Assembly: GCA_003232915.1 (NCBI GenBank)
Contig: QIKE01000016.1
Coordinates: forward strand, 1 to 40,313
Reading direction: 5' to 3'
DNA from: Bacteroidota bacterium
GTDB lineage: Bacteria; Bacteroidota; Bacteroidia; Bacteroidales; F082
DNA: 40,313 nucleotides
The notes beneath the pieces are model-generated. The model did not search any database. It was not told the origin of the DNA and saw nothing but the letters and a program-made list of their open reading frames with translations. Positions 1-40,313 of the stretch are shown here, piece after piece (the first letter of the stretch is position 1; every line of letters starts with the position of its first letter). Made by a program: the position numbers and the translations under genes.

Positions 1-2
1 AA

Positions 3-170
3 AAAGATTATCTTTGTGGTGGACAACAATCCGACGGTGATAAGTCAACGACGGAATTAACAACTCAGAACCCGGTGGGCTTTTCAGCCCTCCGGGCTGA
101 GGACAACAATCCTTCTGGCTCTAATATCACTCATGAATTAGCAACTCAAATAATGAAAATAAGTAAGTGA
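3..170 (+). CDS. C-terminal coding fragment, product unclear
   Basis: An open frame enters from the left edge and ends at a TGA at 168-170, giving 55 residues with no start inside the window. The peptide is polar and rich in Ser, Thr and Asn. It contains KSTTELTTQNPVGFSAL, which faintly recalls the STTGW...NxSGFSALPGG stretch of FISUMP (Fibrobacter succinogenes major paralogous) domains, but the text after it does not match that family. The end could therefore be frame-shifted or truncated. The adjacent IS3 remnant suggests disruption by insertion. Identification is tentative, and the open frame over 168 bases could also be chance. Confidence 0.3.
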   Translation, partial: KDYLCGGQQSDGDKSTTELTTQNPVGFSALRAEDNNPSGSNITHELATQIMKISK

Positions 171-176
171 AAACGG

Positions 177-364
177 TCAACCATATTTAGGCATTGACAA
201 CTCAAACTGTTTGGAAAGTTCTGCCAAAGTCTTCCGCTCTTGTATGGCAGAAAGTGCTAATTGTGCCTTAAAGACTGCTGTGAATTTTCTTCTTTTTGCT
301 TTCATAGTTTCACTGATAAAATTAAACATTTTTTTAACTTAACCAGTGGTCGGAGTATTATACA
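177..364 (-). mobile_element. IS3-family orfA remnant with one IS end
   Basis: Reading the minus strand from 305, a 42-codon frame begins MKAKRRKFTAVFKAQLALSA and continues with ERKTLAELSKQFEL. This is the helix-turn-helix start of IS3-family OrfA (families read KRRxFTAEFKAKVALEAI...KTLAELAxxYEV). Similarity stops after about residue 36, and the frame ends at a TGA at 177-179. About 60 bases upstream of the start, the minus strand reads TGTATAATACTCCGACC from 364. That begins with TG and sits where an IS3 terminal repeat would be. OrfB and the other end are absent, so this is a dead fragment about 190 bases long. Confidence 0.72.
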
Positions 365-460
365 CTAAAAATAATCTTTTAGGGTAAATTCAAATATAAT
401 ATTGCCGATAATTTAGAATCATTATATTTCAAAATTAATCCATTAGAGCAAATAATACAC

Positions 461-468
461 TATTTTTG
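461..468 (+). promoter_or_regulatory. -7 promoter element TATTTTTG of the moco operon
   Basis: TATTTTTG matches the Bacteroidota -7 consensus TAnnTTTG. A transcript would start near 474, just before the structured leader, leaving roughly 210 bases of untranslated RNA ahead of the first gene. Confidence 0.55.
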
Positions 469-477
469 TACTGTATT

Positions 478-600
478 TAAAGCTCCGAGAGTATTTTTCT
501 AAAGCATTAGCCATGAAAAGTTCTCCGATGGGTATAAATAGAAATGTTTGTACCTCCCGAATCTTGTAAAATACAAGATGAATTGGAAAGGAGATAGCCA
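478..600 (+). promoter_or_regulatory. Putative Moco riboswitch-like aptamer
   Basis: Leader RNA upstream of a molybdenum-cofactor operon. Visible structure includes GCTCCGAG at the 5' side (482-489), a short CCAT/ATGG pairing (511-514 with 528-531), and an 8-bp hairpin ATCTTGTA/TACAAGAT (561-568 with 572-579). That hairpin is enclosed by CTCC (554-557) pairing with GGAG (590-593), followed by AGCC (596-599). The order CTCCGAG ... ACCTCCCGA ... GGAAAGGAG ... AGCC resembles what I recall of the MOCO RNA motif. The operon makes Moco, and an intrinsic terminator follows directly. The existence of a regulatory leader is well supported. The ligand class is inferred from context and partial motif memory. 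A tungsten-cofactor or molybdate-linked variant is possible. Confidence 0.55.
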
Positions 601-636
601 TAATAAAACAATAGTAATAAAACATTGGTTTTGTGG

Positions 637-673
637 CCCCTTTCCATGTGTTTGGAAAGGGGTTTTTGTTTTT
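637..673 (+). terminator. Intrinsic terminator (attenuator) before the moco operon
   Basis: CCCCTTTCC (637-645) pairs perfectly with GGAAAGGGG (654-662), and the stem is followed by TTTTTGTTTTT. The hairpin lies in the leader, 13 bases before the first start codon at 686, so it acts before the operon. Its 5' arm can instead pair with GGAAAGG at 585-591, inside the upstream aptamer-like structure. That is the expected arrangement for a ligand-controlled OFF switch. Confidence 0.85.
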
Positions 674-685
674 AAAGTTTTTGAA

Positions 686-1414
686 ATGGATTACATTTTT
701 ATCATTGCCATCTTTATTCTTGCTGCGCTATATGCTTCGGTAGGCCATGGTGGGGCAAGCGGTTATTTGGCATTAATGGCACTCTTCGGCTTTGAACAAT
801 ACACGATGAAATCGTCGGCTTTAACCCTTAATTTATTTGTTGCAGGCGTATCCTTTTACTCTTTTTTCAGAAAAGGCTACTTCAAATTCAATGTTCTGTT
901 ACCGTTTATTCTTGGTTCTATCCCTATGGCCTTTCTCGGAGCAAGAATGCACATTAACTCCCATGCCTATAAAATTATTCTAGGCTTATTTTTGCTGATT
1001 GCTATTAGTAGAATGATTATTAGTCCAAAAGGGAAATACAAAACCTCAAAAACACCACCTTTTTACCTTTCTGTGGGCATAGGTACGGTAGTGGGCTTTT
1101 TTTCGGGTATGATTGGTATTGGCGGTGGAATAATTTTAAGTCCTATACTATTGCTAATGCATTGGGCAAACGTTAAAGAAACAGCCGGTATTTCAGCAAT
1201 GTTTATCCTTTTAAATTCTATGGCAGGACTCACAGGCCTTTATTTCAACGAAAATTTTCATCCGGTTCCCCAAATTCTACTATGGGCCTTTGTAGGATTA
1301 ATAGGTGGTTTTACGGGTTCATACATCAGTAGTAAAAAATTAAGTCAATATAAAGTAAAACTTTTATTGGCAGGCGTTTTATTGGTTGCCAGCATTAAAT
1401 TATTCGGTTTTTAA
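686..1414 (+). CDS. TSUP/TauE-SafE family membrane transporter
   Basis: A 242-residue inner-membrane permease of the TauE/SafE (TSUP, formerly DUF81) family, whose members move sulfite, sulfonates, sulfate-like anions or organic acids. Both family repeats are visible: AALYASVGHGGASGYLALMA near the N-terminus and SGMIGIGGGIILSPILLLM near the middle, among seven or eight hydrophobic segments. The open frame extends back to 548, but that part overlaps the leader RNA and terminator, so the ATG at 686 (MDYIFIIAIF) is chosen. As first gene of the Moco operon, 13 bases before moeA, it may import molybdate or a sulfur anion for cofactor assembly. The substrate is not established. No ABC molybdate transporter is present in the window. 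Confidence 0.88.
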   Translation: MDYIFIIAIFILAALYASVGHGGASGYLALMALFGFEQYTMKSSALTLNLFVAGVSFYSFFRKGYFKFNVLLPFILGSIPMAFLGARMHINSHAYKIILGLFLLIAISRMIISPKGKYKTSKTPPFYLSVGIGTVVGFFSGMIGIGGGIILSPILLLMHWANVKETAGISAMFILLNSMAGLTGLYFNENFHPVPQILLWAFVGLIGGFTGSYISSKKLSQYKVKLLLAGVLLVASIKLFGF

Positions 1415-1427
1415 AACAATTTGTAAA

Positions 1428-2603
1428 ATGATATCTTACGAAGAAGCACTCGTGTACATTACGGAAAACGTTCATGAACTCGGAACAGAATCAATTGATT
1501 TTAAACATTCCGTACATCGGGTTTTGTCCGAAGAAATCTTTTCGGATATAGACATGCCTCCTTTTAATAAGTCGGTCATGGATGGATATGCTTGTCGCCG
1601 CAAAGACCTTAAAAACGTGTTAGATGTTGTGGAAGTAATCCCTGCCGGTGTGTGGCCAAAAAAAATAATCGGGAAAAATCAGTGTGCAAAAATTATGACC
1701 GGTGCCCCACTTCCTAAAGGTGCCGATACTGTTGTTATGGTGGAATATACAAAAAAAGTAACGGAAAATCAAGTTTTTTTCACCAAAGAATGCACTAAGT
1801 CTAATATTAGTTTAACCGGTGAAGATATTAAAACCGGTGAAGTTGTATTAAAAAAAGGCACCTTAATTAAAGAAAAGCACATTCCTATATTAGCTTCTGT
1901 GGGGGCTGTTAGCATCAAAGTTTATAAACAACCGCATATAGCTATAATTTCTACGGGGAATGAACTTGTAGAGCCTGATGTAAAACCGGTACTTTCGCAA
2001 ATTAGAAACAGCAATGCATACCAAATGGTGGCGCAAACTCAAGCTATGAATCTTACGGTTAGTTATTTCGGCATTGCAAAAGACACCATAGATAGTATGC
2101 TGACTATGCTCAACAAAGCCTTTGAAACTGCCGAAGTTGTTATTATGTCGGGAGCTGTTTCTATGGGCGATTACGATTTTGTTCCGCTTGTATTAAAAAA
2201 AGCGGGCATCTCTATTCATTTTCATGGTATAGCTATCAAACCGGGTAAAAGAACCATTTTCGGAACTAAAAAAAATAAATGGTTTGTCGGTATCCCCGGA
2301 AATCCGGTTTCAGCTTTTGTTCAGTTCGATGTGTTTATAAAACCTTTAATAAGTGGTATTATGGGTTGCCATTATTATCCTAAAATGTATAAATTACCTC
2401 TCGAAGAAGATTTTAAACGGAAAAATGCATTACGGAAAGCCTTTGAACCGGTGAAAATTACAGTCAACGGCACTGTAGTACCTGTTGAGTATCACGGTTC
2501 TGCTCATATCAATGCTTTATCTTGTGCCGATGGATTGATGATAGTGGAACAAGGGATTACCAAACTAAAAAAAGGAGATTTTGTAGATGTACGACCGATA
2601 TAA
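1428..2603 (+). CDS. moeA: Molybdopterin molybdenumtransferase MoeA
   Basis: A 391-residue enzyme that inserts molybdenum into adenylylated molybdopterin in the cytoplasm, the last step of Moco synthesis. Family signatures are clear: MPPFNKSVMDGYA near residue 45, IMTGAPLPKGADTVVMVEY near 90, SGAVSMGDYDFVP in the MPT-binding domain (usual form SGGVSVGxxD), AIKPGKRTIFG and GIPGNPVSAFVQFD. Length is normal for MoeA (about 400). The ATG at 1428 (MISYEEALVYI) is preferred over the upstream one at 1386, which lies inside the TSUP gene. The end overlaps moaA by 17 bases, indicating translational coupling. Confidence 0.96.
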   Translation: MISYEEALVYITENVHELGTESIDFKHSVHRVLSEEIFSDIDMPPFNKSVMDGYACRRKDLKNVLDVVEVIPAGVWPKKIIGKNQCAKIMTGAPLPKGADTVVMVEYTKKVTENQVFFTKECTKSNISLTGEDIKTGEVVLKKGTLIKEKHIPILASVGAVSIKVYKQPHIAIISTGNELVEPDVKPVLSQIRNSNAYQMVAQTQAMNLTVSYFGIAKDTIDSMLTMLNKAFETAEVVIMSGAVSMGDYDFVPLVLKKAGISIHFHGIAIKPGKRTIFGTKKNKWFVGIPGNPVSAFVQFDVFIKPLISGIMGCHYYPKMYKLPLEEDFKRKNALRKAFEPVKITVNGTVVPVEYHGSAHINALSCADGLMIVEQGITKLKKGDFVDVRPI

Positions 2604-3387
2604 TAGGAAACTGAATTACTTGCGCATTTCGGTTACCGACCGTTGCAATCTCCGATGCGTTTATTGCATGCCTGAATCGGGTATTAAACTTATGCGACAC
2701 GAAGATATTCTTTCTTTTGAAGAAATTGTGGCAATTGTTACAGAAGGAGCTAATAAAAACATATCTAAAGTTCGACTAACAGGCGGCGAACCATTGGTAA
2801 GGAAAGGACTTGTTAATTTGGTAAGAATGATAGCCACTATTAAAGGAATAACCGATTTATCGCTGTCAACCAACGGAATTCTTCTACCTCAATATGCAAA
2901 TGCCCTAAAGGCGGCAGGCCTTAATAGGGTAAACATCAGCTTAGATACATTGTCGGCTGTACGATACAAAAAAATTACTCGTGTCGGAGATATTAGGCAG
3001 GTTTTCGATGGCATACTTGCTGCAAAAAAGGCGAAATTGAACCCCATTAAAATAAATTGTGTGGTTTTCAAAAGTAGCAAAGAACCTGATGCGCAAGAAG
3101 TAAATGCCTTTTGTAAAAAAAATGATTTACAAATACGCTTCATTCACCAAATGAATTTGCAAACCGGTGAATTTTCTGTTGTTGAAGGCGGCGAAGGTGG
3201 CGATTGTAAAAACTGCAACAGGCTGAGGCTAACAGCCAACGGAAATATTAAACCCTGCCTGTTCAACGAAATGACATTTAATGTAAAAAAAACCGGCGTT
3301 GACCGAGCATTTTACCTTGCGGTAATGAATAAACCCAAGAAAGGAACAAAAAATAAATCCGGAAAATTTTTTAGTATCGGAGGATAA
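2587..3387 (+). CDS. moaA: GTP 3',8-cyclase MoaA, compact form
   Basis: A radical-SAM enzyme that rearranges GTP to 3',8-cyclo-GTP, the first step of Moco synthesis. The N-terminal cluster motif CNLRCVYCMPESG, the SAM-binding LTGGEPLVRKG and the second cluster motif CKNCNRLRLTANGNIKPC (C-x2-C-x13-C) are all present, as is the conserved C-terminal double glycine (FFSIGG). At 266 residues it is roughly 60 shorter than typical MoaA. The loss lies between IRFIHQM (near residue 183) and the second cluster, where EGGEGGD replaces the usual long insertion. All recognised catalytic elements remain, so it is probably active rather than broken. The start overlaps the end of moeA. Confidence 0.93.
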   Translation: MYDRYNRKLNYLRISVTDRCNLRCVYCMPESGIKLMRHEDILSFEEIVAIVTEGANKNISKVRLTGGEPLVRKGLVNLVRMIATIKGITDLSLSTNGILLPQYANALKAAGLNRVNISLDTLSAVRYKKITRVGDIRQVFDGILAAKKAKLNPIKINCVVFKSSKEPDAQEVNAFCKKNDLQIRFIHQMNLQTGEFSVVEGGEGGDCKNCNRLRLTANGNIKPCLFNEMTFNVKKTGVDRAFYLAVMNKPKKGTKNKSGKFFSIGG

Positions 3388-3475
3388 CACTTTCTAAAAA
3401 CGAAAATCTGTAAAATACCTCAGGAAAAATCGAACATATTATAAAGAATGTATAATAAAGTAATTATACCAAATT

Positions 3476-3919
3476 ATGAAACTTACACATATCGACGAAC
3501 AGGGAAAAGCCAACATGGTAGATGTGGCTTACAAACCGAAACAAGTCCGTACTGCACTTGCCGAAGGCTTTATTAACTTACAAGCCGAAACAATTATCTT
3601 AATTCGTGAAAATGAAATGAAAAAAGGAGATGTACTCACCGTTTCGGAAGTTGCCGGCATACAGGCAGCCAAAAAAACCAGTGAACTGATACCACTTTGC
3701 CATCCGATAATGCTTACCAAAGTGTCCGTTAAAACCACGCTACAAAAAGAGGGGGTTCATATAGAATGCATGGCCAAATGTATCGGGCAAACGGGTGTCG
3801 AAATGGAAGCCTTGACGGGGGTTCAGGTGGCTCTTCTTACGGTTTACGATATGTGTAAAGCTGTGGACAAAAAAATGTATATGGATAATATTCATCTGAT
3901 AGAAAAAATAAAAAAATAA
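3476..3919 (+). CDS. moaC: Cyclic pyranopterin monophosphate synthase MoaC
   Basis: A 147-residue cytoplasmic enzyme that converts 3',8-cyclo-GTP to cyclic pyranopterin monophosphate after MoaA. Signature motifs are SELIPLCHPIMLTKV (residues about 69-83), the active-site region GQTGVEMEALTGVQVALLT and TVYDMCKAVDK. It is slightly shorter than common MoaC (about 160), ending in HLIEKIKK without the usual GGKSG tail. It lies 88 bases after moaA and 6 bases before the MOSC-MogA gene, in the same direction, so it is part of the Moco operon. Confidence 0.96.
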   Translation: MKLTHIDEQGKANMVDVAYKPKQVRTALAEGFINLQAETIILIRENEMKKGDVLTVSEVAGIQAAKKTSELIPLCHPIMLTKVSVKTTLQKEGVHIECMAKCIGQTGVEMEALTGVQVALLTVYDMCKAVDKKMYMDNIHLIEKIKK

Positions 3920-3925
3920 AAACAC

Positions 3926-4858
3926 ATGAAAACATTCGAGGTAACTTCGGTCAATATCTCCGACAAAAAGGGAACTATAAAAGTCCCTGTTGACAAAATT
4001 CAATTAACTGAAATAGGTATTCCTGGAGATGCACATTCGGGCATGTGGCATCGTCAGGTAAGCATGCTTGGACTGGAGAGTATTGAAAAATTTTCTGAAA
4101 ATGCCAAACGAAAAATTAAATACGGCGAATTTGCCGAAAATATTTCCACACGTGGTCTGAAATTGTTTAAAACCGCGCCTCTCGACAAATTCGTTTCTGG
4201 TGATATAGAACTTATGGTAACGCAAATTGGCAAAAAATGTCATGGAACCAATTGTGCCATCTTCCGTGAGGTAGGAAATTGTGTTATGCCAAAAGAAGGT
4301 ATTTTTGTTAAAGTGTTGAAAGGTGGCGAACTTAAATCAGGTAGCTTTTTTGAATACCACCCTAAAATTTTAAAAATTAAGATTATTACTCTGAGCGACA
4401 GAGCAAGTCGAGGAATATATGAAGACAAGAGCGGGCCACTGATTGAAAAAATAACCCGGGAATTTCTTTTATCACATAACCGGCATTTTAAATTCAACAG
4501 ACTAATCATCCCCGACGAATCATTATTACTGCAAGAATCGTTGAAGGAGGCGGTGGCAAAACATTTCGACATTATTTTCACAACAGGTGGGACTGGTATA
4601 GGCAAAAGAGATATCACCCCTGAAGTAGTGAAACCTATGCTTCAAAAAGAAATAACGGGTATAATGGAACTGATCAGAGTAAAATATGGCGCTAAAAAAC
4701 CCAATGCCCTCATTAGTCGGGCAGTGGCAGGTACCATTGACAATACGCTGGTATTTACCCTGCCAGGAAGCCAAAAAGCCGTAAACGAATACCTTACGGA
4801 AATATTGCCCATACTGGAACATGCACTTTATATGATGAACGGATTGGAACTTCATTAA
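3926..4858 (+). CDS. MOSC-MogA fusion protein
   Basis: A 310-residue two-domain protein. Residues 1-145 form a MOSC (Moco sulfurase C-terminal-like) domain with GIPGDAHSGMWHRQVSML and the conserved cysteine segment KKCHGTNCAIFREVG. Such domains handle sulfur or bind Moco. Residues 150-310 form a MogA/MoaB domain, the molybdopterin adenylyltransferase, with TTGGTGIGKRDITPEVV and LPGSQKAVNEYL. The fusion joins adenylylation of molybdopterin to a probable sulfuration or carrier step and is known in several anaerobes. It is the last gene of the operon. moaD, moaE and moeB are not present in the window and would have to be encoded elsewhere. Confidence 0.92.
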   Translation: MKTFEVTSVNISDKKGTIKVPVDKIQLTEIGIPGDAHSGMWHRQVSMLGLESIEKFSENAKRKIKYGEFAENISTRGLKLFKTAPLDKFVSGDIELMVTQIGKKCHGTNCAIFREVGNCVMPKEGIFVKVLKGGELKSGSFFEYHPKILKIKIITLSDRASRGIYEDKSGPLIEKITREFLLSHNRHFKFNRLIIPDESLLLQESLKEAVAKHFDIIFTTGGTGIGKRDITPEVVKPMLQKEITGIMELIRVKYGAKKPNALISRAVAGTIDNTLVFTLPGSQKAVNEYLTEILPILEHALYMMNGLELH

Positions 4859-6056
4859 CCCACATCACAAAACTTATCTCAAACCATTGAAAATTACCGG
4901 CAAAGGAAAAAGCCGTGCATATTTTTATTTTATTTAGTATCTGTAATAAAACGCTATACGCACTGAATGTCAACAATATAATGTTGATGACTTCTATTGA
5001 AAAGCGCGGCAAAAAATTTGTTTTTTTGTTAAAATGCTTATTTTTAACGTCATAAACAAATGAGATTCGCCTTAAAAAAGGCAAGTTCACAAAAGAAAAA
5101 AATATGCGCAAGAGATTCTATCAACAATTAAAAATGGGATTTAAACCCATAATGGAAACACCGGTTTTGCAAAAGAACCTTAATGATGCACCAGCGTTAG
5201 TAGCTGCCTTGCTCAAAACATTTAAACTCCTGAATATATCGGCTCGGCTATACGTGGAGCGCTAGGTTTTTTAGCACATAATTTTCAACTTACTTCTAAA
5301 TTTCATTATTTGCATAATCTTTCAATTTATCAACTATACCTACATTACATATATGTTTTGTTATCTTCTAATCCTTTTCATTTATCTTTTTTGAATATCG
5401 AACACCGAACATTGATTAACCATTTTTGATCTTTCTATGTAGTTTCAATATTTTTTACGAAAATTGAAATCAGTTCAGTGTATTATATTTTTGTTTTAAT
5501 TATTTTCTCCTCAGTTTTATATAATTTGTTTCGGTGAATAATTTTCAGGCAAACAAATGTTTCTCGTAATTCTTTTAAAATTAATTTCATTTTATGAAAG
5601 TCTTTTTTTGATTTTGCACTTTGTGCTTCTCAGTAATTCAATGAAACTGCTGTCCCGGAACGGGCAATTTGTCCGGATAAATTATTCACAACTTTTGAAT
5701 TAAGCATTTCAGTTACAATTTCAATTATCAAAACTGAAAAATCAATCAATCATTCTTCTAAATTCTATTTATTCATCCTTGATCAACTTATAGATTCATT
5801 ATTCGTTGATCGATATTCAATTTTTCATTCTTTTTTTTTTGACTTGAAGATAACAATTTGGCTATACGTATTCTATCTTGTCTAATTGCTGACAGCAAAT
5901 TTATGTGTATAGTTCTCTCCCAAAATACTTTACGCTGTTAATTTATTCACCAATAAATGGTTATAAATTTTTTATAAATTTTGAGTTTTCGTATCATTTT
6001 TCTTTACTTTGGCAGTTGAATAGTTACAAAATTAAAAACAGACTTGTTTCACCGGC
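4859..6056. other. 1.2-kb gene-free stretch
   Basis: AT-rich DNA without a convincing gene. The longest sensible plus-strand frame, 5104-5265 (53 codons, starting MRKRFYQQLKMGFKP), has no recognised motif and weak start context. A short hairpin GCCTT/AAGGC occurs at 5069-5082. No transposase, tRNA, CRISPR or known riboswitch pattern (including a cobalamin box ahead of the TonB receptor) was seen. The part nearest 6057 presumably holds the promoter of the next gene; TTACTTTG at about 6004-6011 is a one-mismatch -7 candidate. Confidence 0.5.
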
Positions 6057-6374
6057 ATGTCCAAAAAACTAAAACATATCCTCGCAGTTTCACTGTTGTT
6101 GGTTTTCATTACACCAACCACAGTGAAACTTTTGGACGATGCATTTCATCACCATATATTTTTCCATAGTAAGGTAAAAAACAGCGATGTATGGCATACG
6201 TTTCACCGCACATGTCCCATACCTGGTTTTACGATGTCCTTATGCACTATTCAAAAACAGATACATAAAAAAGAAAAGCGTACTTTTTATGCAAAAGTTT
6301 TTATAAACTTTATCTCCAAATTATTTTCTACCGAATTAAATTACTCCTTTTTATTACGTGCTCCTCCTTATTAG
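6057..6374 (+). CDS. Small His/Cys-containing membrane-anchored protein
   Basis: A 105-residue protein of unknown function. It has an N-terminal hydrophobic segment (residues about 7-20, a signal peptide or anchor), then a His-rich stretch DDAFHHHIFFHS, then HTFHRTCPIPGF, and it ends in FLLRAPPY. From memory this layout (short signal, H...H...CPxxxF, a middle hydrophobic part and an LRAPP end) fits a group of small Bacteroidota proteins encoded next to TonB receptors, for which I know no assigned function. It precedes the receptor at 6440 by 65 bases, in the same direction, so co-transcription is likely. The clustered His and Cys suggest metal handling; that is inference. Confidence 0.6.
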   Translation: MSKKLKHILAVSLLLVFITPTTVKLLDDAFHHHIFFHSKVKNSDVWHTFHRTCPIPGFTMSLCTIQKQIHKKEKRTFYAKVFINFISKLFSTELNYSFLLRAPPY

Positions 6375-6439
6375 CCAGTCTCATATAGCAACCACAAAAG
6401 AAGTGGTTAACCGGATTGTCTAATATATTACGTAATGAA

Positions 6440-8686
6440 ATGAAAATAAAACTTATCATTTTCTTTTCCGTGTTTTTTTTGTTAAAAGCAAACGCGCAAA
6501 ACAGCATCACCGGACGCATAACAGATGCGGGTACTCACGAAGAACTTCCTGGCGTCAACATCATTATCAACGATCTTTCGTTGGGAACCGTGAGCAACAA
6601 CAACGGCCAATACAAAATCAACAAAATCCCCGACGGGCAGTTCTTTGTTACCTTTTCTTTTGTAGGCTACGAAGACAAGACAAGAACAGTTGATTTCCAA
6701 GGACATAAAATCACTATCGACATCAAGTTGAATCCCCTGGTAATTCAGGGACAGGAAGTGGTGATTACAGGAAATTTTACAGGAACGCAACACGAAAATA
6801 CCGTTAGAATAAGTTCTCTGGAAATGAAAGACATCACCCACGTTACACAACCTTCGTTTATGGCATCACTGGAATCTGTTCCCGGTGTCAGCATGATTAC
6901 CAAAGGGCCAGGCGTTGGGACACCGGTCATCCGTGGACTTTCGCTGAGCAACGTGCTGGTACTAAACAAAGGTATCCCTATGGCCAATTTTCAGTTTTCA
7001 GAGGATCATCCCTATCTAATTGATGGACTGGGTATTGGCAGGGTGGAAATCATTAAAGGGCCAGCTTCGCTCATGTACGGATCGGGTGCCATAGGGGGTG
7101 TCATCAACCTCGTAGCTGAACCTGTAGCACGCGAAGGAAGCATCGAAGGGGTCGTTAGCATGAAGGCTTTCAGCAATACGATGGGAACACTTTCCAGCAT
7201 AGAGTTAAAAGGAAACCAGAAAGGTTTTGTCTATGGCGCCGGTACCGAGATAAACAGTAACAAGGATTTTATTCCGGGTGGGGGCGCCACGGCTTTCAAT
7301 ACCCGATTTAACACACACAGTGTAAAGCTAAACGCCGGTATCATAAAAAAAATCGGCAGTTTCCGTCTCTTTTACGACTTCAACCGCTCCAAACTCGGCA
7401 TGGCCGTCCCTCCAGCACTGGAACTTGTTACAGTAAGAGGCCGCAAAAACGAAGTTTGGTATCAGGATCTGGCTGATCAACTACTTATCTCAAAAAATAA
7501 AATTTTTCTGGGCAATCTCAAACTTCAGGCCGACTTCTCCTACCAAAACAACAACCGCAGACTGCAAGGTTCCCAACTTACATCGGTCAGAGAGCTGGTA
7601 AATATGAGGTTAAAGACGTTTACCTATCTTCTTAAAAGTGTTTATCATTTCAGTGAAAGCACAAAAGCTTTTCTCGGTTTGCAGGGTATGTCGCAAACCA
7701 ACCGCAACGGCGAAGCACCCCAGCATATTATTCCCGATGCCAATTTAAATGATGTTTCCGTTTTTAGCATGGTACGACACAGTTTTGGCAGCTTAGCCAT
7801 TCTTGAGGCGGGTATCCGGTATGATTACAGAATGATTATTGTTCCGAAACATTTTGCCGGAATCAACAATGGAACTCTTATGCCAAGGCTGGTTAGAAAA
7901 TTTGTCAATGTAAGTGCTTCGATAGGTTCAACTATTCATTTTAATGAAAATATGCTGTTACGCTTTAATCTCGCCTCCGCTTTTCGCAGTCCTAACATTG
8001 CCGAGTTGACACAAAACGGAATGCATGGAAACCGCTACGATATTGGGAACACTAATTTGAAAAATCAGCAGAATGTTGAAGCTGACCTAGGATTTCACAT
8101 TCACACCACCTATACCACTTTCGAGATTTCCACCTTTTATAATTATATTGAAAACTATATCTTCCTCTCTCACACTGCCGACACCATTTCTAATGGAACT
8201 AAGATCTACCGTTACAAACAAACTCCTTCGCACCTGCTGGGCGGAGAGATTAGCATACACGTCCATCCGGCCTCTATCGACTGGCTACATTTGAAAGCAA
8301 ACTACGCATACATTTATGCCAAGAAAAATTCGGGTGGCTATCTTCCACTGATTCCTGCCAACAAGCTCCATTTTGAAATTATGCTCCGAAAGAACATATG
8401 GAAAATGTTTCGCACATCTTTCATTAAAGTAGCCTGCGACTACGTCCTTGCTCAGAATCACGCTGCTGAGTTTGAGACCACTACGCCTGGTTATTTCCTG
8501 TTCAACGCCGGCATCGGAACAGATTTAAAGGTGAAAAACCGGATTTTCAGTTTCAGCCTCATGGCTACCAATCTGATAGACAAGCAGTATATGGATCATC
8601 TCTCCACTTTAAAAGATGTGAATATCTACAACATGGGACGAAATATTTCATTAAACATTCGCATACCTTTTGGGATTAAAAAATAA
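6440..8686 (+). CDS. TonB-dependent outer-membrane receptor
   Basis: A 748-residue outer-membrane active transporter. The preferred ATG at 6440 gives a clean signal peptide (MKIKLIIFFSVFFLLKANAQ). Residues about 21-105 are a carboxypeptidase-regulatory-like domain (ITGRITDAGTHEELPGVNI). The plug follows, with VIRGLSLSNVLVLNKGIPM, an SEDHPYLID segment and VEIIKGPASLMYGSGAIGG. The rest is a beta-barrel ending in RNISLNIRIPFGIKK. No SusD partner follows, so a glycan-type SusCD system is unlikely. The RGLS...DH plug segment recalls ZnuD-like metal receptors, and the neighbouring His-rich protein agrees, but the substrate (metal, chelate or haem) is not proven. Confidence 0.92.
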   Translation: MKIKLIIFFSVFFLLKANAQNSITGRITDAGTHEELPGVNIIINDLSLGTVSNNNGQYKINKIPDGQFFVTFSFVGYEDKTRTVDFQGHKITIDIKLNPLVIQGQEVVITGNFTGTQHENTVRISSLEMKDITHVTQPSFMASLESVPGVSMITKGPGVGTPVIRGLSLSNVLVLNKGIPMANFQFSEDHPYLIDGLGIGRVEIIKGPASLMYGSGAIGGVINLVAEPVAREGSIEGVVSMKAFSNTMGTLSSIELKGNQKGFVYGAGTEINSNKDFIPGGGATAFNTRFNTHSVKLNAGIIKKIGSFRLFYDFNRSKLGMAVPPALELVTVRGRKNEVWYQDLADQLLISKNKIFLGNLKLQADFSYQNNNRRLQGSQLTSVRELVNMRLKTFTYLLKSVYHFSESTKAFLGLQGMSQTNRNGEAPQHIIPDANLNDVSVFSMVRHSFGSLAILEAGIRYDYRMIIVPKHFAGINNGTLMPRLVRKFVNVSASIGSTIHFNENMLLRFNLASAFRSPNIAELTQNGMHGNRYDIGNTNLKNQQNVEADLGFHIHTTYTTFEISTFYNYIENYIFLSHTADTISNGTKIYRYKQTPSHLLGGEISIHVHPASIDWLHLKANYAYIYAKKNSGGYLPLIPANKLHFEIMLRKNIWKMFRTSFIKVACDYVLAQNHAAEFETTTPGYFLFNAGIGTDLKVKNRIFSFSLMATNLIDKQYMDHLSTLKDVNIYNMGRNISLNIRIPFGIKK

Positions 8687-9179
8687 GTCTACAAAAGTAT
8701 TTTCGTGGACAAATGAGGGCATTGGCGATTCGATGATCAGGCAATAGACAAATAATTTTTAATTTGTTGTTATTTTCATCTCCCGGTCATTTTGTTAGCC
8801 CGTTCACCATTATTTCATTCAAGTATTCCAAAGCCAACCTTCTATGAAGTAGGATTATTTACTTTTGATGAACACTACAGAGAAATGTAAGTGGTGGTAA
8901 TACAAATATACGGTTCTTAGTGAAAGTTGTTAGCAACTCCTGTGGATTGGCCAAATGTGTAAAATACAAAGTTATTAAGCTAATGAAATTTACACTATTT
9001 ACATATAAAAAGCGGAAGGTATGGACTTGGTTTAATGTCTATGCCAATCCCGGTAAAAACATTAACAGTTCAATTAACAATCTTTAAGAAATTTAACCGA
9101 CACAAATAGACACTATTATAACTGTTCTTCCCCCCATTTATCAAAAAACAGTTAATCTGTAGATCATACCTTTTAGTTG
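8687..9179. other. Intergenic region without a visible gene
   Basis: About 490 bases between the TonB receptor and the tRNA gene. No frame with protein-like composition, no strong hairpin followed by a T-run and no repeat was found. A terminator for the receptor gene was not identified. Confidence 0.4.
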
Positions 9180-9253
9180 TCGGAGTGGCAGGACTCGAAC
9201 CTGCGACCACTTGCACCCCATGCAAGCATGCTAGCCAACTGCACCACACCCCG
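9180..9253 (-). tRNA. tRNA-Pro (anticodon GGG)
   Basis: On the minus strand the sequence folds as a 74-base tRNA. Acceptor arms CGGGGTG and CACTCCG pair with one G-U, and the discriminator is A. The anticodon stem is CTTGC/GCAAG around the seven-base loop ATGGGGT, which reads anticodon GGG (Pro) with G37. The T arm is GCAGG-TTCGAGT-CCTGC. C1-G72 is typical of bacterial tRNA-Pro. The 3' CCA is not encoded (the next bases are CAA), so it must be added after transcription. Confidence 0.95.
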
Positions 9254-9331
9254 ATAATTTTTAAGAACATTACGTATAAAAGCGTTGCAAAATTAATAAT
9301 TTTTGAGCGAGATCAATTTTTTTGAAAAATT

Positions 9332-9754
9332 TTACCTCTTATTTTTTTTTGCAGAAGCCTCCATAATTCGTATGGCATTTATTTTCTGACAAGGTTTGAA
9401 AATTTTTTCTCCTGCCACACTAAACTTTTGGAACTTCTTTTTATAAGTAGGATTTTGAAAATATCTGGCAGACATTCGATTGAAAAACATTTTTTGCTTT
9501 CGAGATGCTTTTACCCACTGTTGCCTGAAAAAACCATTTGTCGAATCGTTTTTCTTTTCGTTAGCAAACAATTCGGTTTCGCATTTTAAGTATGTCAAAA
9601 CATAGGCATCGGCCTGAATTTTTTCATTAGAATACACTGTAATGGGAACCTTTTGCCCGTTAATCATCACTGCTTTTTGAGGTGCGGTGCACGAACTCAC
9701 CAACAATATCGTTGTCAGTAACAATCCTCCTACAATCGTTGTTATTTTTTTCAT
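9332..9754 (-). CDS. Small predicted lipoprotein
   Basis: A 140-residue protein of unknown function starting MKKITTIVGGLLLTTILLVSSC, a typical lipoprotein signal with the lipid-attachment cysteine at residue 22. The mature part is basic, with KxxF and RQQW segments (KKMFFNRM-like and PTYKKKFQKF). No domain is recognised. The open frame reaches back to 9808, but the added residues are not signal-like, and TACTTTCG (about 9779-9786, minus) is a one-mismatch -7 element that supports the start at 9754. It is divergent from trxB and stands alone. Confidence 0.7.
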   Translation of the reverse strand: MKKITTIVGGLLLTTILLVSSCTAPQKAVMINGQKVPITVYSNEKIQADAYVLTYLKCETELFANEKKNDSTNGFFRQQWVKASRKQKMFFNRMSARYFQNPTYKKKFQKFSVAGEKIFKPCQKINAIRIMEASAKKNKR

Positions 9755-9841
9755 CTTGGCTATTTTTTTTCGACGCAGCGAAAGTACAAAAAACCGACAG
9801 TTTGTCATTCAGTTTGGCATTAAATATTTTATTAAATCGTT

Positions 9842-9849
9842 TATTTTTG
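9842..9849 (+). promoter_or_regulatory. -7 promoter element TATTTTTG of trxB
   Basis: Matches TAnnTTTG exactly and lies 57 bases ahead of the trxB start codon, in the divergent region shared with the lipoprotein gene. Confidence 0.55.
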
Positions 9850-9905
9850 TATTTTTAACAAATGGCATTTTAATTGTCTAAGGAAATTGAATTTAAGAAA
9901 ATAAT

Positions 9906-10838
9906 ATGGAAAATACAAAATGTTTGATTATAGGTTCGGGTCCCTCTGGCTACACGGCTGCTATTTATGCATCACGTTCCGACTTAAAACCCATTATTTA
10001 TCAAGGCATGGAACCGGGAGGACAGCTTACCACTACCACCGAAGTAGATAATTTCCCCGGCTATCCCGAAGGTATTGACGGTGCGAAAATGATGGAAGAT
10101 TTCCAAAAACAAGCTGAAAGATTTGGTGCCGACGTTCGTTGGGGAATGGTAAACGACATAGACGTTAGCAAAAGACCTTTTAAAGTAACCGTTGACGATG
10201 GTACCGTTTTGACGGCCGAAACCATCATCATTGCCACCGGTGCAACAGCAAAGTATCTTGGTCTCGAATCGGAAGAAAAGTTCAAAGGTGGTGGGGTTTC
10301 GGCTTGTGCTACTTGCGACGGCTTTTTTTACAAAGGTAAAGATGTGGCAGTGGTTGGTGGTGGCGACACTGCCGCCGAAGAGGCTACATATTTGGCTAAT
10401 ATGTGCCGAAAAGTTTATTTAATTCACCGCCGCGACAAGCTCCGTGCATCTAAAGCCATGCAAAATAAGGTTTTGAAAACAGCCAACATTGAGATTTTAT
10501 GGAATCACGAAGTAAAAGAAATTACAGGAACCGTTCAAGGTTTTATCAAAGCCCTTGACGGCGTGATTTTGTATAACAACGACACCGGTAAAGAAAAAAG
10601 AATCGACATCGAAGGCTTTTTTGTAGCCATCGGGCACAAACCCAATACGGATATTTTCAAAGGAAAACTTGATATGGACGAAACGGGCTATTTAATTACC
10701 AAACCTGATTCGACAGCCACAAGCATTTCCGGTATTTTTGCAGCCGGCGATGTACAAGATAAACATTACCGTCAAGCAATTACTGCTGCCGGTACCGGTG
10801 CTATGGCTGCTATCGAAGCCGAAAGATTTTTAGGTTAA
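9906..10838 (+). CDS. trxB: Thioredoxin reductase
   Basis: A 310-residue flavoenzyme that passes electrons from NADPH to thioredoxin in the cytoplasm. It shows the FAD-binding GSGPSGYTAAIYASR near the N-terminus, the redox-active CATCDGFF near residue 136, the NADPH-binding GGGDTAAEEATYLA and the C-terminal FAD site GIFAAGDVQDKHYRQA. Length and domain order are normal for the low-molecular-weight type. It is monocistronic by appearance: the next gene carries its own promoter. A thioredoxin-like protein is encoded further along at 19015. Confidence 0.97.
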   Translation: MENTKCLIIGSGPSGYTAAIYASRSDLKPIIYQGMEPGGQLTTTTEVDNFPGYPEGIDGAKMMEDFQKQAERFGADVRWGMVNDIDVSKRPFKVTVDDGTVLTAETIIIATGATAKYLGLESEEKFKGGGVSACATCDGFFYKGKDVAVVGGGDTAAEEATYLANMCRKVYLIHRRDKLRASKAMQNKVLKTANIEILWNHEVKEITGTVQGFIKALDGVILYNNDTGKEKRIDIEGFFVAIGHKPNTDIFKGKLDMDETGYLITKPDSTATSISGIFAAGDVQDKHYRQAITAAGTGAMAAIEAERFLG

Positions 10839-10907
10839 GAGTTGAAGGGGACTGTCTAATAAAACAGCGGATAGGTAAAGCCTTGTGTTTCTGCCTTTTC
10901 TTTTTTC

Positions 10908-10915
10908 TATTTTTG
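10908..10915 (+). promoter_or_regulatory. -7 promoter element TATTTTTG of the CDF gene
   Basis: Exact TAnnTTTG match 12 bases before the ATG at 10927. It lies inside the longer open frame that begins at 10885 and therefore argues for the downstream start and a very short leader. Confidence 0.6.
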
Positions 10916-10926
10916 CAAATAAAAAA

Positions 10927-11853
10927 ATGGCGTTTGGCAAAAGAGAACAACGTATTATTACCGTTTCGAAAGTAGCGGTTCTCGGTAATGTCCTGTTGTC
11001 GGTTTTGAAAATTGTATTTGGAATTATTGCCGGTAGTCTCGCCGTTGTTGCTGACGGAATCGACTCGGCTTCCGATGTGCTAACTTCACTCATTACACTA
11101 TTTGCCGCACACATTATCAGCAGACCGCCCAATTTAAAATATCCCTACGGCTATAGCAGAGCCGATACTCTATCTGCAAAAATCCTGGCTTTTATCATCT
11201 TTTTTGCCGGTGCACAACTTGCTATTTTCTCAATGAGCAAATTATTGCATCCCGAACCGAGAGAAATTCCAAAAACCATTTCTCTTGTTGTTGTTGTTAT
11301 TTCTATCGTTACCAAGCAACTGTTGGCTTTATATTTGAAAAAAACAGGAAAAGAAGAAAAAAGTAATATGCTGATAGCTAATGCAAAAAATATGCAAAGC
11401 GATGTGGTTATTTCAGCATCGGTTTTAGTAGGACTAATTTTCACATTTATATTGAAAATACCTATTCTTGATGTTGTTACAGCACTTTTTGTAAGCCTTT
11501 GGATAATGGTTGTGGCTATAAAAATATTTTTTGAAACCACTCGCGAATTAATGGATGGAGTTGACGACCCTGAAATTTATGATAAAATTATAAATGCTTG
11601 CCGCAAGGTTGACGACGTATCAAATCCACATCGTATTCGTGTACGCAAAATGGCTCATCTTTATCTTATTGCTCTTGATATTGAAGTGCCAGGAAACATC
11701 ACTCTTGACGAAGCACATACAAAAAGTAGAGTGGTTGAACACAAAATAAAAAAGCAAATCCCTAATGTCTACGATATTATCATACACGTAGAACCTATCG
11801 AAAACGATGAACCCGATGAAGTTTTCGGCATCTCTGAAAAGGAATTGCTTTGA
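10927..11853 (+). CDS. Cation diffusion facilitator metal transporter
   Basis: A 308-residue inner-membrane CDF protein that exports divalent metal ions by proton exchange. Six hydrophobic segments are followed by a cytoplasmic domain (about residues 205-300, including IRVRKMAHLYLIALDIEVPG and IHVEPIE). The metal site is unusual. Transmembrane helix 2 has D46-x3-D50 (VADGIDSASD), but helix 5 reads N155-x3-D159 (NAKNMQSD), where zinc and iron CDFs have His-x3-Asp. Loss of that His points away from zinc and toward manganese or another hard metal. The ATG at 10927 is chosen because a promoter element lies just upstream. Confidence 0.92.
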   Translation: MAFGKREQRIITVSKVAVLGNVLLSVLKIVFGIIAGSLAVVADGIDSASDVLTSLITLFAAHIISRPPNLKYPYGYSRADTLSAKILAFIIFFAGAQLAIFSMSKLLHPEPREIPKTISLVVVVISIVTKQLLALYLKKTGKEEKSNMLIANAKNMQSDVVISASVLVGLIFTFILKIPILDVVTALFVSLWIMVVAIKIFFETTRELMDGVDDPEIYDKIINACRKVDDVSNPHRIRVRKMAHLYLIALDIEVPGNITLDEAHTKSRVVEHKIKKQIPNVYDIIIHVEPIENDEPDEVFGISEKELL

Positions 11854-11859
11854 AATTGT

Positions 11860-11867
11860 TAACTTTG
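11860..11867 (+). promoter_or_regulatory. -7 promoter element TAACTTTG of the CotH-like gene
   Basis: Exact TAnnTTTG match directly after the CDF stop codon and 19 bases before the GTG start at 11887, so the CotH-like gene can be transcribed on its own. Confidence 0.55.
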
Positions 11868-11886
11868 CCGGCTAAAAAATAAAAAA

Positions 11887-14880
11887 GTGTATAAACAATT
11901 TTCACAGATCACGGCTTTAATAGTTTTGTTGGCGCTTTTACAGGTTACATCAAGCTGTCAACGCAAAGAGAATCTTTCGGTAGGCAAGAAGATTAGTTGT
12001 AGTGCAGAACATTTAAACAAAAGCGGGAAACAACTGATAACTTCCAATTCGCATTATTTACTTGATGGAGGTAAACAACGAACAATGCGTGAAGCTCATA
12101 CTGGAAAATATTCGGTAGCTACCTTTCCACGGCATTCTTTTGCATTTGGTTTTTCTACGCACGCCGGCCCCGATTACTATTATAAAATCAGCGTTTGGCG
12201 AAAGAGCAAATCGGAAAACGGCATACTAGTCGCTACAACTCAAGATAGTAAGCGTTTTTACCAAGCGGAAAATAAACCTGCTGATAAAGGTGCTAACGGC
12301 TGGGAAAAAATTGAAATGGAAGTTTTTACTCCCCCTTTTTTCGATGACACCAAAGATCGCCTTATGGTTTATGTGTGGAACAAAAGTAAAGACACTGTTT
12401 ATTTCGACGATTTTTCTATAGAGCGATTTGCGAAAAAAATTTATCCTTCCTACAAAGAAGCTCCTCTTTCTATTGTATTTGATACTTCGGAATACCTCAA
12501 GTTGAAAAAAAAACGCAAAATAGCCTTTGAAAACGGAATTTTACAGAGCACCGAAAACGACTGGGTGAAAGGTATTGTTTTTGGCGATGGCAAAATGATG
12601 AAAGCCAAGTTGCGGCTCAAAGGCGATTGGCTCGACCACCTTTATGGCGATAAATGGTCGTTGCGTATCAAGCTAAAGAAAAAACACGCTTGGCGACGCC
12701 TGCGGGTGTTCTCCATTCAAACCCCTGCTGCCCGCGACTACTTGATGGAATGGGCTTCACACCGGTTTTACGAAAGCCGTGATATACTCACAACCCGCTA
12801 TGGTTTTGTTCCCGTTTTGTTTAATAACCAATCACGTGGTATCTATGCTTATGAAGAACATTTTGTGAAACAACTTGTCGAATCAAGAAAACGACGAGAA
12901 GGCCCTATCGTGAAATTTTCGGAAGATGCCTTTTGGCAAATGCAAAAAATAGATATTAAACTTCGGAAATGGATAAAAATACCTTTTTTCGAATCGTCGG
13001 TAATAGAACCTTTTAGCCAATCAAAAACCATCAAAAGTCCCACTTTGTATAAGGAATTTCTTGATGCACAAAAACTTATGTATCAATACAAAAATCATCT
13101 GTCAAAACCTGCCGACATTTTTGATATCAACAAATTGGCAAAATATTATGCTATGCTCGACCTCACGCTTGCACGCCATGGAATGTCATGGCACAACCAA
13201 AGGTTTTATTACAATCCGATTTTGTGTAAACTCGAACCCATTGCCTTCGACGGCTATACCGACCATAACGCCGTAAATACCGGTATTAATAGTAATTTTA
13301 TGTACAAGGCCTACCACAATAAGAATATTGTTATTGAGGAGAAAATGAATTACGAATTGTTTACAGACCCCGAGTTTGTGAAAAAATACCTCTATTTTCT
13401 CGGACAGTTTAGTAAAAAATCCTTTATTGATTCGGTAAGTCTTGCCATTGCACCCGAAGCCCACCTATACGATTCGCTAATTAAAAGAGAATTTCCGGAT
13501 ATGCTTTACGATTTTGACTTTTTCAAGAAAAGTGCTAACAAAATAAGAGCTTATCTACCTGTGTTAAAGCAATTTGCCAAAAATAAACTAAACGATACAG
13601 CTTTCCGGTTCAAAGTTAAGCCATATATCTACAACGATACTCTTGTACTTGAAAACACACCCGAATATTTGGTTAATGCTTACCTTGAAAGCCGTTCGGG
13701 TACGGACAGCCGTATTTTTGTTGAAAATTATTTTCAGCAGAAAATCACTGTGCTCGGTACAGGTCGCAAAAAGAAAAACATTAACTACCACTTTAATTTG
13801 GGCAAAACTTTGAAACATTTCCTTTCAGGTAAACCCGACACGCTGACAGTTACTTCCGATACCAATGCGCAATACCTGTTTTTTTTAGTTGAATCGACTA
13901 CCTATGTAGTGAAAATTCATCCTTGGCCCAAACTTTCGGGCATAACTACACAGCAACAATTATTGCAAAATGCACGTCTCGACCTGCCCGTTATCAAAAA
14001 AGTCGAAGGTAAAAATATTTATTTCAAAACCGGCAAACATCGTGTCGATTATCCCATAGTTATCCCCAGAGGTTACACCGTTTATTTCAAAAAAGGGACC
14101 ATACTCAACTTTGTGAAAAAAGCTATGTTTATTTCGTACTCACCCGTGATAATCAGAGGTAGTAAGCACAAACCGGTGGTTTTTACTTCATCGGACTTTT
14201 CAGCCAACGGTTTCACTGTTTTACAACCAAAAGGAAAGTCAGTATTGCATTATGTCCGGTTCGAAAATTTTAATACTCTCAATTACAAAGACTGGATAAT
14301 TACAGGAGCCGTAACTTTTTACGAAAGTACACTCGACATCAATAATTTAACTATTTATCGCAACCAATGCGAAGATGCTCTGAACTTAATTCGTTGCAAT
14401 TTTTTGATGGACAGTAGTCGATTCGACAACACCCATAGCGATGCTTTCGACTCCGATTTTAGCAACGGCCTCGTCGAAAACAGCACCTTTACTTATATCG
14501 GTAACGACGCCCTCGACTTTTCGGGAAGCCATATAGACATTAAAAACTGCTATATTTCGCAGGTGGCAGATAAAGGCGTTAGCGGTGGCGAAAATTCTCA
14601 CATAACAATCGAAAACACTACCATCGAAAAAGCCAATATCGGTATCGCCTCTAAAGATTTGTCTTCGGTGAAAGCTCAAAATAGCCTTATTAAGGATTGT
14701 AATTATGGTGTAGTGTTGTTGCAAAAAAAGCCCGAATTTGGTCCCGCAACTATGCAAATAATTAATGTACGTTTCGTTAATCCTAAAACAAAACTGTTGA
14801 TCGAAAAAGGTTCGAGCGTAATGTTCAATGGTAAACTCCTCCAAGGCAGTAAAACAAATGTTGCCAAAATATTTTATTAA
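11887..14880 (+). CDS. CotH-kinase-like surface lipoprotein with beta-helix tail
   Basis: A 997-residue predicted lipoprotein using a GTG start; the signal ends at LLALLQVTSSC with lipid-attachment Cys24. Residues about 40-180 look like a carbohydrate-binding jelly-roll (GWEKIEMEVF, YFDDFSIERF). Residues about 195-545 are a CotH-like atypical kinase domain, with KLRLKGDWLDHLYGDKWSLR, the nucleotide-region motif SRGIYAYEEHFVKQL and the acidic LEPIAFDGYTDHNAV. Residues about 720-997 read as a right-handed parallel beta-helix (NSHITIENTTIEKANIG-like turns). CotH phosphorylates spore-coat proteins in Bacillus; the role in Bacteroidota is unknown. The DUF4956 and VTC genes 0.6 kb downstream are frequent partners of this family. 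Confidence 0.85.
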   Translation: MYKQFSQITALIVLLALLQVTSSCQRKENLSVGKKISCSAEHLNKSGKQLITSNSHYLLDGGKQRTMREAHTGKYSVATFPRHSFAFGFSTHAGPDYYYKISVWRKSKSENGILVATTQDSKRFYQAENKPADKGANGWEKIEMEVFTPPFFDDTKDRLMVYVWNKSKDTVYFDDFSIERFAKKIYPSYKEAPLSIVFDTSEYLKLKKKRKIAFENGILQSTENDWVKGIVFGDGKMMKAKLRLKGDWLDHLYGDKWSLRIKLKKKHAWRRLRVFSIQTPAARDYLMEWASHRFYESRDILTTRYGFVPVLFNNQSRGIYAYEEHFVKQLVESRKRREGPIVKFSEDAFWQMQKIDIKLRKWIKIPFFESSVIEPFSQSKTIKSPTLYKEFLDAQKLMYQYKNHLSKPADIFDINKLAKYYAMLDLTLARHGMSWHNQRFYYNPILCKLEPIAFDGYTDHNAVNTGINSNFMYKAYHNKNIVIEEKMNYELFTDPEFVKKYLYFLGQFSKKSFIDSVSLAIAPEAHLYDSLIKREFPDMLYDFDFFKKSANKIRAYLPVLKQFAKNKLNDTAFRFKVKPYIYNDTLVLENTPEYLVNAYLESRSGTDSRIFVENYFQQKITVLGTGRKKKNINYHFNLGKTLKHFLSGKPDTLTVTSDTNAQYLFFLVESTTYVVKIHPWPKLSGITTQQQLLQNARLDLPVIKKVEGKNIYFKTGKHRVDYPIVIPRGYTVYFKKGTILNFVKKAMFISYSPVIIRGSKHKPVVFTSSDFSANGFTVLQPKGKSVLHYVRFENFNTLNYKDWIITGAVTFYESTLDINNLTIYRNQCEDALNLIRCNFLMDSSRFDNTHSDAFDSDFSNGLVENSTFTYIGNDALDFSGSHIDIKNCYISQVADKGVSGGENSHITIENTTIEKANIGIASKDLSSVKAQNSLIKDCNYGVVLLQKKPEFGPATMQIINVRFVNPKTKLLIEKGSSVMFNGKLLQGSKTNVAKIFY

Positions 14881-14884
14881 TCTA

Positions 14885-15005
14885 TGAGTCCGATCTAAAA
14901 AGGTTACAATTTGGTTTCAGCCACTTTTACCCCTCAATCCCCTAAAGGGGAAGTGGCTGAAGATCAGTACATTTTACCCTAGTTAACCTTTTTAGACTGG
15001 GCTCA
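14885..15005. repeat. Palindromic MITE-like element
   Basis: A 121-base element bounded by 22-base inverted ends (14885-14906 and 14984-15005, 19 of 22 matching) that share CTAAAAAGGTTA. Nested inside is a second perfect inverted pair TCAGCCACTT/AAGTGGCTGA (14917-14926 with 14951-14960), capped by CCCCT/AGGGG (14930-14934 with 14946-14950). It has no coding capacity. The layout fits a miniature inverted-repeat transposable element or an IS-derived palindrome. It starts four bases after the CotH-like stop codon, so its transcript could also act as a terminator or RNA-stabilising hairpin. Confidence 0.75.
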
Positions 15006-15474
15006 TCTATTCGTACCGGATAGTTAAGCAAAAGAATATGGCTGTCCGATAATTTTTGAATTTATCGTATCGGCAAAGTGCAGGTAACTAGTACCCGTAA
15101 GAAAACTTGATTTTTTATAGTGTCTAATTATAAAGCATCAAATTCAGGGGTTTACGAAGGTTTGAGTACTGTGAGTTTGCTTTTAAAGTAAATGCTTAGT
15201 ATTTAATGCGAACATAACCAATAAATTGGCGTTTTATGGCAAGTCGAAAATAATAACTTACGTTAGATCAGAAGTTACGAATTCAAACCTATTATTTATG
15301 TGAGGACGTAACTATCTCAGGGAGTTTTTTAGCTTATGGCTGGCAACCTGTCAAAAAAATATCTCAGCTTTCTGGCATTTAACAAAGTATTATTTAGCCT
15401 TTATTTGCATAAATATTGAAAAACTCTTGAAAAAATATTTACCTTTGTGCGTTTTTTATCAAATATAGATTATT
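15006..15474 (+). promoter_or_regulatory. Leader/promoter region of the DUF4956 gene
   Basis: Non-coding region after the palindromic element. TACCTTTG at 15440-15447 is an exact -7 match 27 bases before the DUF4956 start. The rest is AT-rich, with no recognised riboswitch or gene. Confidence 0.5.
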
Positions 15475-16155
15475 ATGAACGACAGGTGGAGTTTGTTTCA
15501 GAAGTTTTTAATTACTCAAAATCAAAACATTTCGGTTACCGATTTTCTTATCAATTCAATTATTATCATTGTTTTGTCGATAATACTTGAAGTTACTTAT
15601 ATTAAATGTGCCCGTAGTATTTCCAACAGGCGACAGTTTGCAGGTGTTTTTCTGCTGATAGCTTTTACTACCATGCTTATTATCACGATAGTAAAGTCGT
15701 CGTTAGCACTTTCTCTCGGCTTGGTTGGAGCTTTGTCTATTGTTAGGTTTCGTGCAGCCATTAAAGAACCTGAGGAGTTGGCTTATTTGTTTTTTGCCAT
15801 TTCAGTTGGCTTAGGTCTCGGAGCTAACCAAACTCTTATTGTTGCAGAAGCTTTTGGTATCGGTATGGTTATTATCTGGGGACGTCATTTACTTAAACAC
15901 AAAAGCAACTACCAAAACCTTTATCTGAATGTTAGCACTGCCTCAGATATAGCAGAGCTTAAAGATGTTGTTTCTGTTGTACAAGAAGTCTTCGGTAAAT
16001 ATACCCTTAAACGTTTTGATGAAAATGGCAGACAAATGGAAGCCTCTTTTGTTGTTGATTCACCGAATGCCGGAAAACTGCAGAAATTTAAAGAGGAAAT
16101 CGGAAAACTTGGAAACGAAGTACGTATTTCGTTTGTGGAGAGCAAGTCGTTTTAA
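15475..16155 (+). CDS. DUF4956 membrane protein
   Basis: A 226-residue membrane protein of the DUF4956 family. Four hydrophobic segments (about residues 20-40, 55-73, 75-92 and 104-132) enclose the family signature SLGLVGALSIVRFRAAIKEPEELAYLF. A soluble C-terminal ferredoxin-like part follows (residues about 150-226). No biochemical function is assigned to the family that I know of. Its genes recur beside CotH-like and VTC-domain genes, as here: 21 bases separate it from the VTC gene, indicating one transcript. A role as membrane partner of the VTC polymerase or CotH kinase is inference. Confidence 0.88.
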   Translation: MNDRWSLFQKFLITQNQNISVTDFLINSIIIIVLSIILEVTYIKCARSISNRRQFAGVFLLIAFTTMLIITIVKSSLALSLGLVGALSIVRFRAAIKEPEELAYLFFAISVGLGLGANQTLIVAEAFGIGMVIIWGRHLLKHKSNYQNLYLNVSTASDIAELKDVVSVVQEVFGKYTLKRFDENGRQMEASFVVDSPNAGKLQKFKEEIGKLGNEVRISFVESKSF

Positions 16156-16176
16156 GAAATCTAATTTGTAAATAGA

Positions 16177-16878
16177 ATGTTTTTTCCACCTTTCGATACC
16201 GAAAACAGTCGCTACGAACGAAAATTTGTGATTACCGATATGTTCTATCCGCAAATAGAACAAGAAATTCGTATGCATCCTGCCGCTTTTTTCACCATAT
16301 TTTATCCCCGATATATCAACAATATTTATTTTGATAGTAGAGAACTTGATTTTTTTTACGATAACGTTTCGGGGCGTGGAAGCCGTAAAAAAGTACGCAT
16401 ACGCTGGTATAGCAATTTGTTTGGAGACGTTGCAAAACCCGTATTGGAATTTAAAATAAGAGAAGGTTATCTCGGCAACAAACGCTCATTTCCTTTAAAA
16501 CCCTTTCGCTTAGACCAAACTATTACTAACGAAAAACTGCAACAAGTTTTTCAGCAGTCGGACTTACCCGGGTGGGCACTAGGAGTAATGCAACATTTGC
16601 AACCTTCGTTCGTAAACAGATATCTGCGTAAATATTTCTTGAGTTTCGACGGGCTTTTTCGCCTGACGTTCGATACCGATCTCAACTATTACGGCATTTC
16701 AACAAGCAATAATAGCTTTATGGAACATTACTCTTCCGACGATGTGATTGTTGAATTAAAATACGATTTTTCTGTTAGCCACTTAGCTCCCGATGTTTCT
16801 TCCCAACTTTCATTTCGATTGACCAAAAGCTCTAAATATGTCAATGGTATTGAGCGACTTCACCCGATGCTGGTTTAA
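16177..16878 (+). CDS. VTC-domain (polyphosphate polymerase-like) protein
   Basis: A 233-residue protein consisting of a single VTC domain, the triphosphate-tunnel fold that polymerises polyphosphate from ATP in yeast VTC4. The tunnel-lining signatures occur in order: ENSRYERKFVIT, NNIYFDSRELDFF, RKKVRIRWYS, PVLEFKIREG, NRYLRKYFLS, RLTFDTDL and IVELKYDF. These supply the alternating basic and acidic residues of the tunnel. There is no SPX sensor and no membrane helix, so regulation or membrane coupling probably comes from DUF4956, encoded just upstream. Polyphosphate synthesis is an inference from the fold; another nucleotide phosphotransfer is possible. Confidence 0.86.
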   Translation: MFFPPFDTENSRYERKFVITDMFYPQIEQEIRMHPAAFFTIFYPRYINNIYFDSRELDFFYDNVSGRGSRKKVRIRWYSNLFGDVAKPVLEFKIREGYLGNKRSFPLKPFRLDQTITNEKLQQVFQQSDLPGWALGVMQHLQPSFVNRYLRKYFLSFDGLFRLTFDTDLNYYGISTSNNSFMEHYSSDDVIVELKYDFSVSHLAPDVSSQLSFRLTKSSKYVNGIERLHPMLV

Positions 16879-17463
16879 GCAGTATTTTCAATATTATCGT
16901 CAGTTTATATTCCTTTTTTTAACATTAAATGGTGTAAAACAGTGCATTTTGCATTCGAGAAAAGAACGCTAGCTGTCTTATTTTATCTGTATAATATGAA
17001 CGTTTTCAGTCAGGTGTTTCAAGTGCTACAATATTCTATTTTTGTCACAATAACATAGCTTTATCGTCGCTTTTCACGTAGCAAGTCCTCCTTTTGTATC
17101 AGTCGTTTTTAAGATGATGATAGATAACAATACTCCATTAAATTAATAAATGTTTTCATCAATGGTTATTACTGCTATTTTCAAATTAAAAAATTTCTAA
17201 TTTTATGGTATTACCGGAAATAATGCGTTGTACATAATCATTTTTTTCAAAATAGTATAATTATTATTTTCCATTAACTTTTTTTGAAAAAATATTATTG
17301 TACCGAAAATATATTGGTTACCGGTGGTAAAGAAAGGATGTAAGTGTTGCTATTTCACTGTAGAAAGATAAATAGATTGCAGGTTGCCAATGATCCAAGT
17401 GAATATTTAGGCTTATTTTAGGCTAAATAAAATTGATTGTTTTTGCATAATTAATATACTTGT
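16879..17463. other. Intergenic region without a visible gene
   Basis: About 585 AT-rich bases between the convergent VTC gene and HD-hydrolase gene. No protein-like frame, tRNA, strong terminator or repeat was identified. Confidence 0.4.
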
Positions 17464-18126
17464 TTAATCGAATTCGGCATCCCACTCCTTAAAAAATTGT
17501 TCTAAAAACTCTTCCATATAACGATGGCGTTGTTGGGCGAGTTGGCGGCCGGTTTCGGTATTCATCATATCTTTTAGCAATAGCAATTTTTCGTAAAAAT
17601 GGTTGATGGAGGGTGCCGTACTATTTTTATAATCTTCTTTGCTTTGGTCAATTTGGGGAGGGACGGCAGGGTTGTGCAAAGGACGATTTTTATACCCTCC
17701 GTAGTTGAAAGCTCGAGCAATGCCAATGGCTCCGATAGCATCAATACGGTCGGCATCTTGTACAATAGAAAGTTCGGGGGTAAGATGACCTTGCACTTCA
17801 TATCGGTTTTTGAACGAAACGTACCGGATGATGTGTTCTACTTTAGCTATCAATGCGTGTGGTAATCTAAGGCTGTGTAAAAAATCTCTTACTATTACCG
17901 AGCCTTTACTCTCGTCGCCATTGTAGAATTTAGCGTCAGCAATGTCGTGCAACAGTGCACCGAGCGTAACAACAAAAATATCGGCTTTTTCTTTTTGCGC
18001 TATATATTCAGCTGTTTTCCGTACACGGTAAACATGCCAATAGTCGTGGCCACCTTCGTTGCTTCCCATTTGCCGTTTAACAAAAACTACGGTTTTGTCG
18101 ATAATTTGTTGTTGATATGCAGTCAT
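17464..18126 (-). CDS. HD-domain phosphohydrolase
   Basis: A 220-residue metal-dependent hydrolase of the HD superfamily, YedJ/YpgQ type. The metal ligands are visible as H31 (GGHDYWHVYRV), H60-D61 (LGALLHDIADAKF) and the later Asp in SIVQDADRIDAIGAIGIARAF; the segment NHFYEKLLLLKDMM is also typical. Family members act on nucleotides or other phosphate esters; the substrate cannot be read from sequence. The gene is monocistronic and divergent from pdxJ, with only about 75 bases between start codons. Confidence 0.92.
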   Translation of the reverse strand: MTAYQQQIIDKTVVFVKRQMGSNEGGHDYWHVYRVRKTAEYIAQKEKADIFVVTLGALLHDIADAKFYNGDESKGSVIVRDFLHSLRLPHALIAKVEHIIRYVSFKNRYEVQGHLTPELSIVQDADRIDAIGAIGIARAFNYGGYKNRPLHNPAVPPQIDQSKEDYKNSTAPSINHFYEKLLLLKDMMNTETGRQLAQQRHRYMEEFLEQFFKEWDAEFD

Positions 18127-18175
18127 ATTTTTTTGACAAATATTTTTTTTTACACTCTTTAGGTGTCGAAATTAC

Positions 18176-18183
18176 TATTTTTG
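18176..18183 (+). promoter_or_regulatory. -7 promoter element TATTTTTG of pdxJ
   Basis: Exact TAnnTTTG match 17 bases before the ATG at 18200. It sits just before an in-frame TTG at 18185 and so favours the ATG as the true start. Confidence 0.6.
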
Positions 18184-18199
18184 CTTGAAACGAAAACAA

Positions 18200-18919
18200 A
18201 TGATACGATTAAGTGTAAACATCAATAAAATTGCTACTTTACGTAATGCCCGCGGCGGTAATATTCCAGATGTACAGAAAGCAGCTGTTGATTGCGAGCG
18301 TTTTGGTGCACAATCTGTTACCGTTCATCCTCGTCCCGACGAAAGGCATATTCGTTATAAGGATGTGGAGTTGTTACGTCCGTTGATAAGCACCGAGTTC
18401 AACATTGAAGGGAATCCTATTCCTAAGTTTATTGAACTTGTTGTAAAGTACAAACCCGATCAAGTAACTCTTGTTCCCGACAATCCTGCCCAGCTAACTT
18501 CAAACCATGGCTGGGATGTGGTGAAACATCGTAGATTTCTTTCCGATGTTATTTCACAGTTTAAAAAAGCCGGGATCCGTACTTCTATTTTCATCGATCC
18601 TGTACCCAAAGCAGTCGAAAATGCTTACTTCACCGGTACCGATCGTGTGGAGCTTTACACTGAAAGTTATGCTACCGATTATGCGAAAAACCGCGAACAA
18701 GCAATAAGACCCTTTATTAAGGCCGCAACAATTGCCCACAACGCCGGACTTGGGGTCAATGCCGGACACGATCTCAATCTTGACAACTTAAAATATTTCG
18801 CCAAAAATGTCCCGTTTCTCGACGAAGTGTCCATAGGGCATGCTTTGATTTGCGATGCATTGTACCTAGGTTTGGAAAATACCATTCAACTTTATTTGAG
18901 AGCTTTGCGGCAAGAATAG
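18200..18919 (+). CDS. pdxJ: Pyridoxine 5'-phosphate synthase
   Basis: A 239-residue cytoplasmic enzyme that condenses 3-amino-2-oxopropyl phosphate with deoxyxylulose 5-phosphate to make pyridoxine phosphate in the DXP-dependent vitamin B6 route. Typical motifs are [18 protein letters not shown] at the N-terminus, [54 protein letters not shown] and [13 protein letters not shown]. Length agrees with E. coli PdxJ (243). An in-frame TTG at 18185 would add five residues, but the ATG fits the family start and the promoter position better. It appears monocistronic. Confidence 0.97.
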
Positions 18920-19014
18920 CATCAGGTTGAACAGCAGACAAGGAATGAAAATTTTACAGTGAATATAGAGTAGGAATGATTTTTGTTTGTCAGCTTACAG
19001 AAGAGTGATAAAAT

Positions 19015-19311
19015 ATGAACAAATTCAACGAAATTATCAATTCCGGTAAACCAGTGGTAATTGACTTTTCGGCCGAATGGTGCCAGCCTTGCCGGACGAT
19101 GCCACCTATTTTACGGCAAGTAAAACATCGCTTGGGTGATAAAATCAGAATTTTAACAGTAAACGTGGACAAAAATGCCACTATTGTTCAAAAGTGGTCG
19201 ATACAAAACGTACCAACATTGATGATATTTAAAAATGGGGAATTGAAGTTCCGGCAGGCCGGTGTTCTTCCTGCATCGCAATTAATTAAAATAATTCAAC
19301 AACATTTATAA
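19015..19311 (+). CDS. Thioredoxin-like protein with WCQPC site
   Basis: A 98-residue single-domain thioredoxin-fold protein. The active site is W22-C-Q-P-C26 instead of the usual WCGPC, followed by a normal fold: VNVDKNATIVQKWSIQNVPTLMIFKNGE with the conserved cis-proline (NVPT). The changed dipeptide should shift the redox potential, so it may serve a dedicated partner rather than act as the general thioredoxin. There is no signal peptide, so it is cytoplasmic. Its stop codon overlaps the start of the TrmO-like gene (TAATG), indicating translational coupling, though no functional link is evident. Confidence 0.92.
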   Translation: MNKFNEIINSGKPVVIDFSAEWCQPCRTMPPILRQVKHRLGDKIRILTVNVDKNATIVQKWSIQNVPTLMIFKNGELKFRQAGVLPASQLIKIIQQHL

Positions 19312-19769
19312 TGGAAGAAAAAACCAAGCAAACCATTGTTTTCAGTCCTATCGGTATTATTCGCACTCCTTTCGGGGGGAACGAGAAACTTCCGCGGCAG
19401 GGACGCTTCGGCGAAAATAATGATGGCCGTGTGGAAATTTTTCCCGAGTTTGCCGAAGGATTGAAAGACATTGAGGGTTTCAGCCATATTTATCTACTGT
19501 TTTATTTTCATCTTTCCGAAGGCTACAAACTGATACAGCGAACACCACTTAACCATAATCTTCGTGGGGTTTTTGCCATACGTAGCCCACACAGACCTAA
19601 CGGTATAGGCCAAACCATTGTTAAACTCATCAGAAGGGAAGAGAATATTTTGTTCATTAGCGGTGTAGATATGATTGACCGTACACCCTTACTTGATGTA
19701 AAACCCTATATATCGGATATTGATAGTTATGCAGATGCTACCAAAGGGTGGTTGACGCACCGCAAATAA
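19311..19769 (+). CDS. TrmO/TsaA-like tRNA methyltransferase
   Basis: A 152-residue protein of the TsaA/TrmO (VirR-like) family. E. coli TrmO methylates N6-threonylcarbamoyladenosine at position 37 of some tRNAs, using S-adenosylmethionine. Conserved parts are FSPIGIIRTPF, GRVEIFPEFAEGLKDIEGFSHIYLLF, GVFAIRSPHRPNGIGQTIVKLI and MIDRTPLLDVKPYI. It holds only the N-terminal catalytic beta-barrel domain and lacks the extra C-terminal domain of E. coli TrmO (235 residues). It is coupled to the thioredoxin-like gene by a one-base overlap. Methyltransferase activity is likely but the exact tRNA target is uncertain. Confidence 0.9.
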   Translation: MEEKTKQTIVFSPIGIIRTPFGGNEKLPRQGRFGENNDGRVEIFPEFAEGLKDIEGFSHIYLLFYFHLSEGYKLIQRTPLNHNLRGVFAIRSPHRPNGIGQTIVKLIRREENILFISGVDMIDRTPLLDVKPYISDIDSYADATKGWLTHRK

Positions 19770-20100
19770 TGGGTATATAAGTATGGGTTATACCCGACCC
19801 GATATAACAGATAGGCATCAGAATCAAAGAAATAGCAGCTATTCCAACGATTGAACTATGTATTTTAAATATTGCGAGTTTAACATTAGAAGTGTACCTT
19901 CGTAATATATATTTCGGATGGGATGAATAATGAGGACAGAATACAAAACAATAGTGTTTATATAATTTGTCAATTGTTTATACACCAATTACTGTCGCTA
20001 AAAAGAAACAATGCTATTAAATATTTTTATTTTCCCGACTTATAAAAATATTTTTTGGTTAATGATTGTTAACGATTAATTCGGTTAGATTTTTTTTTAA

Positions 20101-20108
20101 TACATTTG
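20101..20108 (+). promoter_or_regulatory. -7 promoter element TACATTTG of the ECF sigma gene
   Basis: Exact TAnnTTTG match nine bases before the ATG at 20117, predicting a nearly leaderless transcript. It lies within the longer open frame from 20066, which is therefore rejected as the start. Confidence 0.55.
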
Positions 20109-20116
20109 TCGTATCA

Positions 20117-20698
20117 ATGGCAAACAACGACAAGAATACTGCAAACGCGCTTGACCCAATGCTTTGGGTTGATCTTTATGGTGATTTTTTATTTAATTAT
20201 GCTTGGATACGGGTAGGCTCGAAGGAAATGGCCGAAGACTTAGTGCAAGATACTTTTGTTGCCGCATGGCAAGCAAAAGATTCTTTCAGAGGTGATAGTA
20301 CGGAGCTTACGTGGCTTACTTCTATCTTGAAACGAAAAGTTATTGACCATTACCGGAAAAAGAGTACCCATAAAGAAATTTCTGCTTCCCAATTTACTCA
20401 ACCTTTTCAGGATGAAGACGGTATGCAAGAACATTGGATTATGGAACGTGCTCCGAAAGATTGGGGAAAAGAATTTCAATATCCTTTGCGGGAAGAAGAA
20501 TTTCAAAATATGATTGAGCTTTGCTTGTCTAAGTTGCCCGAAAAGTGGCGTTCGGTATTTGTGTTAAAAGTAATGGAAGAAATTGATTCGGACGAAGTTT
20601 GTAAGGAATTGGGTTGCTCTGCGTCGAATCTATGGGTTATTTTACACCGTACCCGAATAAAACTCCGTGAGTGTATTGAGAATAAATGGATTAAATGA
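20117..20698 (+). CDS. ECF-family RNA polymerase sigma factor
   Basis: A 193-residue extracytoplasmic-function sigma factor. Region 2 is visible as DLYGDFLFNYAWIRVG...AEDLVQDTFVAAWQAKDSF, followed by STELTWLTSILKRKVIDHYR. Region 4 is LSKLPEKWRSVFVLKVMEE, with the recognition helix in ELGCSASNLWVILHRTRIKLRECIE. The start at 20117 (MANNDKNTANAL) is supported by a promoter element nine bases upstream. The gene overlaps the zinc-finger anti-sigma gene by four bases (ATGA), the usual coupling of a sigma factor with its antagonist. The likely target is the secreted KCG-repeat peptide gene just downstream. Confidence 0.94.
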   Translation: MANNDKNTANALDPMLWVDLYGDFLFNYAWIRVGSKEMAEDLVQDTFVAAWQAKDSFRGDSTELTWLTSILKRKVIDHYRKKSTHKEISASQFTQPFQDEDGMQEHWIMERAPKDWGKEFQYPLREEEFQNMIELCLSKLPEKWRSVFVLKVMEEIDSDEVCKELGCSASNLWVILHRTRIKLRECIENKWIK

Positions 20699-21036
20699 GC
20701 AAAATAAGGCAAATATGGATAAAGGGTATGAACAAAGTTATGCTAAGTTGCGACACGGCAGCTTTTTTGATTACCAAAAACGAGTTCATAAAATTGTCGA
20801 GTACCGAAAAAATAAAACTGAAATTGCATCTTGCAAGTTGTAAATTTTGCCACCGTTTTAAAAAACAATCGAAACTCATCTCACTGCAAATTCATAAAAT
20901 GAATGAAAACTTGAACAGGAATCATCTGACCTTTATGCTTTCCGAAGAACAAAAACGACAGATGAAAGCCACCATTCAAGCCCGAATACTTTCTGAAAAA
21001 AAAATAAGCCGGAATGAAAATATCTTTCGAAAATAA
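20695..21036 (+). CDS. Zinc-finger anti-sigma factor-like protein
   Basis: A 113-residue basic soluble protein with C19, H45, C49 and C52 in the arrangement LSCDTAAFL...HLASCKFCHRF. This is the H-x3-C-x2-C signature of zinc-binding anti-sigma (ZAS) domains preceded by a cysteine about 26 residues earlier. There is no transmembrane helix, so it would act in the cytoplasm, possibly sensing thiol oxidation or metal by loss of zinc. The start overlaps the sigma factor stop (ATGA), which fixes the reading frame; later in-frame ATGs exist. It presumably holds the ECF sigma factor inactive until a signal arrives. Confidence 0.82.
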   Translation: MSKIRQIWIKGMNKVMLSCDTAAFLITKNEFIKLSSTEKIKLKLHLASCKFCHRFKKQSKLISLQIHKMNENLNRNHLTFMLSEEQKRQMKATIQARILSEKKISRNENIFRK

Positions 21037-21072
21037 ATGCTATTTTTTTTGAAGGTGAAAAAATCAAGTTTT

Positions 21073-21100
21073 TGTAAGGAATATAAAAGTGGTGCGACTA
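21073..21100 (+). promoter_or_regulatory. Candidate ECF-dependent promoter
   Basis: TGTAAG (21073-21078), a 16-base spacer, then CGACTA (21095-21100), 53 bases ahead of the peptide gene. The TGTAA/CG(A,T)CTA pattern with a 16-base spacer resembles promoters read by ECF sigma factors in this phylum. It differs from the housekeeping TAnnTTTG elements elsewhere in the window. Its position directly after the sigma/anti-sigma pair suggests that this sigma factor drives the peptide gene. Confidence 0.4.
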
Positions 21101-21152
21101 AACAAACGAAAAAAGAAAATTTAATTATTATTATTAATAAAATTCAATTATC

Positions 21153-21554
21153 ATGACAAACAAAAAACGAAACACTTTATTAATGGGAATGATGGTCGTT
21201 GTAGCCTTTGCAGTATTTGCTTTTACAACGCCAAATACAGCCACTAACGTTAAGGCTGAACAAAACATTGGCGCAAGAAGCCTGAGCATGAATGCCAATA
21301 TTTTTCCAGCCAATCTTGTATCTGCCAAATGCGGCTCAGAAGAAGCAAAAACTACGAAAATCACGAAAACTACAAAAACAACCAAAATTGATAAAAAGGT
21401 CGATTCGAGTAAAGCAACCGACGGCAAATGTGGCGTAGGTAAATGCGGTGTTAATCATGCTAAATTATTCAACAAAACCGAGAAAATGAAAAAAATGAAA
21501 GGCGTTGAAGGAAAAAGCGGTTCAAAAGATAGCACAATGCAAAAAAAGCTATAA
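21153..21554 (+). CDS. Secreted Lys/Cys-rich peptide with KCG repeats (HvfA/BufA-like)
   Basis: A 133-residue protein with an N-terminal signal or anchor (hydrophobic residues 9-25, likely cleavage near NVKA-E36). A low-complexity Lys/Thr/Ser region follows, with KCG at 59-61 and DGKCGVGKCGVN at 91-101, then EGKSG at 119-123. The GKCGxGKCG repeats after a signal peptide, next to an ECF sigma and zinc anti-sigma pair, resemble the HvfA/bufferin precursors. MNIO (DUF692) enzymes convert the cysteines of those precursors to copper-binding heterocycles. No MNIO or partner gene is seen in the window. The C-terminus seems truncated: the shifted frame downstream encodes further GKSG and GKCG motifs. 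Confidence 0.6.
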   Translation: MTNKKRNTLLMGMMVVVAFAVFAFTTPNTATNVKAEQNIGARSLSMNANIFPANLVSAKCGSEEAKTTKITKTTKTTKIDKKVDSSKATDGKCGVGKCGVNHAKLFNKTEKMKKMKGVEGKSGSKDSTMQKKL

Positions 21555-21600
21555 AAAAGCCAAAGGCAAAAGCGGATAAGGCAAATGCGGCGTATTTTAA
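21541..21600 (+). pseudogene. Frameshifted C-terminal tail of the KCG peptide gene
   Basis: Past the A7 run (21541-21547) the current frame hits TAA at 21552-21554. Removing one A continues the protein as SYKKAKGKSG, then a TAA at 21577-21579, then GKCGVF and a final TAA at 21598-21600. The internal TAA is one base from GAA, which would restore GKSGEGKCG, the repeat type of this peptide. The tail therefore looks like decayed coding sequence. Slippage on the A-run or a sequencing error could alter this reading. Confidence 0.55.
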
Positions 21601-21655
21601 TTTAATATTTTTTGATAAATCTAACAGCATACTAGTAGCTATTTTTTTCAATAGG

Positions 21656-21700
21656 CAATGGCGCAAAACAAACTTATCTTTTTGCGCCATTGTTGTTTTT
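21656..21700 (+). terminator. Strong intrinsic terminator
   Basis: A perfect 13-base-pair stem (CAATGGCGCAAAA at 21656-21668 with its complement at 21680-21692) and an 11-base loop are followed by TTGTTTTTGT. It separates the KCG-peptide transcript from the oxidoreductase genes that follow. Confidence 0.85.
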
Positions 21701-21778
21701 GTAGAGAACAAGCACAATTGGAACGGGTAGAATACCGTTAACATTAGAAAAAAACATACGCATTACTATATTTTTACA

Positions 21779-22408
21779 ATGAAACCTGAAAAGCGCATAA
21801 TACCCGAAAGGTTAAGAAACATTGAACGGTGGCGGTTGTCGCGACGAAAAATGTTAAAGGAACTTTTGGCCATTGGAGTATTATCGCAGTTGCCGTTTGC
21901 TTATTCGTGCGTTTCGGAATCGGAAAAAAGACATTTGAATATATTCGACGGAAAGCAAAAAAAAATGGTGCTTAACATTCAGCAGGTTTTATTTCCGGAC
22001 GATGGCTTTGGACCCGGTGCTGTAGAAATAAAAGCTGACAAATACCTTGAATGGATATTGGCCGATGCACGTATGGATATTGAGGATAAAGACTACATTT
22101 ACAAAGGCTTAAAGTGGGTTGATGAAAGCGCCAACGAGGTTTTTGATAAGGATTATTTGAAACTTGACGGACAAAATCAACAGCAACTTATTCGCAAGGT
22201 TTCGAGAACAGATTGGGGCGAAAGCTGGCTTGCAATAATTGTGACTTATATTGTTGAAGCGCTGTTGGCTGATCCGCAATACGGTGGAAATACTAACGGC
22301 AAAGGCTGGAAATGGTTGTCTCATGATCCGGGCTATCCCCGTCCTACGTACAATTTGCTTTATCCTGCAATTTTTGATACGTTGAAAAAAGAAAATGAAA
22401 AAATATAA
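21779..22408 (+). CDS. Gluconate 2-dehydrogenase subunit 3-like, Tat-exported
   Basis: A 209-residue protein of the gluconate_2-dh3 family, the small chaperone or structural subunit of periplasmic GMC sugar dehydrogenases. The N-terminus carries a twin-arginine signal SRRKMLK (residues 21-27), a hydrophobic stretch and a cysteine at residue 44 (PFAYSC), so it is probably a Tat-exported lipoprotein. Family features include MVLNIQQVLFPDDGFGPGA and the C-terminal GGNTNGKGWKWLSHDPGYPRP. It overlaps the GMC gene by 14 bases. The large subunit has no signal of its own and is probably carried across the membrane with this subunit. Confidence 0.88.
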   Translation: MKPEKRIIPERLRNIERWRLSRRKMLKELLAIGVLSQLPFAYSCVSESEKRHLNIFDGKQKKMVLNIQQVLFPDDGFGPGAVEIKADKYLEWILADARMDIEDKDYIYKGLKWVDESANEVFDKDYLKLDGQNQQQLIRKVSRTDWGESWLAIIVTYIVEALLADPQYGGNTNGKGWKWLSHDPGYPRPTYNLLYPAIFDTLKKENEKI

Positions 22409-24071
22409 GGTTTGTATTGTGGGAAGTGGGGCCGGTGCAGGCCCCGTGGCTTATGAACTGTCGAAAGCCGGCTATTCGGTAGTAGTACTCGAAAAAGGGC
22501 CATGGATAAAAACTTCCGATTTCAACAAAGATGAAATTGTAAGTAGCCGACGTGATGTTTATACACCTCGCTTACTCGACGAACCACAGGTGATAGAATG
22601 GAAAAACGACAAAGGCGGTTTTACAGCAAAAGACAATAAACACGGTGGTATTGATTTGTGGAACGGAAGTTGTGTGGGAGGTTCATCGAATTTTATGAGT
22701 GCCTATTTCCACCGGTTAAAACCCAACGATTTTAAGCTGCTTTCGGTTTACGGACCCGTCGAAAATGCCAATATTGTCGATTGGCCGATAAGCTACAACG
22801 AAATGGAACCATATTTTAGAAAAACTGAAGAAGTGGTTGGCGTTTCGGGTAAGGTGGTGCAACATTCTCAACTTGAACCTCGTTCAACACCCGATTTTCC
22901 TTATCCTCCACTATCCGAAAACATTGTTTCGCAATGGATTGACGATGCTTGCAGGAAGATTAATTACGAAAGCATACCCCTGGCACGCGGAATTTTGTCG
23001 CGTCCGAAAAATAAACGTAATGCTTGTGTTTATTCAAATTTTTGTGGTAGCTACGGCTGTTCTTCCGACGGTAAAGGGAGTTCGCGCGTTGCGCTCTTAA
23101 ATCAAGCTGTTGCCACAAGAAACTGTGATGTTTTGCCTTATGCCAAAGTGTTTTATCTCGAAACCAACGGCAAAGGAAAAGTAATAAAAGCACATTATCA
23201 TAGACCCGATAAAAGTGAGCATACCATTGAAGCAGAGATTTTTGTTGTGGCGGCACAAGCCATCGAAACTTCCCGCTTGTTGCTGTTGAGCAAAAACAAA
23301 GAATTTGAAAACGGATTGGCAAACAATAATTTACAAGTTGGTAAGAACTTGCTTTTTTCGGGTGGCGGTGTCGGAGCCGGGATTTTTCATCAAGAAGATT
23401 TCGGTGAAAAAGCTTTTGCCAAATTGCTGCAACCCGGTGTGTTTGTCAACCGTTCTATTCAGCAGTGGTACGAAATAAAGGACGAAACTTTCGGCAACAA
23501 AGCTAAAGGTGGTAGTATCGACTTTTTATTTGAACATGCCAACGGTATCGGCAAAGCCAACAGACAAAAATGGGACGACGACGGCCATTTGCTCTACGGT
23601 TCGGAATACAAAAAAATACTGCTTCGTTATTTTACACAGCGCCGTAAACTTACTTTCGAAATTTTCAACGACTGGCTTCCTATCCACGATTGCTTTGTAA
23701 GTATCGACCCGACTGTAAAAGACCGGTGGGGTGTCCCTGTTGCTAAAATTCGTATCGAAAATCATCCCCACGATTTAAAAGTAGGAAACTATCTCGCCAA
23801 AAAAGCCGAAAAAGTCCTTGAAAAAATGGGCGCACGAAACATCAGCTCGAATATCAGTGGCAGCCCGCCACCCAATTTGCAAGCCGGCGGATGCCGCTTT
23901 GGCAACGACCCCGAAACATCCGTACTCGACAAAAATTGTAAAGCTCACCATATTGATAATCTCTATGTTTCCGACGGCTCGTTTATGCCTACCGGAGGCA
24001 GCGTGCCTTATACATTTACTATTTATGCCAATTCTTTCAGAGTAGCCGATAAAATTCTTGAAGTGCTTTGA
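22395..24071 (+). CDS. GMC-family FAD-dependent oxidoreductase
   Basis: A 558-residue flavoprotein of the glucose-methanol-choline family, similar to large subunits of sugar, gluconate or glucoside 3-dehydrogenases. The N-terminal FAD site is CIVGSGAGAGPVAYELSKAG, GSCVGGSSNFMSAYFHR follows, and the C-terminal domain has AGGCRFGNDPETSVLDKNCKAHH then NLYVSDGSFMPTGGSVPYTF. Family members normally read NPT where this has VPYT, so the usual catalytic Asn is replaced while the His pair (KAHHID) is kept. Together with the overlapping Tat subunit it would oxidise a carbohydrate or alcohol outside the cytoplasm. The electron acceptor (a cytochrome c or quinone) is not encoded nearby. Confidence 0.9.
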   Translation: MKKYKVCIVGSGAGAGPVAYELSKAGYSVVVLEKGPWIKTSDFNKDEIVSSRRDVYTPRLLDEPQVIEWKNDKGGFTAKDNKHGGIDLWNGSCVGGSSNFMSAYFHRLKPNDFKLLSVYGPVENANIVDWPISYNEMEPYFRKTEEVVGVSGKVVQHSQLEPRSTPDFPYPPLSENIVSQWIDDACRKINYESIPLARGILSRPKNKRNACVYSNFCGSYGCSSDGKGSSRVALLNQAVATRNCDVLPYAKVFYLETNGKGKVIKAHYHRPDKSEHTIEAEIFVVAAQAIETSRLLLLSKNKEFENGLANNNLQVGKNLLFSGGGVGAGIFHQEDFGEKAFAKLLQPGVFVNRSIQQWYEIKDETFGNKAKGGSIDFLFEHANGIGKANRQKWDDDGHLLYGSEYKKILLRYFTQRRKLTFEIFNDWLPIHDCFVSIDPTVKDRWGVPVAKIRIENHPHDLKVGNYLAKKAEKVLEKMGARNISSNISGSPPPNLQAGGCRFGNDPETSVLDKNCKAHHIDNLYVSDGSFMPTGGSVPYTFTIYANSFRVADKILEVL

Positions 24072-24647
24072 TAATTAATGTGCTGTTAGACTTTTGTGAT
24101 GCTTATTGTTGGTAACGATTTTTGAAAACCGAATCTTTTAATTTTTACCTTGTTAAACCGTTTATTTCACTAACATTGATTATGTAACGGTGGCCTTTTT
24201 GGTTAACTATTTCATAAAACTCAGCTGGGTTTATTCTATCTTTTCGCTGATTATCCAAATCATGCTAAAAGCTTGTTATAAAACATAAAATAAATAATAT
24301 ACGAAAATTCAACCTAGTAAAACTTTTCAAACGGGTTTTATTGAACGAATTTTAATAATCTTTATTATATAATATTTTGATTGTTAACATTCTATACCGA
24401 ATGAGTAGTTGCACTATTTCTAATATTATTTGGCAACCTTACTCACAATTTTTATTTTAATGAGTAAAAGCTATGCTTATACCGGAGTAACGTTTTCGTT
24501 GCATACGAGGAGAGTAAAAGGCTAAATTTAAAGCACGAATCCTGACATTTGGTTGACAAAATATGCTTGTTTGTTGAACTTATAAAAAAAACTATGATTT
24601 TGTGAACTTGCTTTTGTTGAGTAACACAAACTTATTATAGGGAAAAT
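24072..24647. other. Intergenic region without a visible gene
   Basis: About 575 AT-rich bases between the convergent GMC gene and DUF423 gene. No protein-like frame, clear terminator, repeat or RNA gene was recognised. Confidence 0.4.
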
Positions 24648-25067
24648 CTATTGAAAATCTTGTCCATGGTTTTTTTTCTTATGAACATAAGTTACTCCCA
24701 TCCATAAAACAACTATCCAACCAATCATCAACAGAATAACACCTATTGGAGTGAGTACACTTAGAAATCCGAAATCAAGTTTTGTAAGTTCGGTGGTGGA
24801 AAGAAGATAAATGGAGCCCGAAAAGAAAGCCATACCGAAGACAAAAAGAAAATATACGGTTTTAATAAAAGAGCGACGAATATAGCGACTGAAAAAAGTA
24901 ATAGCCAACAGAGCAAGAGTATGATACATTTGAAAGTGTACTGCAGTATCGTAAGCATGCATGTGTTCGGGGATAAGGTTTACAAACATTAGGTGGCTTC
25001 CTATTGCTCCCATCAAAACGGCAATAAAACCTGAAATACCTATTGTTATAAGGTAAGTTTTTGTCAT
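24648..25067 (-). CDS. DUF423 family small membrane protein
   Basis: A 139-residue inner-membrane protein with four hydrophobic segments. It belongs to DUF423 (YgdD/YwdK-like). Family features are the start GISGFIAVLMGAIGSHLM, the HFQMYHTLALLAI segment and the FSGSIYLL and LTPIGVILLMIGWI helices. Function is unknown. Two overlapping-phase copies of the -7 element (minus-strand TATTTTTG at 25088-25095 and 25096-25103) lie 20-36 bases upstream. The gene is divergent from the YkoF-like gene. Confidence 0.88.
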   Translation of the reverse strand: MTKTYLITIGISGFIAVLMGAIGSHLMFVNLIPEHMHAYDTAVHFQMYHTLALLAITFFSRYIRRSFIKTVYFLFVFGMAFFSGSIYLLSTTELTKLDFGFLSVLTPIGVILLMIGWIVVLWMGVTYVHKKKNHGQDFQ

Positions 25068-25087
25068 TATTTAATTATTTTAAGTGG

Positions 25088-25103
25088 CAAAAATACAAAA
25101 ATA
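25088..25103 (-). promoter_or_regulatory. Tandem -7 elements of the DUF423 gene
   Basis: Two adjacent copies of CAAAAATA on the plus strand read TATTTTTG twice on the minus strand, immediately before the DUF423 start at 25067. One or both may serve as promoter. Confidence 0.5.
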
Positions 25104-25183
25104 GAACAATTATGGCTGCGTAATATACCTCAAAAGTTTTTTAAGCTTTACCGGTTCACTGGTTTTCCTTTTCAGTTTAAGTG

Positions 25184-25191
25184 TAAATTTG
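25184..25191 (+). promoter_or_regulatory. -7 element TAAATTTG of the YkoF-PnuC-NadR operon
   Basis: Exact TAnnTTTG match 26 bases before the YkoF-like start at 25218. No thiamine-pyrophosphate riboswitch pattern lies between it and the gene. Confidence 0.55.
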
Positions 25192-25217
25192 CGTCTCATT
25201 AATAAAAACGAAAGATA

Positions 25218-25475
25218 ATGAATACATCAGTAGAAATTAGCTATTATCCTCTGAAAAGCGAGTTTATCCCACACATAAAAAATTTTATCGAACGTTTAAA
25301 CCAATATCAATTGCTATCGGTAAAAACCAATGGTATGAGCACACAGCTTTTCGGAGAATATGATGAGGTTATGAGAGCTCTAACAGCCGAAATCCGGCGG
25401 TCGTTTGCTTTGCCCCATTCGATTTTTATCCTGAAAATTATCAATGCCGATTTAAATGTTGTTGTAAAAGAATGA
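25218..25475 (+). CDS. YkoF/MTH1187-like thiamine-binding family protein
   Basis: An 85-residue single-domain protein that fits the small ferredoxin-like YkoF/MTH1187 (thiamine-binding) family. The pattern is EISYYPLKSEFIPHIKNFIERL for the first strand and helix, then LSVKTNGMSTQLFGEYDEVMRAL and FILKIINADL. Some family members bind thiamine or its pyrimidine part. It is the first gene of a run with four-base overlap to the PnuC-like gene (ATGA), so it is tightly coupled to the transporter. It may bind the imported compound. Without a TPP riboswitch the thiamine link is weak; assignment to the family is moderate. Confidence 0.7.
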   Translation: MNTSVEISYYPLKSEFIPHIKNFIERLNQYQLLSVKTNGMSTQLFGEYDEVMRALTAEIRRSFALPHSIFILKIINADLNVVVKE

Positions 25476-26119
25476 ATATGGGTTTTAACGATATTCTTCA
25501 GCTTTTATATCAAAATATTGCCGATTCGAGTTGGCTCGAAATTGTTGCAGCTTCTTCGGGACTAATAAGTGTATGGTATGCCAAAAAAGCAAATATTCTG
25601 GTTTATCCCATTGGCATTGTTAGTGTATTGATTTACGTTTACATTTGTTTTAATGCTCAGCTTTATGCCGATATGGGTATCAATGCTTATTATTTTCTTT
25701 TTAGTGTTTACGGCTGGATTATGTGGTCGCAAAAAACCGAAAACAAAAAAGAATTACCAGTAACATTTTGCAACACTATAAATTACATCGTAGTGGCTAT
25801 ATTGTTTGTGATTTCGTTGGTAATTATTTTGGCATTACTGAAATTTTTCAAAAGTGATGATATGCAATACTGGGGGAGTTTTGTACCTTATACAGATACT
25901 TTTACTACAAGTATTTTTATTATCGGTATGTGGTTGATGGCCATTAAAAAGGTGGAGAATTGGCTTTTCTGGATTGTCGGTGATATGGTTTCAGTGCCAT
26001 TGTATCTGTATAAAGGGTTGGTTTTTACCAGTCTTCAATTTTTTGTATTTTTAATTATTGCCGTTTTGGGATATATTGAATGGAAACGGCTTGCACGAAA
26101 AGAGTTGAACCTTGCTTAA
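25472..26119 (+). CDS. pnuC: PnuC-family vitamin-precursor transporter
   Basis: A 215-residue inner-membrane transporter of the PnuC family, facilitators that import nicotinamide riboside (PnuC) or thiamine (PnuT) and trap it by phosphorylation. Seven hydrophobic segments are visible, along with the typical WLEIVAASSGLISVWYAKKAN start, ADMGINAYYFLFSVYGWIMW in the middle and WLFWIVGDMVSVPLYLYKG near the end. It overlaps the YkoF-like gene by four bases and the NadR-like kinase by eight. A kinase of the NadR type downstream points to nicotinamide riboside, while the YkoF-like partner would fit thiamine, so the substrate is open. Confidence 0.9.
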   Translation: MNMGFNDILQLLYQNIADSSWLEIVAASSGLISVWYAKKANILVYPIGIVSVLIYVYICFNAQLYADMGINAYYFLFSVYGWIMWSQKTENKKELPVTFCNTINYIVVAILFVISLVIILALLKFFKSDDMQYWGSFVPYTDTFTTSIFIIGMWLMAIKKVENWLFWIVGDMVSVPLYLYKGLVFTSLQFFVFLIIAVLGYIEWKRLARKELNLA

Positions 26120-26624
26120 AAGAATTTCAATTACAGGACCCGAATCAACAGGGAAATCGACTTTGTCGAAACAACTTTCCACATATTTTAAAGCCGTTTA
26201 CGTAGCCGAATATTCACGAGAGTATTTAAAAGAAAAAGGCCTTAATTATAATCTTGATGATGTGATAGCTATTGCTTCGGGGCAACTGCAACGTGAAGAA
26301 CATCAGGCCGGAAAAGCAGTAGAGTTGTTGTTTTGTGATACCGATCCTTTAGTTGACAAAATATGGTGTGAAGTTGTTTTCGGCAGTTGCCCGTTTCTCA
26401 TCGCACAGCAATTTAGCAAGCATGTTTACGATTTGTATTTGTTGTGCTATCCAGATATTATTTGGGAACCCGACCCGCTACGCGAAAACCCCGACAATCG
26501 GCTGGAACTTTTTCACCTGTATGAAAAAACATTGAAAGAAGCCGGATTCAATTATCGGGTAATTACCGGACAAGGATACCTGCGTATCATAAAAGCCATT
26601 AATTTTGTAAAAGAAATAATATAA
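26112..26624 (+). CDS. NadR-like nucleoside kinase / AAA ATPase
   Basis: A 170-residue P-loop kinase resembling the ribosylnicotinamide kinase domain of NadR. The Walker A motif is ITGPESTGKSTL at residues 6-17. VAEYSREYL and LFCDTDPLVDKIWCEVVFG follow, then the lid region PDIIWEPDPLRENPDNR. It lacks the adenylyltransferase and DNA-binding domains of full NadR. The start is a TTG at 26112, within the end of pnuC; the next ATG would remove the P-loop, so the TTG is required. By phosphorylating the imported nucleoside it would drive uptake through the PnuC-like transporter. Confidence 0.85.
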   Translation: MLKRISITGPESTGKSTLSKQLSTYFKAVYVAEYSREYLKEKGLNYNLDDVIAIASGQLQREEHQAGKAVELLFCDTDPLVDKIWCEVVFGSCPFLIAQQFSKHVYDLYLLCYPDIIWEPDPLRENPDNRLELFHLYEKTLKEAGFNYRVITGQGYLRIIKAINFVKEII

Positions 26625-27832
26625 TGGGAAAAATTGACAATAGAGATAAGCTGAACGTATTGCAACTAGCCCGTTGGTATCCCAATCGCTACGATCCTAT
26701 GTTCGGATTATTCATTCAACGACATATCAAAACGGTTTTGCCTTGGGCGAACACTGCATTGGTTTATGCTCAGGCTGTATCCGATTCTTCTTTAAAACAA
26801 AAATACGAGATGGATTATACTTCCGAAAACGGTTTCCTCGAAATAAGAGTGTACTACCGCGAACCTTACATGAAAATTCCGTTAATTTCGTTTTTGCAAA
26901 AGAACTTGCGCTTTTATAAAGCCAATAGCATTGGGATAAAATATGCAAAACGACAACTTGGCAATTTCGAACTTTTGCATATTCATATTCTCAGCCGTCT
27001 TGGATTTATTGCTCTCTATTTTAAATGGTTTCATAGGAAACCTTTTGTAATTACCGAACATTGGTCGCGCTATCTCAGTATCAACAATGCTTTTACAGGA
27101 TTTGGAAGAAAATGCTTTACTAAACTTGTAGTGAAAAATGCCGAAGCGGTTACTACCGTTACGCAAAATCTTTCCGATGCTATGAAAAAACATCGTTTGA
27201 AAAATAAACATTATTTTGTGATACATAATGTTGTCGATTCGGTATTTTTTAAAGAATATTTGTCATCGACAAGTATTGAAAAAGTTTTTATACATATAAG
27301 TTGTTTTGAAGATAAATCGAAAAATATCAGTGGGATTTTGCGTTCGATAAAAGCACTTTCTGAAATGCGACAAGATTTTCGTTTTGTAATGATAGGAACT
27401 GGAAAAGATTTCGACGCATTGAAGCGTTATGCAAAACAACTGAAAATTGCTGATAAGATACTCGTCTTTAAAGGTTTACTTGAAGGAGAAATGCTTGCAA
27501 ACGAAATGGCAAAGGCCGATATGCTTGTGGTATTCAGCAATTACGAAAATATGCCGGTGGTCATAAACGAAAGCCTTGCACTCGGGCTACCGGTTTTAGC
27601 TACCAGTGTGGGAGGCATTAGCGAAATAATTGATAATACGAAAGGAATATTGATCGACTCCCACAACGAAAAAGCCTTAACGGAAAGTCTTAATTCTTTT
27701 CTTAATGGAAAAATTTCGTTTGATACTATAGCCATAAAAAAATTCGCACGCAATATGTTTTCAAGTCAAACTATCGGAAGATATTTCGCTGCAATATATT
27801 ATGCAGTTTTCTTAAGTAAAAACAAATCTTGA
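26624..27832 (+). CDS. Glycosyltransferase family 4 protein
   Basis: A 402-residue GT-B glycosyltransferase of the GT4 type, likely acting on a cell-surface polysaccharide or lipid precursor at the inner membrane. The N-terminal domain has LARWYPNRYDPMFGLFIQRH, and KPFVITEHWSRYL lies near the domain border. The C-terminal nucleotide-sugar site contains SNYENMPVVINESLALGLPV (E-x7-E type) and GGISEIIDN. Its ATG overlaps the stop of the NadR-like gene by one base (TAATG), so it belongs to the same transcript, although no metabolic link to vitamin uptake is obvious. Sugar donor and acceptor are unknown. Confidence 0.9.
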   Translation: MGKIDNRDKLNVLQLARWYPNRYDPMFGLFIQRHIKTVLPWANTALVYAQAVSDSSLKQKYEMDYTSENGFLEIRVYYREPYMKIPLISFLQKNLRFYKANSIGIKYAKRQLGNFELLHIHILSRLGFIALYFKWFHRKPFVITEHWSRYLSINNAFTGFGRKCFTKLVVKNAEAVTTVTQNLSDAMKKHRLKNKHYFVIHNVVDSVFFKEYLSSTSIEKVFIHISCFEDKSKNISGILRSIKALSEMRQDFRFVMIGTGKDFDALKRYAKQLKIADKILVFKGLLEGEMLANEMAKADMLVVFSNYENMPVVINESLALGLPVLATSVGGISEIIDNTKGILIDSHNEKALTESLNSFLNGKISFDTIAIKKFARNMFSSQTIGRYFAAIYYAVFLSKNKS

Positions 27833-27898
27833 AGTAGTGGGATTGTGTGCGAAAACCGACAACAAATTACCACCGATTGCAAAGCTGCCAAACCACAT

Positions 27899-28864
27899 TC
27901 AATAATATTTCTTTGGCAACAGATACTTTTTTACATAGTCTTCAACACCTTTTTCGAGAGACGTAAACTCATGCGAATAGCCTGCAGCAATCAATTTCGA
28001 CATATCGGCTTGGGTGAAATACTGATATTTTTCTCTAATATCTTCGGGTGTGTCAATAAATTCGATAACAACTTCTTTGTCCATAGCACTAAAAGTTGCT
28101 TTAGCCAAATCAAGGAAAGTACGCGCTTTTCCGGTACCGATATTATACAATCCAGAGGTAGGACGTTGTTCCATTAAAAAAGAAATAACATTGGTAAGGT
28201 CTTTAACATATACAAAATCACGTAGTTGTTCACCGTCTTTGAATTCAGGTTTATGCGAGCGAAACAACTGCACCTTACCCGTTAGGTTGATTTGATTGAA
28301 AGCATGAAAAATTACGGAAGCCATACGCCCTTTATGAAATTCGTTGGGGCCATAAACATTAAAAAATTTCAAACCTGCCCAAAAAGGAGGAGAAGTCGGC
28401 TGTTTTAATGCCCATTTATCAAATTCGTTTTTTGAAATGCCGTATGGGTTAAGCGGTTTTAACTTCTCTACGATAGCATGGTCGTCTTTATAACCGTATT
28501 CTCCCAAGCCGTAAGTTGCGGCTGAAGAAGCGTAAATCAAAGGAATGCCGTGTTGGGCACATCTAAGCCAAATCTGCTTTGAGTAAGCAATGTTTAACAC
28601 TTCGAAAACCGTAAAATCGAACTCGGTGGTATCGGTACGGGCACCAATGTGTAAAACAAAATCAACTTCTTGATAATGCCTGTCAAACCATTGAAAAAAA
28701 TCGGTGCGATGAATTTTTGCAATGAATTTTTTCTCTTCGATATTTTTACTTTTTTCTGCCTTTGAAAAGTCATCGACGATAATGACATCGTTTATTCCAT
28801 CAGCGTTTAATCTGCCTAGCAATACACTTCCTATAAAACCGGCAACCCCTGTTATTACAATCAT
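27899..28864 (-). CDS. hldD: ADP-L-glycero-D-manno-heptose 6-epimerase
   Basis: A 321-residue NAD(P)-dependent extended short-chain dehydrogenase that inverts C6 of ADP-heptose for the lipopolysaccharide core. Motifs are the nucleotide-binding VITGVAGFIGS at the N-terminus, HIGARTDTTEFD, the active-site YASSAATYGLGE and YGISKNEFD (Tyr-x3-Lys), KFFNVYGPNEFHKGRMASV and LRDFVYVKDL. Length fits HldD/RfaD (about 310). It is single, with a -7 element just upstream, and converges with the glycosyltransferase gene. It implies a heptose-containing LPS. Confidence 0.93.
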   Translation of the reverse strand: MIVITGVAGFIGSVLLGRLNADGINDVIIVDDFSKAEKSKNIEEKKFIAKIHRTDFFQWFDRHYQEVDFVLHIGARTDTTEFDFTVFEVLNIAYSKQIWLRCAQHGIPLIYASSAATYGLGEYGYKDDHAIVEKLKPLNPYGISKNEFDKWALKQPTSPPFWAGLKFFNVYGPNEFHKGRMASVIFHAFNQINLTGKVQLFRSHKPEFKDGEQLRDFVYVKDLTNVISFLMEQRPTSGLYNIGTGKARTFLDLAKATFSAMDKEVVIEFIDTPEDIREKYQYFTQADMSKLIAAGYSHEFTSLEKGVEDYVKKYLLPKKYY

Positions 28865-28880
28865 ATCTTATTTTTTCCTG

Positions 28881-28888
28881 CAAAAGTA
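28881..28888 (-). promoter_or_regulatory. -7 promoter element TACTTTTG of hldD
   Basis: Minus-strand TACTTTTG, an exact TAnnTTTG match, 17 bases before the hldD start. Confidence 0.55.
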
Positions 28889-29231
28889 AATAATTATATT
28901 TTTACATTTCGGGGTACAAAATATTCAAAAAAGAAATAGCAAAACAATTTACAAAATAAATTCAGGAATATTGTCTTGTTTATTTTATGATTTGTAAGCG
29001 AATGATTGAGTTTGTTTTAGTAATAAGTATAAAACTCTAATGATAACAATGCAATAGCGGAATGAGCAAACTTTTTATTAAAAAATACCAGATTTAAAAT
29101 TATAAGTATAAAATATCAGAGATTTAAGCATTTACATAAATATCATTACTATCGGTTACTCGGATGCTTATTTTTCAACCATAAAAAATGAGATCAAAAA
29201 GCACTACTTTTGTGCGTTAAAAAAAGCAAGA
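28889..29231 (+). promoter_or_regulatory. Divergent intergenic region with -7 element TACTTTTG
   Basis: AT-rich region between hldD and the hotdog thioesterase gene. On the plus strand TACTTTTG at 29205-29212 lies 20 bases before the thioesterase start. Nothing else was recognised. Confidence 0.5.
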
Positions 29232-29672
29232 ATGAAACAAGATGTATCGAAAAGTGAGGCGCATTTGGTAATGCTAAAACAGGTGATTCAGAATATTATG
29301 CCGGTAAATCAATTGATGGGAATCAAAATAGAAAAACTTCGTGAGGGTTATGTGGAAGTACGGGTGCCTTTTAAAGATGATTTTGTGGGTGATTTTAAGC
29401 GTGGACTTTGGCACGGTGGCATTTTGGCCGCCATTGCCGATACCACGGGAGGACTTGTGGCTTTAAGCGTTGCTATGCCTGACGACAACGTGAACACTAT
29501 TGATATGCGCATTGACTATCTACACGGTGCGGTTATAGAGGATGTATTTGTTACCGGCGAAATGATTAAAACTGGAAAACGAATTGTTGTTGTGGATGTT
29601 AAAATTTTTCAGAAACATCAGGAAACACTTGTGGCCGTTGCTCGCTGTGCTTATAGCATTTTACGCAAGTAA
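29232..29672 (+). CDS. PaaI-family hotdog thioesterase
   Basis: A 146-residue hotdog-fold protein of the PaaI/4HBT thioesterase family, which hydrolyses acyl-CoA thioesters in the cytoplasm. The active-site stretch is LWHGGILAAIADTTGGLVAL, followed by VNTIDMRIDYLHGAV and GKRIVVVDVKIFQ. Length is typical. It stands alone, followed by an intrinsic terminator at 29727, and its acyl substrate cannot be told from sequence. Confidence 0.92.
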   Translation: MKQDVSKSEAHLVMLKQVIQNIMPVNQLMGIKIEKLREGYVEVRVPFKDDFVGDFKRGLWHGGILAAIADTTGGLVALSVAMPDDNVNTIDMRIDYLHGAVIEDVFVTGEMIKTGKRIVVVDVKIFQKHQETLVAVARCAYSILRK

Positions 29673-29726
29673 TCAAGTGGATGGTTGTTGTATTAAGTTT
29701 TAAAAAATTTTAGGGTACCAAAAATT

Positions 29727-29758
29727 CTCCGGATTTCAAGAAAGAGCCGGAGGTTTTT
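29727..29758. terminator. Intrinsic terminator between convergent genes
   Basis: CTCCGG (29727-29732) and CCGGAG (29747-29752) form a stem with a 14-base loop, followed by GTTTTT on the plus strand. It ends the thioesterase transcript. Confidence 0.7.
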
Positions 29759-29792
29759 CAGTAAATAAAGTTTTGTAATTCCTCAACCGGGC

Positions 29793-30758
29793 TTATTTAC
29801 ATTTCAACACTTGGGTTATCTGGTATTTTGCAACCTTTACATTGGGCCCGTTTTTCACTTTTTTAAAAGTGATACAGGCTTTGCTATTTTCACCCTTTCC
29901 TTGATAAGCTTGTGCAAGAGTAAAATAAATATCCGATTTATTATTTTTTTCTAAAGTTAGTGATTTATCGGAGGCTTTAATGGAGGCATCCCACTTTTTC
30001 AAACCTAAATTAGCAATAGCAATATAACGATAAATATCGGCATTGCCTTTCCCATATTTAAGTGCATCGGTAAGGTAGCCGAGGGCTTTTTGATCATGTT
30101 CTTTTTTCAACTCTTCGGCACCGGCATTCATCAAGCCGGTAAAAGCTAATCTTTTGGCTTTGGCCACTTTTTTGATAGCTTTTGCGTTATTTACTTCCAG
30201 TTCAATAACCTTATCTACATTTAACTTCATTTGCTCCATGTCGCCTTTGTCCTTATAAGCCAATGCTCTGCCATAGAACGCATTACTACAATCGGGTTTA
30301 ACTTTCAACGCTTTATCATATTCTGCAAAAGCACCTGAAATGTCCTTGCTTTTGAGCAAATAAATACCTTTTGAAGCATGAACTCTTGCTATATATTTAA
30401 CCGATTTTTTTTGAATAACTTTATTACCAATTTCTTTGGCCATTTTACCGGCTTTTTGCAATTGTACTATTGCTTCGTCAAATTTTCTTCTTTTATAAAA
30501 AGTTAAACCGTTTAGAAAATAGGCATTCATCAACTGCTTTTCCACATCTGTCTGTAGGCCGGTAGCACTTGCTCCAATACTCTTACATATTTTAAAAGCT
30601 TCTTCGTAGAGTTTTACCGCATCGCCATATTCCCTTGCCTTGTATTTTTCGTTGCCGGCATTGTATTTTTCACCTGCATCAGTCAACGATTGCGCAAATA
30701 GACCCGAAAAAAATATAAGCATTCCAAATAGTAAACCCCATTTTCTTAAAACCATCAT
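29793..30758 (-). CDS. Secreted tetratricopeptide-repeat protein
   Basis: A 321-residue exported protein. The signal peptide (WGLLFGMLIFFSGLFAQS) is followed by repeated TPR helices from about residue 28 to the end: AGNEKYKAREYGDAVKLYEE, YKRRKFDEAIVQLQKAG, ISGAFAEYDKALKVKPDCSN, KALGYLTDALKYG, WDASIKASDKSL and IYFTLAQAYQGKGENSKAC. TPRs mediate protein contacts; the partner is unknown. An alternative ATG one codon later (30755) is possible. A -7 element lies about 45 bases upstream. It appears to be a single gene. Confidence 0.88.
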   Translation of the reverse strand: MMVLRKWGLLFGMLIFFSGLFAQSLTDAGEKYNAGNEKYKAREYGDAVKLYEEAFKICKSIGASATGLQTDVEKQLMNAYFLNGLTFYKRRKFDEAIVQLQKAGKMAKEIGNKVIQKKSVKYIARVHASKGIYLLKSKDISGAFAEYDKALKVKPDCSNAFYGRALAYKDKGDMEQMKLNVDKVIELEVNNAKAIKKVAKAKRLAFTGLMNAGAEELKKEHDQKALGYLTDALKYGKGNADIYRYIAIANLGLKKWDASIKASDKSLTLEKNNKSDIYFTLAQAYQGKGENSKACITFKKVKNGPNVKVAKYQITQVLKCK

Positions 30759-31110
30759 GTCTTCTTCTTTTCGTTAGTTATTAAAAATTTTGGCGCAAGA
30801 TACAAAAATAATTATTTTGTATTTGTTAAATATTTTAAAAACAGGTTCAAATAATTTTCCATAAAAAAATTGGTATTTATAGCATTATCTTCTTGTTTTA
30901 AATTTTAAAAAATTAATTTTACCGTTAAAAAATTAACAATTGAATCAAAAAGTTATCCGATTGTTTTTAACCCGTATAAATTGTAATAAACACCTCTATT
31001 AAATAACGAATAAAACTAATTTTGCAACAAAATATCTATTAATGGTATCTGATTAATAAGTTTAATTTATAAAGATATATTTCGATGATAAAACAAAAAA
31101 ATTTAAAAAA
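30759..31110. promoter_or_regulatory. Divergent promoter region (TPR gene / proline dehydrogenase)
   Basis: A very AT-rich 350-base region. Minus-strand TATTTTTG at 30803-30810 serves the TPR gene. Plus-strand TAATTTTG at 31017-31024 is about 87 bases before the proline dehydrogenase start. No gene or structured RNA was seen. Confidence 0.5.
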
Positions 31111-32028
31111 ATGATGTGGATTAATAAAATTATTGCCGGAATTATTCCCTTGTTACCTAAGAAATTTGTTTGGTTTTTTTCGAGTCGGTATATTGCCGGT
31201 CGTACACTTGACGAGGCTATAAGAGTTTCTAAACAACTTAACACCGATGGATATCTCGTTACTATTGACCTACTTGGCGAGTTTATTACGAAGCTCGAAG
31301 AAGCCGAAAAAAATCGCGACGAGTACCTGAACATAATTGATGCCATTCAAAAAAACAATATTGATAGTAATTATTCGCTAAAACCTAGTATGTTCGGGTT
31401 AATGATCGACGAAAAGGTTTGCTATGAAAATATCAGACAAATAGTACAAAAAGCGGTAAATTATGGAAATTTTGTACGTATTGATATGGAAGATTCTCAG
31501 TGTACCGATAACGAGATTAAACTTTTTAGAAGATTGAAAGAGGAGTTTCCAAAGAATGTGGGGCTTGTATTACAGGCTTATATGCGTCGTACAAAAGACG
31601 ACATCAACAATTTATCGGTTATTCATTTCGACGACAATCCATTGAATTTAAGACTTTGCAAAGGTATTTATGTGGAACCCGTAAAAATTGCCTACAAAAA
31701 ATACGACGAAATCAACCGGCATTATCTTGAAGATTTAGAGTTGATGTTGCAAAAGGGGATGTATCCGGGAATAGCCTCCCACGACAACAACCTTATTACG
31801 GGAGCTTACAAATTACTGGAAAAATATAATTACAAACCCAACCGCTACGAATTTCAAATGCTCTACGGCGTTACCCCGAATTTGCGTAAGTCTATTATCG
31901 GCAAAGGTCATCGTTTGCGTGTATATGTTCCTTTTGGTAAAGATTGGTTTCCGTATTCAACACGCCGATTAAAAGAAAATCCTAAAATGGCGAATGACAT
32001 TATAAAAGCATTGTTTATTAGAGGATAA
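31111..32028 (+). CDS. Proline dehydrogenase
   Basis: A 305-residue single-domain FAD enzyme (PutA proline dehydrogenase domain) that oxidises proline to pyrroline-5-carboxylate, passing electrons to quinone at the membrane. Typical elements are LKPSMFGLMIDE, FVRIDMEDSQ, VGLVLQAYMRRTKDD, LRLCKGIYVEP, PGIASHDNNLI, FQMLYGVTPNLRKSI and the C-terminal LRVYVPFGKDWFPYSTRRL. The start is either of two adjacent ATGs (31111 or 31114). The partner pyrroline-carboxylate dehydrogenase is not fused and not in the window. Confidence 0.95.
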   Translation: MMWINKIIAGIIPLLPKKFVWFFSSRYIAGRTLDEAIRVSKQLNTDGYLVTIDLLGEFITKLEEAEKNRDEYLNIIDAIQKNNIDSNYSLKPSMFGLMIDEKVCYENIRQIVQKAVNYGNFVRIDMEDSQCTDNEIKLFRRLKEEFPKNVGLVLQAYMRRTKDDINNLSVIHFDDNPLNLRLCKGIYVEPVKIAYKKYDEINRHYLEDLELMLQKGMYPGIASHDNNLITGAYKLLEKYNYKPNRYEFQMLYGVTPNLRKSIIGKGHRLRVYVPFGKDWFPYSTRRLKENPKMANDIIKALFIRG

Positions 32029-32203
32029 AGATTGATGCTTATTGATTGTAGTCCTATTTTATTTTGCTTTCGTTTTTTGTAGAACATTGTTTTGTCAGAA
32101 ACAAAAGCCGAAACCGTTGAAATAAGAATTTAACGAATTAAGCATTTTCGATATGCAAAGTCATCTATTTAAAAAAAGTAAAAACCGTAATCTTAATCTT
32201 TTA

Positions 32204-32752
32204 TTATTTTTTAATCCGAACAACAATTCGTTTTCCCAATCCATAAAAAATAAACAAGATTGAAAGATAAATCAATAGCCATTTCCAAGCTGTACATAGA
32301 GCGGCGAAACGGGCAAGTGTGTTGTTGAAGACGGGAAATGATTCTGCAATACTATGTAGCAGTATGTTTTCGGCATAATCGAACATTGCGGCAAGAAAGG
32401 GAACATAAATAATTGGTTTTGGTTTTGGTTCGTTAAAAAATAAAAACAACAAACTGCTTAGCAACAAAGAATAAACAATGGGATAAAACATATCGATCCA
32501 CTGAAGTTTCAGATAATCGGAAATGCCAATGCTACCATAATGGTCAAACAACTCGTGCAATTGGTGGGCAGTGTAATAAAATTTTAAACCGGGAATGGAA
32601 TAACCACCCGAAACAGCCTTGATGTGGCCAATACCGAACGAAAACATCCCGTTAAAAGCATAATAGAACAATAGATATAAAACTATTAGAACAACGAGCC
32701 AAACGATTTTGGATGTTTGCGAAAGCAGGCGATAAACAATATTTTTCTTCAT
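32204..32752 (-). CDS. Four-helix membrane protein of unknown function
   Basis: A 182-residue integral membrane protein with hydrophobic segments near residues 17-33, 85-105, 118-132 and 153-172. A soluble loop (KAVSGGYSIPGLKFYYTAHQ) lies between helices 1 and 2. A polar motif in the third segment, FDYAENILLH, puts charged residues inside the membrane. The ATG at 32752 (MKKNIVYRLL) is preferred to the one nine codons upstream. It is the last gene, 81 bases after the epimerase, of the leftward run that begins with the GNAT-like gene. I recognise no named family; a lipid-related role is suggested only by its neighbours. Confidence 0.65.
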   Translation of the reverse strand: MKKNIVYRLLSQTSKIVWLVVLIVLYLLFYYAFNGMFSFGIGHIKAVSGGYSIPGLKFYYTAHQLHELFDHYGSIGISDYLKLQWIDMFYPIVYSLLLSSLLFLFFNEPKPKPIIYVPFLAAMFDYAENILLHSIAESFPVFNNTLARFAALCTAWKWLLIYLSILFIFYGLGKRIVVRIKK

Positions 32753-32833
32753 AATAAAAAAATATAAGGCACTAATCAATTGATTACATACGGAGGCTAA
32801 TATAGAAAAAATTTATTTTATTGAGTTAAAAGT

Positions 32834-33817
32834 TTAATCATTTTGGTTTTTGTACCATTTAACCGTGCGCCGAATTGCTTCTTCGAAACTGATTCGAGGA
32901 CTGTATCCGAAATGACTGCGTAATTTTTCAATACTGAAATGATAATTTTTTCCACCGTTATTTACACGATATGGGGTTAAAAACGGTTCCGTTTGTAAGC
33001 CAAGAAAGCGATACAATCCGTAATAGGCCATTGCCACAGCCATAATTAAACCATATGGCAGAGATATTTTTGGTAAATCTATGCCAAGATATTTTGCCAA
33101 AGTACTATTGAATTCGTGCCAAGTAATATCCAAACCGTCGGTGGCAAGGTAGGCGTTGTTAATGGCTTTATTTTCATTGGACACGAGCATGATAATATCA
33201 ACAAGATTTTCGATATAAACGGGGCAAGTTTTACTTTTTCCATGGTTTATTTCGGCAAATTTTCCTTTAAGCAGGGCATCAATATATTTAGATATAAATG
33301 TTCGATCGTTAGTTCCGAAAACATTTCCAGGGCGTACGGCAGTAATTTCCATTGCCGTTTTTTTTCCAAAATTCCAAAGCCATTTCTCGGCCAAGTATTT
33401 GGTTTTGGCATAAGGTATTATGTCGGTCGCTACAGGCGAGTTTTCAGTCATATTTATTTTTCCAAAACCATGAAAAGCCACCGTACTGATATAGATTAAT
33501 CGTTTTACTCCAGCTTCCGACGACTTTTGCGCGATATTGACAGTTCCATGGTAATTCACTTTTTCAAACAAGGCGTAGGTGCCCCAATCGGCAGCAAGAC
33601 CGGCCACGTGAAAAACTTTTGTCACCCCTTTGAGCGCTGGCAACAAGCTTTCGGGTTCAACAATATCGCCATAAAACAAATTGATATCAAGCCCATTGAC
33701 AAATGTCAAGTCGGAAGTTTTTCGCACCAGCGCATTCACATAGTAGCCCTCTGCTAACAATCGTTTCACAACATTACTTCCAATAAATCCGTTGGCGCCG
33801 GTTACGAGTGCTTTCAT
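32834..33817 (-). CDS. NAD-dependent epimerase/dehydratase, candidate ceramide reductase
   Basis: A 327-residue extended short-chain dehydrogenase of the 3-beta-HSD/dihydroflavonol-reductase type. The cofactor site is ALVTGANGFIGSNVVKRLL, the active site is YISTVAFHG with YAKTKYLAEKW (Tyr-x3-Lys), and VRPGNVFGTNDRTFIS follows. The ATG at 33817 places the Rossmann motif at the N-terminus; the longer frame from 33889 overlaps the preceding gene. It lies two bases after the CPBP gene, so they are one operon. In Caulobacter a protein of this type (CerR) reduces the 3-oxo group during ceramide synthesis. The sphingolipid genes here make that role likely but unproven. Confidence 0.85.
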   Translation of the reverse strand: MKALVTGANGFIGSNVVKRLLAEGYYVNALVRKTSDLTFVNGLDINLFYGDIVEPESLLPALKGVTKVFHVAGLAADWGTYALFEKVNYHGTVNIAQKSSEAGVKRLIYISTVAFHGFGKINMTENSPVATDIIPYAKTKYLAEKWLWNFGKKTAMEITAVRPGNVFGTNDRTFISKYIDALLKGKFAEINHGKSKTCPVYIENLVDIIMLVSNENKAINNAYLATDGLDITWHEFNSTLAKYLGIDLPKISLPYGLIMAVAMAYYGLYRFLGLQTEPFLTPYRVNNGGKNYHFSIEKLRSHFGYSPRISFEEAIRRTVKWYKNQND

Positions 33818-33819
33818 TT

Positions 33820-34524
33820 TTAATGAAAATAAATGATAAACAAATCTGTTAATACTCCTATTGATGCATGAATAGCAAAAACATACCAAATTGAGCGGCT
33901 GCGCAAAGCAATCATACCAAATAAAATTCCCACGACAATAGAGCCGATAATTTCGCTTTCGGGTTTATCAATATGTACGAGACACGACGAAATTGTTTGT
34001 ATCAAAATTGCATTCATCGCACCAAAACGGTTTTTGAGGCCAAAAAGTAAAAAACCTCTGAAAAAAAATTCCCAAGCCACATAATAAAACAATACATAAG
34101 CACTTTCGTAAACAAACAAATGGCTTTGATCGGAAAGCAGGCTACGCGCCATTGGATATTCCGTACGTAAATCGGGCGTTTTCGAGGCAACGTAAATAAG
34201 TGGCACAACTATAATAGGTATGACTATTAACCACTTCAATCCGTATTTTATATCACCAAAACCCCAACCGAAACCGTTTAGCGGTTTTTTCATTACGTAG
34301 CGAATATAAATAACCGGTAGAATAAACATCAACAAAAAGAAAACACCAAATTGCCAATAACGAGCAATAACATCGCCACTGGCAATACCATTCATTTCCG
34401 GGAAATAGTTGAAAAAAAATTCGGGATACCCATGATACCGGTAAAGTGTTAACAAAACCGGCGCACTAAGCAACATTACGTAAAAGTGAACATCCTCTTT
34501 TTTAAATTCAATACCTTTAAACAT
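33820..34524 (-). CDS. CPBP-family intramembrane protease-like protein
   Basis: A 234-residue membrane protein of the CPBP (CAAX protease/bacteriocin-processing, Abi) family. Motif 1 reads WEFFFRGFLLFGL where active members have EExxFRG, so the first Glu is replaced by Trp while the second Glu and Arg are kept. A His is retained in SSCLVHIDKP (motif 2), and another in FAIHASIG. About seven hydrophobic helices are visible. The ATG at 34524 overlaps the PAP2 stop by eight bases; the longer frame to 34635 runs inside the PAP2 gene. It sits in the candidate sphingolipid operon. It may be catalytically altered, and its job there is unknown. Confidence 0.8.
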   Translation of the reverse strand: MFKGIEFKKEDVHFYVMLLSAPVLLTLYRYHGYPEFFFNYFPEMNGIASGDVIARYWQFGVFFLLMFILPVIYIRYVMKKPLNGFGWGFGDIKYGLKWLIVIPIIVVPLIYVASKTPDLRTEYPMARSLLSDQSHLFVYESAYVLFYYVAWEFFFRGFLLFGLKNRFGAMNAILIQTISSCLVHIDKPESEIIGSIVVGILFGMIALRSRSIWYVFAIHASIGVLTDLFIIYFH

Positions 34525-35428
34525 CTTTAGGGGCATAATATGGTGAAAAATTTTTAAAGCTGAAATCATGAATTTTATTACCGGCAAAAAAGGCAATGAA
34601 AGATACGAATACACCTGCCGCAACATCAACAACATAATGGTAGCGGCAATAAATTACAGATACAAAAATTCCGGCAACTATAGGTAGAAAGATCCAAAAA
34701 CGTTTTTTATTATATTTAGCCATCAGCAAAAGCGAAGTAAGCGATATGGCCGCATGCAAACTTGGAAAAGCGTCGAATTTGTTGGGTTCGAAAACTGAAA
34801 TCATGTTGCGGATCGGTACGGCAAGAAGAACTCCGTGGAGGTCTTTGGTTTGCAATTGTATCAAGGGTTGGTAAAAACGAGGTCCCATAACAGGGAAAAA
34901 AAAATAACCCGTATAGCCTATAAAATAGGCCAACAACATTATAAAGATGCTTTTATCCAATTCGGCGTACATTTTTTTATTGCTAAGCCACACAAGTATA
35001 AAAAGAGGTAAAGGAAAATAAAACAGATAAATCAAATAGAAAAAATCGGTAAGTAAGGGATGTACCCATTGCTCAATCCAAACAGTAGGATTCGTTCCAA
35101 GCCATTTCAGGTCGATAGCAGCTAATTCGGCATCATAATCGTGCGGATTAAACCACGGCAAAATCATAAAAAAACTCTCGAAGATAATAAACAAAAATAA
35201 GAGTGGATAAAAAGCAACAAGAAAATGAACGATAGCACTATTGTTTGTTTTTTTTCTCTGTTTTACGGCTAGTACAATCAAGCCGAAAGCGAAAGCAAAT
35301 ATCAGCAAAGGCTGGTAAAAATATGGTGAAGCCGATACCGCAAATAGATAAAAAATCAAAACAACAAAAACAAACACACCGTTTAACAGGTCGATAATGC
35401 TGATATTTTTTAAAAAATTATTTTTCAT
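34517..35428 (-). CDS. PAP2/AUR1-like membrane phosphatase or head-group transferase
   Basis: A 303-residue membrane protein of the PAP2 superfamily (PAP2_3, the group that includes inositol-phosphorylceramide synthase AUR1). Six hydrophobic helices are visible. Catalytic motifs are the GPRFYQP region, DAFPSLHAAISL (first catalytic His) and YCRYHYVVDVAAG (second His with Asp). The ATG at 35428 (MKNNFLKN) is preferred to one six codons upstream. It is the second gene of the leftward operon after the GNAT-like gene. It probably dephosphorylates a sphingoid or lipid phosphate, or transfers a phospho-head group to ceramide; the reaction is inferred from the neighbours. Confidence 0.85.
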   Translation of the reverse strand: MKNNFLKNISIIDLLNGVFVFVVLIFYLFAVSASPYFYQPLLIFAFAFGLIVLAVKQRKKTNNSAIVHFLVAFYPLLFLFIIFESFFMILPWFNPHDYDAELAAIDLKWLGTNPTVWIEQWVHPLLTDFFYLIYLFYFPLPLFILVWLSNKKMYAELDKSIFIMLLAYFIGYTGYFFFPVMGPRFYQPLIQLQTKDLHGVLLAVPIRNMISVFEPNKFDAFPSLHAAISLTSLLLMAKYNKKRFWIFLPIVAGIFVSVIYCRYHYVVDVAAGVFVSFIAFFAGNKIHDFSFKNFSPYYAPKDV

Positions 35429-35531
35429 AAAACAAATTAACGGCATTAAGTATATAATGGTAACAAGACGAAAATAACTTCCGGTTATTTTAAAACAGTA
35501 TAAAAAATTTCAGAAGGCACGTACGTAAGCT

Positions 35532-36656
35532 CTAAAAATCAATGCTGTAAATGCGGTATCTTTTATAAGGGTCAGCACCAACATTTTGCAAAATTCTGTT
35601 CATCATCACATTGTTTTCGAGAATCCAACTTGCTTCGGCTTCGTCAAAACCACCTTTTTTGGCTGCATGAAACGAACGGGAATACAAGCAAGTATCAATA
35701 CCTGTATTTCTATAATCTTCAATTAAACCAAGGGTTAAAGTGCGTAATTTTTTTATCTTTTTCTTAAAATTGATCAATTTGATAAAATTAAACGGGAGAA
35801 GTTTGCCATTTCTAATATTAATAGTTATCTCATTTATATTAGGTAGGTTAGCAATAAAAGCTATCGGTTTCCCTTTGTCTTCGGCAATAAACACATAATC
35901 GGACGAGGTAACCATTTTTAGCTCTTTTACAATCTCTTTAAATTCGTCGTCGCTCATAGGAATGAAGCCCCAATTTTTTTCCCATGCTTTATTGTAGATG
36001 TATTGCAACTTCGACGCTTCGTTTTTAATGTCTTTAAAATTAACTTTCCTGATTGTAATTCCTCTTCTTTTTAGCCGTTCTTCGATTTGATCGCCCAGAC
36101 TGACATATCTTTCAGGAAAATCATCAATAATAATCCTATAAGAAAATAAATCCATTTTCTTTTTAAATCCATAACCGGTAATCAGCGTATTGTAATATTT
36201 TTTATTGTGCACCATCATCACATAAGGAGGTGAATCGAAACCCTCAACCAATGTTCCGCAGGTGTCGTTAGTGGATGGATTCATAGGTCCATAAACTCCG
36301 TCTACTCCTTTTTCTTTTAACCAATTAATTGCTGCCTCGAAAAGTGCATCCGACACTTTTCTGTCGTTAACCGATTCGAAAAAACCGAAAAATCCATAAT
36401 TTTCATTCCAATGTTTTACATAATTCTCATTAGTAATGGCCGCTACTCTCCCTACAACACGGTTTGAAGTATCTTTTGCAATAAAATACTCCGCCTTGGC
36501 ATGTTTAAAAAACGGGTTTTTCTTTTTGTTCAGCGTTTCTTTTTGAACAATTCTTAAATCAGGGACATAATTTGTGTCGTTTTTGTAAAGACTGTAAGGA
36601 AGACTGATGAATTCTTTCAACTCTTTACCGGTTTTAACTTTTGAAATTTGTGTCAT
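35532..36656 (-). CDS. GNAT-fold acyltransferase, candidate bacterial ceramide synthase
   Basis: A 374-residue soluble protein of a GNAT-like family. Recognisable blocks are LPYSLYKNDTNYVPDLR, the segment NPFFKHAKAEYFIAKD, VVGRVAAITNENY, YGFFGFFESVND, GVYGPMNPSTNDTCGTLVEG and FIAEDKGKPIAFIANLPNINE. The family is generally annotated as N-acetyltransferase. In Caulobacter a protein I recall as GNAT-type acts as ceramide synthase (bCerS), N-acylating 3-oxosphinganine. Here the gene is divergent from serine palmitoyltransferase, with 107 bases between start codons, and leads an operon with a reductase and a PAP2 protein. That makes the ceramide synthase role probable. Confidence 0.8.
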   Translation of the reverse strand: MTQISKVKTGKELKEFISLPYSLYKNDTNYVPDLRIVQKETLNKKKNPFFKHAKAEYFIAKDTSNRVVGRVAAITNENYVKHWNENYGFFGFFESVNDRKVSDALFEAAINWLKEKGVDGVYGPMNPSTNDTCGTLVEGFDSPPYVMMVHNKKYYNTLITGYGFKKKMDLFSYRIIIDDFPERYVSLGDQIEERLKRRGITIRKVNFKDIKNEASKLQYIYNKAWEKNWGFIPMSDDEFKEIVKELKMVTSSDYVFIAEDKGKPIAFIANLPNINEITINIRNGKLLPFNFIKLINFKKKIKKLRTLTLGLIEDYRNTGIDTCLYSRSFHAAKKGGFDEAEASWILENNVMMNRILQNVGADPYKRYRIYSIDF

Positions 36657-36675
36657 AACATATTTAATTTTGTGC

Positions 36676-36683
36676 CAAATATA
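36676..36683 (-). promoter_or_regulatory. -7 element TATATTTG of the leftward lipid operon
   Basis: Minus-strand TATATTTG, an exact TAnnTTTG match, 20 bases before the GNAT-like gene start. Confidence 0.55.
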
Positions 36684-36703
36684 ATAGGTTTTTCTTTTTT
36701 ACC

Positions 36704-36711
36704 TAAATTTG
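36704..36711 (+). promoter_or_regulatory. -7 element TAAATTTG of the serine palmitoyltransferase gene
   Basis: Exact TAnnTTTG match 52 bases before the start at 36764. With the leftward element at 36676-36683 it forms a compact divergent promoter pair, so both sides could respond to one regulator. Confidence 0.5.
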
Positions 36712-36763
36712 TCGCTTATTATTAACAACCTAAATTTATACGAATAATTACAAAATATTATAT

Positions 36764-37948
36764 ATGAGTATATTACAGGACAGATCGGCAAAGTATGACG
36801 AACCGCAAAAGGCTAAGGCCGCAGGTTATTATCCTTATTTCAGAGTTTTAGAGTCGGGACAAGACCCTGAAGTCATCATAGGTGGAAAGCCGGTTTTAAT
36901 GTTTGGTTCGAATAGTTATTTAGGACTTACCAGTCATCCGAAGGTGAAAGAAGCTGCCATTGTCGCTTTAAAAAAATATGGGTCTGGAGCTGCAGGTTCG
37001 CGTTTTTTAAACGGAACACTTGACATTCACGTTGAGTTGGAAGAACGACTTGCCGATTTTGTTGGCAAAGAAAAAGCACTTGCGTTTGCTACCGGATTTC
37101 AATCGAATCTCGGTGCTATTCCTACTATAATTGGCCGCAGTGATATGGCTATCATCGACGAACAGAGCCACGCTTCCATTATTGATGCCAGTCGGCTTTC
37201 GTTTGGCAAAATTTTGAAATACAGACATAATGATATGGAATCGTTGGAAAAAGTGCTTAAAAGTAATTCACAGGGTAATGTTCGTATGATTATTACCGAC
37301 GGTTTGTTTAGTATGGAAGGTGATATTGCCAAATTAGATGAAATTACGAAACTTGCACAAAAATATAACGCATCCGTTATGGTTGACGACGCTCACGGAC
37401 TTGGCGTTTTGGGTAGAAACGGCAAAGGAACAGTTAGCCACTACGGTCTTGATGGCGAAGTGGAAGTTATTGTGGGAACTTTTAGCAAGTCGTTGGCTTC
37501 GGTTGGTGGTTTTGTTGCCGGCAGTGCCGAAGTAATGAACTTTTTACAACACAATGCCCGTACCATGATTTTTAGCGCCAGTTTGCCTCCTGCTTCGGCA
37601 GCCAGCGTTATTGCCGCCCTTGACATTATCCACGACGAACCCGAACAAATAGAACACCTATGGGATAACACCCATTTTTCCATTAAACTTTTTAATGAAC
37701 TTGGTATCGACATCGGAAAATCAGAAACTCCTATTATTCCAGTTTATGTTCGTGATAATGAAAAAGTTTTTATGTTATCTAAAATATTGTTTGAACACGG
37801 AATTTTCGTCAATCCGGTTATTTCTCCTGCCGTTAAACCCGGAGATTCGCTTTTACGATTTTCGTTGATGGCAATACACACCCACAAGCAAATCGAAAGA
37901 GCCATTTATGCTATTTACGAAGCAGGAAAAGAACTTGGAATTTATTAA
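36764..37948 (+). CDS. spt: Serine palmitoyltransferase
   Basis: A 394-residue PLP enzyme of the alpha-oxoamine synthase family. The start (YDEPQKAKAAGYYPYFRVLE), length and context fit bacterial serine palmitoyltransferase, which joins serine and an acyl-CoA to give 3-oxosphinganine in the cytoplasm. Motifs are FGSNSYLGLTSHP, GSGAAGSRFLNGT, IDEQSHASIIDASRLS, MVDDAHGLGVLG and GTFSKSLASVGGF, with the PLP-binding Lys in FSKS. Closely related 2-amino-3-oxobutyrate CoA ligase or BioF are alternatives, but the divergent lipid operon supports SPT. It probably commits carbon to the sphingolipid pathway. Confidence 0.9.
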   Translation: MSILQDRSAKYDEPQKAKAAGYYPYFRVLESGQDPEVIIGGKPVLMFGSNSYLGLTSHPKVKEAAIVALKKYGSGAAGSRFLNGTLDIHVELEERLADFVGKEKALAFATGFQSNLGAIPTIIGRSDMAIIDEQSHASIIDASRLSFGKILKYRHNDMESLEKVLKSNSQGNVRMIITDGLFSMEGDIAKLDEITKLAQKYNASVMVDDAHGLGVLGRNGKGTVSHYGLDGEVEVIVGTFSKSLASVGGFVAGSAEVMNFLQHNARTMIFSASLPPASAASVIAALDIIHDEPEQIEHLWDNTHFSIKLFNELGIDIGKSETPIIPVYVRDNEKVFMLSKILFEHGIFVNPVISPAVKPGDSLLRFSLMAIHTHKQIERAIYAIYEAGKELGIY

Positions 37949-38061
37949 TTGTTTTGCACCTTATAAGATAAATATGCGTTGTACCGCATTTTTAAAATAA
38001 AACCGAGAATTTTTTCAAGCGGAAATTTTTCTATTTTAGTTCAATTAATTTATAAATTACG

Positions 38062-38883
38062 ATGAACAAAAGAAATTGGGAAACTATTAAAGAATTTGAA
38101 GAAATAAAATTCGAGAAATGGAATCATATTGCCAAAATAACCATAAACAGGCCGGAATATTATAATGCTTTTACACCTACAACAACTTTGGAAATGGCTA
38201 TTGCTCTTGATATTTGCCGTGAAGACCAAAGTGTTTATACTGTTGTAGTTACCGGAGAAGGCGACAAAGCTTTTTGCAGTGGTGGCGATCAAAACATGAA
38301 AGGAAAAGGTGGCTACATTGGCAAAGATGGTATCCCTCGCCTCAATGTACTTGATGTTCAGCGGAAAATACGCACAATACCAAAACCTGTAATAGCTATG
38401 GTCAATGGTTATGCCATCGGCGGTGGCCATGTATTGCATATAGTATGCGATTTGACCATAGCTTCCGAAAATGCCCGATTCGGGCAAACCGGACCCAAAG
38501 TAGGCAGTTTCGATGCAGGATTAGGTTCTTCTTATCTTGCCAGTATTGTAGGACAGAAAAAAGCTCGCGAAATTTGGTTTTTAAATAAACAATATACCGC
38601 TGATGAAGCCTTGGAAATGGGTTTGGTCAACAAGGTCGTCCCACTTGAAAAACTTGAAAACGAAACTGTAGAATGGTGCCTTACTATGCACAAACGAAGT
38701 CCAATGGCTTTGCGTATGATCAAACTTGGCCTCAATGCCGAACTCGACGGACAAATTGGTTTACAGGAGTTTGCAGGCAGTGCCACGCTGCTGTATTATC
38801 TCACCGACGAAGCACAGGAAGGAAAAAATGCTTTTCTCGAAAAACGAGATCCCGATTTTCATCAATTTCCCAAATACCCTTAG
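38062..38883 (+). CDS. menB: 1,4-dihydroxy-2-naphthoyl-CoA synthase
   Basis: A 273-residue crotonase-fold enzyme that cyclises O-succinylbenzoyl-CoA in menaquinone synthesis. Features are [14 protein letters not shown], the oxyanion-hole region [35 protein letters not shown] and the MenB-specific [20 protein letters not shown]. The C-terminal [18 protein letters not shown] is also typical. It precedes menA by 37 bases in the same direction, so the two form an operon. Menaquinone is the expected respiratory quinone of this phylum. Confidence 0.97.
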
Positions 38884-38920
38884 AATTTAAGCCCTTTTCT
38901 TCTGGTTTTATTAAAATAAT

Positions 38921-39826
38921 ATGAACAACTCATTAATTAAAAGTTGGATAAAAGTCTTTCGCCTTCGTACTTTGCCCCTTGCTTTGTCGAGTATTATTAC
39001 CGGTAGTTTACTCGCTGTTGCCGATGGACTGTTTCGTTGGCCGGTGGTAATATGGGCTGTTATCACTACTGTTTGTTTGCAAATATTGTCGAACTTGGCT
39101 AATGATTATGGCGATGCTTTAAAAGGAATTGATAACGAAAATAGAATAGGCCCGATACGAAGTATTCAAAGTGGCGAAATAAGTCATCGTCAAATGAAAA
39201 TAGCGGTGATCATCGCAGCCTCCTCATCTTTAATTTTGGGCATAGCTCTGTTGTATTTTGCTCTTGGAGATAAACTGATAACCGCACTGATATTTTTTAT
39301 AATAGGAATTGCGGCTATCGTAGCAGCAGTGAAATACACCGTTGGCAATTCGGCATACGGATATAGGCGTTTGGGCGATTTGTTTGTGTTTTTGTTTTTT
39401 GGTCCCACTGGGGTTGCCGGAACTTATTATTTGAACACATTGAGCTTTAGCTGGGATATTTTGTTGCCGGCTGCTTCTATTGGATTTTTCAGTACGGCTG
39501 TGTTGAACTTAAACAATATGCGTGATATGGACAACGACATGAATTCAGGAAAAAAAACCCTTGCCGCTGCTTTTGGTTACAACATTGCCCGTTGGTATCA
39601 TCTGTTGCTCATTGCTGCCGGATGGCTGTGTGCATTTATCTATCTGATATTGAATTATTCTTCACCTTTAAACCTTTTGTTCGTACTTATCCTGCCTCTT
39701 TTTGTAAAAGATTTAACAGATATATTTCACACAATAGACAAAAACTTACTTGACCCATTTCTGAAAAAATTGGCTTTTGCCACTTTGTTGTTCGCAGTGT
39801 GTTTTGGTATTGGTTTTGTTTTATAA
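38921..39826 (+). CDS. menA: 1,4-dihydroxy-2-naphthoate polyprenyltransferase
   Basis: A 301-residue membrane prenyltransferase of the UbiA superfamily that attaches the polyprenyl tail to dihydroxynaphthoate. The two Asp-rich sites are LANDYGDALKGIDNENR (first) and LNNMRDMDNDMNSGKKT (second), with RTLPLALSSIITGSLLA at the N-terminus and RRLGDLFVFLFFGPTGVAGT in between. Eight or nine hydrophobic helices are present. It follows menB directly and is the last intact gene in the window. Confidence 0.97.
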   Translation: MNNSLIKSWIKVFRLRTLPLALSSIITGSLLAVADGLFRWPVVIWAVITTVCLQILSNLANDYGDALKGIDNENRIGPIRSIQSGEISHRQMKIAVIIAASSSLILGIALLYFALGDKLITALIFFIIGIAAIVAAVKYTVGNSAYGYRRLGDLFVFLFFGPTGVAGTYYLNTLSFSWDILLPAASIGFFSTAVLNLNNMRDMDNDMNSGKKTLAAAFGYNIARWYHLLLIAAGWLCAFIYLILNYSSPLNLLFVLILPLFVKDLTDIFHTIDKNLLDPFLKKLAFATLLFAVCFGIGFVL

Positions 39827-40085
39827 ACAGTAGCTTATTAGATAAAATGCGTTGAATAACTTTTCGAGTTCTGCTCTCTTTGTTATTAAAGTTCTTCGTA
39901 CTATTATTATTGTTGTTCAATACGCTTCACAGATTGTTTTTCTTGATCCTGCTATCTTTCATACGCAACAAATTCGTACATTTATTGTAATTACTTAACT
40001 TTTGATTAGGACTTCATAATTATTTAATAATCAGTGCGAAAAGAATAGTTGCGAAAAAAAATCGAAAACTATTCTAATTATACTT
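39827..40085. other. Intergenic region without a visible gene
   Basis: About 260 AT-rich bases after menA with no clear terminator or gene, leading into the transposase remnant. Confidence 0.35.
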
Positions 40086-40229
40086 CTATTTTAGTGAATG
40101 GAAATCAAGACCCCCATAAAAAAACAGAATAGTGCTACTAAAATTTTTAAAAGGTTTATAACCTCTTGCTGCCAATTTTACTTCTTGTATTTTTCCATTT
40201 AACCTTTCTGCCATTGCATTATTAAGATG
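40086..40229 (-). mobile_element. C-terminal remnant of a DDE transposase (ISL3-like)
   Basis: The minus strand encodes NNAMAERLNGKIQEVKLAARG then YKPFKNFSSTILFFYGGLDF and ends LK-stop at 40086. The NAMAERLNGKIQ...RGYxxFxNFxxxILFF pattern is the C-terminus of a DDE transposase; from memory it fits ISL3-type elements of Bacteroidota. A stop codon in the same frame at 40230-40232, and no matching frame further right, show that the upstream catalytic part is lost or out of frame. It is a decayed element, about 48 codons. Confidence 0.65.
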
Positions 40230-40313
40230 TTACCAATGCGAATTTAGTGAAAGAGATAAAGTAAAAAGTGATTACAGTATTATTTATCAGATGTTTATGG
40301 AGATAATCCATAT

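Follow-up and report, generated by a model that had tools for sequence, protein, structure and literature searches.

Recurrence of CotH-fold lipoprotein, DUF4956 membrane protein and VTC-type polymerase genes in Bacteroidota, with a possible role in cell-surface polysaccharides

The window analysed here, a 40,313-nucleotide stretch from a Bacteroidota bacterium (contig QIKE01000016.1), carries three genes on the forward strand. The first (11887-14880) starts with GTG and encodes a lipoprotein of CotH fold with 997 aa, the second (15475-16155) a DUF4956 membrane protein of 226 aa, and the third (16177-16878) a 233-aa protein with a polyphosphate polymerase domain of the VTC type. The preliminary description had pointed out this trio, and its presence was confirmed by open reading frames, Pfam and structure models. 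The recurrence of the three families was far above chance, by statistics that ignore phylogeny, and supports the trio as a recurrent functional unit. At a probability of roughly 40%, we tentatively propose that the unit builds or modifies a cell-surface polysaccharide using cytosolic phosphate energy: the VTC protein would make polyphosphate, DUF4956 would couple or export it, and the lipoprotein would use it. Once exported, a kinase has to find its phosphate donor in the absence of ATP, and a conserved set of cytosolic polyphosphate polymerase, membrane partner and exported kinase-fold protein suggests such a donor. No assigned function for the trio was found in the literature, and its recurrence across Bacteroidota and beyond points to an unstudied route of making or modifying surface sugar polymers.

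Co-occurrence was surveyed in 295 sampled Bacteroidia genomes, with CotH counted as PF08757 and no correction for phylogeny. VTC was accompanied by DUF4956 in 142 of 144 genomes (Fisher p = 8e-60), leaving two VTC genomes without it, and by CotH in 138. All three families were present in 137 of the 295 genomes. DUF4956 without VTC was seen in 19/161 genomes, and CotH with neither in 18/169. PPK1, used as a control, was not positively associated with VTC (odds 0.52, p = 0.03), being present in 107 of the 144 VTC genomes. Of 42 genomes selected because they matched the window-type CotH profile strongly, 41 had DUF4956 and 39 had VTC. In a panel of 14 named control genomes, Bacteroides ihuae, Corynebacterium glutamicum and Methanosarcina acetivorans were the three with VTC and also the three with DUF4956; CotH was found in two of these and in B. 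subtilis, with C. glutamicum, which is harmless and used in the laboratory, having all three families.

Gene neighbourhoods showed the same pattern. In 69 of 79 DUF4956 loci the next gene downstream was VTC, and a window-type CotH gene lay within four ORFs in 50. The other 29 loci, some cut by contig ends and including the nearest relative, had no CotH-fold gene within four ORFs. Neighbours within that distance were of metallophosphoesterase type (23), GT2 (14), pyrophosphatase type (9), AlgX type (8) and MBOAT type (8), as counted by BLAST clusters that, GT2 excepted, were named from one or two members by Pfam. At locus L042 the divergent CotH gene is accompanied by a second, canonical one (PF08757, E = 3.8e-52). 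Loci L039-L041 and L046 have a protein of similar size at the same place as this canonical CotH, a candidate counterpart.

The three genes could be independent members of mobile surface-polysaccharide islands, brought together by hitchhiking. The module is indeed patchy in the window's genus, where near-full-length window-type CotH was found in exactly the 3/12 genomes with DUF4956 (p = 0.0045), and its neighbourhoods differ in these three genomes (G000, the window's own, G299 and G304). However, VTC almost never occurs without DUF4956, and in G304 the CotH-fold gene lies on other contigs and still co-occurs. DUF4956 and VTC also occur together in records titled KSB1, Sedimentisphaerales and Verrucomicrobia, and a Calditrichaeota record has DUF4956 with a CotH-fold gene and no VTC in the stretch. 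Hitchhiking is very improbable, being already largely refuted by the co-occurrence of separated genes. The independent distribution of the families, which the preliminary description had named as the observation that would speak against its recurrent module, did not occur.

In the window, 594 bases separate the CotH-fold gene from DUF4956, with no open frame there longer than 54 codons; in G299, from the same genus, this gap measures some 30 bases. An imperfect, MITE-like inverted repeat with 28-nt arms and 77 nt between them (14879-15011, no strand assigned) begins inside the stop codon of the CotH-fold gene. No second copy was found in the loci examined. The genes adjoining the trio are housekeeping genes. 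Pfam scanning of 15 of the 49 window ORFs of at least 100 aa revealed no pel genes, and the nearest glycosyltransferase among the scanned ORFs was about 10 kb downstream (26624-27832).

The lipoprotein has a signal peptide with a lipobox-like ..VTSSC24, in which Cys24 is kept in at least 90% of 43 aligned sequences. Its AlphaFold2 model (mean pLDDT 92.2) predicts three domains, all encoded on the forward strand. The N-terminal beta-sandwich (residues 35-181, range from model strands; 11989-12429) resembles CBM16 (Foldseek 2ZEY, E = 2.3e-4), and Pfam CBM_4_9 matches 2 of 43 family members. Residues 189-565 (12451-13581) resemble B. cereus CotH, 5JD9 (Foldseek E = 4.9e-11; Z 25.9, 325 residues aligned, rmsd 3.5). 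The family profile also matched 5JD9 (E = 1.6e-10 over 222-568), with no other match below E 0.1. In a Pfam scan the window protein matched neither CotH (PF08757) nor any CBM family, and PF08757 had no match in its whole genome, although 29 of 43 aligned family members match PF08757 at E 0.01 or better. These family matches, the profile and the model support a CotH kinase fold. The third domain (residues 694-992, 13966-14862) is a predicted right-handed beta-helix of the AlgG/AlgE4 epimerase fold, matched by Beta_helix PF13229 (E = 1.1e-12) and by AlgG 4OZY (Z 27.7, 282 aligned, rmsd 2.9). The exported protein of the preliminary description, combining CotH fold, beta-helix and glycan-related domains, is supported by the model and its 5JD9 and AlgG matches.

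The CotH domain is non-standard. In the alignment to 5JD9, H431 (13177-13179, forward strand) stands at the catalytic Asp, D228 in B. subtilis numbering, and D455 (13249-13251, forward strand) at D251, the second active-site Asp. The first position is His in 57 of 62 alignment rows; of the 59 rows at the second, 52 have D and 7 have E. A passage of PMC7821199 reports that CotH D228Q is inactive. Since H431 replaces the catalytic Asp, phosphate transfer by this domain, as first proposed, should not be assumed. Extracytosolic phosphotransfer powered by polyphosphate, in which VTC would make the polymer, DUF4956 would export it and the CotH-fold enzyme would phosphorylate a surface polysaccharide to which the AlgG-type beta-helix holds on, is distinctly unlikely. 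The conserved His could then form a phospho-His intermediate or act as a base that suits polyphosphate, and the scheme, if true, would provide a donor of phosphate in surroundings that lack ATP. A literature search found no description of polyphosphate as an extracytosolic phosphate donor in this manner.

The same replacement fits a pseudokinase joined to a beta-helix that acts on polysaccharide (an epimerase, lyase or hydrolase). The CotH fold would then bind a phosphate-rich ligand or be a scaffold, the beta-helix would carry out the glycan chemistry, and VTC-DUF4956 would either supply the ligand or have a regulatory part. The beta-helix holds 13 of the 23 invariant columns of the lipoprotein, including a polar ladder of D852, D874, D877, D895, K896, K923 and D924, each invariant in 43 of 43 sequences, and its closest fold is that of AlgG. 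The pairing in L042, and perhaps in L039-L041 and L046, looks as if kinase and non-kinase parts had been split. However, H431 and D455 are conserved, which suggests that the pocket has retained a function and has not decayed, and the beta-helix showed no catalytic motif typical of any known CAZy family. The AlgG/AlgE4 C-5 mannuronan epimerases share the right-handed beta-helix fold with the window domain, with only 10% identity, and this fold is also common to many polysaccharide enzymes and to phage tailspikes. We regard the pseudokinase explanation as possible, on balance doubtful.

DUF4956 was recognised by PF16316 (E = 3.4e-14, 53.4 bits against a cut-off of 30.6), which is distinct from the Pfam family of the Vtc membrane domain. 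Its RFRAAIKEPEEL loop (residues 91-102, 15745-15780, forward strand), between predicted membrane helices, is invariant in 48 sequences except at F92 (at least 90%). The conserved RFRAAIKEP loop of the preliminary description therefore stood, apart from F92, and its four helices did not: the AlphaFold2 model (pLDDT 78) shows five helices of a length that spans a membrane and a C-terminal ACT/ferredoxin-like domain (residues 148-222, within 15475-16155, forward strand). Weak Foldseek matches included the MgtC C-terminal domain (2LQJ) and SbtB. DUF4956 resembles MgtC in its membrane helices and ACT-like C-terminal domain, and its conserved loop region can be aligned to MgtC (hhalign against one MgtC sequence, probability 37%; E = 3.5e-4 in a one-profile search). 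However, the similarity is weak, and PF02308 (MgtC) does not recognise the window protein, finding another gene in the same genome (C59). We know of no transport activity of DUF4956.

The VTC domain (PF09359, E = 1.1e-27) spans residues 12-229 of 233, and the family profile matched the structures of Vtc2 (E = 5.8e-7) and Vtc4 (E = 6.6e-6). K16, R74, R76 and K93, invariant in 45 sequences, align to Vtc4 K200, R264, R266 and K281, in a numbering that infers an offset of 3 between chain and native residues. We take K200 and K281 to be tunnel residues. R264 and R266 are named as such in a passage of PMC9911596. Their counterpart R74-I-R76 is encoded at 16396-16404, and E193-L-K195 (16753-16761; both on the forward strand), with E193 and K195 invariant in 45, is a probable counterpart of the Vtc4 E426 region, outside the Vtc4 alignment. 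The four aligned tunnel residues are intact, in support of the VTC enzyme proposed in the preliminary description.

In the preferred reading, VTC would use ATP on the cytosolic side of the inner membrane to make polyphosphate, or another phosphoanhydride polymer related to it. DUF4956, with its MgtC-like plan and ACT-like domain, would be its partner, its invariant RFRAAIKEPEE loop facing VTC, and would pass the polymer across the membrane or gate it. Outside, the lipoprotein may bind glycan through the CBM-like domain and the beta-helix, and during modification of this glycan the CotH-fold domain would draw on the polymer, either as a donor or as a ligand. Points against this mechanism are the His in place of the Asp that CotH requires, the genomes that have DUF4956 without VTC or CotH with neither, the loci with no CotH-fold gene near DUF4956, the 594 bases and the housekeeping neighbours in the window, the weakness of the MgtC similarity, and the presence of PPK1 in most VTC genomes.

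In S. intermedius, where genes of the set SIR_1591-1594 were deleted one by one, loss of the CotH gene or of the membrane-protein gene (between them SIR_1592 and SIR_1594) cut aggregation, and no drop was reported for the polyphosphate polymerase SIR_1593 (PMC12345266). This argues against tight coupling and fits a simple linear pathway poorly. Pel was still produced in all three mutants, increasing on membrane-protein deletion and decreasing on CotH deletion (PMC12345266). These shifts agree with a role of VTC-DUF4956 in sensing or regulation, within the cytosol, of the synthesis of exopolysaccharide, in which the TTM-fold enzyme would turn over a nucleotide or triphosphate, the ACT-like domain would sense a ligand, and no polymer would cross the membrane. 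So do the MgtC-C and SbtB matches of that domain and the c-di-GMP-type enzyme that adjoins the bifidobacterial module, according to passages of PMC7112168. We consider such a sensor unlikely, since the VTC tunnel residues are kept, and the exported-looking neighbours of CotH, metallophosphoesterase and pyrophosphatase type suggest a site beyond the cytosol.

Compared with the Bacillus CotH spore-coat kinase (5JD9/5JDA), the window lipoprotein shares the fold over 325 residues and the second active-site Asp, and differs in its His, fused glycan-type domains and lipoprotein signal. The eukaryotic VTC complex likewise has a TTM-fold polymerase with K200, R264, R266 and K281 equivalents (Vtc4; passages of PMC9911596), whereas the window protein is filled by its VTC domain and so has no SPX or fused membrane domain. 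In C. perfringens NELoc-2, Table 4 of PMC2879425 lists two VTC proteins, each adjoining a 'tubulin/FtsZ GTPase' membrane protein that may be DUF4956, together with CotH and a GT2 'chitin synthase'. The gene set itself, for which the preliminary description knew of no described pathway in Bacteroidota, is already in print as a Gram-positive Pel accessory, cotH - PPP (VTC) - DUF4956 - DUF4832 (passages of PMC7112168; PMC12345266), and has been reported next to the pel genes of streptococci, clostridia and bifidobacteria (passages of PMC7112168). Both sets have the same three families, contiguous and near exopolysaccharide genes, with an exported CotH protein, a membrane protein with an ACT domain and a polyphosphate polymerase domain. 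The window set differs in having no Pel genes among the scanned ORFs, in the CBM-like domain, AlgG-fold beta-helix and His of its CotH protein, and in the metallophosphoesterase-, pyrophosphatase-, AlgX/MBOAT- or Wzy-type companions of related loci. One paper had not found the trio outside Pel clusters (PMC12345266); our results indicate that it is not a Pel speciality, and its common denominator may therefore be surface polysaccharide generally.

Three forward-strand ORFs of the window encode a CotH-fold lipoprotein (997 aa, 11887-14880), a DUF4956 membrane protein (226 aa, 15475-16155, Pfam E 3.4e-14) and a VTC-type polyphosphate polymerase domain protein (233 aa, 16177-16878, Pfam E 1.1e-27). 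Among the ORFs scanned, those upstream encode a TonB receptor, a pyridine-nucleotide-disulphide oxidoreductase and a cation-efflux protein, and those downstream an HD-domain protein, PdxJ and TrmO. A group-1 glycosyltransferase follows ~10 kb downstream of the trio, and the neighbourhood is not an obvious polysaccharide cluster. The 594-base gap between the CotH-fold gene and DUF4956 had no relative among the related loci compared. An imperfect, MITE-like inverted repeat (14879-15011, 28-nt arms, 77-nt core) starts inside the stop codon of the CotH-fold gene. A 13-base motif of its arm has one more one-mismatch match at 31518 (3 found, 0.2 expected). The motif TANNTTTG, which we take to be of the Bacteroidota -7 promoter type, stands upstream of both the CotH-fold gene and DUF4956. 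It carries no weight as promoter evidence, because its count in the window (62) matches expectation (62.5).

The preliminary description had grouped the three families as a recurrent module, and co-occurrence statistics on 295 Bacteroidia bore this out. VTC was present in 144 genomes, DUF4956 in 161 and CotH (PF08757) in 169. VTC and DUF4956 were found together in 142 genomes (Fisher p 8e-60, ignoring relatedness), and all three families in 137. The window's own genome is not among the latter, because its CotH protein escapes PF08757. DUF4956 occurred without VTC in 19 genomes, and CotH without VTC or DUF4956 in 18. PPK1, used as a control family, was not positively associated with VTC (odds 0.52, p 0.03, again by a Fisher test that ignores relatedness). 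Among 14 named control genomes, the three with VTC matches were also the three with DUF4956 matches. Two of the controls, Corynebacterium glutamicum and Methanosarcina acetivorans, match all three families and are possible model organisms.

DUF4956 lay less than 3 kb from VTC at at least 126 of the 150 listed VTC places, always on the same strand and in the order VTC-DUF4956. The other 24 places, the window among them, had no listed DUF4956 neighbour. Loci L032-L049 cover 18 of the 23 besides the window, and 15 of the 18 contain a relative of the window's DUF4956. A second order, DUF4956-VTC, was shared by the window, L039-L043, L046 and L047. A search with the window DUF4956 across 84,980 species, each represented by one genome, gave 359 relatives, and the best 80 of these were analysed. 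The 80 loci all stem from a single query and cannot be treated as independent (L129 duplicates L043, and L154 duplicates L062), and their contigs often end nearby. L136, where the DUF4956 ORF was not called, was left out of the neighbour count. VTC was directly downstream of DUF4956 in 69 of the 79 remaining loci, while 5 stopped at a contig edge and 5 differed. Within four ORFs of DUF4956, these 79 (from the best 80 of 359) contained window-type CotH (50 loci), metallophosphoesterase-type (23), GT2 (14), pyrophosphatase-type (9), AlgX-type (8) and MBOAT-type (8) neighbours. The types are BLAST clusters, each named by Pfam from one or two members, except for the GT2 cluster. Strong window-type CotH proteins, hand-picked at ~160 bits or more with matches touching the CotH region, came from 42 genomes.

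Within the window's genus, DUF4956 was present in 3 of 12 genomes, and near-full-length window-type CotH in the same three (p 0.0045, ignoring relatedness). Of the nine genomes that lack DUF4956, six gave partial matches to the window-type CotH alignment. Four of these matches were confined to the N-terminal part, the best being in G295 (E 2e-34), and those in G301 and G302 covered the CotH part (E 9e-8 and 5e-10). The trio genes of G299 almost touch, and an oppositely oriented GT2 gene lies beside them. G304 has DUF4956-VTC on a single contig and a CotH protein split into two pieces on two further contigs. Given this separation and the shared presence in 3 of 12 genomes, the link among the trio rests on more than adjacency, and the trio looks to have been gained and lost as a unit. 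Chance or hitchhiking is disfavoured by the co-occurrence counts and by G304.

The VTC protein had been described as a tunnel enzyme, and its basic residues agree with this. K16, R74, R76 and K93 align with Vtc4 K200, R264, R266 and K281. All four are unchanged throughout an alignment of 45 sequences (of 73 eligible). We take K200 and K281 to be tunnel residues. Because these equivalents are kept, the window VTC is probably active. The accessible text of PMC9911596 gives R264A/R266A/E426N as an impaired form of Vtc4; a counterpart of Glu426 was not alignable in the window VTC. The idea of VTC as a PPK1 stand-in was dropped, because PPK1 is present in 11 of the 12 genus genomes and 107 of the 144 VTC genomes. 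The window's metagenome-assembled genome (2.53 Mb, 162 contigs, 86.6% complete), of which the window is contig 28, lacks PPK1 (PF02503).

DUF4956 was modelled (pLDDT 78) with five membrane-length helices, not the four proposed earlier, and a C-terminal beta-alpha-beta-beta-alpha-beta domain. The proposed conserved loop, RFRAAIKEPEEL, held up, being invariant except for F92 in 48 aligned sequences (of 80 eligible). Weak Foldseek matches of the C-terminal domain included MgtC-C and SbtB, and a profile alignment with one MgtC covered the loop at 37% probability. No transporter family was assigned, because the DUF4956 profile matched no solved structure by sequence and Foldseek with the model gave no match at E 0.001 or better. 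Neither a plasmid search with the window protein nor a viral-contig scan with the alignment found a relative.

Several other genes accompany the module. A type I inorganic pyrophosphatase lies near DUF4956-VTC in L100 (3973-4581, PF00719 E 7e-34), and its BLAST cluster recurs in 8 more loci, mostly titled Flavobacteriales. Three inspected members had lipoprotein-like starts, so that phosphoanhydride chemistry apparently takes place outside the cytosol. Calcineurin-like phosphoesterases with signal-like N-termini (both PF00149) are encoded in L063 (8323-9243) and L129 (5589-6713), and they belong to the BLAST cluster that has a member no more than four ORFs from DUF4956 in 23 of the 79 loci. 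A weak search of the window's genome for the L063 enzyme, run without a positive control, did not find it. A 180-aa lipoprotein-like family (L063, 9307-9849) stands beside the module in 15 of the 79 loci from the best 80 of 359; the one member scanned had no Pfam match. In L062, the closest relative, DUF4956-VTC is directly followed by three 900-aa proteins in tandem (11511-19801), all from the same BLAST cluster, and a CotH-fold gene was not found nearby.

An AlphaFold2 model of the lipoprotein, built from a 43-sequence alignment (of 46 eligible proteins), had a mean pLDDT of 92.2 and a pTM of 0.87. Its N-terminal part is a CBM16-like sandwich (Foldseek to 2ZEY, E 2.3e-4). Residues 189-565 form a CotH-kinase fold that matches B. 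cereus CotH (5JD9) with a Foldseek E of 4.9e-11 and, across 325 residues, a VIA Z of 25.9. The third recognised part, a beta-helix at residues ~694-992, has the alginate epimerase AlgG as its closest match (Z 27.7, 282 aligned residues, 10% identity). The family profile matched 5JD9 at E 1.6e-10, and Pfam found CotH in 29 of the 43 members. The domains assigned in the preliminary description were thus correct, though in the window member Pfam misses CotH and reports beta-helix families only (best E 1.1e-12). A lipobox pattern was present in 26 of 43 sequences, a shortfall due in part to uncertain start codons. In the beta-helix, D852, D874, D877, D895, K896, K923 and D924 are identical in all 43. 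It holds 13 of the 23 invariant columns, a count lowered in the CotH part by the misalignment there of L133, a canonical CotH by its motifs. These identities and this share of invariant columns suggest that the beta-helix binds or acts on something specific.

The CotH active site is altered. The profile alignment places the CotH motif FDGFV-HN...PWD on RHGxxWHN...FD of the window family. The Asp of FDG was equated with D228 (B. subtilis numbering) by its 23-residue spacing to the PWD Asp, D251; D228Q and D251A are both inactive according to the accessible text of PMC7821199. The D228 position is H431 in the window protein; of the 62 rows ungapped at this column, in which two loci appear twice, 57 have His. 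At the D251 position, occupied by D455 in the window protein, 52 of 59 rows have Asp and 7 have Glu. Standard CotH from other Bacteroidia VTC-DUF4956 loci had Asp in the D228 region in six of six cases, and the Asp-to-His change is therefore a property of the window subfamily in these alignments. L042 (7501-15619) has both forms, in the order DUF4956, VTC, canonical CotH (PF08757 E 4e-52), a Wzy_C/O-antigen-ligase-like protein and a divergent CotH with beta-helix. In the divergent CotH of this extended cluster type, the D455 position is Glu. L039-L041 and L046 resemble L042 in layout by size alone, the Pfam names being those of L042.

Most likely, and as the simplest account, VTC would make polyphosphate at the membrane, DUF4956 would couple or export it, and the exported, glycan-binding CotH-fold lipoprotein would use it. 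This reading would explain why the genes are linked, why the polymerase is intact, and why export signals and phosphatase-type neighbours are present. Nearly as likely, the lipoprotein is a pseudokinase plus a glycan enzyme, as the missing CotH Asp and the strongly conserved beta-helix would fit. In streptococci, the accessible text of PMC12345266 reports that deletion of CotH or of a four-TM/ACT membrane protein, which we infer to be DUF4956, cut aggregation in artificial sputum to less than half. It reports no such drop for the polymerase deletion, and Pel was still made in each mutant. This apparently silent S. intermedius deletion also speaks for the pseudokinase.

The module is real and widespread; the gene set itself is already known. 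CotH, a polyphosphate polymerase, DUF4956 and DUF4832 adjoin pel genes in streptococci and clostridia, as described in the accessible part of PMC7112168. A C. perfringens locus contains VTC, CotH and a GT2 gene (PMC2879425, accessible text), and the 222-226-aa predicted membrane proteins listed beside its VTC genes as 'tubulin/FtsZ GTPase' (Table 4) are probably misnamed DUF4956. Our searches, partly at title and abstract level, returned no published work on the trio in Bacteroidota, and the literature searched gave no assigned function for the module. According to the accessible text of PMC12345266, its authors found the trio synteny nowhere outside Pel. Here the three families occur together in many Bacteroidia, and the window ORFs scanned included no Pel gene. 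As found here, the known gene set takes a Bacteroidota form that apparently lacks Pel and combines a changed CotH active site with an AlgG-fold helix.
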